Below are positions 1 through 64,000 of a stretch of 64,000 nucleotides of DNA, one piece after another. Numbering within the stretch: the first letter of the stretch is position 1; each line of letters opens with the position of its first letter. The notes under the pieces were generated by a model. That model was not told the origin of the DNA. It did no database searches and was given only the letters and a program-made list of their open reading frames with translations. Source of the stretch: Roseateles sp. XES5. GTDB taxonomy: Bacteria; Pseudomonadota; Alphaproteobacteria; Rhizobiales; Rhizobiaceae. Both the position numbers and the translations under genes were made by a program. The stretch covers positions 2,755,501 to 2,819,500 of the forward strand of contig NZ_CP084752.1 in NCBI RefSeq assembly GCF_020535545.1, written 5' to 3'.

Positions 1-99
1 GATCAGGCGAGCCCGATCCTGTCCTTCGTACCAGCTGTGGTAATTTTCGTATGGTTGCCGCGGGTTGGAATCCGCGTTCATCATTTCGTCAAATGCCAA
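1..99 (-). CDS. Circularly permuted type 2 ATP-grasp protein, N-terminal fragment (runs off the left edge)
   Basis: The first 33 codons of a reverse-strand gene lie here, from a TTG start at 99 to the window edge. The visible peptide begins MAFDEMMNADSNPRQPYENY and continues HSWYEGQDRARLI. From memory this resembles the N-terminus of rhizobial circularly permuted ATP-grasp proteins, peptide-ligase-like enzymes often encoded with an alpha-E protein and a transglutaminase. A GGGGA ribosome-binding sequence lies about 8 bases upstream of the TTG; an internal ATG at codon 6 is an alternative start. No catalytic motif falls in the fragment, so the family call rests on N-terminal similarity alone. 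Confidence 0.55.
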   Translation of the reverse strand, partial: MAFDEMMNADSNPRQPYENYHSWYEGQDRARLI

Positions 100-409
100 A
101 GGCTTGTTCCCCATTTTTCGTCATTTGAGTACAACATTTGGGGTAATGCAAGAACCATGCTCGATGCGCGGAAAAGAATTCTCACACCGCTTTGGGTGCG
201 GGCAAACCGGCCGGCGCGACGGTTTTTCGAGACGCATCGCGGATGCTCGTTCCGTCATGGGCCGGTGAGGCTGCCGAAAGGATAGGCAGATGCCGAAAGC
301 GTGGCCTGCCGCGCCTTTCGCTGAACCTAAGCATCAAGGAAATTCCTTTGACGCTTGCCGGGGCAGGTCCTAACGCTCGCGCATTGTTCGCCATGCCGCC
401 GGAAATTCC
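100..409. other. Intergenic region between two divergent genes
   Basis: This 310-base gap separates the reverse-strand ATP-grasp gene from the forward EamA permease. It must hold both promoters. I see no convincing sigma-70 hexamer pair, structured RNA or small ORF with a good ribosome-binding site. Confidence 0.5.
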
Positions 410-1282
410 ATGTCCCTAGATCGTCTGGCTCCGGCCATCTTCGTCCTGCTCTGGTCGACCGGCTGGGTCGTCGCCAAATTCGCGGCCATCCTTTCGGAAC
501 CGCTGACCTTTCTCAGCATTCGCTACCTGACGGCGGCAATTCTCTTTGCCGGCCTTTGCGTGGTGTCCGGCGTTTCCTGGCCGCGCGACGGACGCACCAT
601 CCTGCATGCCGTCGTCTCGGGCGTCTTCCTGCATGGGCTCTATCTCGGCGCCGTCTGGTGGGCGATCGGGCAGGGCGTGCCGGCGGCGCTCTCCTCCATC
701 ATCGCCGCGCTCCAGCCGCTGATGACGGCGTTGGTCGCGCCCTTCTTCATCGGCGAACGGTTGAGCGGGCGGCAGAAGCTTGGCCTCGGGCTCGGCTTTG
801 TCGGCGTCCTGCTTGCCGTCCTGCCAAAATTCTTCGGCCAGGGCGCGGCGGAAATTCCGGCTTTCGCCATCGTCGTCAACATGCTCGGCATGGCGTCCGT
901 GACCTATGGCACGATCTACCAGAAACAGCACCTGCAGACCGGCGACATCCGGGCGGTGGCAACCCTGCAATATGTCGGCGCCCTCATCGTCACGGTCCCC
1001 TTCGCGCTCGGCATGGAAAGCCAGCATGTCGACTTCGGCTTCGCCTTCGTCGCGCTGCTCGCCTGGTCCGTGCTCGGCATCTCGATGGGTGCGATCCTGC
1101 TGCTGCTCTATCTTCTGCGCCGCGGGCAGGTCTCGCGCGCCGCTTCGCTCATCTATCTCGTGCCGCCGATCGCGGCCCTGCAGGCCGCGGTCATTTTCGG
1201 CGAGGACCTGACGGTGCCGATGATCGTCGGCACGGCGATTTCGGTGGTCGGCGTCTATCTCACCAATCGCAAGGTGGCCTGA
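410..1282 (+). CDS. EamA-family DMT superfamily permease
   Basis: This 290-residue inner-membrane protein belongs to the drug/metabolite transporter superfamily. About ten hydrophobic segments are visible, arranged as two EamA repeats; the first repeat begins at residue 5 (APAIFVLLWSTGWVVAKFAA), a typical EamA opening, and the second half starts near residue 150. Length matches the usual 280-300 residues. The ATG at 410 follows a GGA-containing site, and upstream in-frame sequence is not protein-like. Family members export amino acids, metabolites or drugs; nothing here fixes the substrate. It is monocistronic and converges on the helicase gene, with a shared hairpin between them. Confidence 0.85.
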   Translation: MSLDRLAPAIFVLLWSTGWVVAKFAAILSEPLTFLSIRYLTAAILFAGLCVVSGVSWPRDGRTILHAVVSGVFLHGLYLGAVWWAIGQGVPAALSSIIAALQPLMTALVAPFFIGERLSGRQKLGLGLGFVGVLLAVLPKFFGQGAAEIPAFAIVVNMLGMASVTYGTIYQKQHLQTGDIRAVATLQYVGALIVTVPFALGMESQHVDFGFAFVALLAWSVLGISMGAILLLLYLLRRGQVSRAASLIYLVPPIAALQAAVIFGEDLTVPMIVGTAISVVGVYLTNRKVA

Positions 1283-1310
1283 CGTGTAAACGAAAGCGGC
1301 GGGCAAACGA

Positions 1311-1336
1311 AAACGGCGGGCCGAGGCCCGCCGTTT
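1311..1336. terminator. Bidirectional intrinsic terminator
   Basis: A perfect 12-bp stem (1311-1322 with 1325-1336, arms AAACGGCGGGCC and its complement) with A-rich/T-rich flanks lies between the convergent permease and helicase genes. It can end transcription from both sides. Confidence 0.8.
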
Positions 1337-1359
1337 CCCTGCAATCGCAATGCTTTCGC

Positions 1360-2796
1360 TTATGCCTGCTCGCGGCGCTGGCCTTCCGAGCGGCGCGGCT
1401 TGCCGCGGTGCTGCGGGCGACCGGGCTGACCGTTGGCGCCGCCGTGGTTGCGGTTCTGGCGCTCGCCCTGCTTCTGGGCCGGGCGGCCATGCTGCGGGCG
1501 CTTGGCGCCTGCCGCGGCACCGGCTTCCGCCTGTGCGCCGTCGCCGAAAGGCTGGCGCTGCGGGCGCTGGGCGGCGCGGCCGCTACCGTTGCCGGCGCGC
1601 TGGCCGCCACCGCGGTTGCTGCGGCCCTTCTTGGACTTGCCGCCGGGGCCGGCGGTGCTTTCGACCGGCGCTTCGCCGCTGGCAACCGCGATCTTGATGC
1701 CCATCAGGCGCTCGATGTCGCGCAGCAGATGCACGTCATCGGGGGCGCAGAAGGCGATGGCGATGCCGTCGCGGCCGTTGCGGGCCGTGCGGCCGATGCG
1801 GTGGACATAGGCGTCCGGCACTTCAGGCAGGTCGTAGTTGTAGACGTGGGTAACGCCCGGAATGTCGATGCCGCGGGCGGCAACGTCGGTGGCGACGAGC
1901 ACGCGGATTTCGCCGTCACGGAAGGCCTTGAGGGCGCGTTCGCGCTGGCCCTGGCTCTTGTTGCCGTGGATCGAAGCGGCCTTGAAGCCCAGATGGTCGA
2001 GGTGTTTCATCAGCTTTTCCGCGCCATGCTTGGTGCGCGAGAAGACGAGCGACAGACCGTCCGGATTGTCCGTCAGCGACTGGCGGAGGATCTGCGTCTT
2101 CTGGTCCTTGCCGGGCACGAAGTGCACGTACTGCTCCACCTTGTCGGCTGCCTTGCCGGGCGGGGTGACTTCAACCTTCTTCGGGTTGGTCAGATACTCG
2201 CCGGCAAGCTCGGCGATCAGCTTCGGCATGGTGGCCGAGAAGAGCAGCGTCTGGCGGGTCTTCGGCACCAGCTTGGAAATCTTGCGCAGGTCGTGGATGA
2301 AGCCGAGGTCGAGCATCTGGTCGGCTTCGTCGAGCACGAGGTAGCGGGCCTGGGTCAGCGTCACGGCCTTGCGGGCGACGAGGTCGAGCAGGCGGCCGGG
2401 CGTGGCGACGAGGATGTCGGTGCCGCGGTTCAGCATTTCCGACTGCTTGTTGATCGAGGCGCCGCCGACGACGGTGACGACGCGCAGCGGCGTCTTCTTG
2501 ACGAAGTCACGCAGGTTGTCGGCGATCTGGTTTACGAGCTCGCGGGTCGGGGCGAGGATGAGGGCGCGGATGTTGCGCGGATCGGGGCGGCGGGCATCGG
2601 CCAGCAGCTTTTCGATCATCGGCAGGCCGAAGGCCGCGGTCTTGCCGGTGCCGGTCTGCGCAGCGCCCATCACGTCGCGGCCGCTGAGCACGATCGGAAT
2701 GGCCTTGGCCTGGATCGGCGTCGCTTTTTCAAAGCCGAGCGCGGAAAGGGTGGCGACGATGGTCTTCGAGAGGCCGAGGTCGTGGAACGTGGTCAA
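1360..2796 (-). CDS. rhlE: DEAD-box ATP-dependent RNA helicase, RhlE type
   Basis: This 478-residue cytoplasmic RNA helicase shows every DEAD-box motif: Q motif region near residues 22-30, Walker A AQTGTGKT (46-53), PTRELVNQ (83-90), TPGRLLD (132-138), DEAD (156-159), SAT (187-189), and HRIGRTAR (332-339). Residues from about 370 to the end form a low-complexity tail rich in Gly, Arg, Gln and Lys, typical of RhlE-like helicases and likely RNA-binding. The start is TTG at 2796, preceded by AAAGG; no in-frame ATG gives the conserved MTTFHDLGL opening. The 297-base upstream region up to 3093 could be a long 5' leader, common for cold-responsive helicases. The exact subfamily (RhlE rather than another DEAD helicase) is inferred from length and tail. 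Confidence 0.88.
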   Translation of the reverse strand: MTTFHDLGLSKTIVATLSALGFEKATPIQAKAIPIVLSGRDVMGAAQTGTGKTAAFGLPMIEKLLADARRPDPRNIRALILAPTRELVNQIADNLRDFVKKTPLRVVTVVGGASINKQSEMLNRGTDILVATPGRLLDLVARKAVTLTQARYLVLDEADQMLDLGFIHDLRKISKLVPKTRQTLLFSATMPKLIAELAGEYLTNPKKVEVTPPGKAADKVEQYVHFVPGKDQKTQILRQSLTDNPDGLSLVFSRTKHGAEKLMKHLDHLGFKAASIHGNKSQGQRERALKAFRDGEIRVLVATDVAARGIDIPGVTHVYNYDLPEVPDAYVHRIGRTARNGRDGIAIAFCAPDDVHLLRDIERLMGIKIAVASGEAPVESTAGPGGKSKKGRSNRGGGQRAGNGSGRAAQRPQRQPFGDGAQAEAGAAAGAKRPQHGRPAQKQGERQNRNHGGANGQPGRPQHRGKPRRSEGQRREQA

Positions 2797-3093
2797 ATCA
2801 ATACCTTTCGGGGCGCCAAACAGGTATCGCCGGAACGCACCATGCGCTTCCGGTTTCGTCTGGCGTCAAGAACCCCGCGTGAATTGGGAACTTGTGGTTG
2901 GTTGGCTATCGTCTGCGCAGTCATCCGCAAAGGGGAGGCGGATCGTTCTCTTGCGCTTGTCCTTCTTAGCATCCCGTCTGACGGGAAATCGCAGGCTCGC
3001 TCACGCGGCGGCCGAAGGGCGACGCTGGGCCTCATGTCGTTGTTTTGCGCCGAAAAGTCAAGTGCTACTTTCGCATGTGCGAAACGGCAGCGC

Positions 3094-4194
3094 TCAATCC
3101 ATGCGAAGATCGAAGGCGGCGGAGGCGGCGACCGTGCCGTTGATCAGGATCTCGATGCGGTGCGTTCCCGGATAGTAGACGCGCGTGGTGATCGGCCGGA
3201 TGGCATGGTCCTTGTCGATGCTCAGGCCGCCGCCGGCCGGCAGGTCGATCTGCTTCCACTTGAAGACCTTCGGCGCCAGCGTGCCGTTCGCCTTCACGTG
3301 GTGGATCGCATAATCGATCATCAGCCGCTGCGGCGCGGTATCGGCATTGCTCACGGCTATGGAGAAGCCGAGCTTCTCCCCGAAGACGACGACGGGTGTC
3401 GCGACCGTCAGTGTCGCGCCGATCCCTCTGGCGGCGGCGAAACCGAAATTGGCGAGCGCCTTGGCATCCCCCTTCTTGAGAAGGGTGCGCGAGGCATGGC
3501 GCAGCAACTGCCGCCGGGCGCTCGAGGCGCCCTCGATGTGCCGCTCGACGAAATCGGCGACGAGGGCAGGGTGGTCCTTGGCGATGTCGTTGAGGCTGTT
3601 GGCGACCGAGCGGCGCACGTAGTCCTCGGGGTCGTCGAGAAGCGCGACGAGGATCGGCAGGATCGGTTGCGGCTCCTTCACCAGCTTCGGCAGGCGCATC
3701 GCCCAGGGCAGGCGCGGGCGGGTGCCTTCGCTGGCGAGGCGGCGGACGTGATGGTTCTGGTCGCGCACCCAGCCGGAGATTTCCGCAAGCGCCCGGTCCT
3801 GCTCGGCATCAATGAAGCGGCGAATGCCGAACTCGGCGGTGAAATGCGGCGTCAGCGCCTTCAAAAGCGCGAGCGACAGGTCGAAGTGGCTAAGGCCATG
3901 TTCGGAGACGAACTGGTTGACCGGCAGCAGCATCCAGCCGGCAAGGCCCGGCCTGCCGTCGCCCGGCAGGGTGTTCTTCAGGACAGCGGCGGCGGCCGGG
4001 TAGTCGGCGGGCAGCGTTTGCGTCAGCGCATCCTTGATCCGTTCGGCGCGCTGCATCAGTTCCAGCGCCTCCATGCCCTCGCTGGCAAGGCGGATGAAAC
4101 GCGGCGTGTCGAAATCCGGTGCGGCACGACAAATGTGCCCGGCCATCTCCTTCACCAGTCCGGGATGCAGCAAGTTTTTCAGGGGTTCGGCCAC
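3094..4194 (-). CDS. DNA alkylation repair protein, AlkC-like (HEAT repeats plus Ig-like domain)
   Basis: This 366-residue protein fits the AlkC/AlkD family of HEAT-like-repeat DNA glycosylases, which remove N3- and N7-alkylpurines. Residues 1 to about 235 are alpha-helical repeats, including PEDYVRRSVANSLNDIAKDH, characteristic of this fold. Residues about 240-366 form a beta-rich domain (ATLTVATPVVVFGEKLGFSI and, further on, RVYYPGTHRIEILINGT), like the C-terminal Ig-like domain that separates AlkC from AlkD. The start is a GTG at 4194 with an AGGAGA site just upstream. It appears monocistronic. A base-excision role is inferred from family. Confidence 0.8.
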   Translation of the reverse strand: MAEPLKNLLHPGLVKEMAGHICRAAPDFDTPRFIRLASEGMEALELMQRAERIKDALTQTLPADYPAAAAVLKNTLPGDGRPGLAGWMLLPVNQFVSEHGLSHFDLSLALLKALTPHFTAEFGIRRFIDAEQDRALAEISGWVRDQNHHVRRLASEGTRPRLPWAMRLPKLVKEPQPILPILVALLDDPEDYVRRSVANSLNDIAKDHPALVADFVERHIEGASSARRQLLRHASRTLLKKGDAKALANFGFAAARGIGATLTVATPVVVFGEKLGFSIAVSNADTAPQRLMIDYAIHHVKANGTLAPKVFKWKQIDLPAGGGLSIDKDHAIRPITTRVYYPGTHRIEILINGTVAASAAFDLRMD

Positions 4195-4406
4195 GGGTCT
4201 TCTCCTGTCGTCGTCGGCACCCTAGCGAGCATCGCGGGGGCGGCGATAGGGGACGCACGCCTTTCCAACAGTTTCGTTGCGCCCGCCACCCGGAACCTGC
4301 GCGCCGCCGCTGCGTTGGATCAGCACGCATCCTGCCACAATCCTGTTGGATGCTGCCCGACGCAGAACGATCTGCGTTTCCATGAATCTCGCTACGGGAG
4401 TGAAAC

Positions 4407-4859
4407 ATGACCGCTACGACTTGGATTCTCGCCGCCGACGGTAACCAGGCACGCCTGCTCAAGGGGGTGAACCTGATGAAGGATGGCCAGCAGAGCCCGG
4501 AGCAGGAAGTCTTCCGCTGGGAGCCGAAGAAGGCCCAGGACATCATGGCCGACAAGCCCGGCCGCAGCCATTCCTCGGTCGGTCCCGGCCGGTCCGCCAT
4601 GGAATATTCGAGCGACCCGGTGCGGGAGGAACAGCAGAAATTCACCGCCGAAGTCGCCGGCCGCATCGATGACTACGCCGCTGAAGGCGCCTTCGACCGG
4701 CTCGTTGTCTGCGCCGCGCCGCAGACGCTCGGTGATCTGCGCAACAAGCTCTCCGACAAGACGCGCACGCTGACCATGGCCGAGATCGACAAGAACTTCT
4801 CCAACCTGCCGACGGAGAAGCTGATCTCCTCCGTCCGCTCGATCATGTTCGATGCGTAA
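4407..4859 (+). CDS. Host attachment family protein
   Basis: This 150-residue protein matches the small host-attachment family common in Rhizobiales and other Proteobacteria. The start reads MTATTWILAADGNQARLLKG, the typical beta-strand opening, and the C-terminal half (FDRLVVCAAPQTLGDLRNKL) resembles the release-factor-like RNase-H-type fold of the family. Despite the name, linked to plant attachment in Agrobacterium, the biochemical role is not settled. There is no signal peptide, so it is probably cytoplasmic. The ATG follows GGGAG. Its TAA stop runs directly into an intergenic repeat. Confidence 0.8.
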   Translation: MTATTWILAADGNQARLLKGVNLMKDGQQSPEQEVFRWEPKKAQDIMADKPGRSHSSVGPGRSAMEYSSDPVREEQQKFTAEVAGRIDDYAAEGAFDRLVVCAAPQTLGDLRNKLSDKTRTLTMAEIDKNFSNLPTEKLISSVRSIMFDA

Positions 4860-4961
4860 GCGCATTTCCAGCTGAAGCGGTATCGCGTCGGTGTCGAATA
4901 ATATGAGAAAACAATAGAATAGAGGAATTCCGGTGAATCGGTGTTCACCGGAATTCCTCTA
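4857..4961. repeat. Intergenic palindromic element, family B (copy 1)
   Basis: This copy shares its left part (GCATTTCCAGC...GAAGCGGTATCGC) with copies near 19209, 19269 and 30236. Its right part is a hairpin with an 18-bp perfect stem (4920-4937 with 4944-4961). The final CTA on the forward strand is the TAG stop codon of the reverse-strand methyltransferase gene. It resembles rhizobial RIME-type mosaic elements and may also serve as terminator for both flanking convergent genes. Confidence 0.75.
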
Positions 4962-6554
4962 GAAATCGGTCGGGACGCCGCCCTCTTCCTTGCGCCTGGC
5001 GACGAAGGCATCCAGTTCGTCCTCGATCGCCGGGTCGAGCGGCGGCCGCTCGTAGGCATTCAGCTTTTCCTTGAAGACGCGATTGGCGTGGTCATAGGTC
5101 GTCGGCCGACCGGCCTCGGTCCAGGTCTCGAAATTGCGCCAGTCGGAAAGGATCGGCGAATAGAAGGCGCTCTCATAGCGCGCCAGGGTATGCGGCGTGC
5201 CGAAGAAGTGACCGCCGGGGCCGACATCGCGCACCGCCTCGATGCCGAGCGCATCCGTGCTGACGTCGAGCGGCGTCAGATATTCCGCCACCATCTGCAG
5301 CATGTCGACGTCGAGAATGAACTTCTCGAAGGAGGCCGTCAGTCCACCCTCGCTCCATCCGGCCGAATGCATGATGAAATTGCCGCCGCCCTGCGTCAGC
5401 GCCCAGAGGGAGAAGGCGGATTCATAGGCGGCCTGTGCATCCAGCGTGTTGGCGGCATTGGTGTTCGAGGTGCGGTACGGGATGTTGTATTTCCGCGCAA
5501 GCTGGCCGCCGGCGATGACCGCCTTCATATATTCCGGGGTGCCGAAGGCGGGCGCGCCCGTCTTCATGTCGACATTGGAGGTGAAGCCCCCATACATGAC
5601 CGGCGCGCCCCGCCGCACCATCTGTGTGAAGGCGATGCCCGCCAGCGCCTCGGCGTTCTGCTGCACGACGGCGCCGGCAATCGTTACCGGAGCCATCGCG
5701 CCGGCCAGCGTGAACGGCGTTACCACCACGACCTGGTTGCGCGACGACATCTCGATGATGCCCTGCAGCATCGGTCCGTCGAGGCGAAGCGGCGAGGAGG
5801 TGTTGATGATGGTAAAGAGCGAGGGCTCGCGCTCCATCTGCTCCATGGAAATGCCGCGGCCGATACGGGCGATCTCGATGCCGTCGAGATTGCGCTGCTT
5901 GCCCAGCGAATAGACATGGAAGGCCTTGTCCGTCAGCTTCACCATGTCCGACAGGCAGTCGAGATGGCGGATCGAGGCGTGGATATCGACCGGCTCGACG
6001 GGGTAGCCGCCCGTCGTGTGGATGATGTCATAGCTCTGGGCGAGCTTCACCAGCTTGCGGAAATCTTCCTGGTTGCCGGCGCGGCGGCCGCCGTCGCGGT
6101 CGGCGACGAAGGGCGCGGAGGCGATCTGCGCGAAGACGAGATTGTTGCCGCCGATCTCGACATCGCGCACCGGATTGCGCGCATGCAACGTGAAGGCAGA
6201 CGGAACGGAGGCCATCATGTCCATGATGAGGCCCCGGTCGAAACGCACGCGGTCCGTTCCGGGCGTCACTTCGGCGCCGGCGGCCTTCATGCGCTCGCGC
6301 GCTTCCGGCAGGATGATGTCCATGCCGATGTCTTCGAGGATGGTCAGGGAGGCCTGATGCACCGCTTCCAACGCATCGTCCGACAGCACGGTGGATTTGG
6401 CGGTCGTGTTGACGAGGTTGAGATATCTGGAGGTCGTCGGCGCGCGTCGCGTGCGTTCGGCGCCGCGTCCGCCGCTGCGCCTCCGGCGCTCGACGGGCGG
6501 GTCGCCTGCGTCCGGTTGATCGAGGTGATTTTCGAGCTTGATCACGTCACCCAT
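4959..6554 (-). CDS. MttB-superfamily (trimethylamine methyltransferase-like) protein, non-pyrrolysine
   Basis: This 531-residue protein belongs to the MttB superfamily of quaternary-amine:corrinoid methyltransferases. The uninterrupted frame has no internal TAG, so it lacks the pyrrolysine of archaeal MttB. Family features include SDDALEAVHQASLTILEDIG near the start, GGYPVEP and QGGGNFIMHSAGW. Non-pyrrolysine relatives such as MtgB demethylate glycine betaine or similar compounds with a cobalamin partner; no corrinoid protein gene is adjacent. I chose the ATG at 6554 (MGDVIKLENH), which gives the usual length; an in-frame ATG at 6623 would add 23 residues. Residues about 20-40 are Arg/Gly-rich. 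Its TAG stop lies in a repeat end. Substrate unknown. Confidence 0.82.
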   Translation of the reverse strand: MGDVIKLENHLDQPDAGDPPVERRRRSGGRGAERTRRAPTTSRYLNLVNTTAKSTVLSDDALEAVHQASLTILEDIGMDIILPEARERMKAAGAEVTPGTDRVRFDRGLIMDMMASVPSAFTLHARNPVRDVEIGGNNLVFAQIASAPFVADRDGGRRAGNQEDFRKLVKLAQSYDIIHTTGGYPVEPVDIHASIRHLDCLSDMVKLTDKAFHVYSLGKQRNLDGIEIARIGRGISMEQMEREPSLFTIINTSSPLRLDGPMLQGIIEMSSRNQVVVVTPFTLAGAMAPVTIAGAVVQQNAEALAGIAFTQMVRRGAPVMYGGFTSNVDMKTGAPAFGTPEYMKAVIAGGQLARKYNIPYRTSNTNAANTLDAQAAYESAFSLWALTQGGGNFIMHSAGWSEGGLTASFEKFILDVDMLQMVAEYLTPLDVSTDALGIEAVRDVGPGGHFFGTPHTLARYESAFYSPILSDWRNFETWTEAGRPTTYDHANRVFKEKLNAYERPPLDPAIEDELDAFVARRKEEGGVPTDF

Positions 6555-6702
6555 TGCAGCGCAGCCCCGGTCTGGTTTGCCTTGCGGTCTTGTCGCATAT
6601 TCCGCGCCGCCATGCCCCGCCATTTGCGACAGGTGCGGGCTCTCTTGGAAAAGGCAGCCTCCACTTCCGGCAACGAACGGTTAACCATCCGTTCAAGGAT
6701 TG

Positions 6703-9700
6703 ATGATACCCCCGAGAGGTGTGAATCCCTCCCTCCGTCCCGTATGGGGAGCGCCTGACGTGGTTGAATCTCAAGACGAATTGCTGGTTGCGGCCTGTGC
6801 GCGCATTCGCGCGCACCCGCATCCGGCCTACGTCAAGAGCAGCGAACTGCGCTACCTCGCGGTGAACGAGGCCTATGCGCGCCTGTCCGGCCACACACCC
6901 GAGGACATGGTGGGCCTGCGCAGCGACGAGATCGGCGAAGCGCCCGGCCATGGCGACCGGGACGACCCCGAGCGCCGCTGCCTCATCTTCGGCAGCACCG
7001 AACGCGCCCGCTATATCCATCCCTTCGGCGGCAGTTTCGACATCGCGCTGAAGCGCGAGCGGATCTCTCCGACGCTGTCCATTCTTGTCGGCCTTTTCAC
7101 CCCCTCCGTCGAGGCGCTGGCCATGGCCGTGCGCGCGGCCAATGCCAAGAGCGACGCGCCGTCGCCGCCGAGTGTCGCCGAAGAGGCGGCGACGGGATCG
7201 GCCGCGCATGTCGAGGGCGCGCTCGATGCGATGGGGGCCGGCGTTGCTGTCTTCGGGGCCGACAACCGCCTCAGCTATGCCAACCGCAGCATGCGCGAGT
7301 TCTACCGGGTGCTCGTCGGCGATCTCGCCGATGGTCCCGTGACCCTCGCCACCGTGACGGAAGCGCTGCATGAGATCGAGGTCGGACATGCGGCACCGTC
7401 CGAGCGCGCGCGCTGGGTCGCCGCGCGGCTCGCCAGCTACGATCTGCCGCTCTCCGAATCCGTCGCCCGCATGGAGGGTGGCTGGCTGCGTCTCGTCACC
7501 CAGCGCCGGCAGGACGGTGCTCTCGTGGTGCTGCGTCTCGACGTGACGGCCCAGAAGGAAAGCGAAGGGCGGCTGAAGCAGCATTCGCAGGAGATCAGCC
7601 TCTACCGCGCGCTGCTCGACGAACTGCCGGTGGCCAGCTTCATGCGGGATGAAAACCAGCGCATGATCTTCGCCAACCGGGCCTATGTCGAGATGACGGG
7701 CCGCCAGCCGGGAGAACTGCTCGGCCTCACCACGCTCGAAATGTACCCGGAGCAGGGCGAGGAATTCCACCGGCAGAACCAGTTCGTGCTCGATACCGGC
7801 GATCTCTTCGAGTCGGAAATCGAGTATCTGCGCTCGGACGGCACGGTGCTGCCGACGATCTCGCGGCTCTACCGCGTCACGACGCTCGACGAGAAGAGCT
7901 ACCTCATCGGTTCGATAACCGACACGACCGTGCTGAGGAAGCGCGAGGATCAGTTGATCGAGGCGCAGCGCCAAGGGGAAGCGGCGCGCTCGGACCTGGA
8001 AAGCGTGGTGGAATCGCTGCCCGTCGGCATCGTCGTCGTCGACGAGATCGGCAGCATCGAGCTGGTGAACGGCGCCTTCGAGGCGCTGTGGAACGGCGCG
8101 CTGCCGCCGATGAAGGGCCGGCCGCTCGGCGAACTTTTGCGGTTCCAGCATGCGCAGGGCGCGACCTGCGAGGATGGCCCTTCCGATTGCGAGCGCTACG
8201 AGCACCGCCTCTACGGCCTTCGCGCCGGCGAGACGCCAGCGCGCGAAGTCGCCTATGCCAATGGCCGCACGGTCATCGAGGCGGGGCGGGCGATTTCCGG
8301 CGGACGCTGCCTGCTCACCTATATCGACATCACCGAGCGGCGCGAGCGCGAGCGCGAGGTGCTGGCGACCCGCAGCGCGCTGGAAGAAGTCGGCAGCCTC
8401 GTCAAGGATGCCGTGTCCTCGATGAGCCAGGGCCTTCTCATCATCGAAGACGGAGTGGTGGTGCTCTCCAACGAGGCGCTGTCGACCATGATCGCCATGC
8501 CGCCGGAACTGCTGCAGCCCGGCGCATTGATCAGCGACGTGCTGCAAAGCTGCGTCGACCGCAAGATCGCCGGCTTCGTCGGCGAGGAGCCTGTCGACGC
8601 CAGCGAATTCGGCAAGATCCTCTTCACCGGCAAGCCGGCCTCGCTGACGGTGTTCAGCGGCTATCAGCGCTGGCTGCGTCTCGACGTGACGCCGACGAGC
8701 CGCGGCCGCGACGTCATGGTCTTCTCCGACATCACCGATCTCAAGAGCCGAGAGGACGAGTTGCGCCGGCTCGTCGCTCGCGCCGAAATGGCCGACAAGG
8801 CGAAGTCGGAGTTCCTGGCCAATATGAGCCACGAGATCCGCACGCCGATGAACGGTGTGCTGGGCATGGCGGAACTTCTCGCCAAGTCGACCCTCGATAC
8901 GCGGCAGAAGACCTTCATCGACATCATGGTGAAATCGGGCAATGCGCTGCTGACGATCATCAACGACATCCTCGACTTCTCCAAGATCGATGCCGGCCAG
9001 ATGGTCCTGCGCGACGTCGCGTTCAATCCGGTCGAGGCCATCGAGGACGTGGCGACGCTTTTGTCCGCCAAGGCGGCGGAGAAGGATATCGAACTGGTCG
9101 TGCGCGGCGCAGCCACCATGCCGGCGGCCGTCATGGGCGATGCAGGCCGCTTCCGCCAGATCGTCACCAATCTCGTCGGCAATGCCGTCAAGTTCACCGA
9201 CCGCGGCCATGTGCTGATCGATCTGCATTCCGAGACGACGGAAAGCGGCGTCGAGGTCGTCATCCGCGTGGAGGATACCGGTGCGGGCATCCCGGCGGAG
9301 AAGATGGAATCGATCTTCGAGAAGTTCTCCCAGGTCGATGCGTCCTCGACCCGCCGCCATGAGGGCACCGGTCTTGGCCTTGCCATCACCGACGGCCTGA
9401 CGCGCCTTTTCGGCGGCACGCTGACGGCCACCAGCACGGTCGGCGCGGGCTCGTCCTTCACCGTGCGCCTGCCCATGACGCTCGCCGTCGCTTCGCTGCC
9501 GGCCCGCATCGTGCCGTCCCGGTCGCCGGGCGCACGCGTGCTTGTCGTCGATGCGCACGACCTCTCCCGCAAGGCGGCGCATGACCTGCTGCTCGACTGG
9601 GGTTTCGATGCCACCGCCGTCGCCACGGAAAGCGAGGCGCTTGCCGTGCTGACGGCGGCAGCGGATATGGGCCTGTCGGTCGATGTGGTCGTTCTCGACT

Positions 9701-10404
9701 ACCAGCCGCAGCACTCGCAGGACTTCGTGCGCACGCTGCGCGACAGCGCCGCGACGGCGGCCATATCCGTGATCGTGCTCGCTTCGATGAACCTGCCGGC
9801 CGAGGACCCGCTGCTGGTATCGCAGGACATCCAGGCCCATCTCATGAAGCCGGTGCGCGCCGACCTCCTGCGCGAGACGGTGAGCGAAGTGCTGCGCGCG
9901 GCACGGGGAGGCAAGGCGCCGGCGCCCGTTTCCGCGGGAAGCAAGGTCCTGCCGCTGCGCCCGCACGCGGCGGTGCCGGCCGAGACGGTGGACGGCGAGG
10001 CGCTGGATGTGCTGGTCGCCGAGGACAACGAGGTCAACCAGATCCTCTTCACCCAGATGCTGACGGCGTCAGGCCTCAGCTTCCAGGTGGTGGAGAACGG
10101 CGAGGCGGCGGTCGAGGTTTTCCGGGCGCGCCGGCCGGGCATGATCCTGATGGATATTTCCATGCCCGTGATGAACGGGCTGCAGGCGAGCCGCGCGATC
10201 CGCGATGTCGAGAGCGGCACCGGCCGCCGCGTGCCCATCGTCGCCGTCACGGCCCATGTGCTGGACGGCGACCGCGAGGAATGCCTTGCCGCCGGCATGG
10301 ACGACTACCTGACGAAGCCGATCAGCGTGGAAAAGCTGGAGGAAAAGCTCGACCGCTGGCTGCGCCGCGACAAGGCGCAGAGCGCCACCGGCACACTCTC
10401 GTAA
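6703..10404 (+). CDS. Multi-PAS hybrid sensor histidine kinase with two receiver domains
   Basis: This protein of about 1233 residues has no evident transmembrane segment and is probably a cytoplasmic sensor. PAS or PAS-like units start near residues 20, 170, 300, 430 and 570. They are followed by a HisKA domain (FLANMSHEIRTPMNG, phospho-acceptor His about 710), an HATPase domain (NAVKFT, DTGAGIP, GTGLGLAI) and two receiver domains. The first receiver has Asp about 999 (VVLDYQ) but an imperfect acidic pair (VVDAHD). The second is canonical (VAEDNEVNQ, Asp about 1151 in LMDISMP, TKP). The start is uncertain: ATG at 6703, GTG at 6721, or a GTG near 6760 that has the best ribosome-binding site (GGGGAG). 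It resembles phosphorelay hybrid kinases; the output partner is not adjacent. Confidence 0.88.
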   Translation: MIPPRGVNPSLRPVWGAPDVVESQDELLVAACARIRAHPHPAYVKSSELRYLAVNEAYARLSGHTPEDMVGLRSDEIGEAPGHGDRDDPERRCLIFGSTERARYIHPFGGSFDIALKRERISPTLSILVGLFTPSVEALAMAVRAANAKSDAPSPPSVAEEAATGSAAHVEGALDAMGAGVAVFGADNRLSYANRSMREFYRVLVGDLADGPVTLATVTEALHEIEVGHAAPSERARWVAARLASYDLPLSESVARMEGGWLRLVTQRRQDGALVVLRLDVTAQKESEGRLKQHSQEISLYRALLDELPVASFMRDENQRMIFANRAYVEMTGRQPGELLGLTTLEMYPEQGEEFHRQNQFVLDTGDLFESEIEYLRSDGTVLPTISRLYRVTTLDEKSYLIGSITDTTVLRKREDQLIEAQRQGEAARSDLESVVESLPVGIVVVDEIGSIELVNGAFEALWNGALPPMKGRPLGELLRFQHAQGATCEDGPSDCERYEHRLYGLRAGETPAREVAYANGRTVIEAGRAISGGRCLLTYIDITERREREREVLATRSALEEVGSLVKDAVSSMSQGLLIIEDGVVVLSNEALSTMIAMPPELLQPGALISDVLQSCVDRKIAGFVGEEPVDASEFGKILFTGKPASLTVFSGYQRWLRLDVTPTSRGRDVMVFSDITDLKSREDELRRLVARAEMADKAKSEFLANMSHEIRTPMNGVLGMAELLAKSTLDTRQKTFIDIMVKSGNALLTIINDILDFSKIDAGQMVLRDVAFNPVEAIEDVATLLSAKAAEKDIELVVRGAATMPAAVMGDAGRFRQIVTNLVGNAVKFTDRGHVLIDLHSETTESGVEVVIRVEDTGAGIPAEKMESIFEKFSQVDASSTRRHEGTGLGLAITDGLTRLFGGTLTATSTVGAGSSFTVRLPMTLAVASLPARIVPSRSPGARVLVVDAHDLSRKAAHDLLLDWGFDATAVATESEALAVLTAAADMGLSVDVVVLDYQPQHSQDFVRTLRDSAATAAISVIVLASMNLPAEDPLLVSQDIQAHLMKPVRADLLRETVSEVLRAARGGKAPAPVSAGSKVLPLRPHAAVPAETVDGEALDVLVAEDNEVNQILFTQMLTASGLSFQVVENGEAAVEVFRARRPGMILMDISMPVMNGLQASRAIRDVESGTGRRVPIVAVTAHVLDGDREECLAAGMDDYLTKPISVEKLEEKLDRWLRRDKAQSATGTLS

Positions 10405-10406
10405 TT

Positions 10407-11129
10407 TCAAGCGCCCGGTTTTTCGCCGCAGAGCATTTCGCGTTTTCCCGCAAAGCCCGGGCGTCGCTCCACGACAAAGCCCGCGCCGGCCAGATTGCGC
10501 CGCACGAACCCGGCTGCCGCATAGGTGCCGAAGCGCCCGCCGGGAACGGTGAGGCGGAAGACCGCGTCCATCAGTTCGGCCGACCACATGTCGGGATTGC
10601 GCGCGGGGGCGAAGCCGTCGAGATACCAGGCGTCGAACGGCGTTTCCTCACGGATGAGGCTGTCGAGGGCGGCGCCGCAGACGACGGTGAGGCGGACGCC
10701 CGGCTCCAGCGAAAGCTCGACGCGCCCGGCCGGTGCTTCCGGCCAGGCGGCGGTGAGCGCTGCGCGCTCGCGGTCGATTTCCGGCCAGTGCGACAGCGCG
10801 CGGCCGATATCGGCGCGGGCCATCGGGAAGCGCTCGAAGGAGGTGAAGTGGAGGCTCGCGCCCTCTGGCGCGCTTTCGCGCCACTGCCGCCAGGTCTCCG
10901 CGAAATTGAGGCCGGTGCCGAAGCCGAGTTCGGCGATGCGGAACGTCTCCTTCCGCTGCCAGCGGCGCGGCAGGTCGTTGCCGGCGAGGAACACATGGCC
11001 GCATTCCAGCCGGCCGTCGCTGCGGCAATAAAAATGATCGTCAAAGGCGCGTGAATAGGGCATATCGCCCTCGTGCCAGTCGAGGACCGCCTCGGTTTGC
11101 GGAAGAGTCTGGGGTTCGTGGTCAGCCAT
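10407..11129 (-). CDS. mnmD: tRNA (5-methylaminomethyl-2-thiouridine)(34)-methyltransferase MnmD
   Basis: This 240-residue SAM-dependent methyltransferase completes mnm5s2U at the wobble position of certain tRNAs. It aligns with the N-terminal half of E. coli MnmC: the SAM loop AELGFGTGLNF (about 66-76) and the signature DAWYLDGFAPARNPDMWS (about 165-182) are clear. Stand-alone MnmD is known in bacteria that lack the fused enzyme. The start ATG overlaps the start ATG of the divergent FAD oxidoreductase gene in a single CATG, and that gene resembles the other half of MnmC, so the two together may rebuild the bifunctional enzyme. Confidence 0.9.
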   Translation of the reverse strand: MADHEPQTLPQTEAVLDWHEGDMPYSRAFDDHFYCRSDGRLECGHVFLAGNDLPRRWQRKETFRIAELGFGTGLNFAETWRQWRESAPEGASLHFTSFERFPMARADIGRALSHWPEIDRERAALTAAWPEAPAGRVELSLEPGVRLTVVCGAALDSLIREETPFDAWYLDGFAPARNPDMWSAELMDAVFRLTVPGGRFGTYAAAGFVRRNLAGAGFVVERRPGFAGKREMLCGEKPGA

Positions 11130-12306
11130 GGCAGATGCCGATAATCGCGCGAAGGCCGCCGGTCAACCGGCCGTGGACCTGCTCGTCGCCGGCGGCGGGG
11201 TCATGGGCCTGTGGACGGCACTTTTCGCGGCGCGGGCAGGGCTGTCCGTGTGCCTTGCCGAGCGCCGGCATATCGGGGCAGGGGCCAGCGGTGGCATTCT
11301 CGGCGCGTTGATGCCACACCTGCCGGACCGCTGGAACGCCAAGAAGGCGTTCCAGTTCGAGGCACTGGTCTCGCTGGAGGCGGAGATTGCGGCGCTTGAG
11401 GCTGAAACCGGCCTTTCCGCCGGCTACCGCCGCTCGGGCCGCCTCATCCCGCTTGCCAAGCCCCATAACCGCGATATCGCGCTCGGCCATGCGCAGGATG
11501 CGCTGTCGGTCTGGAAGACGCCCGGGCGTAGCTTCCCCTTCGATGTGCTGGATGCGCCGCCCGTTGCCGGCTGGCCGGCGCCCGAGGCGATGGCGCACGG
11601 CCTCGTCCACGACCACCTTGCCGCCCGTCTTGCGCCTCGCGCGCTGCTGTCCACGCTCAGGGCGGCGCTCGAGCGCATGCCTGCTGTCACCCTCCGCGAG
11701 GCAAGCGGCCTCGTGGCGCTCGATCCCGCGGCCGGGATCGCGCGCTTCGATGACGGGAACAGCCTTGCTTTCGGCCATTGCGTGCTTGCGGCGGGTGTCG
11801 AAACCTTCGCCCTGCTCGGTCCGCTCACGCCGCCGCTCGCCAAATCGGTGGGTACGGCTGTTAAAGGGCAGGCGGCCCTGCTGAAAGCTCCGGTAGACCC
11901 GGCCTTGCCGGTGATCTTCGCCGATGGTCTCTACATCGTGCCGCACGAGGACGGTCTGGTCGCCATCGGCAGCACCAGCGAGAACGCCTTTGCGGAGCCC
12001 CTTTCAACCGACGGGCTGCTCGATGGCCTGATCGACAAGGCGCGGCGCATGGCGCCGGTTCTGGCGAATGCACCTGTCGTCGAGCGCTGGGCGGGGCTTC
12101 GGCCCAAGGCGATCGGGCGCGAGCCGATGGTCGGGCGGCACCCGGACCATGCCAATGTCAGCCTGATGACGGGCGGCTTCAAGGTGAGCTTCGGTCTTGC
12201 CCATGCGCTGGCGCGCGCGGTGCTTGACGAAATGAAGGGCGGCACGCTTGGCGTACCGCCCTCCTTCACCGTCATGGCCCACTTCGAGGAAGCCGGACGG
12301 AGATAA
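11128..12306 (+). CDS. FAD-dependent oxidoreductase (DAO fold), candidate MnmC2-like partner
   Basis: This 392-residue flavoprotein has an N-terminal Rossmann dinucleotide motif (DLLVAGGGVMGLWTALFAAR, residues about 17-36) and a C-terminal DAO-type ending (RPKAIGREPMVGRH, then TGGFKVSFGLAHALARAV). It belongs to the glycine-oxidase/MnmC2 group. In E. coli the MnmC C-terminal FAD domain removes the carboxymethyl group from cmnm5(s2)U before methylation. Divergent transcription from mnmD with overlapping start codons suggests the same role here. That is inference; related DAO enzymes oxidise free amino acids. It converges on the PRC-barrel gene with a 4-base gap. Confidence 0.82.
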   Translation: MADADNRAKAAGQPAVDLLVAGGGVMGLWTALFAARAGLSVCLAERRHIGAGASGGILGALMPHLPDRWNAKKAFQFEALVSLEAEIAALEAETGLSAGYRRSGRLIPLAKPHNRDIALGHAQDALSVWKTPGRSFPFDVLDAPPVAGWPAPEAMAHGLVHDHLAARLAPRALLSTLRAALERMPAVTLREASGLVALDPAAGIARFDDGNSLAFGHCVLAAGVETFALLGPLTPPLAKSVGTAVKGQAALLKAPVDPALPVIFADGLYIVPHEDGLVAIGSTSENAFAEPLSTDGLLDGLIDKARRMAPVLANAPVVERWAGLRPKAIGREPMVGRHPDHANVSLMTGGFKVSFGLAHALARAVLDEMKGGTLGVPPSFTVMAHFEEAGRR

Positions 12307-12310
12307 TCCG

Positions 12311-12685
12311 TTACATCCAGTAGGGCGGCACGCCGTAATAGTCGTGGATCACCTTGCCGTTGCGGCGGTCCCAGTCGTATTCCGCATCGCTTTCATAATG
12401 CGGGGCGTTTTCCACCTGCTCCTTGGTCACGTCGACGCGGTAGCCGCCGAGGCCTTCGTCGTAGTTCAGCTTGCTCCACGGCAGCGGATAGTGATCGTGA
12501 CCGATGCCGAGGAAGCCGCCGAAGCTGAGCACCGCATAGGAAACATGGCCGCTGCGCTTGTCGAGGATCAGCCGCTCGACCGAGCCGATATGCTTGCCAT
12601 CGGCGCCGTAGACGCTGGTGCCTTCGACCTTGTCGCTGGAAATCAGATCCTGCGTTTCGCGAATGTTTGCGTCCTGCATAGCCAT
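12311..12685 (-). CDS. PRC-barrel domain protein
   Basis: This 124-residue protein has one PRC-barrel domain, a small beta-barrel found in photoreaction-centre H subunits and RimM. Diagnostic parts are TSVYGADGKHIGSVERLILD (about 23-42) and GHVSYAVLSFGGFLGIGHDH. Stand-alone copies are common in rhizobia and often stress-associated, with no firm biochemical role. I chose the ATG at 12685 because an AGGAGA site lies 7 bases upstream; a longer frame reaching 12748 lacks such a site. It is divergent from puuE. Confidence 0.85.
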   Translation of the reverse strand: MAMQDANIRETQDLISSDKVEGTSVYGADGKHIGSVERLILDKRSGHVSYAVLSFGGFLGIGHDHYPLPWSKLNYDEGLGGYRVDVTKEQVENAPHYESDAEYDWDRRNGKVIHDYYGVPPYWM

Positions 12686-12801
12686 AAGTGTTTCTCCTTG
12701 GTTGTCATGGACAGGAAACGGGACAAGGCGGTATTGGTTCCTTCGCATGGGGTTTATGCACCCGATCCAATTCGGCTTCCGGCCATTTTCGAGGTGATCG
12801 A

Positions 12802-13734
12802 ATGACTGACAAGACTTATCCGCGCGACCTGATCGGCTACGGCCGCACTCCGCCGAAGGTTCGCTGGCCGGGCGATGCCAATATCGCCGTTCAGTTCGTG
12901 GTGAACTATGAAGAGGGCGGCGAAAGCTGCATTCTCGACGGCGATCCGGCCTCGGAAAACCTCCTGTCGGAAATCGTCGGCGCGCAGGCCTGGCCGGGCC
13001 AGCGCAACCTCAACATGGAATCGATCTACGAATATGGCTCGCGCGCCGGCTTCTGGCGCCTGCACCGCCTGTTCACCAGCCGCAACGTCACCACCACGGT
13101 CTACGGCGTGACGCTCGCCATGGCGCGCAACCCCGAGGCCGTTGCCGCCATGAAGGAAGCCGGCTGGGAAATCGCCAGCCACGGCTATCGCTGGCTGGAA
13201 TACAAGGACTGCTCGGAAGAGAAGGAACGCGAGCATATCCGTGAGGCCGTGCGCCTGCACAAGGAACTGACGGGCTCCCATCCGCTCGGCATGTACCAGG
13301 GCAAGCCCTCGGACAACACGCTGCGCCTCGTCATGGAGGAGGGCGGTTTCGTCTACTCCTCGGACTCCTATGCCGACGACCTGCCGTATTTCGTGCCGGG
13401 TATCGACGGCGAGCCCTTCCTGATCATCCCCTATACGCTCGAAACCAACGACATGCGTTTCGCGACGCCCCAGGGTTTCAATGCCGGCGACCAGTTCTTC
13501 AACTACCTGAAGGACGCCTTCGACGTGCTCTACCAGGAAGGCAAGGAAGGCAGCCCGAAGATGCTGAACATCGGCCTGCATTGCCGCCTCGTCGGCCGTC
13601 CGGGCCGCGCCGCGGCACTGGCGCGCTTCGTCGATTACGTGCTCAGCCATGAGAAGGTCTGGATCCCGCGCCGCATCGACATCGCGCATCACTGGATCGA
13701 GAATTACCACCCGTCGAAGGTCAAGGGCGCATGA
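12802..13734 (+). CDS. puuE: Allantoinase PuuE (polysaccharide-deacetylase fold)
   Basis: This 310-residue enzyme hydrolyses allantoin to allantoate. It is of the NodB-like PuuE class, unrelated to metal-dependent AllB. Visible hallmarks are YPRDLIGYGRTPPKVRWPGD at the N-terminus, VNYEEGGE (about 35-42) and ASHGYRWLEYKDCS, the metal/substrate region, plus HCRLVGRPGRAAALARFVDY near the C-terminus. The ATG at 12802 follows GAGGTGAT; upstream in-frame sequence is non-coding in character. It overlaps uraD by 4 bases (ATGA), so they are translationally coupled, and heads the puuE-uraD-allA-uraH ureide operon. Confidence 0.95.
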   Translation: MTDKTYPRDLIGYGRTPPKVRWPGDANIAVQFVVNYEEGGESCILDGDPASENLLSEIVGAQAWPGQRNLNMESIYEYGSRAGFWRLHRLFTSRNVTTTVYGVTLAMARNPEAVAAMKEAGWEIASHGYRWLEYKDCSEEKEREHIREAVRLHKELTGSHPLGMYQGKPSDNTLRLVMEEGGFVYSSDSYADDLPYFVPGIDGEPFLIIPYTLETNDMRFATPQGFNAGDQFFNYLKDAFDVLYQEGKEGSPKMLNIGLHCRLVGRPGRAAALARFVDYVLSHEKVWIPRRIDIAHHWIENYHPSKVKGA

Positions 13735-14228
13735 TCGACCGCAGCGACTTCATCGACCGTTTCGGCGGCGTCTTCGAGCATTCGGAATTCATCGCCGAAC
13801 GGGCGCTGGATGCCGGCAGCGTCGCCGAACCGCTGACGGCGGATGGCGTGCATGCCGCGCTGACCGAGGCGTTCCGCAAGGCGAGCCATGCCGAGCAGCT
13901 CGGCGTGCTCACGGCCCACCCGGACCTTGCCGGCAAGCTGGCGATCGCCGGCGGTCTGACGGAAGACAGCCGCAGGGAACAGGCCGGCGCCGGCCTCGAC
14001 CGGCTGAGCCCGCAGGAGCATGCGCGTTTCACCGAACTCAACACCGCCTATACGGAAAAGTTCGGCTTTCCCTTCATCATCGCGGTCAAGGGGCTTGACA
14101 AGGACGACATCCTTGCCGCCTTCCAAACCCGTGTCGACAATACGGTCGACACTGAATTTGAAACCGCCAAAGCCCAGGTGGAGCGCATTGCGCTCCTTCG
14201 ATTGCGTGCTCTGCTCCCCGGAGAATGA
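13731..14228 (+). CDS. uraD: 2-oxo-4-hydroxy-4-carboxy-5-ureidoimidazoline (OHCU) decarboxylase
   Basis: This 165-residue protein decarboxylates OHCU stereospecifically to (S)-allantoin, the last step of urate oxidation. The family signatures are present: THPDL-type motif as TAHPDLAGKLAIAG (about 61-74) and FGFPFIIAVKG (about 112-122). Length is normal for a bacterial UraD. The start overlaps the puuE stop. There is a 51-base gap to allA. Confidence 0.95.
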   Translation: MIDRSDFIDRFGGVFEHSEFIAERALDAGSVAEPLTADGVHAALTEAFRKASHAEQLGVLTAHPDLAGKLAIAGGLTEDSRREQAGAGLDRLSPQEHARFTELNTAYTEKFGFPFIIAVKGLDKDDILAAFQTRVDNTVDTEFETAKAQVERIALLRLRALLPGE

Positions 14229-14279
14229 CAATGCCCGACTACCTACGACCGCCCTTCCTCTCCCCGGGAGGGCTGTCCG

Positions 14280-14774
14280 ATGGCTGAGAAACTCACGATC
14301 CGCCCCCTGACCCAGGACGCCTTCGCCCCGTTCGGCACGGTGATCGAGACGAACCCGGCCGCAATGCGCCACATCAACGGCGGCACGACCGAGCGCTACC
14401 ATGCCCTCGCGGAAGCCGAAGCTGTCGGCGAAGACGCCAAGGTGATCATCAACCTCTTCCGCGGCAGCCCGCGCGCCTTCCCCTATGCCATCGGCATGAT
14501 GGAGCGCCACCCGTTCGGCAGCCAGAGCTTTTCGCCCATCGACGACCGCCCCTGGCTGGTCGTGGTGGCGGAGGATGAGGGTGGCAAGCCGGGTCGCCCG
14601 CAGGTCTTCCGGGCCGGTGGACGGCAGGGCGTGAACTATCGCCGCAATGTCTGGCACCACCCGCTGATCGTGGTTGGTGGCGTCAGCGACTTCATCGTCG
14701 TCGACCGCTTCGGTGGCGGCGTCAACCTCGAAGAATTCTTCTTCGACAAACCGTTCGTCATCGAACAACCCTGA
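14280..14774 (+). CDS. allA: Ureidoglycolate lyase
   Basis: This 164-residue cupin-fold enzyme splits ureidoglycolate into glyoxylate and urea. The N-terminal [17 protein letters not shown] and the internal [16 protein letters not shown] and [11 protein letters not shown] segments are typical of AllA. It is the third gene of the ureide operon, 8 bases before uraH. Its presence means allantoate is processed through ureidoglycolate; an allantoate amidohydrolase gene must lie elsewhere. Confidence 0.93.
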
Positions 14775-14782
14775 GAGGATCC

Positions 14783-15145
14783 ATGAGCAAGACCGGCCGC
14801 CTGACGACCCACGTACTCGACACCGCACTCGGCAAGCCAGCCGCCGGCCTTGCAATCGACCTCTACCGTCTGGATGGCGAAGCGCGCGAGCGCATCGCCT
14901 CCGTCACGACGAACGACGACGGCCGCGTCGACGGCGCGCTTCTGCAGGGCGACGCCCTCACCGCCGGCACCTATGAGCTCGTCTTCCATGCCGGCGATTA
15001 CCTCAAGGCCAGCGGCGCCGCGCTTGCGGAACCGGCCTTCCTCGACGTCGTTCCGCTGCGTTTCGGCATCGCCGACCCGTCGAGCCACTATCACGTGCCG
15101 CTGCTGCTTTCAGCCTACAGCTACTCGACCTATCGCGGTTCCTAG
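14783..15145 (+). CDS. uraH: 5-Hydroxyisourate hydrolase (transthyretin-related)
   Basis: This 120-residue enzyme hydrolyses 5-hydroxyisourate to OHCU, just upstream of UraD in the pathway. It begins [20 protein letters not shown], containing the catalytic His, has VVPLRFGI in the middle and ends [19 protein letters not shown]; the terminal YRGS distinguishes the hydrolases from true transthyretin. There is no signal peptide. The TAG stop is the first three bases of an intergenic repeat. Confidence 0.96.
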
Positions 15146-15241
15146 ACCATGTCAGGTTCAGATTGAACCGGACATGGTCTAAATGCTTTTGTTTTCGTTT
15201 GTCTTTTCGGAAAACCGGGTTCCACTTTTCCCTGACAAACT

Positions 15242-15245
<4 letters not shown>
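15143..15245. repeat. Intergenic palindromic element, family A (copy 1)
   Basis: A 103-bp element runs from TAGACCATGTCAGG to CTGACAAACTCTA plus one base. The left third is an imperfect palindrome around GGTTCAGATTGAACC; the rest is T-rich with an AAAACC/GGTT inner repeat. Near-identical full copies lie at 34330-34434 and, inverted, at 60508-60610; a half copy is at 39684-39722. It lies between convergent uraH and guaD and contains the TAG stop of both. Confidence 0.9.
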
Positions 15246-16546
<1,301 letters not shown>

Positions 16547-16603
16547 GGGCGTGGCTCCTTCGGTGGTCATGTCTTCCCGCACATAACGCAAGATTTGCCG
16601 GGG

Positions 16604-16636
16604 AGGAAAGCCCCGCCGGGCGGGCGGGGCTTTCCT
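16604..16636. terminator. Intrinsic terminator between the MFS gene and guaD
   Basis: A 14-bp perfect GC-rich stem (16604-16617 with 16623-16636) with a 5-base loop lies just after the MFS stop and before guaD on the reverse strand. There is no long U tract. Confidence 0.65.
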
Positions 16637-16644
16637 GTCGCCGG

Positions 16645-17835
16645 TTACGCAGCAGCGGCGGCCGCACCCTTGCGGCGAAGGAAGACCGCGATCACGAACC
16701 CCGCCGCTGCGGCCATGCCGCCGGTCAGGAAGACGCTGTCATAGCCTGCCCGGTCGGCCAGAAGCCCGGCAAACGGGCCGGTCAGGCCGTAGGCAAGGTC
16801 CTGGAAGGCCGAGAAGCCGCCAAGCGCGGTGCCCCGCAGATGGGGCGGAACGCGGTGCACGACCTCCCGCCCGAGCGCCGGGAAGATCATCGAGCATCCG
16901 AGGCCGGTGAGGAAGGCGCCGGCCAGGGCGAAGGCCGGTTCGCCGGCGCCCCAGATCAGCAGCTGGCCCACCGTCTCGATGGCAAGCGAGCCGGTGGCGA
17001 CGGGCAGGCCGCCGATACGATCCGGCAGGTGACCGAAGAGCAGGCGCATCAGCACGAAACCGACACCGAAGGCCGTGAGGCCGAGGCCGGCATGGCTCCA
17101 GTGCTGATCGCGGAAGTGGAGGGCGAAGAAGGCGCCGATCGCGGCAAAGCCGATGCCCTGCAGGAAGACGACCGAACCATGCAGCCAGATCCGGCTGATG
17201 ACGCTGGTGAAGGACGGTCTTTCGCGGCCGGGATGCGCGGCGACCGACGGCAGCCGCCAGATGGCGAGAAGGCCGACGGCGGGCAGGACCGCGCTGACAG
17301 CCATCGTGCCGGCAAAGCCGAGGCGGGCAAAGAGCACGAGGCCGAGCGGCCCGCCGATGGCGAGGGCCCCGTAGATCGCGGCACCCACCAGAGAGAGCAC
17401 CTTGCCCGCGGCGGCCGGCCCGACGATGCCGACGCCCCAGGCAATGACGCCGACGGCCACGAGGCTTTCGCCGAGGCCGAGCAGCAAGCGGCCGCCGACG
17501 AGGATCGTGAAGGCGCTCCACGGCGCTTCCGGCAGCAGGCCGGCCGCCATCGAGGCGAGCGCGCCGGCGACATAGAAGAAGAGGCCGCGGGCGACCGCGA
17601 CCTTCGGGCCGCGCTCATCCGAAAGGCCGCCCGCATAGGCGCGGGTAAGGATCGTCGAGAGAAAGGCGATGCCGACCGCCAGCCCCGCCAGGGCATTGCT
17701 GAGCCCCAGCGATCCCGTCACGAAGACGGGGATGACCGGAAGGGAAAGGGCGACGCACAGATAGGAAATGAGCAGGATCGCCGTCAGCAGCAAAAGCCGG
17801 GCGGGCGGCGCCGCGCGCATCAAGGGAAAAGCCAT
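16645..17835 (-). CDS. MFS transporter (arabinose-efflux/YfcJ-like group)
   Basis: This 396-residue permease has about 12 hydrophobic segments and the MFS loop motif GGLSDERGPKVAVARG after segment 2 (about 68-83), repeated in weaker form as GHLPDRIGGLPV in the second half. Its start, ATG 17835, has GGAGG upstream. The group includes efflux pumps for sugars, phosphonates and drugs; the substrate is unknown. Position between a LysR regulator and guaD might suggest a purine link, but its upstream region carries its own promoter, a mini-ORF and an intrinsic terminator, which points to attenuation control instead. Confidence 0.85.
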   Translation of the reverse strand: MAFPLMRAAPPARLLLLTAILLISYLCVALSLPVIPVFVTGSLGLSNALAGLAVGIAFLSTILTRAYAGGLSDERGPKVAVARGLFFYVAGALASMAAGLLPEAPWSAFTILVGGRLLLGLGESLVAVGVIAWGVGIVGPAAAGKVLSLVGAAIYGALAIGGPLGLVLFARLGFAGTMAVSAVLPAVGLLAIWRLPSVAAHPGRERPSFTSVISRIWLHGSVVFLQGIGFAAIGAFFALHFRDQHWSHAGLGLTAFGVGFVLMRLLFGHLPDRIGGLPVATGSLAIETVGQLLIWGAGEPAFALAGAFLTGLGCSMIFPALGREVVHRVPPHLRGTALGGFSAFQDLAYGLTGPFAGLLADRAGYDSVFLTGGMAAAAGFVIAVFLRRKGAAAAAA

Positions 17836-17869
17836 GGGAACCTCCAGGCTGTTCCTCGTCAGCGGGCGC

Positions 17870-17909
17870 AAAAAAACGCACTCCGACCGACGAGGTCGTT
17901 GAGTGCGTT
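17870..17909 (-). terminator. Intrinsic terminator inside the MFS leader (candidate attenuator)
   Basis: Read on the reverse strand, a 14-bp stem (9 bp AACGCACTC/GAGTGCGTT plus 5 bp CGACC/GGTCG, 5-base loop, 2-base bulge) ends in seven U residues. It stands 35 bases before the MFS start. The 5' arm can alternatively pair with GCGTT at 17925-17921, giving a competing hairpin. Confidence 0.8.
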
Positions 17910-17925
17910 GCTTGACGTCAAACGC

Positions 17926-17946
17926 TTACGGCCAGAGAACTGGCAT
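17926..17946 (-). CDS. Putative six-residue leader peptide (MPVLWP)
   Basis: A seven-codon frame ATG-CCA-GTT-CTC-TGG-CCG-TAA lies between a sigma-70 promoter and the terminator upstream of the MFS gene. The promoter spacing puts the transcription start at or next to the A of this ATG, so translation would be leaderless, as for the trp leader at 63654. The frame is too short to prove coding; its placement is the evidence. Confidence 0.4.
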   Translation of the reverse strand: MPVLWP

Positions 17947-17952
17947 GACGGC

Positions 17953-17981
17953 TCCATAGGCGCTTGCCGGTGGCCTGTCAA
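17953..17981 (-). promoter_or_regulatory. Sigma-70-type promoter of the MFS leader
   Basis: On the reverse strand TTGACA (17981-17976) and TATGGA (17958-17953) are separated by exactly 17 bases. It is one of the best hexamer pairs in the window and lies after the LysR stop, so the MFS gene has its own transcript. Confidence 0.7.
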
Positions 17982-18037
17982 CGCCGATGCCGTGCCGCCC
18001 TTCGCCGATGCGCGGACGGGGTGGCGGGGGGAGCCGC

Positions 18038-18931
18038 TCAGACCGCAGGCGGCAGCGTCGCCAGGATCCAGTCCCGGAAGGCCCGGATTTTCTGGATGTT
18101 CTGGCGGTTTTCCGGATAGGCGAGCCAGTAGTCGCGGCCATCGTTGCAGGTAAGCGGGAAGGGTTGGTAGAGCTGGCCGAGCGCCACTTCCTGGCGGAAA
18201 TGGCCGGGGCTGAGGATGGCGACACCCTGGCCGGCCATGGCGATCTGCGCATCGATGGTCTGCGTGCCGAGCTCGTTCGGCGGGAAGCGGTCGAGGTCCG
18301 GATTGTCGACGCCTGCGGCGGCAAACCAGGTGCGCCACCAGATGTCCCGCGCGCTGATGATCGGCAGTTTCAGGAGATCCGCCGGTTCCCGCAAACCGCC
18401 CATGGAGGCGGCGAGCGCCGGGCTCAGCATGGGCGCGAAATCCATGCGCATGACGCGGTGGCAGGTGAGCCCCGGCCAGTTGCCCTTGCCCCAGCGGATG
18501 GCGACGTCCGCCTCTTCCCGCGCAAAATCGATCACGTCCTGCGAGGTGGAAAGGCGCACTGCGATGTTCGGATGCTTGAGCTGGAAATCGCCGATGGTGC
18601 GGCTCAGCCATTGCAGGGCGAAGGTGGGCGTGGAGTGGATGTGCAGTTTCTGGTCCGTCGCCCCGCGCAGGTCCGATACGGCCTCTGCGAGCTTGGCAAG
18701 GCCCTCTGCCACCTTTGGCGCCAGCCGCTCTCCGGCCTCGGTGAGCACCACCTGCCGCGGCTGGCGCAGGAACAGCGTCTCGCCCAGCGTCTCCTCCAGG
18801 AGCTTGATCTGATAGCTGACGGCGGTCTGCGTCATGCCGAGTTCGTCGCCGGCGCGGGTGAAACTGGCATGCCGGGCGGCCGCCTCGAACACGCGGAGCG
18901 CATTGAGCGGAAAGTTGCGCGACATCTTCAT
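18038..18931 (-). CDS. LysR-family regulator, GcvA/LsrB/VtlR-like
   Basis: This 297-residue regulator has an N-terminal winged helix (LNALRVFEAAARHASFTRAG, then AVSYQIKLLEETLGETLFLR), followed by a type 2 periplasmic-binding effector domain (from about residue 90, LHIHSTPTFALQWLSRTIGD). The NALRVFEAAARH opening is typical of the GcvA subgroup, which in rhizobia includes LsrB and VtlR. The ATG at 18931 follows GAAGAGA; an upstream ATG at 18952 lacks a site. It is divergent from a DUF1127 gene across a region with a long inverted repeat, the arrangement expected for direct control. Confidence 0.88.
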   Translation of the reverse strand: MKMSRNFPLNALRVFEAAARHASFTRAGDELGMTQTAVSYQIKLLEETLGETLFLRQPRQVVLTEAGERLAPKVAEGLAKLAEAVSDLRGATDQKLHIHSTPTFALQWLSRTIGDFQLKHPNIAVRLSTSQDVIDFAREEADVAIRWGKGNWPGLTCHRVMRMDFAPMLSPALAASMGGLREPADLLKLPIISARDIWWRTWFAAAGVDNPDLDRFPPNELGTQTIDAQIAMAGQGVAILSPGHFRQEVALGQLYQPFPLTCNDGRDYWLAYPENRQNIQKIRAFRDWILATLPPAV

Positions 18932-18972
18932 GACCAAGTTCTCTTCATGCATCCAGACGAAGGTTCGATTGG

Positions 18973-19017
18973 AATTTCATCATTTTTGGGCGCACCCTGC
19001 AAGCAGCTGATGAAATT
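18973..19017. promoter_or_regulatory. Inverted repeat between the LysR and DUF1127 genes
   Basis: Perfect 10-base arms AATTTCATCA (18973-18982) and TGATGAAATT (19008-19017) are 25 bases apart, so their centres lie 35 bases (about 3.3 helical turns) apart. The pair fills the divergent intergenic region and could be a dual site for a LysR tetramer. Confidence 0.5.
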
Positions 19018-19031
19018 TACGAGGTCTTCCC

Positions 19032-19211
19032 ATGGCATGCAACATCGATCAGATGCCAGCGCGCGCCACCCAAACCGGCAGGGTGCGATTCTGGCACAAG
19101 CTGTCTCTTGTCTTTTCGCGCAGCGAGCGGCGGCATCTTCCTTCGCTGGAACCCTGTGCGCTTTCCGATCACCTGAAGCGCGATCTCGGTTTCCTCGACG
19201 GGCGCTGTTAG
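19032..19211 (+). CDS. DUF1127-like small protein
   Basis: This 59-residue basic protein runs MACNIDQMPARATQTGRVRF to a C-terminal LSDHLKRDLGFLDGRC. The LSDHLxRDLG ending is the DUF1127 signature (usually LSDHxLRDIGL). Family members of 45-75 residues are Arg-rich proteins; in Agrobacterium and Brucella some bind RNA or control phosphate and carbon metabolism, and several are activated by the LysR regulator VtlR. Here the gene is divergent from such a LysR gene. The stop TAG begins a family B repeat. Confidence 0.75.
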   Translation: MACNIDQMPARATQTGRVRFWHKLSLVFSRSERRHLPSLEPCALSDHLKRDLGFLDGRC

Positions 19212-19363
19212 AGCATTTCCAGCCGGGGCGGCATCGCTCCGGTGTCGGACAATGCGGCAGGAGCAAAAAGCATTTCCAGCCGAAGCGGTATCGCTCCGGC
19301 GCCGGATAATGCGACAAGGACAAGAGTCGAGGACGATGCCGGGGAACCGGTCTTCACCGGCAT
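19209..19363. repeat. Tandem family B palindromic elements (copies 2 and 3)
   Basis: Two copies of the AGCATTTCCAGCCG...GCGGYATCGCTCCGG...GGAYAATGCG module stand at about 19209-19262 and 19269-19330. They are followed by a small hairpin with 7-bp arms (19336-19342 and 19357-19363) that matches the right half of the element at 4857. The first bases form the TAG stop of the DUF1127 gene. Confidence 0.75.
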
Positions 19364-19367
19364 TGCG

Positions 19368-20177
19368 TCACGAGCGGGCTGCAAAAGCGAGCAGCACTTC
19401 CGCGGTGGTCATGGCTGCGATGACCTCCGGTCGCTTGTCGCCGACCGCGGTGCCGCCGATCGGCATGGACAGCCGGTCGGTCGCGGCGCGATCCACACCT
19501 TCTTCCGCGAGATAGCGCAGGAAACCGTCGCGCTTGGCGCGCGAGCCGACCATGCCGACATAGGCAAGATCGGTGCGAGCGAGCGCCTGCCGGCCGATGC
19601 GGAAATCGAGCGCGTGGTCATGGGTGACGACCACCACGGCCGAGCCAGCCGGGATATCGGCGATCAGGGCTTCCGGGGTGCCGTCCTGACGGTGATGCAC
19701 CTGCGAGGTCAACTGGTCGAGTTCGCTCTCGCGCGCCTCTACGACGAAGACATTAAGAGGGAGCAGGGTGAGCGCTTCGGCGAGCGCCCGGCCGACATGG
19801 CCGGCGCCGAACACCCAGACCTGGGGTCTTTGGCGCTCCTCTTGCGCAAGGCGGGTTTCGAGCATGCGGCGGGCATCCTCATCGGCGATCGTGAAGGCAA
19901 GCTCGACGGATCCGCCGCAGCACTCGCCGATCTCGGGGCCGAGCGGGATGGTGAGCGTTGCTTCCCCACCGGCATCGGCCAGCATGCGCCGGGCGTTCTC
20001 GATGGCGACATGTTCGAGCGGTCCGCCGCCGATGGTGCCGTGGATTTCGGTTGGCGCCACCAGCATCAGGGTGCCCGCATCGCGCGGCGTCGAGCCGGTG
20101 ACGGCGGCAATCTCGACGATGACCACCCGGTGTTCCCGGGCGAGAAATCCCTCCCGGCTGTCCTGCTGAAAATTCAT
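19368..20177 (-). CDS. xdhC: Xanthine dehydrogenase accessory protein XdhC
   Basis: This 269-residue protein inserts sulfurated molybdenum cofactor into xanthine dehydrogenase. It has the N-terminal XdhC/CoxI domain (TGSTPRDAGTLMLV, GTIGGGPLEH, GPEIGECCGG with the conserved Cys pair) and a C-terminal Rossmann domain (QVWVFGAGHVGRALAEALTL; VGMVGSRAKR). The start at 20177 is preceded by GAAGGA. The structural genes xdhA/xdhB are not in the window, though xdhC is often third in that operon. Its link to guaD and the ureide operon is functional: XDH turns xanthine into urate. Confidence 0.92.
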   Translation of the reverse strand: MNFQQDSREGFLAREHRVVIVEIAAVTGSTPRDAGTLMLVAPTEIHGTIGGGPLEHVAIENARRMLADAGGEATLTIPLGPEIGECCGGSVELAFTIADEDARRMLETRLAQEERQRPQVWVFGAGHVGRALAEALTLLPLNVFVVEARESELDQLTSQVHHRQDGTPEALIADIPAGSAVVVVTHDHALDFRIGRQALARTDLAYVGMVGSRAKRDGFLRYLAEEGVDRAATDRLSMPIGGTAVGDKRPEVIAAMTTAEVLLAFAARS

Positions 20178-20200
20178 GTCGTCCTTCTTTGCCCGCACTG

Positions 20201-20221
20201 GCGCCGGCGATCCGCCGGCGC
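20201..20221. terminator. Hairpin between bdhA and xdhC
   Basis: A 9-bp perfect stem GCGCCGGCG/CGCCGGCGC with a 3-base loop stands 10 bases after the bdhA stop on the reverse strand. No U tract follows, so it may be a stabilising or weak terminating hairpin. Confidence 0.5.
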
Positions 20222-20231
20222 CGCGAGCGCC

Positions 20232-21005
20232 TTACTGTGCGGTCCAGCCGCCATCGACGGATATATGGGTGCCGTTGATCGACTTTGCCCCATCGGAGGC
20301 GAGGAAAAGCGCGATGGCCGCGACCTCGTCGGTGCCGACGAATTCCTTGGTCGGCTGGAATTTCAGCATGACGTCGGTCTTCACCTGCGCTTCGCTGATG
20401 CCGCGGGCCTTCGCGGTGGCGGGGATCTGCTTTTCGACCAGCGGTGTCAGCACGTAGCCGGGGCAGATCGCGTTGGCGGTGATGCCGTTCTCGGCGATCT
20501 CCAGCGCAACGGTTTTGGTGAGGCCGAGAACGCCGTGTTTTGCCGCCACATAGGCAGCCTTGAAGGGCGAGGCGACCAGCGCATGCGCGGAGGCGACGTT
20601 GATGATGCGGCCCCAGCCCTTGCGTTTCATATGCGGCACGGCGGCGCGGATGGTGTGGAAGGAGCTGGAGAGGTTGATCGCGATGATCTGGTCCCACTTG
20701 TCGACCGGAAAGTCCTCGATCTTCTCGACATGCTGGATGCCGGCATTGTTGACGAGGATGTCGACGCCGTCGAACTCCTCGACCGCCGTCTGGATGAGGT
20801 CGGCGATCTCGTGCGGCTTCGTCATGTCGGCGGGATGATAGAGCACGCGGCCCTTGCCGAGGGCTTCCAGCCGGGCGCGGATCGTCTCGATTTCATCGGC
20901 CGCGCCAAAACCGTTGATGACGACGTTGGCGCCGCTTTCGACGAAGGCGGTGGCGATGGCAAGGCCGATGCCGCTGGTGGAACCCGTGACGACGACACTC
21001 TTCAT
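20232..21005 (-). CDS. bdhA: 3-Hydroxybutyrate dehydrogenase (SDR family)
   Basis: This 257-residue short-chain dehydrogenase oxidises 3-hydroxybutyrate to acetoacetate with NAD, a step in polyhydroxybutyrate turnover. The cofactor motif is TGSTSGIGLAIA (about 6-17), NNAG follows near 88, and the catalytic YVAAKHG lies near 154. The whole sequence (NLSSSFHTIRAAVPHMKRKG; GYVLTPLVEKQI) matches rhizobial BdhA, which in S. meliloti is also encoded just before xdhC. The start MKSVVVTGS at 21005 has GGAGA upstream. Confidence 0.9.
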   Translation of the reverse strand: MKSVVVTGSTSGIGLAIATAFVESGANVVINGFGAADEIETIRARLEALGKGRVLYHPADMTKPHEIADLIQTAVEEFDGVDILVNNAGIQHVEKIEDFPVDKWDQIIAINLSSSFHTIRAAVPHMKRKGWGRIINVASAHALVASPFKAAYVAAKHGVLGLTKTVALEIAENGITANAICPGYVLTPLVEKQIPATAKARGISEAQVKTDVMLKFQPTKEFVGTDEVAAIALFLASDGAKSINGTHISVDGGWTAQ

Positions 21006-21125
21006 ATTCTCTGTCTCCATATGCTGCGTCGCGGTAGCCTACGCCTAAAACTCAAGCGATGACAATTGCGTTTTCCGCGCGGTACAGTCCCGCTGGGCGT
21101 GAAGCGCGATTTGCGTTTTATTTTC

Positions 21126-21152
21126 CTTTGACATTCGTTTTAGTCTCGTATT
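21126..21152 (+). promoter_or_regulatory. Possible promoter of glpK
   Basis: TTGACA (21126-21131) and TATTGA (21147-21152) are 15 bases apart, shorter than ideal. The stretch is the AT-richest in the bdhA/glpK divergent region. Weak call. Confidence 0.3.
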
Positions 21153-21196
21153 GAAGATTCCGAAGGGTCTGGGAGAGACCTTCTGATGGGGAGGAA

Positions 21197-22690
<1,494 letters not shown>

Positions 22691-22764
22691 GGCAATTCCG
22701 GTTCGGCTGGAAAAGCGCAGCCCCTGCCTTCCGGGGTCGTGCCCACGGATGCTATGCAGCCGCC

Positions 22765-23169
22765 ATGGAACCATCCCCACCCATCGCCGCAGGCCGGTCC
22801 TGTGGCACCTGCACGCTCTGTTGCCGTCTGCCGGACATCGACCTTTTCGACAAACCGGCCAACGCCTGGTGCCGGCACTGCATCGAAGGGCAGGGATGCT
22901 CGATCTATGCGGACCGGCCATCGGTCTGCCGGGACTTCCTGTGCCTGTGGATGACGGACGAAGGGCTCGCCGAGGCATGGGAGCCGTCCCGTTCCCATAT
23001 GATGATCTACCGGCAGGGGCCGCAGATCACGGTTCTGGTCGATCCCGATCATCCCGATATCTGGCGGAGTGAGCCCTATCATTCGCAATTGCGGGCCTGG
23101 GCGAGCGAAGCCGAACCGACGGGCGGCTATGTCATCGTCTTCTGGCAGGACGACGTGTTCAAGATCTGA
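22765..23169 (+). CDS. CxxCC (YkgJ-like) zinc/iron-chelating protein
   Basis: This 134-residue protein has the YkgJ-type cysteine pattern: CGTCTLCCR (about 13-21), WCRHCIEGQGCSIYADRPSVC (about 35-55) and FLC. Such proteins are predicted metal-cluster binders of unknown function. It is cytoplasmic, without signal peptide, and 95 bases upstream of the ECF42 module, but on a separate transcript because an ECF promoter lies in between. Confidence 0.75.
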   Translation: MEPSPPIAAGRSCGTCTLCCRLPDIDLFDKPANAWCRHCIEGQGCSIYADRPSVCRDFLCLWMTDEGLAEAWEPSRSHMMIYRQGPQITVLVDPDHPDIWRSEPYHSQLRAWASEAEPTGGYVIVFWQDDVFKI

Positions 23170-23215
23170 CCGGCCCCAGTCTTCTGATGAAAATCAAAAA
23201 TAATCCGGTGCGCCC

Positions 23216-23242
23216 TGTCGGCTGAGACGCTACTCCTACGTC
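23216..23242 (+). promoter_or_regulatory. ECF42-type promoter of the sigma-factor operon
   Basis: TGTCGG (23216-23221) and CGTC (23239-23242) are separated by 17 bases, 22 bases before the YciI-family gene. The same hexamer, spacing and CGTC recur at 24905-24931 before the SRPBCC gene. The match to what I recall of ECF42 promoters supports autoregulation. Confidence 0.65.
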
Positions 23243-23264
23243 TTTCAGCCAACGGGAGTTCACC

Positions 23265-23639
23265 ATGTTGTATGCCGTTCTTTGTTACGATGCCGAAAGT
23301 GAAGTCTGCGCCTGGAGCAAGGAGCTGGACGACAAGGTCATGGCCGATCTCGGCGCGGTCAACCAGCGCTATGCCGAGGCCGGCAAGCTGGGTCCCGTCG
23401 CGCGGCTGATGCCGACGACGGCGGCGGTGACGGTGCGCAAGGGCGCGACGGACAATATCGTCATGGACGGCCCTTTCGCGGAAACCAAGGAGCAGTTCCT
23501 CGGCTTCTTCGTCCTGCAGGCGGAGACGCTGGAGGAGGCGATCCAGTTCGCCCGCGAGCTTTCCGCCGCCAATCCGGCCAACGGCACCTATGAAATCCGG
23601 CCGCTGCAGTTCTTCAATCCGGGAGTACCCATTCCATGA
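23265..23639 (+). CDS. YciI/DGPF-domain protein of an ECF42 module
   Basis: This 124-residue protein is a DGPF-type YciI-like protein: MLYAVLCYDAESEVCAWSKE at the start and the namesake VMDGPFAETKEQFLGFFVLQ in the middle (about 66-85). DGPF genes are the standard genomic partners of ECF42 sigma factors and are thought to be among their targets; their biochemistry is unknown. The stop overlaps the sigma gene start by 4 bases (ATGA), showing coupling. Confidence 0.88.
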   Translation: MLYAVLCYDAESEVCAWSKELDDKVMADLGAVNQRYAEAGKLGPVARLMPTTAAVTVRKGATDNIVMDGPFAETKEQFLGFFVLQAETLEEAIQFARELSAANPANGTYEIRPLQFFNPGVPIP

Positions 23640-24892
23640 CAGACCTCGCCTGGATCGATCTGGCGCTGACATCGGCGCGGCCGCAGGCCATGGGCGCCCT
23701 GTTGCGCTATTTCCGCAACCTCGACCTGGCGGAAGAAGCCTATCAGGAAGCCTGTCTTCGCGCGTTGAAGGCCTGGCCGGAGAAGGGCCCGCCGCGCGAT
23801 CCGGCCGCCTGGCTCATCTTCGTCGGCCGCAACAGCGGCATCGACCAGGTCAGGAAACGGGCGAAGCATCAGCCGCTGCCGCCCGAGGAGGTGCTGTCCG
23901 ATCTCGACGATACGGAAAGCGACCTTGCGGACCGGCTGGACGGTTCGCACTATCGCGACGATATTCTGCGCCTGCTCTTCGTGTGCTGCCATCCCGACCT
24001 GCCGGCGACGCAGCAGATCGCGCTGGCGCTTCGCATCGTTTCCGGGCTTTCGGTCAGGCAGATCGCGCGTGCTTTCCTCGTCTCCGAGGCGGCGATGGAA
24101 CAGCGCATCACGCGGGCCAAGGCGAAGGTGGGGGCTGCCGGCATTCCCTTCGAGACGCCCGATGCCGTGGCGCGTGCCGAACGGCTCGGCCTTGTCGCGG
24201 CGATGATCTATCTCGTTTTCAACGAAGGTTATTCGGCCGGTGTGCCGGAAAAGGCGGATGCGCCCTTCTGCGCCGAGGCGATCCGGCTGACGCGGCTGCT
24301 GCTGACGCTTTTCCCGGCCGAACCCGAGATCATGGGCCTGACGGCGCTGCTTCTGCTACAGCATTCGCGGCTGGCCGCGCGTTTCGACGGCGACGGCCAA
24401 CTGGTGCTGCTGGAAGACCAGGACCGCGCGCTCTGGGACCGTGCGCTGATCGACGAGGCGCTGGTGCTGATCGACAAGGCGATCCGCCATCGCGCACCGG
24501 GCGCCTATCAGATCCAGGCGGCGATTGCCGCGCTGCATGCCCGCGCCGTAAGCGCCGCCGAGACGGACTGGTTCGAGATCGATCTCCTCTACCAGACGCT
24601 GGAGCGCCTGCAGCCCTCGCCGGTCGTCCGGCTCAACCGGGCCGTCGCCGTCTCCAAGCGGGAAGGGCCGGCCGCGGCGCTGGCCCTGATCGAACCGCTG
24701 GAAGACAAGCTGAGCGGCTATTTCTACTACCATGGCCTGCGCGGCGGCCTGCTGAAGCAGCTTGGTCGCTACCGCGAGGCGCACGAGGCCTTCGACCGCG
24801 CCATCGCGCTTGCCGGCAATGCCGCCGAGGCTGCCCATATCCGCCAGCACATCGACAGCATGCAGCGCGAGATGATCGAAACTGCAAAATAA
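23636..24892 (+). CDS. ECF sigma factor, ECF42 type with long C-terminal TPR-like extension
   Basis: This 418-residue sigma factor has region 2 (ALLRYFRNLDLAEEAYQEAC and DPAAWLIFVGRNSGIDQVRK, about 21-80) and region 4 (LSVRQIARAFLVSEAAMEQR, about 135-155), followed by an extension of about 220 residues (VFNEGYSAG from about 194; then helical repeats such as HGLRGGLLKQLGRYREAHEA). That extension marks ECF42, which lacks a dedicated anti-sigma factor and is thought to be controlled through the C-terminal domain. The gene follows a DGPF gene and precedes an SRPBCC gene, and both transcripts begin at matching TGTCGG-N17-CGTC promoters. Confidence 0.9.
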   Translation: MTDLAWIDLALTSARPQAMGALLRYFRNLDLAEEAYQEACLRALKAWPEKGPPRDPAAWLIFVGRNSGIDQVRKRAKHQPLPPEEVLSDLDDTESDLADRLDGSHYRDDILRLLFVCCHPDLPATQQIALALRIVSGLSVRQIARAFLVSEAAMEQRITRAKAKVGAAGIPFETPDAVARAERLGLVAAMIYLVFNEGYSAGVPEKADAPFCAEAIRLTRLLLTLFPAEPEIMGLTALLLLQHSRLAARFDGDGQLVLLEDQDRALWDRALIDEALVLIDKAIRHRAPGAYQIQAAIAALHARAVSAAETDWFEIDLLYQTLERLQPSPVVRLNRAVAVSKREGPAAALALIEPLEDKLSGYFYYHGLRGGLLKQLGRYREAHEAFDRAIALAGNAAEAAHIRQHIDSMQREMIETAK

Positions 24893-24904
24893 TTTCATTT
24901 CCGA

Positions 24905-24931
24905 TGTCGGATCGGCCGCCACCCGGTCGTC
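24905..24931 (+). promoter_or_regulatory. ECF42-type promoter of the SRPBCC gene
   Basis: TGTCGG (24905-24910), 17 bases, CGTC (24928-24931): identical elements and spacing to the promoter at 23216. It lies 42 bases before the SRPBCC start. Confidence 0.65.
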
Positions 24932-24973
24932 CTTGATACGAACCAACCCATTCCACTCAATGAGGAAAATGAC

Positions 24974-25459
24974 ATGACCGACGCCGCTGAAATCAAGCCC
25001 GCCAACAACCGCGAACTCGTGCTGACCCGCGTGCTCAACGCCACGCCCGCCCAGCTCTTCAAGGCCTGGACGACGCCGGACCTGATGAAGCAGTGGTTCG
25101 CGCCGAAGCCATACGAGACGCCCGTCATCGAGATCGAGCCGCGCGACGGCGGCAAGTTCCGCACCGTCATGACCGGCCCCGACGGCTTCCACATGGACAA
25201 TACCGGCATCTTCCTGAAGGTCGAGAAGGATCGCCGCATCATCACCACCGACGCCTTCGGTCCGGATTTCAAGCCGACGGAAAAGGCCTTCTTCAGCGCC
25301 GAAATCCTCCTCGACGACCTCGGCAACGGCCAGACCCGTTATACCGCCATCGCCCGCCACTGGACTGTGGAGGATTGCGAAATGCACGAGAAGATGGGCT
25401 TCCACGAAGGCTGGGGCCAGGTGGCGACGCAGCTCGAAGCGGTTGCCTCCAAGCTGTAA
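24974..25459 (+). CDS. SRPBCC (AHSA1-type) domain protein
   Basis: This 161-residue protein has the START-like helix-grip fold: NRELVLTRVLNATPAQLFKA at the start, the WTTPDLMKQWFAPKPYETPV segment typical of AHSA1/polyketide-cyclase-like proteins, and HEKMGFHEGWGQVATQLEAV at the end. Such proteins bind hydrophobic ligands; the ligand is unknown. A GAGGAAA site precedes the ATG. Its ECF42-type promoter makes it a direct target of the upstream sigma factor. Confidence 0.88.
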   Translation: MTDAAEIKPANNRELVLTRVLNATPAQLFKAWTTPDLMKQWFAPKPYETPVIEIEPRDGGKFRTVMTGPDGFHMDNTGIFLKVEKDRRIITTDAFGPDFKPTEKAFFSAEILLDDLGNGQTRYTAIARHWTVEDCEMHEKMGFHEGWGQVATQLEAVASKL

Positions 25460-25465
25460 AACGCT

Positions 25466-25498
25466 CGGGCGCAAGGCTTCGACGAAGCCTTGCGCCCG
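25466..25498. terminator. Strong hairpin ending the ECF42 module
   Basis: Arms of 16 bases (25466-25481 and 25483-25498), CGGGCGCAAGGCTTCG and complement, form a near-loopless palindrome 7 bases after the SRPBCC stop. No long U run follows. Confidence 0.6.
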
Positions 25499-25703
25499 CT
25501 CCCTTCGTCACGCGACCCGGCGCGTGGCAGGACGATTGCGTAGGATGAAGGAATGCCGGGCCTTGTGCGCTATGTCGGCTGCCGGTTTTCCTGGCGAGGC
25601 GGCGGCTGGTCGCCGGTAAACACACTGTTTCCCGATTGGCCCTTCCAAGCGGCTTCAGCCGGTCCTATCTCACGGCAAATTCCTCTTTCATCCGGAACAT
25701 CCC

Positions 25704-26762
25704 ATGGAACTTGGCCTCTATACCTTTGCCGATGTCGATCCCAATGCCGCCGACAAAGGGCGGGAAGGGGAGCGGCGGCTGAAGAACCTCCTGGAAGAAA
25801 TCGCGCTGGCCGATCAGGTCGGGCTCGATGTCTTCGGGCTTGGCGAGCATCACCGGGCGGACTATGCCGCCTCCGCCCCCGCCGTCGTGCTGGCCGCCGC
25901 CGCGGCGCAGACGAAAAACATCCGGCTTTCGAGCGCCGTGACGGTGCTGTCGTCCGACGATCCGGTGCGGGTGTTCCAGCAGTTCGCGACGGTCGACCTC
26001 ATTTCGGGTGGCCGGGCGGAGATCATGGCGGGGCGCGGCTCCTTTATCGAATCCTTCCCGCTCTTCGGCTATGCGCTTGACGATTACGACCAGCTTTTCG
26101 AAGAGAAGCTGGATCTGCTCCTGGCGCTCAACGAAAGCGAAAAAGTGTCCTGGAACGGCGTGATGCGTGCGCCGTTGCCGGGGCTTGGCGTCTATCCGCG
26201 CCCGGCGCATGGCAGGCTGCCGATCTGGATCGCCGTCGGCGGCACGCCGCAGTCGGTGGCGCGGGCGGGTGCCTACGGCCTGCCGTTGGCGCTCGCCATT
26301 ATCGGCGGCACGCCGGCGCGGTACGCGCCGCTGTTCGATCTCTACCGCGAGGCCGGCCGCCGTGCGGAGCAGGGTGCGGAGAAACTGAAGACCAGCATCA
26401 ACGTGCATGGCTTCATCGCCGATACGACCGCGGCTGCGGCGGATATCTTCTACGGGCCGCAGGCCGAGGTGATGAACCGCATCGGCCGCGAACGCGGCTG
26501 GGGACCGACGAGCCGGGCGCAGTTCGACCAGTCCATCGGCCCGGACGGCCATCTCTTCCTCGGCGATCCCGAAACGGTGGCGCGGAAGATCGTCGCGCAT
26601 TGGAAGATTTTCCAGAACGACCGCTTCCTTCTGCAGATGGCGATCGGAATGATGCCGCACGACCATATTTTGCGCGGTATCGAGCTCTACGGCACGAAGG
26701 TCGCGCCGCTGGTGCGCGAGATGCTGGCGGAAGCAAGGGCGGATATGGCCGCTTCCGCCTGA
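25704..26762 (+). CDS. LLM-class flavin-dependent oxidoreductase
   Basis: This 352-residue protein belongs to the bacterial luciferase-like monooxygenase superfamily. It opens MELGLYTFADVDPN, carries DVFGLGEHHRADYAASAPAV (about 43-62), RLSSAVTVLSSDDPVRVFQQ and ISGGRAEIMAGRGSFIESFP (about 99-118), and lacks a signal peptide. Members use reduced FMN or F420; rhizobia use FMN types. The substrate is not evident and neighbours do not help. It is 46 bases upstream of map, so the two may be cotranscribed. Confidence 0.88.
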   Translation: MELGLYTFADVDPNAADKGREGERRLKNLLEEIALADQVGLDVFGLGEHHRADYAASAPAVVLAAAAAQTKNIRLSSAVTVLSSDDPVRVFQQFATVDLISGGRAEIMAGRGSFIESFPLFGYALDDYDQLFEEKLDLLLALNESEKVSWNGVMRAPLPGLGVYPRPAHGRLPIWIAVGGTPQSVARAGAYGLPLALAIIGGTPARYAPLFDLYREAGRRAEQGAEKLKTSINVHGFIADTTAAAADIFYGPQAEVMNRIGRERGWGPTSRAQFDQSIGPDGHLFLGDPETVARKIVAHWKIFQNDRFLLQMAIGMMPHDHILRGIELYGTKVAPLVREMLAEARADMAASA

Positions 26763-26808
26763 CAGCGTGGCGCGTCCATGATAGGACGCGCCCCGAAAGA
26801 GAGATGCG

Positions 26809-27561
26809 ATGACCCTTGGAAACGACGAAGACCTCAACGGCCTGAAGGCCATCGGCCGGATCTGCGCGAATGTGCTGCAACACATGTCGACGGCGCTCCG
26901 GCCGGGCATGACGACGGCCGAACTCGACCTGATCGGCCGGCGCATGCTGGAGGCCGCGGGTGCGCGCTCGGCGCCGGAAAGCTGCTATAATTTCCCGGGC
27001 GCGACCTGCATTTCCCTCAACGAGGAGGTGGCGCACGGCATTCCGGGCGACCGCGTGATCCGCGAAGGCGACCTCATCAATATCGACGTTTCCGCCGAGC
27101 TCGACGGCTACTTCGCCGATACCGGCGCGTCCTTCACGGTCGGCCGCGCGGCGCCCGCGGTGGAGCGCCTCTGCCGGGACGGCAAGCGGGCGCTCTGGGT
27201 CGGCCTCAAGGAAGTGAAGGCGGGCAAGCCGCTGGCGCAGGTTGGCAACGCCATCGGCGAGTTCGCGCGCAAGAACCGCTATACGCTGATCGCCAACCTT
27301 GCCAGCCACGGCGTCGGCCGCTCGCTGCACGAGGAGCCGACGGAAATCGCCACCTGGCCCGACCCGCAGGAAAAGCGCCAGATGACGGAAGGTCTGGTCT
27401 TCACGGTGGAGCCCTTCCTGTCGCTCGGCGCCAACTGGGCCGAGGGCGGCGACCGGGACGAGTGGACGCTCTACAGCGAGCCCAGCGCGCCGACCGTGCA
27501 GTTCGAGCATACGGTCGTCGCCACGCGCAACGGTCCGCTGGTGGTGACGCTGCCGGGATAG
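26809..27561 (+). CDS. map: Type I methionine aminopeptidase (second-copy type)
   Basis: This 250-residue metalloprotease removes initiator Met. The pita-bread metal ligands are recognisable: INIDVSAELDGYFADTGASF (two Asp), ASHGVGRSLHEEP (His), FTVEPF (Glu) and VQFEHTVVA (Glu). The CYNFPGATCISLNEEVAHGI substrate region is typical. It lacks the N-terminal zinc-binding extension. Many rhizobia carry a main map elsewhere; this may be an additional paralogue, which is inference. Start ATG 26809 follows AAGAGAG. Confidence 0.9.
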   Translation: MTLGNDEDLNGLKAIGRICANVLQHMSTALRPGMTTAELDLIGRRMLEAAGARSAPESCYNFPGATCISLNEEVAHGIPGDRVIREGDLINIDVSAELDGYFADTGASFTVGRAAPAVERLCRDGKRALWVGLKEVKAGKPLAQVGNAIGEFARKNRYTLIANLASHGVGRSLHEEPTEIATWPDPQEKRQMTEGLVFTVEPFLSLGANWAEGGDRDEWTLYSEPSAPTVQFEHTVVATRNGPLVVTLPG

Positions 27562-27665
27562 GCGCTTCAGCGATCGCGCCCGCAAAGCGCACTGCTCTTT
27601 GCCGGAAACGCTCCAGCCTTCACCGGGGCTGATCCGATCATCAAATTATCTCGTTTGTCGCGGCC

Positions 27666-28877
27666 ATGGTGCAGTGCAATGGTCGCGGCATGATGCAACG
27701 CACAGTCCTGTCCCGCGAACCCGTCCGGGCGGCCCTTGCCGGGGCGCTTGCCATGGCCGTCGCCATGGGTCTCGGCCGCTTCTTCTATACGCCCGTGCTC
27801 CCCGGCATGATGGCTGGTCTCGGCCTCGATGCCGCCGATGCCGGCATCATCGCGGCGGCAAATTTTGCGGGTTACCTCCTCGGCGCGGTGCTGGCGGCCT
27901 ATGGCTGGGCGGCGGGCCACGAACGGCGCCTCGCGCTCGGCGCGCTGGCGGCGACCGTGCTGCTGCTCATCGCCATGGGCCTGCTCTCGGGCGTTGCGGC
28001 GCTGTCCCTCGTGCGGTTTCTCGCCGGCCTTGCCAGTGCCTTCGCCATGATCTTCACGACGGCCATCGTGCTCACCGTCGGCCTTGCCCATCAGGATCCC
28101 GGCGTGCAACGGGCGCATTTTTCCGGCGTCGGCATCGGCATCGCGGTCTCGGCGGTGCTCGTCTATCTGCTCTCGCTGATTGCCGATCCCGCGCTTCCCA
28201 CCTGGCGGATCGACTGGCTCGCCGGAGCGCTGCTCGGCGCGCTCGGCCTTGCCGTCGTCGCCATGCTGCTGCCCCGGCCTTCCCGCAACACGGTCGCCGC
28301 GCGTGAACCGCCCATCGTCTGGACGCGGCCGCTTGCGGCGCTGACGCTGAGCTACGGCCTCTTCGGCATCGGTTATGTCGTCACCGCCACCTTCATCGTC
28401 GCCATCGCGCGGGAAGGGGCGCAAAGCCCACTGCTGGAATGCCTTACGTGGCTCCTGACCGGTGCTGCCGCCGCGGTCTCGCTCATCGTCTGGAAGCCGG
28501 TGGAACGGCGTCATGGCGTCGCGGCCGCCTATCTTGCGGCCCTTCTCGTCGAGACGGTGGGCGTCGCCATGACGGTCACGCTGCCCTTTCCCTGGTCCGC
28601 GCTCATCGGCGGCGCGCTGCTCGGGCTCACCTTCATCGTCATCACGGCCTATGGCCTGCAGCTTGGCCGGGTTCTCGCCAGCGAAAGCCCGCGGCGTGTG
28701 CTGGCGCTGATGACGGCCGCCTTCGGCGTCGGACAGATTCTCGGGCCGCTCGGCGCGGGCTTCCTTGCGGCGCGCGCGGGAAGCTACGTGCTGGCGAGTC
28801 TCGCCGCTGCCGCCCTCCTGCTGCTTGCCGCGGCCATCACGGTTCTCGGCGGCGCGCTCTCCATTAAATCTCGGTAA
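27666..28877 (+). CDS. YbfB/YjiJ-family MFS transporter
   Basis: This 403-residue inner-membrane protein has 12 hydrophobic segments. The N-terminal [20 protein letters not shown] and [20 protein letters not shown] are the YbfB/YjiJ pattern. The ATG at 27666 lacks a clear ribosome-binding site; in-frame ATGs at 27690 and 27693 would remove eight or nine residues. Substrate unknown. It lies 26 bases upstream of the first possible bacA start, same strand. Confidence 0.85.
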
Positions 28878-28972
28878 TCCGGGCGCGTGCCGATTGTTGC
28901 CCTGTGCAAACTCCTCTAGGTTCGGCGCGAACCGGCAGCGCGGCTGCCCCTCGCAAACGAGAGTTTCGCCCC

Positions 28973-30238
28973 TTGGTCCACGCCTTCTTCCCGCAGCCGA
29001 AGCTGTTCTTTTCCTCCCTCGTCGTCTGGACGCTGCTTGCGATTGCGGTCTGGTATCTTGGCGGCGCCGATTTCGGCGCGGTCCTCGGCATGCCGCCGCT
29101 GCCCGAGGGCACCGAGCCGCCCGTCGGCCTCGGCTATTTCGTGACGCCCGACAACATCTGGTTCTACCTCTATTTCCTCATCTGCACCGGCATCTTCGGC
29201 CTGTTCTGGCAGATCCGGGCGAAGGACAATCCCTGGACCAACTGGTCGATCTGGGGGTCGGCCTTCATCATCTTCTCGACCTATTTCAGCGTGCAGGTCT
29301 CGCTCGCCATCAACAACTGGCGCCGGCCCTTCGGCGACACGCTGATGGGCGCCTTCCAGCAGAACAGCACGGTCACGGTCGATCACTTCTTCGACCTGAT
29401 GCTGATCTTCTGCCAGATCGCCTTCATCAGCGTCTTCGTCTACGTGATCACGCGCTTCTTCGTCAGCCACTACGTCTTCCGCTGGCGCACCGCGATGAAC
29501 AATTACTACATGTCGCTGTGGACGCGCGTGCGCCATATCGAAGGCGCCTCGCAGCGCGTGCAGGAAGACACGATGCGCTTCGCCACCATCACCGAAGGTC
29601 TCGGCGTCAGCCTGATCGATGCGGTGATGACGCTGGTCGCCTTCCTACCGGTGCTCTTCGCGCTCTCGGTCCATATCGGCCCGATGCCCTTCATCGGCGA
29701 GATCCCGCATGCGCTGTTCTGGGCGGCGATCCTCTGGTCGGCCTTCGGCACCTTCCTGCTCGCCTTCGTGGGCATCAAGCTGCCGGGCCTCGAATTCCGC
29801 AACCAGCGCGTCGAGGCAGCCTACCGCAAGGAACTGGTCTATGGTGAGGATGACGCCAGCCGCGCCCAGCCGCCGACGGTTCGCGAACTCTTCGACAATG
29901 TCCGGACGAACTATTTCCGGCTCTATTTCCACTATCTCTATTTCAACGTCGCCCGCATGTTCTATCTGCAGGCCGACAACCTCTTCGTCTACTTCATCCT
30001 CGTGCCGACCATCGTCGGCGGCAAGATCACCTATGGTATCCTGCAACAGATCCTGACGGCCTTCGGGCAGGTGTCGAGCTCGTTTCAGTATCTCGTCAAC
30101 TCCTGGTCGACGATCATCGAGCTGCAGTCGATCTTCAAGCGCCTGAAGGCCTTCGAGGCGGCGATCGAGGGACAGGAACTGCCGAGCATCGATCAGCAGT
30201 TCATCGAGGCCGGCGGCAACGAGGACCTGGCGCGCTAG
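28973..30238 (+). CDS. bacA: Peptide antibiotic transporter SbmA/BacA
   Basis: This inner-membrane protein of about 421 residues (S. meliloti BacA is about 420) imports antimicrobial peptides; in legume symbionts it protects bacteroids against NCR peptides and affects very-long-chain fatty acids in lipid A. Typical stretches are [40 protein letters not shown] (about 106-125), [19 protein letters not shown] (about 183-201) and [20 protein letters not shown] near the C-terminus. I chose TTG 28973, which matches the BacA N-terminus; a GTG at 28904 would add 23 non-conserved residues. The TAG stop belongs to a family B repeat. Confidence 0.9.
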
Positions 30239-30340
30239 AGAATTTCCGGCCGAAGCGGGATCGCTTCGGCGTCGGATAATGCGGTAAAAACAAAAGCCAG
30301 AGCATTTCCGGCGAACCCGATAAACCGGAAATGCTCCAGG
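30236..30340. repeat. Intergenic palindromic element, family B (copy 4)
   Basis: The element begins with TAGAG, whose TAG is the bacA stop. It shows the GAATTTCCGGCCGAAGCGGG module and then a second palindrome (arms GAGCATTTCCGG 30300-30311 and complement 30325-30336). Confidence 0.75.
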
Positions 30341-30364
30341 ACAGTTCCGGTTATCGGGTTATTC

Positions 30365-31366
30365 TCAGAGGGCGGCTCCGGCCGCCTTCTTGTCTTTTGC
30401 GAGGATGTCCATCGCCTCGACATAGTTGACGCAGGCGACGTCCGCCTTGCCGCAGGTTTCCGTCAGGAAGCGGTCGAGCGCGCGCCAATAGGCGCCAGCA
30501 TTCATCTCGACGAAATGGAAGCCGAGCTGAAGGGGGATACGCTCGCCGTCATATTGCCGGTCGAACGCATCGCGATAGGCTTTCAGCGTGCTTTCCTCGA
30601 AGGCGGCGCTCTTTTCCGGGTTTTCCTTGCCCTTGGAATGGCGGACATAGAGGTTGTAGTCCATCGCGATGACCGGGCGCCCGGATGTCCCCTCGGGGAT
30701 GAGCGGCAGGCCGAAGCGGGCGATCGTGCCGCTCGCGACGGGGAGGGCCGGCCCCTTCGTCACGAGGCTGGCGTCATAGCGGAAGCCTTCCGCCTCAAGG
30801 GCTTTCACAAGCCCGCTGCCGGCAGATAGATAGGGGGCGCGGAACCCCTTGATGTCCCTGGCCACGAAATCCTGCCAGCCAGCCGGCTCCCGCTCGCCGA
30901 CGCCGGCATTCTGCCAGGCATTCTTCAGCGAATCCCGGAAGAAGGCGAACTCCGCCTTCCAGTCCGCTTCGCTCCACTTGCCACCATCGAAATGGCCGCA
31001 GGCGTGGCTGCCGATGTCGTGTCCCTCGAGCTTCGCCAGCCAGATTTCGCCAAGCCGCAGGATCGTGTCGTCCTTGTCGGGTGCAAAGCCGACATTGGAG
31101 CGGCCGCGCTTTTCATGCGGCGCCTGGTATTTGGCGCGCTCGCTCTTCGGGAAGAGGAAAGTACAGGAAAGGAAATAGGTGAAATGCGCGCCGGTGCGCT
31201 TCGCCATGGCACGGCTCTTCTCCCACAGGAGATTGTCGTGCGCGCCGTCGAAGGAGACGATGACGAGCTGCTTGCGCTTGGCCGGCTCGATCGCATCGTC
31301 CTTGGCGTTGGCCGGGCCTATGGTGAGCGCGGCGGCGAGGGGAAGAAGGAAAAATCGAGACAACAT
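30365..31366 (-). CDS. Exported polysaccharide deacetylase-family protein
   Basis: This 333-residue protein has a signal peptide (LSRFFLLPLAAALTIGPANA, probable cleavage before KDD) and a NodB-like domain. KRKQLVIVSFDGAHDNLLWE (about 31-50) carries the catalytic-type SFDGAHD, and EGHDIGSHACGHFDGG the SHxxGH metal motif. Family enzymes remove N- or O-acetyl groups from polysaccharides, suggesting a periplasmic or cell-wall substrate. The canonical TFDDG is replaced by SFDGA, so activity may differ. Start ATG 31366; a TTG 15 bases upstream is possible. Confidence 0.82.
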   Translation of the reverse strand: MLSRFFLLPLAAALTIGPANAKDDAIEPAKRKQLVIVSFDGAHDNLLWEKSRAMAKRTGAHFTYFLSCTFLFPKSERAKYQAPHEKRGRSNVGFAPDKDDTILRLGEIWLAKLEGHDIGSHACGHFDGGKWSEADWKAEFAFFRDSLKNAWQNAGVGEREPAGWQDFVARDIKGFRAPYLSAGSGLVKALEAEGFRYDASLVTKGPALPVASGTIARFGLPLIPEGTSGRPVIAMDYNLYVRHSKGKENPEKSAAFEESTLKAYRDAFDRQYDGERIPLQLGFHFVEMNAGAYWRALDRFLTETCGKADVACVNYVEAMDILAKDKKAAGAAL

Positions 31367-31506
31367 GGCGACCCGCGACAATTTGCAAAGGGTCTCTCAT
31401 CGATTCCGAATGCGGCAATCCTTTGATCGGACTGGAATTGTCTCGCGCCGGGAGATATTCCAGAGGCAGCGGTCAAGGGCCGAAGATTTTTTCAAGGGGC
31501 ATTTCC

Positions 31507-32091
31507 ATGACGTTGCTCATCGCCGGTCTCGTTCTCTTCATCGTCACGCATCTCCTGCGTCCCTTCGCGCCCGGACTGCGCAATGCGGGCATCGCCACGC
31601 TCGGCAAGCCGGCATGGATGGCGCTGCACGGCATCGTCTCGCTGGCAAGCCTCGTGCTCATCGCCTACGGTTTTGTCGATGCGCGGGCGAATGGCGGCGA
31701 GATGCTCTATTTCCCGCCGACCTTCATGGCGCATATCGCGCTGACGCTGATGATGATCGCCTCGATCTGTCTCGTCGCCGGTTTCCTGCCGGCCGGACAC
31801 ATCCGCACCAGGCTGAAGTTCCCCGTGCTCGTCGCCATCAAGATATGGGCGCTGGCCCACCTGCTCGCCAATGGCGAAAGCTACTCGGTGCTGCTCTTCG
31901 TCACGATCCTCGCCTGGGCGGTCATCCTGCGCATCACGCTGAAGAAGCGCATCGCGGCGGGTGAGACGAAACTGCCGGTCTTCGTGTCGGCAAAATACGA
32001 TCTGGTCGCCGTCGTCGTCGGCCTCGCACTCTACGCCGTCATCGTTCTCAAGCTTCACGAATGGGTGATCGGCGTCGCGCCGCTGCCCTGA
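31507..32091 (+). CDS. NnrU-family membrane protein
   Basis: This 194-residue protein has five or six hydrophobic segments and the NnrU pattern: LFIVTHLLRPFAPGLR near the start, LHGIVSLASLVLIAYGFVDA (about 41-60), and KFPVLVAIKIWALAHLLANG with the conserved His. NnrU was named for its place in nitric-oxide-reductase clusters, and relatives such as isoprenoid isomerase Z-ISO act on carotenes. No denitrification gene is nearby, so the role is unassigned. Confidence 0.88.
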   Translation: MTLLIAGLVLFIVTHLLRPFAPGLRNAGIATLGKPAWMALHGIVSLASLVLIAYGFVDARANGGEMLYFPPTFMAHIALTLMMIASICLVAGFLPAGHIRTRLKFPVLVAIKIWALAHLLANGESYSVLLFVTILAWAVILRITLKKRIAAGETKLPVFVSAKYDLVAVVVGLALYAVIVLKLHEWVIGVAPLP

Positions 32092-32193
32092 TACACAGGC
32101 CGATCCCGGGGTTTTCACGCCTGCCCCCTTACAACGCCGAGAAAATGGGGTAGAAGGCGCGAACTCCAATCGTCAGCAAGAGCCGGGCAGGGA

Positions 32194-32865
32194 ATGGTAC
32201 ATCAGGACGACAGCTTTATCCGCGAGGTGAACGAGGAACTGCGTTCCGACCAGATGCGCCTGGTCTGGAAGCGCTTCGGCCGTGTCCTCATCGCCGGCGC
32301 CGTTCTGGTCGTTCTCGGCACGATCGGCAAGGTGAGCTACGAATACTGGCGCGACGGCGAGGCTTCGGCCGCCGGCGACCAGTTCCTCGCCGCCCTGAAC
32401 CTTGCCCGCGAAGGCAAGAAGGACGAGGCGCTTGCAGCGCTCACCGGCCTCGAGAAGGACGGCTTCGGCTCCTATTCCGTTCTGGCGCGCATGCGCTCGG
32501 CCTCGCTGCTCGCCGAAACGGACGGGCAGGCCGCCGTCAACGCCTTCACGGCGATCTCAAAGGATACGTCGGTGCCGCAGGCGCTGCGCGATGCCGCGCG
32601 CCTTCGCGCCGCCTATGTGCTTGTCGATACCGGCACCTACGATCAGGTGTCCGCCGAAGCCGAACAGCTTGCCACGCCGCAGAGCGCGCTGCGCCATTCG
32701 GCCCGCGAGGTTCTCGGTCTCTCCGCCTACAAGCACGAGGACTATGCGCGCGCCAAGGAATGGTTCGATGCCATCGTCAACGACAGCGAAAGCCCGCGCA
32801 CCGTCGCCAACCGCGCGAAGATGCTGCTTGACCTGATTGCTGCAAGCGGCAAGCTGTCCTCCTGA
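32194..32865 (+). CDS. YfgM-like membrane-anchored TPR protein
   Basis: This 223-residue protein has a cytoplasmic N-terminus, one membrane segment (VLIAGAVLVVLGTIGKVSYE, about 31-50) and a periplasmic TPR-like region, as in YfgM, a SecYEG-associated chaperone partner. MVHQDDSFIREVNEELRSDQ is the typical rhizobial opening. It lies 36 bases upstream of der; many proteobacteria keep a YfgM-like gene next to der, which supports the call and cotranscription. Confidence 0.88.
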   Translation: MVHQDDSFIREVNEELRSDQMRLVWKRFGRVLIAGAVLVVLGTIGKVSYEYWRDGEASAAGDQFLAALNLAREGKKDEALAALTGLEKDGFGSYSVLARMRSASLLAETDGQAAVNAFTAISKDTSVPQALRDAARLRAAYVLVDTGTYDQVSAEAEQLATPQSALRHSAREVLGLSAYKHEDYARAKEWFDAIVNDSESPRTVANRAKMLLDLIAASGKLSS

Positions 32866-32901
32866 TCCGGCTTTCCCGGGTCACTACAACGGAACACGTT
32901 C

Positions 32902-34332
32902 ATGAGCTTTACCGTCGCCATTGTCGGACGCCCCAATGTCGGCAAGTCCACCCTGTTCAACAGGCTCGTGGGCAAGAAGCTCGCGCTCGTCGACGACACG
33001 CCCGGCGTCACGCGTGACCGCCGCCCCGGCGATGCGCGCCTCGTCGACCTGCGCTTCCGCATCGTCGACACCGCCGGTCTCGAAGAGGCCGCGCCCGACA
33101 CGCTGCAGGGCCGCATGCGCGCCCAGACGGAAGCCGCCATCGACGAGGCTGATCTCTCGCTCTTCGTGGTCGACGCCAAGATGGGCCTGACGCCCGTCGA
33201 CCAGGCGCTTGCCGACATGCTGCGCAAGAAGGGCAAGCCCGTCGTGCTCGTCGCCAACAAGTCGGAAGCCCGCGGCTCCGACGGCGGCTTCTACGATGCC
33301 TTCACGCTCGGCCTCGGAGAACCGACGCCGATCTCGGCCGAACACGGCCAGGGCATGCTCGACCTGCGCGACGCCATCGTCGCCGCCATCGGCGAGGAAC
33401 GCGCCTTCCCGGAAGACGACGAGGCTGTCACCGATATCGACGTGCGCGCGGAACTGGCCGAAGGCGCGGAAGAGGACGAGGATTTCGAGCCGGAATATGA
33501 CGAGACGAAGCCGCTGCGCGTCGCCATCGTCGGCCGTCCCAATGCCGGCAAATCCACACTCATCAATCGCTTCCTCGGCGAGGACCGGCTGCTGACCGGC
33601 CCGGAAGCCGGCATCACGCGCGATTCCATCTCCGTCGAATGGGACTGGAAGGGCCGCACGATCAAGATGTTCGACACGGCCGGCATGCGCCGCAAGGCCA
33701 AGGTGCAGGAGAAGCTGGAAAAGCTCTCCGTCGCCGATGGCCTGCGCGCCATCCGCTTTGCCGAGACGGTCGTCATCGTCTTCGATTCCACCATTCCCTT
33801 CGAGAAGCAGGACCTGCAGATCGTCGACCTCGTGCTGCGCGAAGGGCGCGCCGCCGTGCTCGCCTTCAACAAGTGGGACCTGATCGACGACCCGCAGGCG
33901 GTGCTTGCGGACCTGCGCGAGAAGACCGACCGGCTGCTGCCGCAGGCGCGCGGCATTCGCGCCGTCCCGGTTTCCGGCCAGACGGGCCGCGGCCTCGACA
34001 AGCTGATGCAGGCCGTCATCGAAACGGACCGCACCTGGAACCGTCGCATCTCGACGGCCAAGCTGAACCGCTGGCTCGATGCGCAGCAGACCCAGCATCC
34101 GCCACCGGCCGTTTCCGGCCGTCGCCTGAAGCTGAAATACATGACGCAGGTGAAGGCCCGCCCGCCGGGCTTCATGATTTCCTGCACGCGTCCCGACGCG
34201 CTGCCGGAATCCTACATCCGCTACCTGACGAACGGCCTGCGCAACGACTTCAACCTGCCGGGCGTGCCGATCCGCATCCACTTCAGGGCGGCGGACAATC
34301 CGTTCGCGAACAAGGCGAAGAAGAAGCGCTAG
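32902..34332 (+). CDS. der: Ribosome biogenesis GTPase Der
   Basis: This 476-residue double GTPase is needed for 50S subunit maturation. The first G domain has GRPNVGKS (9-16), DTAG near 54 and the NKSE base motif near 117. The second has GRPNAGKS (about 211-218), a DTAG-type [10 protein letters not shown] and NKWD. A KH-like C-terminal domain follows and ends in a Lys-rich tail. An acidic linker ([18 protein letters not shown]) separates the G domains. Its TAG stop belongs to a family A repeat. Confidence 0.97.
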
Positions 34333-34434
34333 AGCATGTCAGGTTCAGATTGAACCGGACATGCTCTAAATTCTTTTGTTTTCGTTTGTCTTTTCGGGAA
34401 AACCGGTTCCCACTTTTCCCTGACAAACTCTAAG
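34330..34434. repeat. Intergenic palindromic element, family A (copy 2)
   Basis: A full 105-bp copy, nearly identical to 15143-15245. It lies between convergent der and AraC-family genes; its left TAG is the der stop and its right CTA is the reverse-strand TAG stop of the AraC-family gene. Confidence 0.9.
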
Positions 34435-35251
34435 ACCCGGGGCCGGGCCGGAGGTGCCCGCGGATCGCGCTCGGCGCAAAGCCGAAGCGCGCGCGGAACC
34501 GCGCCGCGAAGCGCGACTGCGAATCATAACCCACCGCTTCGGCGATCCGCAGGATCGAAAGCGCCGTCGACTGCAGCAACTGCATGGCGATGGACATGCG
34601 CACGTCGATCAGCAGCGCCTGGAACGACCAGTTTTCCGCCGAGAGTTTGCGCCGCAGCGTCGCCTCGCTGACGGCAAGCGCCCTGCAAAGGTCGGCGCTC
34701 GTCCAGTCCGCATGGGGTTCGGCGGAAATCAGGTCGCGCACGCGGTCGCTGAAGCCGGCAGCCCGCGGCAGCGCGAAGCGCCCGCCGGCTAGATCCAGCC
34801 AGAGCAGGAGTTCGCCGAGCCGGTGGCGGGCGATTTCGGCCGGGATACTGTCGGGTTCGACGATCGCCTGCGCGCAATCGGCAAAGGCGTCGTGAAAGCT
34901 GCGATGCGGGCGGTCGACGGTGAAGGCGCGCGGAAACGGACGGCCGGTGCCGGAACCGGCGGCAAAGGCGGCGACGGTCTCCGGCTCGAAGGCGATCCAG
35001 CGCGCCTCGTAGGCCGCTTCGCCCTCGGCGGCGTTGATGACGTCGAAGGTCTCGCCCTGCGCCAGCGCGATGCAGCCACCTGCGGGCACGACCCATTCCT
35101 CGTCGCCCGTGCGCAGCACCTTCGTGCCGCGTTCGACGAGAATGAGGACGGGGCGATTGATCAGGATATTGGCATAGCGCAGCCGGTTGTACTGCACGAT
35201 GCGGGCCGAGGCGCCGATCTTGGGGCGTATGGCGATGTTCATCCGGTCCAT
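34430..35251 (-). CDS. AraC-family transcriptional regulator
   Basis: This 273-residue regulator has an N-terminal cupin-like sensing domain (LILVERGTKVLRTGDEEWVV; PAGGCIALAQGETFDV) and a C-terminal double helix-turn-helix (SADLCRALAVSEATLRRKLS; ILRIAEAVGYDSQSRFAARF). The LILVERGTKVL pattern is close to the RhrA/GadX-like AraC group. Starts at 35251 or 35242 are both possible. It follows the PEBP gene on the same strand by 56 bases. Effector and targets are unknown. Confidence 0.87.
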   Translation of the reverse strand: MDRMNIAIRPKIGASARIVQYNRLRYANILINRPVLILVERGTKVLRTGDEEWVVPAGGCIALAQGETFDVINAAEGEAAYEARWIAFEPETVAAFAAGSGTGRPFPRAFTVDRPHRSFHDAFADCAQAIVEPDSIPAEIARHRLGELLLWLDLAGGRFALPRAAGFSDRVRDLISAEPHADWTSADLCRALAVSEATLRRKLSAENWSFQALLIDVRMSIAMQLLQSTALSILRIAEAVGYDSQSRFAARFRARFGFAPSAIRGHLRPGPGS

Positions 35252-35307
35252 CCGATGGTTTTCGCCCGAGCCTATCCCTGACGGTAAAGCCCGGGCAAGA
35301 ACCGGTG

Positions 35308-35859
35308 TCAGCGTTTTCCCTTGGCCGAGACGGTCGCCGTGGCCAGCGCGTTCATGGTGCTGACGAAGCCGACCATGGCCGGCGTCGCCGTGTCGGGCAC
35401 CGGAAGCGTGTCGATGCCGAGCGCCTTCACGGTGATCGTGTAGTCGTGTTCCGGCCCCTCCGGCGGGCAGGCGCCGAGGAAGCCGGGCGCGCCCATGTCC
35501 GTCGGCGTCATGCGCGCGCCCTTCGGCAGGGCCGCCTTGCCGTTGCCTGCGCCCGCTGCAAGCCCGGTGGCATCGGCGGGAAGGTCCACCACGACCCAGT
35601 GCCACCAGCCGGATCCGGTCGGCGCATCCTTGTCGTAGATCGTCACCACGAAGCTCTTGGTGCCGGCGGGGGCATTCGACCAATGAATGTCAGGCGAGAC
35701 GTTTTTGCCGGTGCAGCCCATGATGTCGGCAAATTGTGCCGGCTGCACGGTGCCGGAGGCAAAGGCCTCGCTGCTGACGGTGAAATCGGCCGCGCGGCTT
35801 GTCAGCGGGCAAAGGCAGAGCGCGGCGGCGAGCGCCGCCTTGGTGATCGTGTTTGTCAT
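35308..35859 (-). CDS. YbhB/YbcL-family (PEBP-like) exported protein
   Basis: This 183-residue protein has a signal peptide (ITKAALAAALCLCPLTSRA, cleavage before ADF) and a phosphatidylethanolamine-binding/Raf-kinase-inhibitor-like domain. The family motif is IYDKDAPTGSGWWHWVVVDL (about 74-93), and the conserved GPEHDYTITVKAL follows. Homologues have no agreed function in bacteria. It is upstream of the AraC gene. Confidence 0.9.
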   Translation of the reverse strand: MTNTITKAALAAALCLCPLTSRAADFTVSSEAFASGTVQPAQFADIMGCTGKNVSPDIHWSNAPAGTKSFVVTIYDKDAPTGSGWWHWVVVDLPADATGLAAGAGNGKAALPKGARMTPTDMGAPGFLGACPPEGPEHDYTITVKALGIDTLPVPDTATPAMVGFVSTMNALATATVSAKGKR

Positions 35860-35956
35860 GGGCCTGTCCTGTCATCGGTTGAGACGGGAACAGGCTAGGG
35901 CGGATTGCCGGCCGCGTCGGTGCGCGGCCGATCGTTTTTCGTGCCGATGCGATCAA

Positions 35957-36871
35957 TCAGCCGTTCGGCAGCTTGTCCTTTGCCACCAGGGCACCGTGGT
36001 GCTGGATGACGGCGGCGGCGACATCGGCGGCAAAGCGCGCGGCCTGCGTGGGACTGGCGTCCGTCGCGAGGCGGGCGAGGAAGCCGCCGTTGAAGCTGTC
36101 GCCGGCGCTGGTCGTATCGACGATCTTTTCGACCCTGGCGGATGGCACATGATCGCGGTTTTCAGCGAAGACCAGCGTCGCGCCCTCCGCACCGTCCTTC
36201 ACCACCAGTCCATCCACGCCGAGGGCGCGATAGCGGGCGACGGTTTCGTCCAGGCCGGCATCGCCGAAATGGGTGACCTCGTCATCGAGGCTTGGCATGA
36301 CGAGCGTCGCCGCGCGTGCGCCCTCGGTGATCGTCGCGCGCATGCGGTCGGCATCGTCCCACAGGCGGGGGCGGATATTGGGATCGAAGACGACGCGCTT
36401 GCCGGCGGCCTTGGCGCGGCGCAGCTCTGCCAGCAGCGTTTCCACATCTTCGGCGGGCAGAATGGCGAGCGTGATGCCGGAGAAGACGATGATGTCGGAG
36501 GCCTCGATGGCGGCACGCAGCCTGTCGCCGTCACGGGCGAGCAGCTTTGCGGCGGAGACCGAGCGCCAGTAGGAGAAGCTGCGTTCGCCGTCCTTGAGAT
36601 GGATCATGTAAAGGCCCGGCGAACGACCGTCGATGCGCGCGACATGATCGGTGCCGATGCCGTGACCTTCCATGAAGGCCAGCATTTCGTCGGAGATCAT
36701 GTCCTTGCCGACGGCCGAGAGATACTCGACGCTCCAGTCCGCGGGCAAGAATTGACGGGCGTAATAGGCGGTGTTGAACGTATCGCCGGCAAAGCTCTTG
36801 CGCATCAGCCCGCCCTCGGCCTGCATCAGTTCCACCATGCATTCGCCGATTGCCAGCAGCCGTCCCGCCAT
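35957..36871 (-). CDS. kdgK: 2-Dehydro-3-deoxygluconokinase (PfkB family)
   Basis: This 304-residue sugar kinase phosphorylates KDG. N-terminal LLAIGECMVELMQ, the substrate segment FAGDTFNTAYYARQFLP and RSVSAAKLL (about 103-111) are KdgK-like. The catalytic motif reads DTTSAGDSFNGGFLA, with Ser in place of the first Gly of GAGD, as is common in this subfamily. ATG 36871 follows GGGAGGG. It is 16 bases downstream of the Ldh-family dehydrogenase, so the two form an operon for sugar-acid catabolism. Confidence 0.88.
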   Translation of the reverse strand: MAGRLLAIGECMVELMQAEGGLMRKSFAGDTFNTAYYARQFLPADWSVEYLSAVGKDMISDEMLAFMEGHGIGTDHVARIDGRSPGLYMIHLKDGERSFSYWRSVSAAKLLARDGDRLRAAIEASDIIVFSGITLAILPAEDVETLLAELRRAKAAGKRVVFDPNIRPRLWDDADRMRATITEGARAATLVMPSLDDEVTHFGDAGLDETVARYRALGVDGLVVKDGAEGATLVFAENRDHVPSARVEKIVDTTSAGDSFNGGFLARLATDASPTQAARFAADVAAAVIQHHGALVAKDKLPNG

Positions 36872-36887
36872 TGCCCGTCCCTCCCGG

Positions 36888-37892
36888 TTAACTTCGCCGG
36901 AAAGAGGAAATACTGTCAAAGAGTTGCCGCGGCAAGACGAGGCCGGTGCTTTCCGCCGCGCGTTGCCGCTCCGCGCGGTCGAGGCCGGGGATGTGCACCC
37001 CGTAGTCACGGGAAAGGCGCGCGGCCTGCGCGGCAAAGCGGGAGGGGAAATCTTCGGCAAGGAGCTGCGGTGAAAGCGCGAGCACGAAGAGGCCGGCGCC
37101 CGGCGAAGTATCGCCAGCCTGGAAATCCGGCGCGTCGAGCGACCAGTTGGCGCCCGTCAGGCCAGCGGCGAGCACTTCCACCATCAGCGCGATATTCGCG
37201 CCGCGCTGGCCGCCGAAGGCGAGCAGCGCCCCCTGCATGGCGGCGAAGGGATCGGTCGTCGGCTCGCCGTCCTGATCGAGCGCCCAACTGTCGGGGATCG
37301 CTTCACCGCGGGCGGCCGCCTCGCGGATGTTGACATAGGCCGTGGCGCTGGACGCCTGATCGACGAGCAGGAAACGGCCGTCTTCGAGGGGCGCGGCGAA
37401 GGCGAGCGGATTGGTACAGTAGACGGGCTGGCGGCTGCCGGCGCCGGCCAGCAGGGCCGGGCCATTGGTCGCGGCCAGCGCCACCAGTCCCTCTTCAGCA
37501 AGGCGGGCGGCATACCAGCCGAGTTCACCGGTCGTGTAGCTGTTATGCGAGGTGAAGACCGCGATGCCGAAGGTCTTCGCCTTGGACACCAGTTCCTCAT
37601 GGGCGATGGAAAAGCCGTGCTGGGCGATGCCGCCCATCGCGTCGCATTTCATGATGGCCGGCACGGGCGAGGTGATCAGCGGTTCGGCGCGCCCGACGAT
37701 CCGGCCATCCACGAGGCTGCGCAGGTAATCCGTCAGATGCAGGAAACCGACTGTCCGCTTGCCGGCCATCTCGGCATCGACGGTCGCGCGGGCGAGCGCA
37801 TCGGCGGCCGGTTCGGCCATGCCGACGCGCATCAACGCGGCGCGGGCAAGGTCGAGGGCTTCCGTGGGGGAAAGGGTGACGGCATCGGTCAT
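36888..37892 (-). CDS. Ldh-family (malate/lactate/diketogulonate-type) NAD(P)-dependent dehydrogenase
   Basis: This 334-residue protein belongs to the Ldh/YiaK/DpkA family of keto-acid reductases, unrelated to classical LDH. Hallmarks are HLTDYLRSLVDGRI, the catalytic-region KAKTFGIAVFTSHNSYTTGE with the conserved His, and GSRQPVYCTNPLAFAAP. Possible substrates include 2,3-diketo-L-gulonate, piperideine-2-carboxylate, (S)-ureidoglycolate or malate. Pairing with kdgK favours a sugar acid; this is inference. ATG 37892 follows GAAGG. Confidence 0.82.
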   Translation of the reverse strand: MTDAVTLSPTEALDLARAALMRVGMAEPAADALARATVDAEMAGKRTVGFLHLTDYLRSLVDGRIVGRAEPLITSPVPAIMKCDAMGGIAQHGFSIAHEELVSKAKTFGIAVFTSHNSYTTGELGWYAARLAEEGLVALAATNGPALLAGAGSRQPVYCTNPLAFAAPLEDGRFLLVDQASSATAYVNIREAAARGEAIPDSWALDQDGEPTTDPFAAMQGALLAFGGQRGANIALMVEVLAAGLTGANWSLDAPDFQAGDTSPGAGLFVLALSPQLLAEDFPSRFAAQAARLSRDYGVHIPGLDRAERQRAAESTGLVLPRQLFDSISSFRRS

Positions 37893-38042
37893 ATGGTCAA
37901 CCTTCTCTATGGAATTCGGGGGCATCATCCAGACCGGGCGCCGCCTCGTCAACCTCGGAAAAATCCGGCTGCCTGCCGTTTACCCCCGCAAGGGTGCGCG
38001 TTACATCTTGTCCGGCAGCAACAGGCACTGGAGCGAAGACGC

Positions 38043-39686
38043 ATGGCAAAGCCCCGCAACAAGACCGACAACTGGTGGCGCGGCGCGGTCATCTACCAGG
38101 TCTATCCCCGCTCGTTCCAGGATACGACCGGCGACGGCATGGGGGATCTGAGGGGCATCACCAAGCGGCTCGGGCATATCGCCTCGCTCGGTGTCGATGC
38201 GATCTGGCTTTCGCCGTTCTTCAAGTCGCCGATGGCCGACATGGGGTATGACGTTTCGGATTATTGCGACGTCGATCCGATGTTCGGCACGCTCGCCGAC
38301 TTCGACGTCATGCTGGCCGAGGCCCATCGCCTCGGCATCAAGGTGATCATCGATCAGGTGATTTCGCACACCTCCGACCAGCATCCCTGGTTCGTCGAAA
38401 GCCGTTCCAGCCGCAAGAACTCGCGGGCGGACTGGTATATCTGGGCCGATCCGAAGCCGGATGGCACGGCGCCCAACAACTGGCTGTCGATCTTCGGCGG
38501 GCCGGGCTGGGAATGGGACGGCGTGCGCAAGCAATATTACATGCACAACTTCCTGACCTCGCAGCCGGACCTCAATTTCCACAATCCGGATGTGCAGGAC
38601 GCGCTTTTGAAGACGGTGCGTTTCTGGCTCGACCGGGGCGTCGACGGCTTCCGTCTCGATACGGTGAACTTCTACTTCCACGACCGGAAGCTGCGCGATA
38701 ATCCGCCGCACGATCCGAACCCGGACGAGATCGGCCTCGATGCGCCGGACGTCAATCCCTATGGCATGCAGACGCATCGCTATGACAAGACGCAGCCGGA
38801 GAACATCGATTTCCTCAAGCGCTTCCGCGTGCTGCTCGACGAGTACGAGGGGCGCATGACCGTGGGCGAGGTGGGCGATGGCGCCCGCTCGCTGAAGACG
38901 GTCGCCGAATATACCAGCGGCGGCGACAAGCTGAACATGTGCTATACGTTCGACTTGCTCGGGCCGGATTTCACGGCCGACCATGTGCGCAGATGCGTGC
39001 AGGGTTTCCAGCGGGCGGTGACGGATGGCTGGGTCTGCTGGGCCTTCTCCAACCACGACGTCAACAGGCATGTCAGCCGCTTCGTCAGGACCTCGGAGGA
39101 GCGCGAGCGTGTCGCGAAACTCGCGATCACGCTCCTGTCGACCTTGCGCGGCTCGATCTGCCTCTATCAGGGCGAGGAACTCGGTCTCACCGAGGCCGAC
39201 CTTGCCTTCGAGGATCTGCGCGATCCCTATGGCATCCGCTTCTGGCCGGCCTTCAAGGGCCGCGACGGGTGCCGCACGCCGATGCCCTGGCAGCATGGCG
39301 AGGCCCATGCCGGTTTCAGCACGGGAAAGCCCTGGCTGCCGGTTCCGGAGGATCACGCCCGGCTTGCCGTCGATACGCAGGAGAAGATCGCCGGCTCGGT
39401 GCTCAACCACTACCGCGCGACGCTCGCCTTCCGCAGGGAGCATGAGACGCTGCATGACGGCGACATGGCCTTCCTCCATTCCAACCACGACATCCTCGCC
39501 TTCACCCGCGAGAAGGGCGGCGAAAAGCTGCTCTTCGTCTTCAACCTGACGCGGGAAAAGGCCGAGTTCGTGCCGGCGAAATCGCTGAAGCTCGGCGCGC
39601 CGCTACCGGTGCCCGGTTTCGGCGCGAAGCTGAAGGACGGGTCGATCGAGCTCGACGGGCTGGATATGGCGTGCGTGCGTCTCTAG
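38043..39686 (+). CDS. aglA: Alpha-glucosidase (GH13, AglA-like)
   Basis: This 547-residue cytoplasmic glycoside hydrolase splits alpha-glucosides such as sucrose, maltose or trehalulose. Conserved GH13 parts are WWRGAVIYQVYPRSFQDTTG, VIIDQVISHTSDQHPWF, DGFRLDTVNF (nucleophile Asp206), MTVGEVGDG (acid/base Glu276) and FSNHDVNR (Asp339). AglA usually lies in the aglEFGAK operon, but transporter genes are absent here. The ATG at 38043 follows GAGCGAAGA. The last codons run into a family A half-repeat that supplies TAG. Confidence 0.92.
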   Translation: MAKPRNKTDNWWRGAVIYQVYPRSFQDTTGDGMGDLRGITKRLGHIASLGVDAIWLSPFFKSPMADMGYDVSDYCDVDPMFGTLADFDVMLAEAHRLGIKVIIDQVISHTSDQHPWFVESRSSRKNSRADWYIWADPKPDGTAPNNWLSIFGGPGWEWDGVRKQYYMHNFLTSQPDLNFHNPDVQDALLKTVRFWLDRGVDGFRLDTVNFYFHDRKLRDNPPHDPNPDEIGLDAPDVNPYGMQTHRYDKTQPENIDFLKRFRVLLDEYEGRMTVGEVGDGARSLKTVAEYTSGGDKLNMCYTFDLLGPDFTADHVRRCVQGFQRAVTDGWVCWAFSNHDVNRHVSRFVRTSEERERVAKLAITLLSTLRGSICLYQGEELGLTEADLAFEDLRDPYGIRFWPAFKGRDGCRTPMPWQHGEAHAGFSTGKPWLPVPEDHARLAVDTQEKIAGSVLNHYRATLAFRREHETLHDGDMAFLHSNHDILAFTREKGGEKLLFVFNLTREKAEFVPAKSLKLGAPLPVPGFGAKLKDGSIELDGLDMACVRL

Positions 39687-39722
39687 AGCATGTCAGGTTC
39701 AGATTGAACCAGACATGCTCCA
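39684..39722. repeat. Intergenic palindromic element, family A half copy
   Basis: Only the 39-bp left palindrome is present (AGAGCATGTC...GACATGCTC around GGTTCAGATTGAACC, with one mismatch). Its first bases are the aglA stop TAG. Confidence 0.85.
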
Positions 39723-39751
39723 GCGCCCGTGTCTCGCGAGAAAGGCCGGCC

Positions 39752-41446
39752 TCATTCCATCAGTGCAAACCGGTCCACATCCACCATGCCGCGATCCGAA
39801 ATCTTCAGGTGCGGGATGACGGGGAGCGGCAGGAAGGCGAGCTGGAGGAAGGGTTCCTCCAGCGTCGCGCCGAGGGCGAAGGCGGCCTGGCGCAGATGGT
39901 GGAGCGTGTCGCGGACGGCCTCGTAGGGCTCAAGGCTCATCAGGCCGGCGACGGGCAGGGCGATCTCGCCCGTCACCGTGCCGTCTTCCACGACGACGAA
40001 GCCGCCCTTTATCTCGCCGAGACGGTTGGCGGCAAGCGCCATGTCGTCCTCGTCGACGCCGACGACGCAGATATTGTGGCTGTCATGGCCGACCGTCGAG
40101 GCGATGGCGCCCTTCTTCAAGCCGAAACCCTGGACGAAGCCGTTGGCATGGTTGCCGTTCTTGCCGTGGCGTTCGATGACGGCCACCTTGATGATGTCCT
40201 GCGCGAGATCGACGGTCGTCTGATTGCCTTTCGCGGGCAGACGGTAGCGACGATGCTCGGTGATGATCTTGCCCGGCAGGACGCTGATGACCGGCGTCTC
40301 GCCGTCCGTCACCGGAACGGCGAAATGGGCGGCATTGACGGGGCGGGCCTTGACGCTGTCGAGGCCGACGGGTTCGACCGGCTTGCGCGTGGCAAAGAGC
40401 GCGGCGTCGACTTTGCGGCCGGCGGAGAAGACCATCTCGGCCTTGCAGTTCTCCAGCGTGTCGACGACGACGAGGTCGGCCCGCCAGCCCGGTGCGACGA
40501 GACCGCGATCGCGAAGACCAAAGGCCTTCGCCGCGGAAATCGAAGCGGCGCGATAGACGGCGAGCGGCGCGCGGCCATGGCCGATGGCGGTGCGGATCAT
40601 GTAGTCGAGATGGCCCTGCTCGGCGATGTCGAGCGGGTTGCGGTCGTCGGTGCAGAGCGCGATGAAGGGCGAGAGTCGTTCGGTGAGAATGGGCATCAGC
40701 GCGTGCAGGTCCTTGGAGACGGAGCCTTCGCGCACGAGGATGTGCATGCCCTTGCGGATCTTTTCCAGGGCCTCCTCGGCGGTGGTGCATTCGTGTTCGG
40801 TGCGGATGCCGGCCGATAGATACCCGTTGAGATCGTTGCCGGAGAGCAGCGGCGCATGGCCGTCGATATGCGCGCCCTGGAAGGCTTCGAGCTTGGCGAG
40901 ACAGACTGGATCCTTGTGGATCACCCCTGGAAAATTCATGAATTCGGCAAGGCCGATCACCTTGGGATGATCGCGGAAGGGCAGGAGCCGCTCGATCGGC
41001 AGGTCCGCGCCGGATGTTTCGAGATGGGTCGCCGGCACGCAGCTCGAGAGCTGCACGCGGATGTCCATGATCGTTTCCAGCGCGCTGTCGAGGAAGAACT
41101 GGATGCCTTCGGTGCCGAGCACGTTGGCGATCTCGTGCGGATCGCAGATGACGGTCGTCACGCCGTAGGGCAGGACGCAGCGGTCGAATTCATGCGGCGT
41201 CACCAGCGAGGATTCGATGTGGAGATGGGTATCGATGAAACCGGGTACGACGATACGGCCGGTAATGTCGATTTCCGTGCGGCCGATATAGCTGCCGCAG
41301 GTGCCGACGATGCGCCCGCCGCAAATGGCGATGTCGGAGGCAACGAGCTCGCCCGTCACGAGATCGAAGAACTGCCCGCCCTTCAGCACGATATCGGCCG
41401 GCTCGCGGCCGGTTCCCTGGTCGATGAAGCGTTCCAAGTCGGTCAT
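39752..41446 (-). CDS. ade: Adenine deaminase
   Basis: This 564-residue amidohydrolase converts adenine to hypoxanthine. Metal-binding [19 protein letters not shown] (about 67-85), [38 protein letters not shown] with [10 protein letters not shown], and [11 protein letters not shown] are typical of bacterial Ade, and the C-terminal domain with [12 protein letters not shown] is present. Length is normal. It is separate from the ureide operon but feeds the same pathway through hypoxanthine. Confidence 0.95.
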
Positions 41447-41519
41447 GTCGGTCTCCGAATCCGTTTCGGGAGACTCTAGCCGTGCTGCCGAAAGAGGGAA
41501 GGGCCGGTGCGGCGAAACT

Positions 41520-42389
41520 TCAGGTCGGGAAGGTCACGGTGAAGGCGAAACGTGCCTGCTCGCCCGTGCCGAGCGTCGTCGTGTAGGGCCGGTCCTTCAG
41601 TTCGCGCGCGCCGCGATATTCCGCCGCCGTGCCATGCCAGGGTTCCACGCAAAGGAAGGGTGCGCCGGGTTTCGTCCAGAGTGCGAGGTTCGGCAGGTTC
41701 TCGAAACGGAAGGTCAGCGCCGGCCCGCCCTCGGCCGCGTAGGTGAGGCCACTGCCTGCATTCTCAGGGAAAACCAGGGCGTCGTCGGCGAAGAGGCCGT
41801 GGTCGAGAGTGAGCCGGCCGCCGGCGAAGGGCGAGGGGTCGCGGCGCTGCGAGAGCAGGCCGTTTTCCAGCGGCTGGCGCAACGGCTCTGCGCCATTGTC
41901 GAGCAGGATCGTGTGCGGCCGGCCTTCGGCGCCGGGCAGGGGCCAAAGGAAGGCAGGGTGGAAGCCGAGACCGAAGGGCATGGGCGGCTCGCCCCGGTTT
42001 TCCACCGTGGCGGCGACGGTGAGCGCGGGGCCGTCAAGGCTATGGTCCACGGTCAGCCGGAACGCGAAGGGGTAGAGGGCGCGGGTCTCGTCCGAGGTTT
42101 CCAGCCCATAGCGGCAGGCGGTTTCGCTCGCCGTTTCCAGCGAGAACTCCCGGCGGCGGGCAAAGCCGTGCTGCGCCATCGTGTGGGGCCTGCCGTCGAC
42201 AAGCAGCGTGTCGTCCGGCGCCTTGCCGACGATGGGGAACAGCACGGGAGACCGCCCGGTCCAGAAGGCGGCGTCGCCATTCCACAGCCAGTTCGCCCCG
42301 TCGCGCGTCGTGGCCGCCTGCATTTCGGCGCCGAGGGAGGAGACGTCGACGGAAAGAAAATCGTTCGCGATGCGGGTGATGGTCGGCAT
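41520..42389 (-). CDS. Aldose 1-epimerase family protein
   Basis: This 289-residue galactose-mutarotase-fold protein has [20 protein letters not shown] (about 18-37), [11 protein letters not shown] with the conserved region, and [14 protein letters not shown] containing the HP pair. It falls in the LacX/YihR-like subgroup rather than GalM. ATG 42389 with GGGGG upstream is preferred to a longer frame starting at 42455. It is 73 bases downstream of the adenine deaminase start; no operon with sugar genes is visible. Confidence 0.85.
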
Positions 42390-42482
42390 GCTGCTGGCCC
42401 CCAGGTTTCCACGCCGCACAATAGCCCTCAAACGGCGATGACTTGCAAGAGCCATCCGGGGAAGGGATAAGGCACCTCTTGC

Positions 42483-42989
42483 ATGGAGAAAGCGATGCGG
42501 CCGGCAGTCACCCTAAGGATACCCGAAGCGTCGGAGATCGCGGCGCTGGCAAAGCTCTGGTTCGACGGCTGGCAGGACGCGCATGCCGCGGTGATGCCGG
42601 CCGCGCTCACCCGGTTGCGTACGCAGGAAAGCTTCGTGGAGCGCCTGCCGGCCATGCTGGCGCAGACCCGTGTCGCCGGCGATCCCGGTGCCCCGCTCGG
42701 TTTCTGCACCCTCAAGCATGATGAGTTGGACCAGCTCTTCGTCGCGCCCGCGGCACGCGGCACGGGTCTTGCCGCCGCGCTGGTGGCGGATGCCGAGCGC
42801 CGGCTTGCGGCTCAAGGCGTGGCCACCGGATGGCTCGCCTGCGCGATCGGCAATCATCGCTCGGCGCGCTTCTATGAGAAATGCGGATGGCATCTTGCCG
42901 GGACGGTCGCGCACCGGCTGGAAACGACCGAGGGGCCGTTCGACCTTGAAATCTGGCGTTATGAAAAGGAACTCCTTCCCGCGTCATGA
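42483..42989 (+). CDS. GNAT-family N-acetyltransferase
   Basis: This 168-residue (or 164-residue) acetyltransferase opens VTLRIPEASEIAALAKLWFD, has the acetyl-CoA-binding motif LFVAPAARGTGLAAALVADA (R/Q-x-x-G-x-G/A form) and ends with NHRSARFYEKCGW. A GGAGA sequence just inside the frame supports the second ATG at 42495 as the true start. Substrate unknown. Confidence 0.85.
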   Translation: MEKAMRPAVTLRIPEASEIAALAKLWFDGWQDAHAAVMPAALTRLRTQESFVERLPAMLAQTRVAGDPGAPLGFCTLKHDELDQLFVAPAARGTGLAAALVADAERRLAAQGVATGWLACAIGNHRSARFYEKCGWHLAGTVAHRLETTEGPFDLEIWRYEKELLPAS

Positions 42990-42999
42990 CGGGAAGGAG
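42972..42999. terminator. Hairpin between convergent GNAT and aminotransferase genes
   Basis: Perfect 10-bp arms CTCCTTCCCG (42972-42981) and complement (42990-42999), 8-base loop, overlapping the GNAT stop. Confidence 0.6.
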
Positions 43000-43013
43000 C
43001 ATCGTCTTGCCGA

Positions 43014-44339
43014 TCAGATGTTGTTCTTCAGCACGTCGCGCAACATGCCGAACAGATCGTCGATCTCGTGCTTCTCGATGATCAGCGGCGGCGACAGCGC
43101 AATGGTGTCGCCCGTGGTGCGGATCAGCAGGCCCTTCTCCCAGCAGTCCAGGAAGACATTGAAGGCGCGCTTGGCGGGCTCGCCGGGCAGGGGGCTGAGC
43201 TCGATGCCACCCACGAGGCCGATATTGCGCACATCGATGACGTTGGGCTCGCCCTTCATGGCGTGCAGGCACTCGGCGAAGTAGCCCTGCATCTCGGCTG
43301 CACGGGTGAGCAGGCCTTCCTCGGCATAGGTGTCCAGGGTGCCCAGGGCGGCGGCGCAGGCCAGGGGGTGGGCGGAGTAGGTGTAGCCGTGGAAGAACTC
43401 GATCAGGTGCTCGGGGCCGTTCATGAAGGCGTCGTGGATCTTGTCCGAGGCGAAGACGGCACCCATGGGCACGCAGCCATTGGTCAGGCCCTTGGCCACC
43501 GTCATCAGATCGGGCGTGACGCCAAAGGTCTGGGCCGCAAACGGTTTGCCGGTGCGGCCGAAGCCGGTGATGACCTCGTCGAAGATCAGCAGGATGCCGT
43601 GCTTGTCGCAGATCTCGCGCAGGCGCTGCAGATAGCCCTGGGGCGGGATCAGCACGCCGGTGGAGCCTGCCACAGGCTCCACGATCACGGCGGCGATGGT
43701 GGAGGCATCGTGCAGGGCGACCAGGCGCTCCAGATCGTCGGCGAACTCGGCGCCATGCGCGGGCTGGCCCACCGAGAAGGCATTGCGGGCCGGGTCATGG
43801 GTGTGTCGGATATGGTCCACGCCGCCCAGCATGGTGCCGAACATCTTGCGGTTGGCCACCATGCCGCCCACGGAGATGCCGCCGAAGTTCACGCCGTGGT
43901 AGCCGCGCTCGCGGCCGATCAGGCGGGTGCGGGCGCCCTCGCCGCGCACGCGGTGGTAGGCGATGGCCATCTTGAGCGCGGTGTCCACCGACTCGGAGCC
44001 CGAGTTGGTGTAGAAGACCTTGCTCAGGCCCTGGGGCATGATGGCGGCCAGGCGCTCGGCCAGCTCGAAGGCCTTGGGGTGGGCGAGCTGGAAGGCGGGC
44101 GCGTAGTCGAGTTCTCCGGCCTGCTCGCGGATCGCCTCGGTGATCTTCGGACGGCAGTGGCCGGCATTGACGCACCAGAGACCCGCCGTGCCGTCGAGGA
44201 CCTGACGGCCGTCATGGGTGGTGTAGTGCATGTCCTTGGCGCCGACGAAGAGGCGCGGCTCCTTCTTGAACTGCCGGTTTGCCGTGAACGGCATCCAGAA
44301 GGCGCGCAGATCGTTGGGGGTGTTGAGGCGGTTGGACAT
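43014..44339 (-). CDS. Omega-amino acid (beta-alanine)-pyruvate aminotransferase, atypical codon use
   Basis: This 441-residue class III PLP aminotransferase has the LRAFWMPFTANRQFKKEPRL opening of beta-alanine:pyruvate transaminases, YTNSGSESVDTALKMAIAYH, GYHGVNFGGISVGGM, LLIFDEVITGFGRTGKPFAA and the PLP lysine in DLMTVAKGLTNGCVPMGAVF. Codon use in the central part differs from neighbours: in 43621-43920 nine of ten Val codons are GTG and the Leu codons are CTG, with GCC/GGC/ACC dominant, unlike the mixed GTC/CTC use around it. The two ends look native. That suggests recombination with DNA from another high-GC lineage. An ArsR gene lies upstream on the same strand. Confidence 0.9.
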   Translation of the reverse strand: MSNRLNTPNDLRAFWMPFTANRQFKKEPRLFVGAKDMHYTTHDGRQVLDGTAGLWCVNAGHCRPKITEAIREQAGELDYAPAFQLAHPKAFELAERLAAIMPQGLSKVFYTNSGSESVDTALKMAIAYHRVRGEGARTRLIGRERGYHGVNFGGISVGGMVANRKMFGTMLGGVDHIRHTHDPARNAFSVGQPAHGAEFADDLERLVALHDASTIAAVIVEPVAGSTGVLIPPQGYLQRLREICDKHGILLIFDEVITGFGRTGKPFAAQTFGVTPDLMTVAKGLTNGCVPMGAVFASDKIHDAFMNGPEHLIEFFHGYTYSAHPLACAAALGTLDTYAEEGLLTRAAEMQGYFAECLHAMKGEPNVIDVRNIGLVGGIELSPLPGEPAKRAFNVFLDCWEKGLLIRTTGDTIALSPPLIIEKHEIDDLFGMLRDVLKNNI

Positions 44340-44550
44340 GTGGTCTCTCCATGATCCTTGAATGCTGGGGCCTTGAAATGCTGGGCCTTGAAAGCGGGGC
44401 CATCCCGACGGCAGGGGAACGGGTCTTTTTTACCCGCTGGTCAAATTATCAAGGCGCTCGGGGGCGTCAAGGCGCGTTTGCCGCGGAATTCCACGCAAAA
44501 CGCCCCGGATTTTCATCCAGGGCGCGCGAAAAGATGCGATTTGGCGACAA

Positions 44551-44889
44551 TCAGGCGATTCGGAGCTTCTTTTCCGAAACGCCGTTGCCCTGGGCCTTGT
44601 AGATGCGGTCGAGCGCGTCGAGGATGGTCATGACGGCCTCCGACTTGCTGGAATAGTAGATGGTCTGCGCATCGCGGCGCGTGGTCACCAGGTTCTGCGC
44701 GCGCAGTTTCGACAGATGCTGCGACAGGGCCGACTGGCTGAGACCGACCTGACCCGCCAGCGCCCCGACGGCGATCTCGCCGCCCACCAGCACCTTCAAA
44801 ATGAGAAGACGCTTGGGGTTGGCCATGGCGGAAAGAAAGTCGGATGCAACCTCGGCCTGCGCATGTTCTGCGTCTGAAATCTTTTCCAT
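44551..44889 (-). CDS. ArsR/SmtB-family transcriptional regulator
   Basis: This 112-residue winged-helix repressor shows FLSAMANPKRLLILKVLVGG, GLSQSALSQHLSKLRAQNLV (recognition helix, about 69-88) and TTRRDAQTIYYSSKSEAV. The classical metal-binding ELCVCDL motif is replaced by a segment without Cys, so a redox or non-metal signal is more likely. AAGGAG precedes the ATG. It may control the downstream aminotransferase, 211 bases away on the same strand. Confidence 0.88.
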   Translation of the reverse strand: MEKISDAEHAQAEVASDFLSAMANPKRLLILKVLVGGEIAVGALAGQVGLSQSALSQHLSKLRAQNLVTTRRDAQTIYYSSKSEAVMTILDALDRIYKAQGNGVSEKKLRIA

Positions 44890-45073
44890 CTGAAACTCCT
44901 TGGGCGTTTCCGCTTCAAATCATGTGTTTTTCAATCAATCCGCTTGTTAGCATATAAACAAAATACCCCTCATCAAGAGCCAGAAATGGGGGTAGGTTGC
45001 ACGCATAGCGGTAGGCGCCCTCTTCCTCTCCAGAGGACGCCCAAAGCGGAATTGACGCACAAATGCAGCGGGT

Positions 45074-45838
45074 TCAGGCCGCTGCCCTTGCTTCGCGAAG
45101 CAAACGCGCGAGCTCGCCGCGAAGTTCCCCCGCCTGATCAAGTTCCCGTGAAAATTCGAGTCGCTTCAATTTATCGCCGCTTGCGAGGTCGATTCCGGCC
45201 GCGTCTATCCCCACGATGATCCACTCGCCGTCCTTGGCGCCGCAGTAGTGGCGGGCATAGACGCCTGCGGCTTCCGCGTGGTCGCTGTTCATATGCTCGA
45301 CGGCCCCCGTTTCCATTTCGGCAAGGGCGGCGCGGGCCGGCGAGCGAATCAGCAGGTCGTCGGCCGACAGCAGGTAGGCCTTGCCGAAGCCGCCGTTGAG
45401 ATTGGCCCGTTCGGGCACCAGGCGGAAGAAGGTGAAGTCGGGGAAATCGACATAGAGCTTCGCCTTGGGATGGCGGCGGATGAAGCGTTCGCGCAGCGCC
45501 GCGCGTGCCTCGCTGTCGCGCGCCACCTCCTCGGCCCTGCAGATGACGGTGAGGCGCGGATGGGCAAGCGGATCGCCCTTGCCGGGTTCGCCGGCGAGGA
45601 GCGAGGCGCGCGGATCAGCCCTCAGCGCCTGCGTGTGGAAGGAGAGGGCGGAGACGAGGATGACGGGCGTGCCGTCGGTGTCGGTGCCGGTGAGGGTGCG
45701 GCTGGCGAGCGGGAAGCCGGTCTCCGGTTCGAGGACGGCGAGGGCGCAGCTTCGGGCACCACGCAACAGGGTTCGGGCAAGGCGGCGCGCCTCGTCGTCC
45801 GTGTCGCGCAGAACGCTCGGTTTGTCCTTCTCGGTCAT
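45074..45838 (-). CDS. HugZ-like pyridoxamine-phosphate-oxidase-fold protein with DUF2470
   Basis: This 254-residue protein has an N-terminal split-barrel domain (FPLASRTLTGTDTDGTPVIL; SALSFHTQALRADPRASLLA) and a C-terminal DUF2470 domain (VEHMNSDHAEAAGVYARHYC). That pair is found in HugZ/HutZ-type haem-binding proteins, some of which degrade haem. In rhizobia the gene is widespread and not always near haem uptake genes; here the TonB receptor is 16 kb away. Haem oxygenase activity is inferred, not shown. Confidence 0.82.
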   Translation of the reverse strand: MTEKDKPSVLRDTDDEARRLARTLLRGARSCALAVLEPETGFPLASRTLTGTDTDGTPVILVSALSFHTQALRADPRASLLAGEPGKGDPLAHPRLTVICRAEEVARDSEARAALRERFIRRHPKAKLYVDFPDFTFFRLVPERANLNGGFGKAYLLSADDLLIRSPARAALAEMETGAVEHMNSDHAEAAGVYARHYCGAKDGEWIIVGIDAAGIDLASGDKLKRLEFSRELDQAGELRGELARLLREARAAA

Positions 45839-45860
45839 CGTCTTCGGCTCCGTATCGACT

Positions 45861-45895
45861 AAAAAAGGCCGCGCCCCGTATTGGGGGCGCCGCCC
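45861..45895 (-). terminator. Intrinsic terminator after choXWV
   Basis: On the reverse strand a GC-rich hairpin (GCGCCCC/GGGGCGC core with flanking GGC/GCC) is followed by six U residues, 25 bases after the choV stop. Confidence 0.8.
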
Positions 45896-45920
45896 TATCT
45901 AATCCGATATCGGCCGGCTG

Positions 45921-46961
45921 TCAGCCGCGACGACGGTGCCGCGTCAATCCGTTCACCACATCCTGCGCGTTGATCGTGCCGATGACGGTGCCGTTGTCGA
46001 CGACGCCGACATTGCCCGGCGTGCGGGACATGGCGTCGAGGATGTCGACCAGCGGGGTTTCCCGCGTCGCCGTCGCCGTCACGCCGCCGTTTCCGGATGC
46101 GCCCGACTGCATGACGTCGCCGGCGGTCAGCATGTTGATCGGATTCATGTTCTGCACGAAGTCCGCGACATACTGGTTTGCCGGGTTCTTGACGATCTCC
46201 TGCGGCGTGCCGCACTGAATGATGCGCCCGCCCTCCATGATGGCGATGCGGTTGCCGATGCGGAAGGCCTCGTCGAGGTCGTGGCTGACGAAGATGATGG
46301 TCTTCTTCAGCCGGCGCTGGAACTCCAGAAGCTCGTCCTGCAGGCGCGTGCGGATCAGGGGGTCGAGGGCCGAGAACGGCTCGTCCATCAGAAGGATCGG
46401 CGCGCCGGTGGCAAAAGCGCGGGCAAGGCCGACGCGCTGCTGCATGCCGCCGGACAGCTCGTTCACCTTGCGGTTCGCCCATTTGGTGAGGTTGACGAGT
46501 TCGAGCTGCTCGTCGACGCGCGCCTTGCGCTCGCTGTCCGGTACGCCGGCAAGCTCGAGGCCGAAGCCGACATTGTCCGCGACCGTGCGCCAGGGCAACA
46601 GCGCGAACTGCTGGAACACCATGGAGACGGTGTGCATGCGGAAATCGCGCAGCGCCTTGGGCGTCGATGCATAGGGATTGACGTAGCTGCTGCCGGCTTT
46701 GACCTGCACTTCGCCGCGCACCACGGGGGCAAGCCCGTTGACGGCGCGCAGCAGCGTGGACTTGCCCGAGCCGGACAGGCCCATCAGCACGAGGATTTCA
46801 CCCTCGGTGATGGACAGCGTGGCATCCGCCACGCCGAGCACCAGCCCGGTTTCCGCGCCGATCTCGTCGCGGCTCTTGCCCGCATCGACCATGGCAAGGG
46901 CCTTTTGCGGGTTGTCGCCGAAGATGATGGAGACGTTCTTGAAGACGACGGCGTCGGTCAT
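45921..46961 (-). CDS. choV: Choline ABC transporter ATP-binding protein ChoV
   Basis: This 346-residue ATPase drives choline uptake. Walker A is GLSGSGKST (61-69), the signature is ELSGGMQQR (about 168-176), Walker B is ILLMDEPFSALD (about 189-200), and a CBS-like C-terminal segment (TPGNVGVVDNGTVIGTINAQ) is kept. ProV/OpuAA-type length and the N-terminal FKNVSIIFGDNPQKALAMVD fit ChoV. Its ATG overlaps the choW stop by one base (TAATG), showing translational coupling. Confidence 0.93.
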   Translation of the reverse strand: MTDAVVFKNVSIIFGDNPQKALAMVDAGKSRDEIGAETGLVLGVADATLSITEGEILVLMGLSGSGKSTLLRAVNGLAPVVRGEVQVKAGSSYVNPYASTPKALRDFRMHTVSMVFQQFALLPWRTVADNVGFGLELAGVPDSERKARVDEQLELVNLTKWANRKVNELSGGMQQRVGLARAFATGAPILLMDEPFSALDPLIRTRLQDELLEFQRRLKKTIIFVSHDLDEAFRIGNRIAIMEGGRIIQCGTPQEIVKNPANQYVADFVQNMNPINMLTAGDVMQSGASGNGGVTATATRETPLVDILDAMSRTPGNVGVVDNGTVIGTINAQDVVNGLTRHRRRG

Positions 46962-47830
46962 TAGGCGTCTCCCTCATCGGAGGAGCGGAAGAGGCGGTCG
47001 AGGATGATCGCGAGGATGACGATACAGAGACCGGCCTCGAAACCCATGGAAATGTTCACGGTGTTGAGCGCGCGCACCACGGGAACGCCGAGGCCTTTGG
47101 CGCCGACGAGCGCGGCGATGACCACCATCGACAGCGAGAGCATGATGGTCTGCGTCAGGCCCGCCATGATCTGCGGCATGGCGAAGGGCAGCTCCACCTT
47201 GCGCAGCACCTGGCCGGGCGTTGCGCCGAAGGCCTGCGCGGCCTCCACCAGCGAGGGCGGGGTCGAGATGATGCCGAGACGCGTCAGGCGGATCGGCGCG
47301 GGAATGGCGAAGATCACGGTCGCGATCAGGCCAGGCACCATGCCGAGGCCGAAGAGGATGAGCGCCGGGATAAGGTAGACGAAGGTCGGGATCGTCTGCA
47401 TCAGGTCGAGGGCCGGGCGCAGGATCGAATAGAACCAGGGCCGGCGCGCGGCGGCGATGCCGAGCGGAATGCCGACGACCATGCTGACGCCGGTGGCCGC
47501 CAGAACGAGCGCCAGCGTCTCCGTCGTTTCCTTCCAGTAGCCCTGGTTCACGATGAGCAGCAGGCCGAGGAAGGTGAAGACCGCAACGCTGAGCGAGCGG
47601 CGGAAATACCAGCTTGCCGTCGTGACGAGCAGGATGAGGGCGATGGCATAACCGAACTTGCCGCCGGCGCTGCTGAACGGTCCCTGCAGCAGGAACAGCA
47701 CCGCGTCGATGCCGGCCTGCAGGAAGACCTTGAGGAAGTCGAACAATCCCTTGCCATTGGTCGTCAGCCAGCTGACGGCGTCCTTGGCGATCGGACCGAT
47801 CGGGATTTTGGAGACGGTGAGCCAATCCAC
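46961..47830 (-). CDS. choW: Choline ABC transporter permease ChoW
   Basis: This 289-residue permease has six or seven membrane segments and the BPD inner-membrane EAA loop (SLVEAAQAFGATPGQVLRKV, then LPFAMPQIMAGL). TETLALVLAATGVSMVVGIP and LMQTIPTFVYLIPALILFGL are typical of ProW/ChoW. I place the start at GTG 47830 (VDWLTVSKIPIG), which has AGGGA 8 bases upstream; a TTG at 47881 lies next to an intergenic hairpin without a site. It is coupled to choV. Confidence 0.92.
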   Translation of the reverse strand: MDWLTVSKIPIGPIAKDAVSWLTTNGKGLFDFLKVFLQAGIDAVLFLLQGPFSSAGGKFGYAIALILLVTTASWYFRRSLSVAVFTFLGLLLIVNQGYWKETTETLALVLAATGVSMVVGIPLGIAAARRPWFYSILRPALDLMQTIPTFVYLIPALILFGLGMVPGLIATVIFAIPAPIRLTRLGIISTPPSLVEAAQAFGATPGQVLRKVELPFAMPQIMAGLTQTIMLSLSMVVIAALVGAKGLGVPVVRALNTVNISMGFEAGLCIVILAIILDRLFRSSDEGDA

Positions 47831-47883
47831 GGCAGAAGTCCCTGGCTGGAGTTTTGACGATGCGGAACTATCGGCAGACAAGT

Positions 47884-47910
47884 AGGGCGGGAAAGTTTCC
47901 TTCCCGCCCT
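47884..47910. other. Intercistronic hairpin between choX and choW
   Basis: Perfect 10-bp arms AGGGCGGGAA (47884-47893) and complement (47901-47910). It stands 11 bases after the choX stop, inside the operon, and lacks a U tract. It is placed to protect choX mRNA or reduce read-through to choWV. Confidence 0.6.
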
Positions 47911-47921
47911 ATTCTTGCCTG

Positions 47922-48881
47922 TTAGAGACCGAGTGCCGTTTTTACGGCCGGCAGGGCCTCGCCGCTGCCGTCCTTGGTCGTCACGCCTGCGAGCCACGGC
48001 TCGACGGCGGTCGGGTTGGCCTTCAGCCACTCGGTCGCCGCCGTTTCCGGATCCTGACCGTCGTTGAGGATCTTGCCCATGATCTGGTTTTCCATTTCCA
48101 GCGAGAACTTGAGGTTCTGCAGGAACTTGCCGACGTTCGGGCATTCGCTCGTATAGCCCTTGCGCACGTTGGTGTAGACCGTCGCGCCGCCGAAATTGGG
48201 GCCGAAGATGTCGTCGCCGCCGGTGAGATAGGTCAGCTTGAAGTTGGCGTTCATCGGGTGCGGTTCCCAGCCGAGGAAGACGATCGGCGTGCTCTCCTGC
48301 TCGGCGCGGGCGACTTCCGCCAGCATGCCCTGCTCGGAGGATTCGACGACTTCGAAGCCGGTCAGGTCGAACTTGTTGCCCGAGACCATGTCGATGATCA
48401 GGCGGTTGCCGTCATTGCCCGGCTCGATGCCGTAGATCTTCGCGCCGAGCGCGTCCTTCTGCTTGGCGATATCGGCAAAGTCCTTGATGCCGAGTTCGGC
48501 GCCCTTGGCGTTGGTCGCCAGCGTGTACTTGGCGCCCTCGAGGTTTTCGCGGACGGTCTCGACCGTGCCGTTCTCGCGGAACGGCTTGATGTCGGCTTCC
48601 TGGGTCGGCATCCAGTTGCCGAGGAAGACGTCGATGTCCTTGTTGCTGAGCGAGGTATAGGTGACGGGAACCGACAGGACGGTCACTTCCGTCTCGTAGC
48701 CGATGCTCTTGAGAATGACGCTCGCGGTCGCGGTCGTGGAGGTGACGTCCGTCCAGCCGACATCCGAGAAACGAACCTTGCCACAGCTTTCGGCTTCGGC
48801 GGCCGCGACATTCGCCACGCCGAGCGCGAGGACGGAAACCGCTGCGGCAAGCAGGGTCTTCAATGGTGATGCAGACTTCAT
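47922..48881 (-). CDS. choX: Choline-binding periplasmic protein ChoX
   Basis: This 319-residue protein is the solute-binding component. A signal peptide (LLAAAVSVLALGVANVAAA) is followed by VRFSDVGWTDVTSTTATASV, LGNWMPTQEADIKPF, YGIEPGNDGNRLI and FLGWEPHPMN; the Trp, Tyr and Asn residues in these segments correspond to the aromatic choline cage and Asn/Asp contacts of S. meliloti ChoX. GGGGAGC precedes the ATG. It heads the choXWV operon. Confidence 0.94.
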   Translation of the reverse strand: MKSASPLKTLLAAAVSVLALGVANVAAAEAESCGKVRFSDVGWTDVTSTTATASVILKSIGYETEVTVLSVPVTYTSLSNKDIDVFLGNWMPTQEADIKPFRENGTVETVRENLEGAKYTLATNAKGAELGIKDFADIAKQKDALGAKIYGIEPGNDGNRLIIDMVSGNKFDLTGFEVVESSEQGMLAEVARAEQESTPIVFLGWEPHPMNANFKLTYLTGGDDIFGPNFGGATVYTNVRKGYTSECPNVGKFLQNLKFSLEMENQIMGKILNDGQDPETAATEWLKANPTAVEPWLAGVTTKDGSGEALPAVKTALGL

Positions 48882-49110
48882 TTTATTGCTCCCCTTATAA
48901 CTGGTGGTTTAGCCAATCATCAAAACGATATGCTTTCAAGCACCTTGGCGTAGCCGGAAGCCCCTGAATCGTCCAATTAATTTCGTGCCTGTTCGCAATT
49001 TTGCACATGGATGTCGCAAAGGACGGGCCGCGCTGTTTTCTGTGGTTTTCAGCCCTTTTCGGCTGGAAAATCGCCGTTTCCCGCGTCATGACGCAGGAAC
49101 GGAGAAAATC

Positions 49111-49698
49111 ATGGCCAAGCTCTATTTCAGTTACGCGACGATGAACGCGGGCAAGTCGACGCTGCTCCTGCAGGCGTCCTACAACTACCGCGAACGCGGC
49201 ATGCGCACTGCGATCTTCATCGCCTCCTTCGACGATCGTGCCGGCCAAGGCCGTATCTCCTCGCGCATCGGCCTTTCTTCCGACGCCATCGCCTTCGACA
49301 ATTCCGACGACCTCTACCACCATATCGAGACGCTGCACGGCGATGGCGGGGATCCGATCGCCTGCGTCTTCGTCGACGAAGCGCAGTTCCTTTCCGAGGA
49401 ACAGGTCTGGCAGCTTGCCCGCGTCGCCGACCGGCTGCACATCCCCGTCATGGCCTATGGATTGCGCACGGACTTCCAGGGCAAGCTCTTCCCCGGCTCC
49501 AAGGCGTTGCTCGCCATCGCCGACGAACTGCGCGAGGTGCGCACCATCTGCCATTGCGGCCGTAAGGCCACCATGGTCGTGCGGCTCGGCGCCGACGGAA
49601 AGGTGGCGAAGTCGGGCGCGCAGGTGGAAATCGGCGGCAATGACAAGTACGTTTCCTATTGCCGCCGCCATTGGGACGACATCATGAACGCCGAATGA
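49111..49698 (+). CDS. tdk: Thymidine kinase
   Basis: This 195-residue salvage enzyme phosphorylates thymidine. P-loop YFSYATMNAGKSTLLLQASY (about 4-23), the Walker B/catalytic CVFVDEAQFLSEEQV and the zinc-ribbon cysteines (ICHCGRKA and YCRRHW) are present. Type II (E. coli-like) length. GGAG lies upstream of the ATG. It is 26 bases upstream of the cytochrome gene. Confidence 0.95.
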   Translation: MAKLYFSYATMNAGKSTLLLQASYNYRERGMRTAIFIASFDDRAGQGRISSRIGLSSDAIAFDNSDDLYHHIETLHGDGGDPIACVFVDEAQFLSEEQVWQLARVADRLHIPVMAYGLRTDFQGKLFPGSKALLAIADELREVRTICHCGRKATMVVRLGADGKVAKSGAQVEIGGNDKYVSYCRRHWDDIMNAE

Positions 49699-49724
49699 GG
49701 CGAGGGCGGCGAAAGGACGGATCC

Positions 49725-50102
49725 ATGAAACAGCTTCCCGCGCTTGCCGCCGTCTTCCTCTGTCTGGCCGCCCCCGCTCTGGCGGAGGGCGACGCCATTG
49801 CCGGCAAGACGGTCTTCAAGAAATGCGCGCCGTGCCATTCCGTGGAGCCGGTCAACCGCGTCGGGCCGACGCTGTCGGGCGTGATCGGCCGGCCGGTCGC
49901 CTCCATCGCCGACTACGGCTATTCGCCTGCCATGGAGGCCTTCAGCGACGGCGGCAAGGTCTGGAACGAGGCGCTGATCGCCGAATATCTCCTGTCGCCC
50001 AAGGCCATGGTGCCGGGCACGCGCATGACCTTCGTGGGGCTGAAGAAGATCGAGGACATCGCAAACCTCATCGCCTATCTGAAGGCGCCGGCCGGTCACT
50101 AG
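49725..50102 (+). CDS. Class I c-type cytochrome, exported
   Basis: This 125-residue protein has a signal peptide (QLPALAAVFLCLAAPALA, cleavage before EGD), one haem motif CAPCH (about 34-38) and an axial Met in PGTRM (about 97-101). NRVGPTLSGVIGRPVASIADYGYSP is the mitochondrial-type/c2 cytochrome signature region. It is a periplasmic electron carrier; its partner is unknown. AAAGGA precedes the ATG. Confidence 0.92.
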   Translation: MKQLPALAAVFLCLAAPALAEGDAIAGKTVFKKCAPCHSVEPVNRVGPTLSGVIGRPVASIADYGYSPAMEAFSDGGKVWNEALIAEYLLSPKAMVPGTRMTFVGLKKIEDIANLIAYLKAPAGH

Positions 50103-50351
50103 GACCGCTCGTCGTTCTGACCGCTTCGCCCCGCTCATGGAGAATCACCGTTTTGCCAGGCCTGAACGCGGTGGCGATCGGCCCCGGCCCACAACCAAAA
50201 ATTTCCGTCCCGGTCTTGCAGGCCTTCGCCGGCGCCCCACATCTTGCGCGGGGCAGGTTCCTATCTGTCTGAAATCGTATAGTGTTGCCGCGATGGAATA
50301 AATCGGGCGGCGCAGACGTCTGCCGTGAAGAGCTCAAGGGGACAAAGGCAT

Positions 50352-51440
50352 ATGGCCACACTTCAGAACTTCGATGCGGAGATCGCTAAGACCCGCAGTG
50401 TCGTCAACCAGATGCGCGGCAAGCTGGAGCAATCCGGCGTCGTGCTCGAGCAGTTCGCGAAAGCGGATACCAAGCTCGGCGACGTCAATTTCGACATCGA
50501 GAATGCCCGCATCCAGGATGTCATCACCCAGCAGAAGGTGATGGAAGGCAATATTGCCGACCTCATCATCGGCCTCGAGGACGCGACCAATATCTTCGGC
50601 ACCGAATTCGAGAGCATGAAGAGCTATACGGGCTACGAGAAGTTCATCGGCATCTTCTCCAAGCAGAAGATGCAGCGCATGCGCACCGACCGCGTCCGCA
50701 ACATGTCGCTTGCCGGCAACCTGCAGGAACTGCTCTCCAAGTCCGACACGATCGTCGGCATCCTGAAGGAGCAGAAGTCGATCCTCGACCAGCGCTACAA
50801 GACCTCCGAGGCGAGCCTCGTGCAGGTGATCGAGCGCCGAAAGGGCACGATGGCCAATCTCGAGGCGACGCAGAAGCGCATCGAGGAATTGAACCCGCTG
50901 CTGCTGGACCTCGAAAACCGCATCGCCGCCTCGACCGACCAGAAGAGCCGCACGGACCTCGAAGGCGAACGTTCGGCGCTGGCGACCGAATATAACCAGA
51001 TGCAGGCGAAGGAGCAGGAGCTCCTGGCCGAAAGCCAGACGCTGGAACGCTACACCTCGATGTTCCAGACCTTCGTGGATTCGCTCAACAACCAGATCGC
51101 CGCGCAGAACACGCTGATCAACAAGCTGACCATCGATACCGAGCAGCGCATCGTGCTCTACAAGGCGCTGGAAGATTCGTTGAAGACGGCCGCCCAGCAG
51201 GACGTCGCGCACAAGATCAACACGCTCGGTTCGCAGGTCGACACCGCCGCCGAGGAGACCATGGCCGGCATCGGCTCGGCCGCCCAGCGCCATATCGGCG
51301 ACCTTCTCGAAATGCACGAGAAGAACATGCTGGCGACACAGGACATCCAGCGCCGCAAGAAACTCGCCGACGACGCCTTCGCCCGGCGCTTCCAGGCCGT
51401 GATGGACAAGCACAACACCGCCAATTACGTGAAGTCGTGA
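50352..51440 (+). CDS. Coiled-coil protein of an uncharacterised AAA+ operon
   Basis: This 362-residue protein is nearly all helical and rich in Glu, Gln and Lys, with long heptad-like stretches (about 5-75 and 140-275). There is no signal peptide or membrane segment. A basic patch FSKQKMQRMRTDRVRN lies near 101-116. The general form recalls TelA-like toxic-anion-resistance proteins, but I cannot confirm a match. It is first of five same-strand genes, 61 bases before the next. The ATG follows AAGGGGACAAAGG. I do not recognise a family. Confidence 0.75.
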   Translation: MATLQNFDAEIAKTRSVVNQMRGKLEQSGVVLEQFAKADTKLGDVNFDIENARIQDVITQQKVMEGNIADLIIGLEDATNIFGTEFESMKSYTGYEKFIGIFSKQKMQRMRTDRVRNMSLAGNLQELLSKSDTIVGILKEQKSILDQRYKTSEASLVQVIERRKGTMANLEATQKRIEELNPLLLDLENRIAASTDQKSRTDLEGERSALATEYNQMQAKEQELLAESQTLERYTSMFQTFVDSLNNQIAAQNTLINKLTIDTEQRIVLYKALEDSLKTAAQQDVAHKINTLGSQVDTAAEETMAGIGSAAQRHIGDLLEMHEKNMLATQDIQRRKKLADDAFARRFQAVMDKHNTANYVKS

Positions 51441-51501
51441 TGGTGCATGGGACGGGTTTTCCGGCCGTGAGGCTGTGGGGTGTTCGCGGAGCAAGCCGCC
51501 C

Positions 51502-52650
51502 ATGAGCACCCCCGCCGACAGTGCCGTCACGCAGTATTTTTCGACCATCCGCTCGGCCCTGGGTGGTCTTGAAATCTTCCTTGGCGACCGCAATTCGCCG
51601 CTCTACCGCAACAGCGTGGTGGGCGAGGTGGTCATGCCGTATCTTGCCCGGCTGAAGGCGTCCTTTGCCTGCTGGGAGAACCGCATCGGCTTCGTCCAGC
51701 ATTTCCGCGTCTCGCGCGCCGAGAGCGGCTTTCCGGTGTTCCAGAACGTGCTGGAGCTGGAAAACGACCGGCAGAGCGCGGAAAAGCGGCTCGCCTCGAT
51801 CCCCAATGCCGACCAGTTGCGCTCGGAAATGGCGGATTTCATCCTGCGGCAGAAGGCATTCCCGGCCGATCTGCAAACGCGGATGGCCGAACGGCTTTAT
51901 CTGGAGCAGATCGGCAAGGGCGACATCTTCTCGCCTTTCGTGCTGCCCGAGACGATCCGCGTCGCGGTCAATCCCAAGACCATGCGTCCCTACTACGTCG
52001 TCTGCTGGGGCGCGTTCGACGGCACGGCGACGCTGCCCATGGTCTATATGGCGATGATCGAGGATTCCTCGGAAAACGTCGTCAAGATGCTGGTTGCGGA
52101 GGATGGCAAGCTCAATCCGGACGTGGACATTCCGCTGCCCGTCGGCGGCCTGCTCAACCCGGAGCTTGCCAGCCGATTCGACGATTTCACGCTGAAGAAC
52201 AGCGCCTATTCGCTGACGCCGGCGACGATCGCGACCAACCTCGACAAGGATTTTCCGACGCTGCATCCCAAGCAGTTGCGCCGCTTCGTGCTCGGGCCGT
52301 TCTATTCGGCCGGCATCACCGAGAACAACGAGAAGGTCAACGAAGTCCTCTCCAAGGTACGCAAGCCCGAAAATGCCTGGCTTCTGACCTGGACGGTGCA
52401 GGAGGTCTTTTCCAAGGCCGAGCGTCCGGCCCAGAAAGGCTTCTGGAGTTCGACGCCGGCGCAGGAGGAGTTCCACATCGAGACCGACGATCTCGAAGCC
52501 GCCCGTATGGGTGTCAGCGCCTATGAGAAGCATGCACTGGTGCCGCACGATGCCTACCAGGCGCTCTACGCCGCGGGCGAGACGCAGGGCATCTTTGGCG
52601 GCTACAAGGTGCATGTGATTTCCGGAAACCAGGTGATCAGCGAGGGCTAA
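51502..52650 (+). CDS. Uncharacterised protein of the AAA+ operon
   Basis: This 382-residue soluble protein has no motif I recognise. Visible features are SALGGLEIFLGDRNSPLYRN, a helical region (about 70-130), a mixed alpha/beta core (IRVAVNPKTMRPYYVVCWGA; ATLPMVYMAMIEDSSENVV) and a C-terminal GIFGGYKVHVISGNQVISEG. The start at 51502 is chosen because GCGGAG precedes it. It is followed 3 bases later by the ATPase gene, implying tight coupling and perhaps a stoichiometric partner. Confidence 0.72.
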   Translation: MSTPADSAVTQYFSTIRSALGGLEIFLGDRNSPLYRNSVVGEVVMPYLARLKASFACWENRIGFVQHFRVSRAESGFPVFQNVLELENDRQSAEKRLASIPNADQLRSEMADFILRQKAFPADLQTRMAERLYLEQIGKGDIFSPFVLPETIRVAVNPKTMRPYYVVCWGAFDGTATLPMVYMAMIEDSSENVVKMLVAEDGKLNPDVDIPLPVGGLLNPELASRFDDFTLKNSAYSLTPATIATNLDKDFPTLHPKQLRRFVLGPFYSAGITENNEKVNEVLSKVRKPENAWLLTWTVQEVFSKAERPAQKGFWSSTPAQEEFHIETDDLEAARMGVSAYEKHALVPHDAYQALYAAGETQGIFGGYKVHVISGNQVISEG

Positions 52651-52653
52651 CCG

Positions 52654-54564
52654 ATGAGCCTCAATGCCGGACTGACGACGATCCACGAGGACGATATCGC
52701 CAAGCATCAGGCGACGGCGCAGAGCCTCGTCTCGAAACTCGTCATCCTCGAAAGCGACGACGGCAAGAGCGGTACGGCGCTGGCCGGCACCGGCCGGCGC
52801 TTCGTCTCGACGGTCTCGACGGCCGGCACGCGGCGCACGCGTGAGGTGGAGCTGGCGAAGACCATCCAGTCCGTGCGCGCCACCGATCCGCTGCTGTCGC
52901 CGCAGCAGCATGCCGTGCTCTATCGCGCCCGTCGCGGGGTGCAGGTGGCGCTGGCGGTAACGGATGCATTCTCCCGCCAGACGAATCTCGAGAGCCTGCA
53001 ATCGCGCAATCTCGCCTCGCCGCTCGCGGGCGACGAGGCCAATCAGTTCAAGGCGCTGCTCTCGGCCTCCGCCTATATCGCCGCCTTCACCTTCGCCGCC
53101 TACCTCGGCGCGACCCTTCCGGGCGAGGGCGAGCCGGTGGAGGACGGAGGGGAGCCGGATTATCTCTTCGATACACCGCAGGATGCGTTGAAGAGCATGG
53201 TTGCCGGCCTCGACCGCACGCTTGCCGGCGCGCCCGACGATGCGGCGCTCGTCAGCCGGTCTCGCGCCTTCTCGCGTGTCGCCATCGAGGGACTGATCGG
53301 CCGCCGGGCGCGCTTCACCGGCCTTGCCGGCTTCGAGAATGCGCATATCCGCATCGAGCAGGACGACTTCACGCTCTCCGGCTTCGATGTCGCGCCGGGC
53401 CAGAAGCGCAAGCCGCTGGTCATGACCTTCAAGAAGCCGAACGAGATCATCGGCAACCACATTGCCAAGTATCAGGCGATGAAGCTCGCCAAGATGCTGA
53501 TGGCCTACGATTTCGAACGGCAGATGAATCCGTTCGTCGAGCTTGGCGGCTTCCTCTTCACCTTCATCGGCGACGGCATGCCGGGCACCGGCAAGACGAT
53601 CCTCATCCAGATGCTGGCCGGTCTCGTCAACGATTACTGCCAGATCGCCGGCTACGCCTTCCACTACGAGAATTTCGGCGTCGACCAGATTTCCTCCTAC
53701 CAGGGCAAGTCCGGCCAGAACTGCAAGGAATTCGTCAACAATGTCATCAACCCGAAAGCCATCGGCTTCGGCACCATCGACGACGTGGACCAGGTGGCGG
53801 CCAAGCGTTCCGACGACCGCGCCTCCGCGGGCCAGCACGAGGTGACGGCGGTGCTGATGGAGAGCTTCGCCGGCGCCTCGACGGTGGTGCGCGGCAATTG
53901 CACCTTCGGCATGTTCTCCAACTATCCTGAGAATGTCGACGACGCCCTTCGCCAGCGCGCCGGCGCCCGCTGGCTGGTCGACGGGCCGCAGACCGAGGAC
54001 GACTATATCGACATCTTCGCGATGCTGGTCGGCAAGAACCACGCGATCCCGCTCGGGGAACACACGCTGTTCGAGGGACAGGAGATCAAGCGCGCGGTTT
54101 CGACCTCCTATGAGCAGCATGCCAAGCCGCAGGAAGATGGCTTGCTCGCGGTTTGGGAAAAGCAGGAGAAGGAGCACGGGGCGATCCGGTCGCTTGCCGA
54201 TATCGGCGCCTATCTCCACCGCATCAAGCTCGCCGAGCCGCGCTTCACCGGCCGCGCCATCAAGAACATCACCGATGCCATCAAGATGCGCGCCATGGAC
54301 GTGGAACTGCCGGACGAGTGGTTCGCCACGCCCGAGGCCTTCATGCACAAGGGTTACGACGAGAAGAAGGCGATGATCGAGGAGCTGCGCGGTCCCATCT
54401 CGATGGAGATGGTCCTGCAGGAGATCAACCGCTACGCCGATTCGGAATTCCGCTACACCGACAAATCCGACGATGCCGCGGTTTCCGACATCATCCGCCG
54501 CGAACGCCAGCGCGAGAAGGCGATCCGCGAGATGGAGACGATGAAGGCGGAGGGGCGGTGGTGA
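52654..54564 (+). CDS. AAA+ family ATPase of an uncharacterised operon
   Basis: This 636-residue protein has a helical N-terminal region of about 250 residues and a central AAA+ core with Walker A GDGMPGTGKT (307-316) and a Walker B-like GTIDDVDQV (373-381). FGMFSNYPENVDDALRQRAG, which may hold sensor and arginine-finger residues, follows near 417-436. The C-terminal part is helical and charged, ending in KAIREMETMKAEGRW. There is no membrane segment. The core recalls AAA proteases and remodelling ATPases in the FtsH/CDC48 lineage, without a protease domain. Neighbouring unknown genes suggest it remodels or assembles their products. Confidence 0.85.
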   Translation: MSLNAGLTTIHEDDIAKHQATAQSLVSKLVILESDDGKSGTALAGTGRRFVSTVSTAGTRRTREVELAKTIQSVRATDPLLSPQQHAVLYRARRGVQVALAVTDAFSRQTNLESLQSRNLASPLAGDEANQFKALLSASAYIAAFTFAAYLGATLPGEGEPVEDGGEPDYLFDTPQDALKSMVAGLDRTLAGAPDDAALVSRSRAFSRVAIEGLIGRRARFTGLAGFENAHIRIEQDDFTLSGFDVAPGQKRKPLVMTFKKPNEIIGNHIAKYQAMKLAKMLMAYDFERQMNPFVELGGFLFTFIGDGMPGTGKTILIQMLAGLVNDYCQIAGYAFHYENFGVDQISSYQGKSGQNCKEFVNNVINPKAIGFGTIDDVDQVAAKRSDDRASAGQHEVTAVLMESFAGASTVVRGNCTFGMFSNYPENVDDALRQRAGARWLVDGPQTEDDYIDIFAMLVGKNHAIPLGEHTLFEGQEIKRAVSTSYEQHAKPQEDGLLAVWEKQEKEHGAIRSLADIGAYLHRIKLAEPRFTGRAIKNITDAIKMRAMDVELPDEWFATPEAFMHKGYDEKKAMIEELRGPISMEMVLQEINRYADSEFRYTDKSDDAAVSDIIRRERQREKAIREMETMKAEGRW

Positions 54565-54584
54565 CGGCAGGGGCACGTCCCGGG

Positions 54585-54779
54585 GTCACCGACTTTGCCT
54601 TCAGGGGAGAAAATGCCGCGTGCCGAGGTTGACGGCGGCCAGCAGGCAGGTAGTGAATACGACCGGAAACGAAATGAATTCATGGGCATGAACGGCTGGT
54701 CCAGTGCCCGGTTCTGGAATGTGATGTGCTGACGGAGCGCGAGACTGTGCGGGAGACGATGGTGGCGATAGGGCAAGAT
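54585..54779 (+). pseudogene. Remnant of a DUF559 (Vsr-like endonuclease) domain gene
   Basis: Three frames together spell a decayed DUF559 domain: VTDFAFRGE (from 54585), then EVDGGQQAGSEYDRKRNEFM and NGWSSARFWNV (frame from 54613), then VLTERETVRETMVAIGQD (frame from 54726). The usual DUF559 text runs DFAC...VEVDGGQH...YDRxRDxFLxxxGWxVLRFWN..VL..RE.VLETI. A missing G near 54724 causes the second frameshift and a TGA at 54730. It is truncated at the 5' end. It sits inside the AAA+ operon gap. Confidence 0.7.
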
Positions 54780-54835
54780 CCTCTGTCAGGACACGGATCC
54801 GCATCGGATGTCGTCTTCCTGCCGGTGGAGCGCCC

Positions 54836-56137
54836 ATGAAACGCCTCCTGGAAGCCGAACTGATCTATGGCCGGCTGCTGCCGGTCGACGAGCCGCATCT
54901 GGTCGAGCGCTACAACAAGGCGCTGGACGGCTTCGGGATGCGGCGCACGGCACTGCCGAGCTTCCGCATCGACATGACGGGCTTTTCGCCCGAAATCGCC
55001 GACGAACTCGGCGACCGCGATTATCTCGATCCGAACCGCGTCAACCGCCGCTTCGTCATCATGACGCCGGAACAGGTGAACCTGCCGGTGGTGCATACGA
55101 GCTTTTCCAACACGGCTGCGCTGATGCACGAATTCTTTTCGGCCAATGCGCGGGCGATCAACGCCATCACCATCCGCGACGCGCTCTATGGTGAGATCGA
55201 GGACTCGGTTTCCGTCGTCAACGACATCGACGACCTGCTTTCCATCAATGAGGTGCGCTTCAAGGTGCTCTCGGCCGAGGACATGCTCGGCAAGGCCGCG
55301 GAGTTGCGCGGGTTGGTGGACCGGCTGAAGACGGTGCCGAATGCCTGGTCGGACGACGCCATGCTGAACCGCATGGTGGAGCTTGCCAAGCAGACCGGCG
55401 ACATCCGCCAGAACGCGCTGGTGCCGGACCAGCTCGTCTTCCGCCACGAGGCCTATTGGGCGAACCATTTCGGCGGCGTCTACGTCTTTCTCGACGACAA
55501 GACGACGACGGTCATCTGCGATCCGACCGTGCCGGGCTTCCGCCGCTCGCGGCCGTGGCAGGTCAGCTACATCGCGCTGAACGATCACAAGCGCATCTTC
55601 GATTTCCTCGCTTCGACGAAGCGGCTGGAACTGCCGCGCGCCTCCTGGGTGGAGCCGTCCGGCCTCTTCCAGCACCGGGCGGACATGACGATCGCTAGTC
55701 TCGTCAATCGGGCCGATCCGACCGCCGATCTCGAAAAGACGGACCGCATCTGGCTGCAGACCTGGATGCACCGCAATGCCGCGCTGGTCGCCGAGGATGG
55801 GACCTATCCCTTCCTGCTGGAGGCCGCCCGCACGGTGGCCACGACCGGCGAGATCAAGATCAACGAGGTGGCGCCGGACCGGCGGTTCCTGCTCGTGCGC
55901 GCGGCGCCCGAGCATCCGGACCAATGGCTGGTCAACCGCCTGATTTCGCAGATGGTTCCCTACGATTTCGTCTCCCGCTTCGTCTTCGACAAGCAGGGCT
56001 TCTACGCGGCCTATGAGCATTACAGCGAAAAGTTCCGCGAGTACGTTGTGGCGGCGTTGACGCGGACCTATCTGCAGGACAAGGCTGCTTTCCGCAGGAA
56101 ACTCTTCGGCATCAGAGAGGATGACGCCAATGCTTGA
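54836..56137 (+). CDS. DUF6638-like protein of the AAA+ operon
   Basis: This 433-residue soluble protein opens MKRLLEAELIYGRLLPVDEP, which I associate with a rhizobial family named DUF6638; no function is known. Alternating strands and helices are visible with the conserved-looking RFVIMTPEQVNLPVVHTSFS and LRVRAAPEHP-like LLVRAAPEHPDQWLVNRLIS. GTGGAG stands 4 bases upstream of the ATG. Its stop overlaps the next gene by 8 bases, so translation is coupled. The 271-base gap to the ATPase is occupied by the DUF559 remnant. Confidence 0.78.
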   Translation: MKRLLEAELIYGRLLPVDEPHLVERYNKALDGFGMRRTALPSFRIDMTGFSPEIADELGDRDYLDPNRVNRRFVIMTPEQVNLPVVHTSFSNTAALMHEFFSANARAINAITIRDALYGEIEDSVSVVNDIDDLLSINEVRFKVLSAEDMLGKAAELRGLVDRLKTVPNAWSDDAMLNRMVELAKQTGDIRQNALVPDQLVFRHEAYWANHFGGVYVFLDDKTTTVICDPTVPGFRRSRPWQVSYIALNDHKRIFDFLASTKRLELPRASWVEPSGLFQHRADMTIASLVNRADPTADLEKTDRIWLQTWMHRNAALVAEDGTYPFLLEAARTVATTGEIKINEVAPDRRFLLVRAAPEHPDQWLVNRLISQMVPYDFVSRFVFDKQGFYAAYEHYSEKFREYVVAALTRTYLQDKAAFRRKLFGIREDDANA

Positions 56138-57281
56138 CCCGATCGTCGCGTTCTTCCAGCGCATCTTTTCGGCCATCGGCCGGGGCATCGGCACGGTTGT
56201 CGCCTGGATCCTCTGGCCGTTCATCACGGTGACGAACTGGTATCGCGCCCGCGGCTGGATCATCAAGGGGCCGATCGGCATCGGCCTTGTCGTGCTTTTC
56301 GGCTTCTATGCCTATTTCATCTGGCAGACCCAGATGTGGAGCGGCTTCAACCCGGATTACGTCAACGGCTACAACCTTGCCCAGCGCAAGCAGGATGCCG
56401 GCACCACCGCAACCGGGACGGCCACGACGACGCCAGCGGCGGGCGAGGTGGCGGAGCCGGAGCCGAAGACCTGCGTGCGTTCGGCCATCGTCGACGTCAC
56501 GGCCGACCTCATCGACTACAATGTCAACCAGAATGCCTGGATTTCCTCGATGCTGCTCTACAAGCTCGGGCTCTTCGGGATCGACTGGGACAAGACGCCG
56601 TGGTTCGACAACAAGGCCGCCTTCCAGCGCGGCATCAACCAGGCGGTTCGCCGCACGGCGGTGGAGCTGGTCGATTCGCTCGGCCGCGTGCGCGGCACCT
56701 CAGGCATCAACAACGAGCTTCAGCGCGCCCGCGGCAATATCCAGTTCGACGAGGAGACCTGGTATTTCGGCTCGGATTCGCTGCTGCCGAAGACGCCGAC
56801 GCCGACCTACTACCGCACCGCCATGGCGGACCTGCGCAAGTTCAATGAATCGCTTGAATCCTGCGGCGCCATCTTCGATGGCCGCTCCGACAACCTGATC
56901 GAGTTCCTCGACCGCATCGCGAACGATATCGGTTCGACCTCCGCCATCATCCGTGAGCGCTCGGAATTCCACAATGGCGGCTGGTTCGATACGCGGGCGG
57001 ACGACCGCTACTGGTTCGCCTATGGCCAGCTCTACGGCTACTACGGCATTCTTGCCGCCGCCGGCGCGGATTTCGACGCCGTCATCAAGGCGCGCGGCAT
57101 CGAGCCGCTCTGGGTGGAAAGCATCAAGCAGCTTCGCTCAGCACTCAACATCCAGCCGGCGATCATCTCGAATGGCCGCGAGGACGGCTGGATCATGCCG
57201 ACACATCTGGCGACGATGGGCTTCTATATCCTGCGCGTGCGCTCGAACCTGGTGGAAATGCGCGACGTGCTGGCGCGGTAA
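56130..57281 (+). CDS. DUF2333-family membrane-anchored protein
   Basis: This 383-residue protein has an N-terminal amphipathic/hydrophobic stretch (IVAFFQRIFSAIGRGIGTVV), a membrane segment (IGIGLVVLFGFYAYFIWQTQ, about 49-68) and a large domain, probably periplasmic. The core KTPWFDNKAAFQRGINQAVR and ELVDSLGRVRGTSGINNELQ resemble DUF2333. A Thr/Ala-rich linker (GTTATGTATTTPAAGE) follows the membrane segment. It is last in the five-gene operon and probably links it to the envelope. Start 56130 (MLDPIV) is better placed relative to GAGAGG than the ATG at 56121. Confidence 0.82.
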   Translation: MLDPIVAFFQRIFSAIGRGIGTVVAWILWPFITVTNWYRARGWIIKGPIGIGLVVLFGFYAYFIWQTQMWSGFNPDYVNGYNLAQRKQDAGTTATGTATTTPAAGEVAEPEPKTCVRSAIVDVTADLIDYNVNQNAWISSMLLYKLGLFGIDWDKTPWFDNKAAFQRGINQAVRRTAVELVDSLGRVRGTSGINNELQRARGNIQFDEETWYFGSDSLLPKTPTPTYYRTAMADLRKFNESLESCGAIFDGRSDNLIEFLDRIANDIGSTSAIIRERSEFHNGGWFDTRADDRYWFAYGQLYGYYGILAAAGADFDAVIKARGIEPLWVESIKQLRSALNIQPAIISNGREDGWIMPTHLATMGFYILRVRSNLVEMRDVLAR

Positions 57282-57361
57282 AGGGGACTTAAAAGAAAAC
57301 GCCGCCCTCGGGAGAGGAGCCCGGTCGCGGTGTGAGAGCTCAAGAGGGGGAGCGACACCGC

Positions 57362-59041
57362 ATGGCCGAGGTAAAATCCGATATCGAAATCGCCCGCGCC
57401 GCGAAAAAGCGGCCGATCCTGGAGATTGGCGAAAAGCTTGGCATTCCGCCGGAGCATCTTCTGCCCTATGGCCACGACAAGGCGAAGATCGGCGCCGAAT
57501 TCATCGCCGCGCAGAAGGACCGGAAGAACGGCAAACTGATCCTCGTCACGGCGATCAATCCGACGCCGGCCGGCGAGGGCAAGACGACGACGACGGTCGG
57601 CCTCGGCGACGGGCTCAACCGCATCGGCAAGCGGGCCGTCACCTGCATCCGCGAGGCCTCGCTCGGCCCCTGCTTCGGCGTGAAGGGCGGGGCCGCCGGC
57701 GGCGGCTATGCGCAGGTCGTGCCCATGGAGGACATGAACCTCCACTTCACCGGCGACTTCCACGCCATCACCTCGGCGCACAATCTGCTCGCCGCGCTCA
57801 TCGACAATCACATCTATTGGGGCAACGAGCAGAATATCGATATCCGCCGCATCGCCTGGCGGCGGGTGATGGACATGAACGACCGGGCGCTGCGCCAGAT
57901 CGTCGGTTCGCTCGGCGGCGTTGCCAACGGTTATCCGCGGGAGACGGGCTTCGACATCACCGTCGCCTCGGAGGTCATGGCGATCCTCTGTCTTTCGACG
58001 GACCTGAAGGACCTCGAAAAGCGCCTCGGCAGCATCATCATCGGCTACCGGCGCGACAAGTCGCCGGTCTTCGCGCGCGACATCAAGGCGGACGGCGCGA
58101 TGACCGTGCTGCTTAAGGATGCCATGCAGCCGAACCTCGTGCAGACGCTGGAGAACAACCCGGCCTTCGTGCATGGCGGCCCTTTCGCCAATATCGCCCA
58201 TGGCTGCAACTCCGTCATCGCCACGACGACGGCGCTGAAACTTGCCGACTATGTGGTGACGGAAGCCGGCTTCGGGGCGGATCTCGGGGCGGAAAAGTTC
58301 TTCGACATCAAGTGCCGCAAGGCAGGGCTGAAGCCGGATGCGGCGGTGATCGTCGCGACCGTGCGCGCCATGAAGATGAATGGCGGGGTGAAGAAGGACG
58401 ATCTCGGCCGCGAGAATGTCGAAGCCGTCAGGAAGGGCTGCGCCAATCTCGGCCGCCACGTGCAGAACGTGAAGAAATTCGGCGTTCCCGTCGTCGTGGC
58501 GATCAACCATTTCACCTCGGACACCGACGCGGAAATCCGGGCGGTGAAGGAGTTCGTCGCCACGCTCGGCGCGGAAGCCATTCTCTGCAAGCACTGGGCG
58601 CTGGGCTCGGCGGGCATCGAGGAACTGGCGCGCAAGGTGGTGGACCTTGCCGAATCCGGTCTTTCGCAGTTCTCGCCGCTCTATCCCGACGAGATGCCGC
58701 TGTTCCAGAAGATCGAGACCATCGCCAAGAACATCTACCATGCCGGCGAGGTCATCGCCGACAAGACGGTGCGCGACCAGTTGCGTGTCTGGGAAGAGCA
58801 GGGCTACGGCAATCTGCCGGTCTGCATGGCCAAGACGCAATATTCCTTCTCGACCGACCCGAACCTGCGCGGTGCGCCGACGGGCCATACGGTGCCGGTG
58901 CGTGAGGTGCGGCTGTCGGCCGGCGCAGGCTTCGTCGTCGTCATTACCGGCGAGATCATGACCATGCCCGGCCTGCCGAAGGTGCCTTCGTCGGAGAAGA
59001 TCTTCCTCAACGACGAAGGCTATATCGAAGGGCTGTTCTGA
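57362..59041 (+). CDS. fhs: Formate-tetrahydrofolate ligase
   Basis: This 559-residue enzyme makes 10-formyl-THF from formate, THF and ATP. It has the nucleotide-binding [20 protein letters not shown] (about 64-83), [40 protein letters not shown] and the C-terminal [13 protein letters not shown]. Length is typical. The ATG at 57362 follows GGGGGAG. It is monocistronic and could supply one-carbon units for purine and Met synthesis or dissimilate formate from demethylation reactions. Confidence 0.97.
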
Positions 59042-59043
59042 CG

Positions 59044-59061
59044 GGGGCGCTTGCGCGCCCC
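59044..59061. terminator. Hairpin between convergent fhs and DUF1993 genes
   Basis: A 7-bp stem GGGGCGC/GCGCCCC with a TTGC loop directly follows the fhs stop. Confidence 0.65.
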
Positions 59062-59069
59062 TTCCGTCC

Positions 59070-59576
59070 TTACGTGCGGCCGAGGAAATCCAGCTTGCCG
59101 ACGGCAACGCCGTTGTGACGCAGGATCGCGTAGGCGGTCGTCAGGTGGAAATAGAAGTTCGGCAGCGCGAAGCCGAGCAGATAGTCCTTGCCGGACGAGC
59201 TGACATCGCCGCTGCGCGTCTTCATGACGACGGTGCGCTCCGCCGCGCCTTCGAAGGCGGCCTGCGGCACGGAGGCGAGATAATCCACGGTCTTTGCGAT
59301 GCGCGCGCGCAGGTCCGCAAAGGTCGTCTCGTCATCGGGGAAGCTCGGCGCTTCAGTGTTGGTGAGGCGGGCTGCGCTGGCCTTGGCGGTGTCGCTGAGG
59401 CGCTGGATCTGGCCGGCAAGCGACAGCATGTCGGGCGCAAGGCGGGCATTGACGAGAATTTCCGGCTTGAACTTCTTTTCCTCCGCAAAGGCCTCCGCCT
59501 TGTCGAGCAGCTTGGACAGGACGGCGAAGCCGCGCTGGAAGGCGGGGATGGAAAGATCGTAGGGGGTGATCGACAT
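59070..59576 (-). CDS. DUF1993 family protein
   Basis: This 168-residue helical-bundle protein opens SITPYDLSIPAFQRGFAVLS and contains LAPDMLSLAGQIQRLSDTAK and FALPNFYFHLTTAYAILRHN, all DUF1993 features. The fold is DinB-like; the late FHLTTAYAILRHNG contains a His pair typical of the family. Function unknown. AAGG precedes the ATG. Confidence 0.93.
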   Translation of the reverse strand: MSITPYDLSIPAFQRGFAVLSKLLDKAEAFAEEKKFKPEILVNARLAPDMLSLAGQIQRLSDTAKASAARLTNTEAPSFPDDETTFADLRARIAKTVDYLASVPQAAFEGAAERTVVMKTRSGDVSSSGKDYLLGFALPNFYFHLTTAYAILRHNGVAVGKLDFLGRT

Positions 59577-59678
59577 CGGCGAGAACCTTTGGCTTGAATG
59601 CAGGAGGGCCGCGACGGGCCGCGCTACAGATAGGAGGCGACCGGGCGTCTTTTCAGGAGCAGGGCGAAAATAACGCGT

Positions 59679-60338
59679 CTACCAGCAATAGCGATAGCCG
59701 CCGCGCCGTTCCTTCACGTCGAGATGCAGGTGGTTCTGGTGGGCGGCGTCGCTGCCGGGATCGAGCACGGTCGTGAAATAGAGGCAGGCGGCCTCCGTGA
59801 TGGCGCGCTGGAAAGCGCCTTCCAGCGTGGCGTCCTTGTCGGCGGGGCGGATGGTGAGGCTCTTGCCGCTCTTCAGCGCGAAACCGGCGATATCGATGGC
59901 ATTGCCGAAGGCGTGTTCGGAAATCCTGCCCTCCTCTGCGCCATTGCGGTTCTTGCAGACATAGGCCGATGCCTGTGACAGGCCGGTAATGGTTTCGCCC
60001 GGCATGGCGGCTTCGAGCGAAGGCTTCACCGAGCCTTCCATCCAACGGGCCAGTTGCAGCGCTGTCTCGCAGCGAACGGTCGCCGCGGGCTCGACCGCGA
60101 CGCCGCCCGGCAATGTCTTGAGCAGGACCGGCCGGTCGATGCCGCAGGCCTTGCTGTCATGAAGGGCAGGGGCCTCCTCGAAGACGGCGCCGATTTCCGT
60201 CAAGGCCGCCCGACACGCGGCCTGCGCGGTGTCGTCCTCATGCGGACGCTCCCTGGCCTTTTCCGCCTCTATCTTCGCCTCGTCCGCGGGCTCGACCTTT
60301 TTCGCCTCGTCGGCAGGTTGCTGCCCAGGGCGTGGCAT
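59679..60338 (-). CDS. Extensin-like family protein; start region disturbed
   Basis: This protein of at least 219 residues carries the extensin-like C-terminal domain: RISEHAFGNAIDIAGFALKS (about 138-157) and HQNHLHLDVKERRGGYRYCW at the end, a D,D-peptidase-like metal site with His/Asp residues. The first 45 residues are Pro/Glu/Lys-rich. The frame stays open upstream of the ATG at 60338 and there encodes a good signal peptide (TLRRLTLLAAILVLAGAADL), but without ATG, GTG or TTG. An ATG at 60432 is one base out of frame because of a CCCC run (reverse strand of 60426-60429). The native start is therefore unclear. Confidence 0.8.
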   Translation of the reverse strand: MPRPGQQPADEAKKVEPADEAKIEAEKARERPHEDDTAQAACRAALTEIGAVFEEAPALHDSKACGIDRPVLLKTLPGGVAVEPAATVRCETALQLARWMEGSVKPSLEAAMPGETITGLSQASAYVCKNRNGAEEGRISEHAFGNAIDIAGFALKSGKSLTIRPADKDATLEGAFQRAITEAACLYFTTVLDPGSDAAHQNHLHLDVKERRGGYRYCW

Positions 60339-60507
60339 CGGAAGGGGGCCTTCCTTCGGCAGGTCGGCGGCGCCGGCAAGAACGAGGATGGCGGCAAGGA
60401 GGGTGAGGCGGCGAAGCGTGGTGATGGGGCATCTCCCGGCTGACGTGGGCGGCAGGGAAACGCGGGGGAGGCAAATTGGTTGCGAAAAGGCCGGTTGGAA
60501 AGGCTGC

Positions 60508-60610
60508 TAGAGTTTGTCAGGGAAAAGTGGGAACCGATTTTCCCGAAAAGACAAACGAAAGCAAAAGACTTCAGAGCATGTCTGGTTCAATCTGAACCTG
60601 ACATGCTCTA
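60508..60610. repeat. Intergenic palindromic element, family A (copy 3, inverted)
   Basis: A 103-bp full copy in inverse orientation to 15143-15245. It runs from TAGAGTTTGTCAGGG to ACATGCTCTA. The final CTA is the TAG stop of the small reverse-strand gene that follows. Confidence 0.9.
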
Positions 60611-60916
60611 GATGCCGGCGCCGTGGGTGATTTCTTCCGCGGCCGGACGGTGGACGGCGCCGTCGAGGACGATGGCGCGGACGCGGTCTATGAGGTGGAT
60701 GTTGTCGCCGGCATCGTTGGTGGCGATGAGGTCGAGGAAGAAATCCACCATGGTGCGGGCTTCCTCGGCATTGCGCGGGTCATGCCGATAGATGGTCTGG
60801 AAAACGGTCGCGATGCTGCCGTCCAGAGCCTTGAATTCGGGGGTCTCGTATTCTTCCAGCGTTCCCGCCAGCCGAAGCTGCATGTCGCGGAACGTTTCAA
60901 CCATGCCGGAAACCAT
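60608..60916 (-). CDS. Small conserved-looking hypothetical protein
   Basis: This 102-residue protein is acidic and mostly helical (METFRDMQLRLAGTLEEYET-like start after MVSG; ARTMVDFFLDLIATNDAGDN in the middle). It has no signal peptide and no motif I recognise. GAGG stands 9 bases upstream of the ATG. Its TAG stop lies in the family A repeat, so the native C-terminus may have been changed by repeat insertion. Confidence 0.65.
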   Translation of the reverse strand: MVSGMVETFRDMQLRLAGTLEEYETPEFKALDGSIATVFQTIYRHDPRNAEEARTMVDFFLDLIATNDAGDNIHLIDRVRAIVLDGAVHRPAAEEITHGAGI

Positions 60917-61303
60917 GGGTGTTTGCCTCGATCTCGTGTCCAGCGGTGATTAGCATATGCTCAAAAAGACGGCAAACACTCGCATATCCCGAGAATTCGG
61001 GATGGAAGCAGGATTGTTGCGTGTTCGGCGTTGTCCTGGAACGCAATGAAATGCCGGGTCGCGCTGTCGCGCAACATCCTGAGCGCGCTTGTCAAAGGCC
61101 GGCATTTATGTGACAGGGCGGCCCGGCTCTCTAACTTGATTGAAGAAGTCAGCTTTTTTATCTTGACAAGTTTAATCATGTTTCATAGCGATGAGGCGGG
61201 CTCAAGCCCACCACGTTTTCGCCATATTTCCGCATGGCTCGCAGCCGGTGCACTCCTGTGCGTCGGAGCGATGTCGCGCGAGCTGACCTAGTAGAGGATA
61301 GAC
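60917..61303. other. Intergenic region upstream of the TonB receptor
   Basis: This 387-base divergent gap holds the receptor promoter and iron box at 61163-61191. A forward open frame at 61031-61291 is present but has no ribosome-binding site and unlikely composition. Nothing else is evident. Confidence 0.5.
61163..61191 (+). promoter_or_regulatory. Iron-responsive (IRO-type) box overlapping a promoter
   Basis: TGA-N9-TCA (61164-61178) matches the RirA operator of rhizobia. It overlaps TTGACA (61163-61168); TAGCGA (61186-61191) is 17 bases downstream as a weak -10. Repression by RirA under high iron is inferred. Confidence 0.6.
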
Positions 61304-63547
61304 ATGCAGGCCCGGCGCTCCCGTTCCGCACTTCTGGCATGCACGGCACTGGCCGTGCTCTCGCTTTCCGCCGATGCATTCGCGCAGGATGCTGCCGCCG
61401 CCGGCGACAGCACCGCCCTGCAGCCCATCGTCGTCAAGGGCAAGCGGGTCGGCACGCCCGGCATCGTCGGCGACACGCCGCTTGCCTCCGAAACGACGGC
61501 AGAAACGATCCGCCAGAAGGACATTGCCAGCGTCAAGGACCTCGGCAACACGACGGAAGCCGGTGTCGACTATGTCGAAGCGCGTCCCGGCGCGGCCGGC
61601 GGCATGTTCATTCGCGGCATGGGCGGCGCGCGCATCGCGACCCTCATCGACGATATCCCGATCCCCTATCTCGAAACGCTGACGCGCTCCGGCGGCCCGT
61701 CGCCGACGACGGGCGTCAGCGACAGCACCGACAGCTTCGACTTTTCTTCGCTTGCGGGCGTGGATGTCGTGCGCGGTGCGGATTCCAGCCGTATCGGCGG
61801 TGGCGCGCTCGGCGGCGCGCTGGTGCTGCGCACGCTGGAGCCGGAAGACCTGATCGGCGAAGGCAAGACCTGGGGCGGCCTTGCCCGCGCCGGCTATGAC
61901 GGCAAGGACGAGAGCGTCAACGGTTCGCTCGCCCTTGCAGCCCGCTTCCAGGATACGTCCGTTCTCCTCCAGGGCGGCTACAAGCGCGGCCACGAATCCG
62001 ACAACCGCGGCGATGTCGACGTCATCGGATCGACGCGCACCAAGGCGAACCCGTCGGACACCACCCAGAACAACCTGCTCTTCAAGGTGCGGCACGAGCT
62101 GGAAGGCGGCCATCGCATCGGTCTGACCGCCGAGCGCTTCGACCTCGACACCGATACGGACCTGAAGACCCTGCAGGCGACGACGGGCACGCCCTCGCTC
62201 ACCTTCAAGCCGGGCGACTACAATGGCTACGACGACACGCAACGCCGCCGCGTCTCGCTCGACTACGATTACACCGCACCGGAAGCCGGTGGTCTCATCG
62301 ATGCGGCCAAGCTGACCTTCTACTGGCAGGGCCTCACCAAGGAAGCGGGCTCCTTCGGTTCGCGCAACAGCGGCACGCGCTATGAGCGCCACAACACGAC
62401 GGAAGAAAGCTCCGTCGGCGTGACGGGCGGCCTGATCTCGACCTTCGACACCGGCACGTTCAGCCACACGCTGCGCGTCGGCGGCAATGTCGGCTTCTTC
62501 TCCTACGACCAGTACCTGCGCGCGGTGCCGGACACGGCCTCCCAGGCGGACGTTCCCAATGTCGACGGCGTGCGCCTCGGCCTCTATGCGGACGACGAGA
62601 TCGCCTTCGGCGACAGCGGCTTCAGCCTGACGCCGGGTGTCCGTTTCGACTGGCACCAGTACGACCCGAAGGTTTCCGACGGCTTCAACCGCAACACCGG
62701 CATCGGCTATTTCGGCTTCCCGACGGAGCGCAGCGGCGGCCGCGTCTCGCCGAAGCTGCTGGCCTCCTACCAGGTGACGCCGGAACTCGGCCTGTTCGCA
62801 CAGTGGTCCATGGCCTATCGCGCGCCGACGGTGGCTGAACTCTACAGCAACTTCACCAATGTCGCTGGCGGCTACGGCGTCATCGGCAACCCGAACCTGA
62901 AGTCGGAAACCGGCCATGGCTTCGAGGTCGGCGCCAACTACGAGACGAACGACTTCCAGGGCAAGCTGACGGTCTTCCACAATCGCTACCGCAACTTCAT
63001 CGCGGAAACGACGGCCTTCACCAACGCCTTCCCGCCGGGCTACTACCCGCAGTTCATGATCAACAGCTGGGAAAACCTGAACCGCGTCGAGATTTCGGGC
63101 GTCGAACTCAAGGCGCGCAAGGACCTCGACAACGGTTTCTTCGTGCAGGGCTCGCTGGCCTATGCCTACGGCAAGGACAAGGATACGGGCAACTTCATCC
63201 GCACGGTCGCCCCGCTCAAGGCCATTGCCGGCGTCGGCTATGCCGCCGACCACTGGGGCATGGAGCTGACCGGCATCTTCTCGTCCGGCATGCGTGACGA
63301 TGGCAATGCCAAGACCTTCGACGCGCCGGGCTACGGCATCGCCAACCTCACGGGCTGGTGGGAGCCGGAGCAGATGGAAGGCCTGCGTGTTCAGGCCGGT
63401 GTCTACAACGTCTTCGACAAGCTCTACTACAACGCCGTCGGCGTGCGCCTGAAGGACCCGACCTCGGTCGCCAGCACCAACCAGCCGATGCCCTATTATT
63501 CGGAGCCCGGCCGCACCTTCAAGGTTTCGCTGACCCAGCGTTTCTAA
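61304..63547 (+). CDS. TonB-dependent outer-membrane receptor, haem-receptor type
   Basis: This 747-residue protein has a signal peptide (cleavage likely after ADAFAQ, about 27), a TonB box-like LQPIVVKGKR, a plug (GMFIRGMGGARIATLIDDIP; VVRGADSSRIGGGALGGALV) and a 22-strand barrel ending in a terminal Phe. FRAP- and NPNL-like motifs (AYRAPTVAELY, GNPNLKSE) place it near haem receptors such as ShmR/HmuR. No His lies between those motifs, where many haem receptors have a ligand, so haem as substrate is likely but not certain. AGAGGA precedes the ATG. Confidence 0.88.
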   Translation: MQARRSRSALLACTALAVLSLSADAFAQDAAAAGDSTALQPIVVKGKRVGTPGIVGDTPLASETTAETIRQKDIASVKDLGNTTEAGVDYVEARPGAAGGMFIRGMGGARIATLIDDIPIPYLETLTRSGGPSPTTGVSDSTDSFDFSSLAGVDVVRGADSSRIGGGALGGALVLRTLEPEDLIGEGKTWGGLARAGYDGKDESVNGSLALAARFQDTSVLLQGGYKRGHESDNRGDVDVIGSTRTKANPSDTTQNNLLFKVRHELEGGHRIGLTAERFDLDTDTDLKTLQATTGTPSLTFKPGDYNGYDDTQRRRVSLDYDYTAPEAGGLIDAAKLTFYWQGLTKEAGSFGSRNSGTRYERHNTTEESSVGVTGGLISTFDTGTFSHTLRVGGNVGFFSYDQYLRAVPDTASQADVPNVDGVRLGLYADDEIAFGDSGFSLTPGVRFDWHQYDPKVSDGFNRNTGIGYFGFPTERSGGRVSPKLLASYQVTPELGLFAQWSMAYRAPTVAELYSNFTNVAGGYGVIGNPNLKSETGHGFEVGANYETNDFQGKLTVFHNRYRNFIAETTAFTNAFPPGYYPQFMINSWENLNRVEISGVELKARKDLDNGFFVQGSLAYAYGKDKDTGNFIRTVAPLKAIAGVGYAADHWGMELTGIFSSGMRDDGNAKTFDAPGYGIANLTGWWEPEQMEGLRVQAGVYNVFDKLYYNAVGVRLKDPTSVASTNQPMPYYSEPGRTFKVSLTQRF

Positions 63548-63566
63548 GGTCCTGACCATCGATCGG

Positions 63567-63595
63567 AAGGGGCGGCTTCGGCCGCCCTTTTCTTT
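63567..63595 (+). terminator. Intrinsic terminator after the TonB receptor gene
   Basis: A 10-bp stem capped by TTCG (63567-63576 with 63581-63590) runs into a T-rich tract. Confidence 0.85.
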
Positions 63596-63616
63596 TTGGC
63601 GCGGGGAAGGTTGCCC

Positions 63617-63645
63617 TTGCGCAAGCCCGCATCTGCCGCTAACAA
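63617..63645 (+). promoter_or_regulatory. Promoter of the trp leader
   Basis: TTGCGC (63617-63622) and TAACAA (63640-63645), 17 bases apart. The expected start is within one or two bases of the leader ATG at 63654, so the leader mRNA is leaderless, as reported for S. meliloti trpL. Confidence 0.65.
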
Positions 63646-63653
63646 TTCCCGCC

Positions 63654-63698
63654 ATGGAAAACGCACGCATCATCGCTGGCTGGTGGTGGGCTCGCTGA
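63654..63698 (+). CDS. trpL: trp operon leader peptide (three Trp codons)
   Basis: A 14-residue frame encodes MENARIIAGWWWAR. Three consecutive Trp codons near the end and the WWWAR ending match rhizobial trpE(G) leaders. Ribosome stalling at Trp codons when charged tRNA-Trp is low would favour the antiterminator over the terminator at 63734. In S. meliloti this leader also releases a trans-acting RNA and peptide. Confidence 0.9.
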   Translation: MENARIIAGWWWAR

Positions 63699-63733
63699 GG
63701 CGGCCTTGACCAGTCATGCGTGATTGAGACGAC

Positions 63734-63765
63734 AAGCCGCCCGGAACCTTCGAGGCGGCTTTTTT
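63734..63765 (+). terminator. trp attenuator terminator
   Basis: An 8-bp stem AAGCCGCC (63734-63741) with GGCGGCTT (63754-63761) is followed by T residues to 63765. The upstream GGCGGCC at 63700-63706 can pair with GCCGCC as antiterminator. Confidence 0.88.
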
Positions 63766-63811
63766 GTGTTCGGGCCGCCTCAAACGTCCGGGCCTGAAAC
63801 GGAGTTGGGGA

Positions 63812-64000
63812 ATGGCCACGAAAATTCTGGAAGACGGCGGCGAAGCCTATGAAACGCGGGGCGGCGTGACCGTCACCCGCCGTCGCCGCGCGGCGGATTA
63901 CGCTGGGGCGATCTCCGCCTATGTCGACAAGCTCGACGAGCGGCGCGGCGCGGTCTTCTCCTCGAACTACGAATATCCGGGCCGCTACACCCGCTGGGAT
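63812..64000 (+). CDS. trpE: Anthranilate synthase TrpE(G), N-terminal fragment (runs off the right edge)
   Basis: The first 63 codons are visible: [20 protein letters not shown], then [20 protein letters not shown] and [16 protein letters not shown]. This matches the start of rhizobial anthranilate synthase, usually a fusion of TrpE and TrpG (over 700 residues), catalysing the first step of tryptophan synthesis. GGAGTTGGGGA precedes the ATG. The leader peptide and attenuator upstream confirm the identity. Confidence 0.93.

Follow-up and report, generated by a model that had tools for sequence, protein, structure and literature searches.

What does the short leader between a promoter and an MFS transporter gene do in the Roseateles sp. 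XES5 window (the whole stretch of DNA that was analysed, 64,000 nt)? A sequence-only reading had described a TTGACA-N17-TATGGA promoter, a six-codon frame, a GCGTT/AACGC pairing, and a 14-bp terminator with T7, and all of these were present when the coordinates were re-read (Table 1). The transporter gene matches NF003477 (425.6 bits) and NF009048 (421.8 bits), both over the cut-off, as well as PF07690. The 79-nt leader RNA folds to -32.2 kcal/mol, compared with a mean of -20.68 (sd 2.69) for 200 shuffles, none of which was as good (z -4.28). The proposal of alternative pairings and a terminator ahead of an exporter-type MFS gene is borne out. A generic consensus scan of positions 16000-20000 reported neither the leader promoter nor the leader terminator, because the -10 box is too weak (3/6 to the consensus) and the stem is interrupted by an internal bulge.

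The evidence collected from related loci leads us to propose, with a probability of roughly 75%, a riboswitch class not in Rfam 15, of which this leader is one copy and which acts as an ON switch for exporter genes.

Table 1. Features of the leader locus and its flanking genes in the window
Feature	Position	Strand	Basis or remark
Sigma-70-like promoter, TTGACA-N17-TATGGA	17953..17981	-	Sequence and relatives; predicted RNA start ~17946
-35 box TTGACA; 17-nt spacer; -10 box TATGGA	17981-17976; 17958-17953	-	
P1 hairpin, GCCAG-UUCU-CUGGC	17931..17944	-	Hairpin counts and covariation; coincides with the supposed mini-ORF
Conserved core CGTAAGCGTTTGACGTCAAGCAACGC, putative ligand-binding domain	17905..17930	-	Pattern match and base counts, 183 distinct contexts
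P2 5' strand GCGU, predicted rival of the terminator 3' arm for ACGC	17922..17925	-	Invariant; prefix folds
Putative switching strand ACGC, common to P2 and terminator/P3	17905..17908	-	Pairing analysis and prefix folds
Intrinsic terminator (P3), putative expression platform	17870..17909	-	14-bp stem 17909-17875 and T7 17876-17870
Frame MPVLWP, ATG CCA GTT CTC TGG CCG TAA	17946-17926	-	Judged non-functional: not conserved
MFS transporter, YfcJ/YhhS ('arabinose transporter') family, putatively regulated gene	16645..17835	-	Profile matches
MFS start codon ATG; SD GGAGG	17835; 17845-17841	-	
LysR gene, upstream	18952-18038	-	Best model GcvA, 272 bits, under cut-off 288

A conserved core in distant bacteria

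The central part of the leader is a nearly invariant core of 25-26 nt, CGUARGCGU(Y)YN-ACGU-NANN-CAACGC, whose last bases also begin the terminator. Its pattern matched once in the window and in 0/100 shuffles. A BLASTN search with 221 bases against 201 genomes matched 16 of them, and 13 of the 18 loci recovered (the window's own excluded) carry CGTAAGCGT...CAACGC behind a short stretch of differing sequence. The exact core pattern occurred in at least 120 stretches of GTDB species genomes. Among the 80 matches listed were Alpha-, Beta-, and Gammaproteobacteria and two Ktedonobacter, with Rhizobiales, Azospirillum, Methylobacterium, Caulobacterales, Burkholderiales (Variovorax, Paraburkholderia, Roseateles), and Enterobacterales (Citrobacter, Kluyvera, Cedecea, Kosakonia, Buttiauxella, Salmonella arizonae) all represented. 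No core match was found in viral contigs, so no phage carriage was seen.

A covariance model (R1), built from 13 loci chosen out of 45 candidates for their 14-base P1, also recovered core variants with a spacer one base shorter. Its matches in 35/297 and 30/398 genomes are upper figures, since 8 of 48 inspected loci lacked the core by eye, the best of these at 32.7 bits. The wider pattern CGTARGCGTN{2,3}MCGYNANNCAACGC was found in 3/369 genomes of the class of G676, which has an enterobacterial-looking leader, and in 8/385 genomes of the window's class, each set including its own chosen centre genome; the reversed-pattern control matched 0/369 and 0/385. In three families selected for having matches, the wider pattern was present in 1/1, 4/5, and 4/10 genomes.

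Most core positions are invariant over 183 distinct contexts, many of them being fixed by the search patterns themselves. DUF2798 genes offered an entry that depends less on the pattern: a search of 150 Hyphomicrobiales genomes matched 32 times, in 28 of them, and among 30 DUF2798 loci the strict core stood in 9, while a version with up to five substitutions was the only one present in 0. Conservation of the core is all-or-none, in that it is either whole or absent. In two E. coli yfcJ leaders (L140 and L243) the region is retained and the core has decayed; in a Salmonella Infantis record (L244) the core is intact. The window genome has one core copy by pattern and no DUF2798 gene, and another genome of its class (G1151; L195, L200-L202) has four, which precede YfcJ-type MFS, Tet-like MFS, and SDR genes and one gene of unclear type. 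A core subtype, CGTAGGCGTTACCGTCATCCAACGC, precedes SDR genes in L202, L204-L206, and L212 and may mark a shifted ligand.

The P1 hairpin and the start of the RNA

A P1 hairpin of at least five contiguous pairs that reaches the core or stops one base short of it was found in 116 of 182 loci compared with 9.6% of shuffled upstream stretches; in the remaining 66 contexts it is shorter, bulged, further away, or absent. In 100 loci, from which near-duplicates had been removed by eye and which were aligned to the model (an alignment that favours structure), covariation of P1 was 0.424 versus 0.120 for shuffles (0/500) and at most 0.078 when slid, and all five pairs vary on both sides. A gap-free alignment of 13 sequences, picked for having P1, also agrees with the helix. 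These substitutions argue that P1 is a real helix in which pairing, not coding, has been retained.

Promoter-like boxes accompany the element. A TTG-type -35 and a -10 box, 16-18 nt apart with at least 8/12 matches, occurred in 105 of 181 related loci, where 5.8 were expected from mononucleotide shuffles, and the -10 box ends 17-40 nt upstream of the core. Because the boxes stand just upstream of the core in so many loci, the RNA probably begins at or just before P1, and the leader is probably the very 5' end of the transcript. The start proposed for the window, itself a prediction, gains support from this promoter position in relatives.

Genes behind the element

A census of 182 distinct contexts found 94 with DUF2798, 65 with a YfcJ-family MFS, and 23 with neither; in 159 contexts, then, a DUF2798 or YfcJ-family frame lies on the same strand within 1600 nt, the classes being assigned by local HMMs from these loci, with one DUF2798 protein and the window MFS verified in Pfam. 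The 23 others comprise four VOC, three SIP, five SDR, two CynX/NimT MFS, three Tet-like MFS, one DHA2 and two DHA3-type MFS, one ArsR-type gene, one unclear case, and one that was cut off. Representatives of these were classified by Pfam/NCBIfam and the remainder by reading translations, and the representatives' NCBIfam scores fall under the curated cut-offs, which makes the subfamily names approximate. Overall there are ten downstream gene groups, five of which are different MFS subfamilies. A conserved structured domain is thus found in 5' leaders, in sense orientation, before genes of related function, the arrangement by which riboswitches are recognised.

In the E. coli records listed, the downstream gene is yfcJ, beside fabB in the one region examined with its neighbours, and a FabB-type cluster lies upstream in 22 of the 120 GTDB loci listed. 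Pfam lists DUF2798 as a family without an assigned function. According to PMC10588857, substrate binding has been shown for none of the transporters studied, YfcJ lacks a proven substrate, and YfcJ is required for active bo3 oxidase.

Alternative pairings and a possible switch

In the mechanism that we infer, RNA polymerase would begin just before P1, and P1 and the 26-nt core would form first. Within the core, GCGU would pair with ACGC (P2), and CGU (core positions 1-3) may pair with ACG (13-15) to give an H-type pseudoknot. A putative small molecule would hold this fold and keep ACGC out of the terminator, allowing transcription of the MFS gene; without ligand, ACGCACUC would pair with GAGUGCGU, the terminator would form, and transcription would end after ~75 nt. 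Many relatives use this strand to begin a downstream hairpin that has no U tract. Exporters or small membrane proteins make up most of the putatively regulated genes, as would suit an ON switch whose targets export or detoxify the ligand.

The ACGC at the end of the core can pair either with GCGU inside the core or, together with the next bases, with a downstream arm (P3), which in the window is the terminator. In prefix folds, P2 was predicted at 46-66 nt and lost at 70 nt, with the terminator appearing from 70-74 nt; the full window RNA reached -32.2 kcal/mol when free and -22.8 kcal/mol with P2 enforced. The bases of P2 and the pseudoknot are invariant, most of them being fixed by the search patterns, and both pairings are predicted; the third pseudoknot pair is lost in 9/183 contexts (A13 to C).

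Arms of score at least 6 that begin at the core were found in 32 of 58 YfcJ-type loci, 22 of them with a U-rich tail, and in 16/69 DUF2798 loci, where the same test found a U-rich tail in 0/69. By a looser definition, P3 beat at least 95/100 mononucleotide shuffles in a minority of contexts (69/171, versus ~9 expected, the loci being related and those with <90 nt downstream left out), namely 27/55 MFS, 27/67 DUF2798, 0/6 unclassified, and 15/43 other contexts. The 3' end of the core is reused by hairpins of varying sequence (ACGCACTC/GAGTGCGT, ACGCATCC/GGATGCGT, GCATTC/GAATGC, and CGCACCATA/TATGGTGCG), and the arms of P3 vary yet remain complementary. The window leader, like roughly half the YfcJ-type loci, shows a clear platform that is predicted to compete with the putative aptamer.

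Among the enterobacterial leaders analysed, no clear platform of the P3 type was seen. Release of the SD by P2 was examined for these bacteria and was not supported: in 28 leaders the median SD unpaired value was 0.15 free versus 0.05 forced, going up in 2 and down in 8. As a general anti-SD, CCGUAAG in the core gave a weak signal (16/182 loci at p<=2/50 versus ~7 expected). Directly upstream of the start codon in L172, L182, L187, and L193 stands CUUACGGAG, which is complementary to the core's CCGUAAG; this potential pairing is suggestive of a direct SD block.

Alternative explanations

The sequence-only reading had favoured leader-peptide attenuation through the leaderless frame MPVLWP, whose ATG falls at the predicted +1 and whose stop comes ahead of the competing pairing; a six-codon frame does stand at the equivalent place in four MFS loci (L001, L066, L078, L094). 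In relatives, however, 25 of 175 loci have an ATG within 45 nt that shares the frame of the core's TAA, fewer than have one in the other two frames (43 and 33); among MFS loci the count is 7/57. ACG stands naturally at the position of the ATG in L002-L004 and L119, and the MPVLWP frame has no run of one codon. The same bases covary as a hairpin, and the TAA stop lies within the conserved core. The comparison of relatives thus argues that the mini-ORF is a by-product, its codons being P1 arms and its stop belonging to the core, and we regard attenuation by this peptide as extremely improbable. In another reading, the terminator simply belongs to the upstream LysR gene, or the leader is a free-standing small RNA of ~75 nt. 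LysR is on the same strand, its end at 18038 lies 56 nt upstream of the -35 box, and a terminator alone would yield a short RNA. Promoter-like boxes between LysR and the core are kept in relatives, however, and upstream genes vary (the FabB-type cluster, and fabB in E. coli) while the core and the downstream exporter stay, making this reading quite improbable.

A different possibility is that the conserved bases are DNA, the operator of a transcription factor over the start site. GCGTTTAACGTTAA..AACGC is partly palindromic-looking, the enterobacterial core is near-palindromic, and a sigma-factor-like gene, which we take to be RpoD, lies near 20 of the 120 GTDB loci listed, on the opposite strand. 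An operator is disfavoured by the varying P1 and P3 arms, since P1 pairs are kept while their sequence varies freely and the downstream arms track the core's 3' neighbour. Furthermore, no regulator common to most loci was seen by eye in the neighbour clusters of these 120 loci, and relatives of the window's LysR were found in 7 collected loci, some being the same locus fetched again; we hold an operator to be very improbable. A widespread RNA-binding protein that recognises the core and either antiterminates or blocks ribosome binding would be expected to produce the same conservation and alternative pairings, and P2 and the pseudoknot are themselves predicted pairings. However, autoregulatory leaders usually sit before the gene of their binding protein, whereas the gene groups identified include no RNA-binding protein family, and the element stands upstream of many exporter and enzyme genes that are unrelated to one another, in bacteria far apart in the tree. 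A protein-binding leader therefore appears unlikely.

Relation to known RNAs

Rfam 15 gave no match up to E 5 in the window at 17700-18100, and at 10 other loci its 12 matches up to E 1 all lay away from the element. No known Rfam family was thus found at the element, in agreement with the first impression that this was no familiar riboswitch. The window's trp leader (63670-63765, +), to which the MFS leader had been likened for its ATG near the predicted start, alternative pairings, and terminator, is RcsR1 (RF02552, 92.5 bits), the only RcsR1 match in the window. The RcsR1 peptide has Trp-Trp-Trp, while the MFS leader has no conserved peptide and a covarying P1.

Guanidine (ykkC-type) and fluoride riboswitches are leaders that turn on exporters of toxic small molecules, with several unrelated exporter families per aptamer. 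Our element likewise precedes exporter genes of several unrelated families, but it differs in sequence and layout, has no Rfam match, and its genes, unlike theirs, are YfcJ-type and other MFS, DUF2798, VOC, SIP, and SDR. The preQ1 and SAM-II riboswitches are small H-type pseudoknots in which the 3' strand of the pseudoknot is also in the expression platform. The element resembles them in its very short core, which could form a pseudoknot with its 3' strand in the platform, and differs from them in having no Rfam match and no covariation support for the pseudoknot.

Among the open-access papers listed on DUF2798, yfcJ, and yhhS with riboswitches and on the core strings, none described the element, and an earlier report elsewhere is possible. 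The one paper naming yhhS does so in a table from an E. coli scan, at a distance of 7349 bases from the predicted site. Orphan candidates in Brewer 2021 (PMC8632094) and Narunsky 2024 (PMC11109978) are, like the element, conserved structured leaders with unassigned ligands. The consulted text of the former has no orphan candidate with these genes and contains neither 'MFS' nor 'efflux'; that of the latter has no candidate with these genes and contains neither 'MFS' nor 'DUF'. Further motifs are listed in the supplements of both.

Candidate ligands

Beyond the window, we consider it reasonably probable that the element represents a widespread class with a core of ~26 nt that senses a toxic small molecule met by many soil, plant, and gut bacteria and turns on at least nine kinds of exporter, membrane protein, and detoxifying enzyme. 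If this is true, knowing the ligand would indicate what DUF2798 and YfcJ do: as one RNA would link largely uncharacterised genes, a single ligand search could point to the functions of two protein families and several exporters. It would also reveal by what means distantly related bacteria detect a widespread compound that has so far gone unrecognised. The short core would make for simple in vitro tests. Operon partners gave no consistent ligand clue, many downstream frames resembling antisense ORFs.

The surroundings of the window's copy offer a weak lead. The MFS gene and its leader are enclosed by a purine-degradation cluster (12799-20198) encoding PuuE (allantoinase), OHCU decarboxylase, AllA (ureidoglycolate lyase), HIU hydrolase, guanine deaminase, and XdhC. 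Guanine deaminase or XdhC also adjoins L002-L004, and the DUF2798-type loci L041, L059, and L070 have purine genes no more than ~4 kb away; most collected copies have no purine-gene neighbour, and the association could be chance. A purine breakdown product or analogue is one candidate ligand. An inverted repeat, GC-rich and with CTTT at its end, was seen by eye at 16607-16633 (-), in the gap separating the MFS stop from guanine deaminase, and given this repeat the two genes may be separate units.
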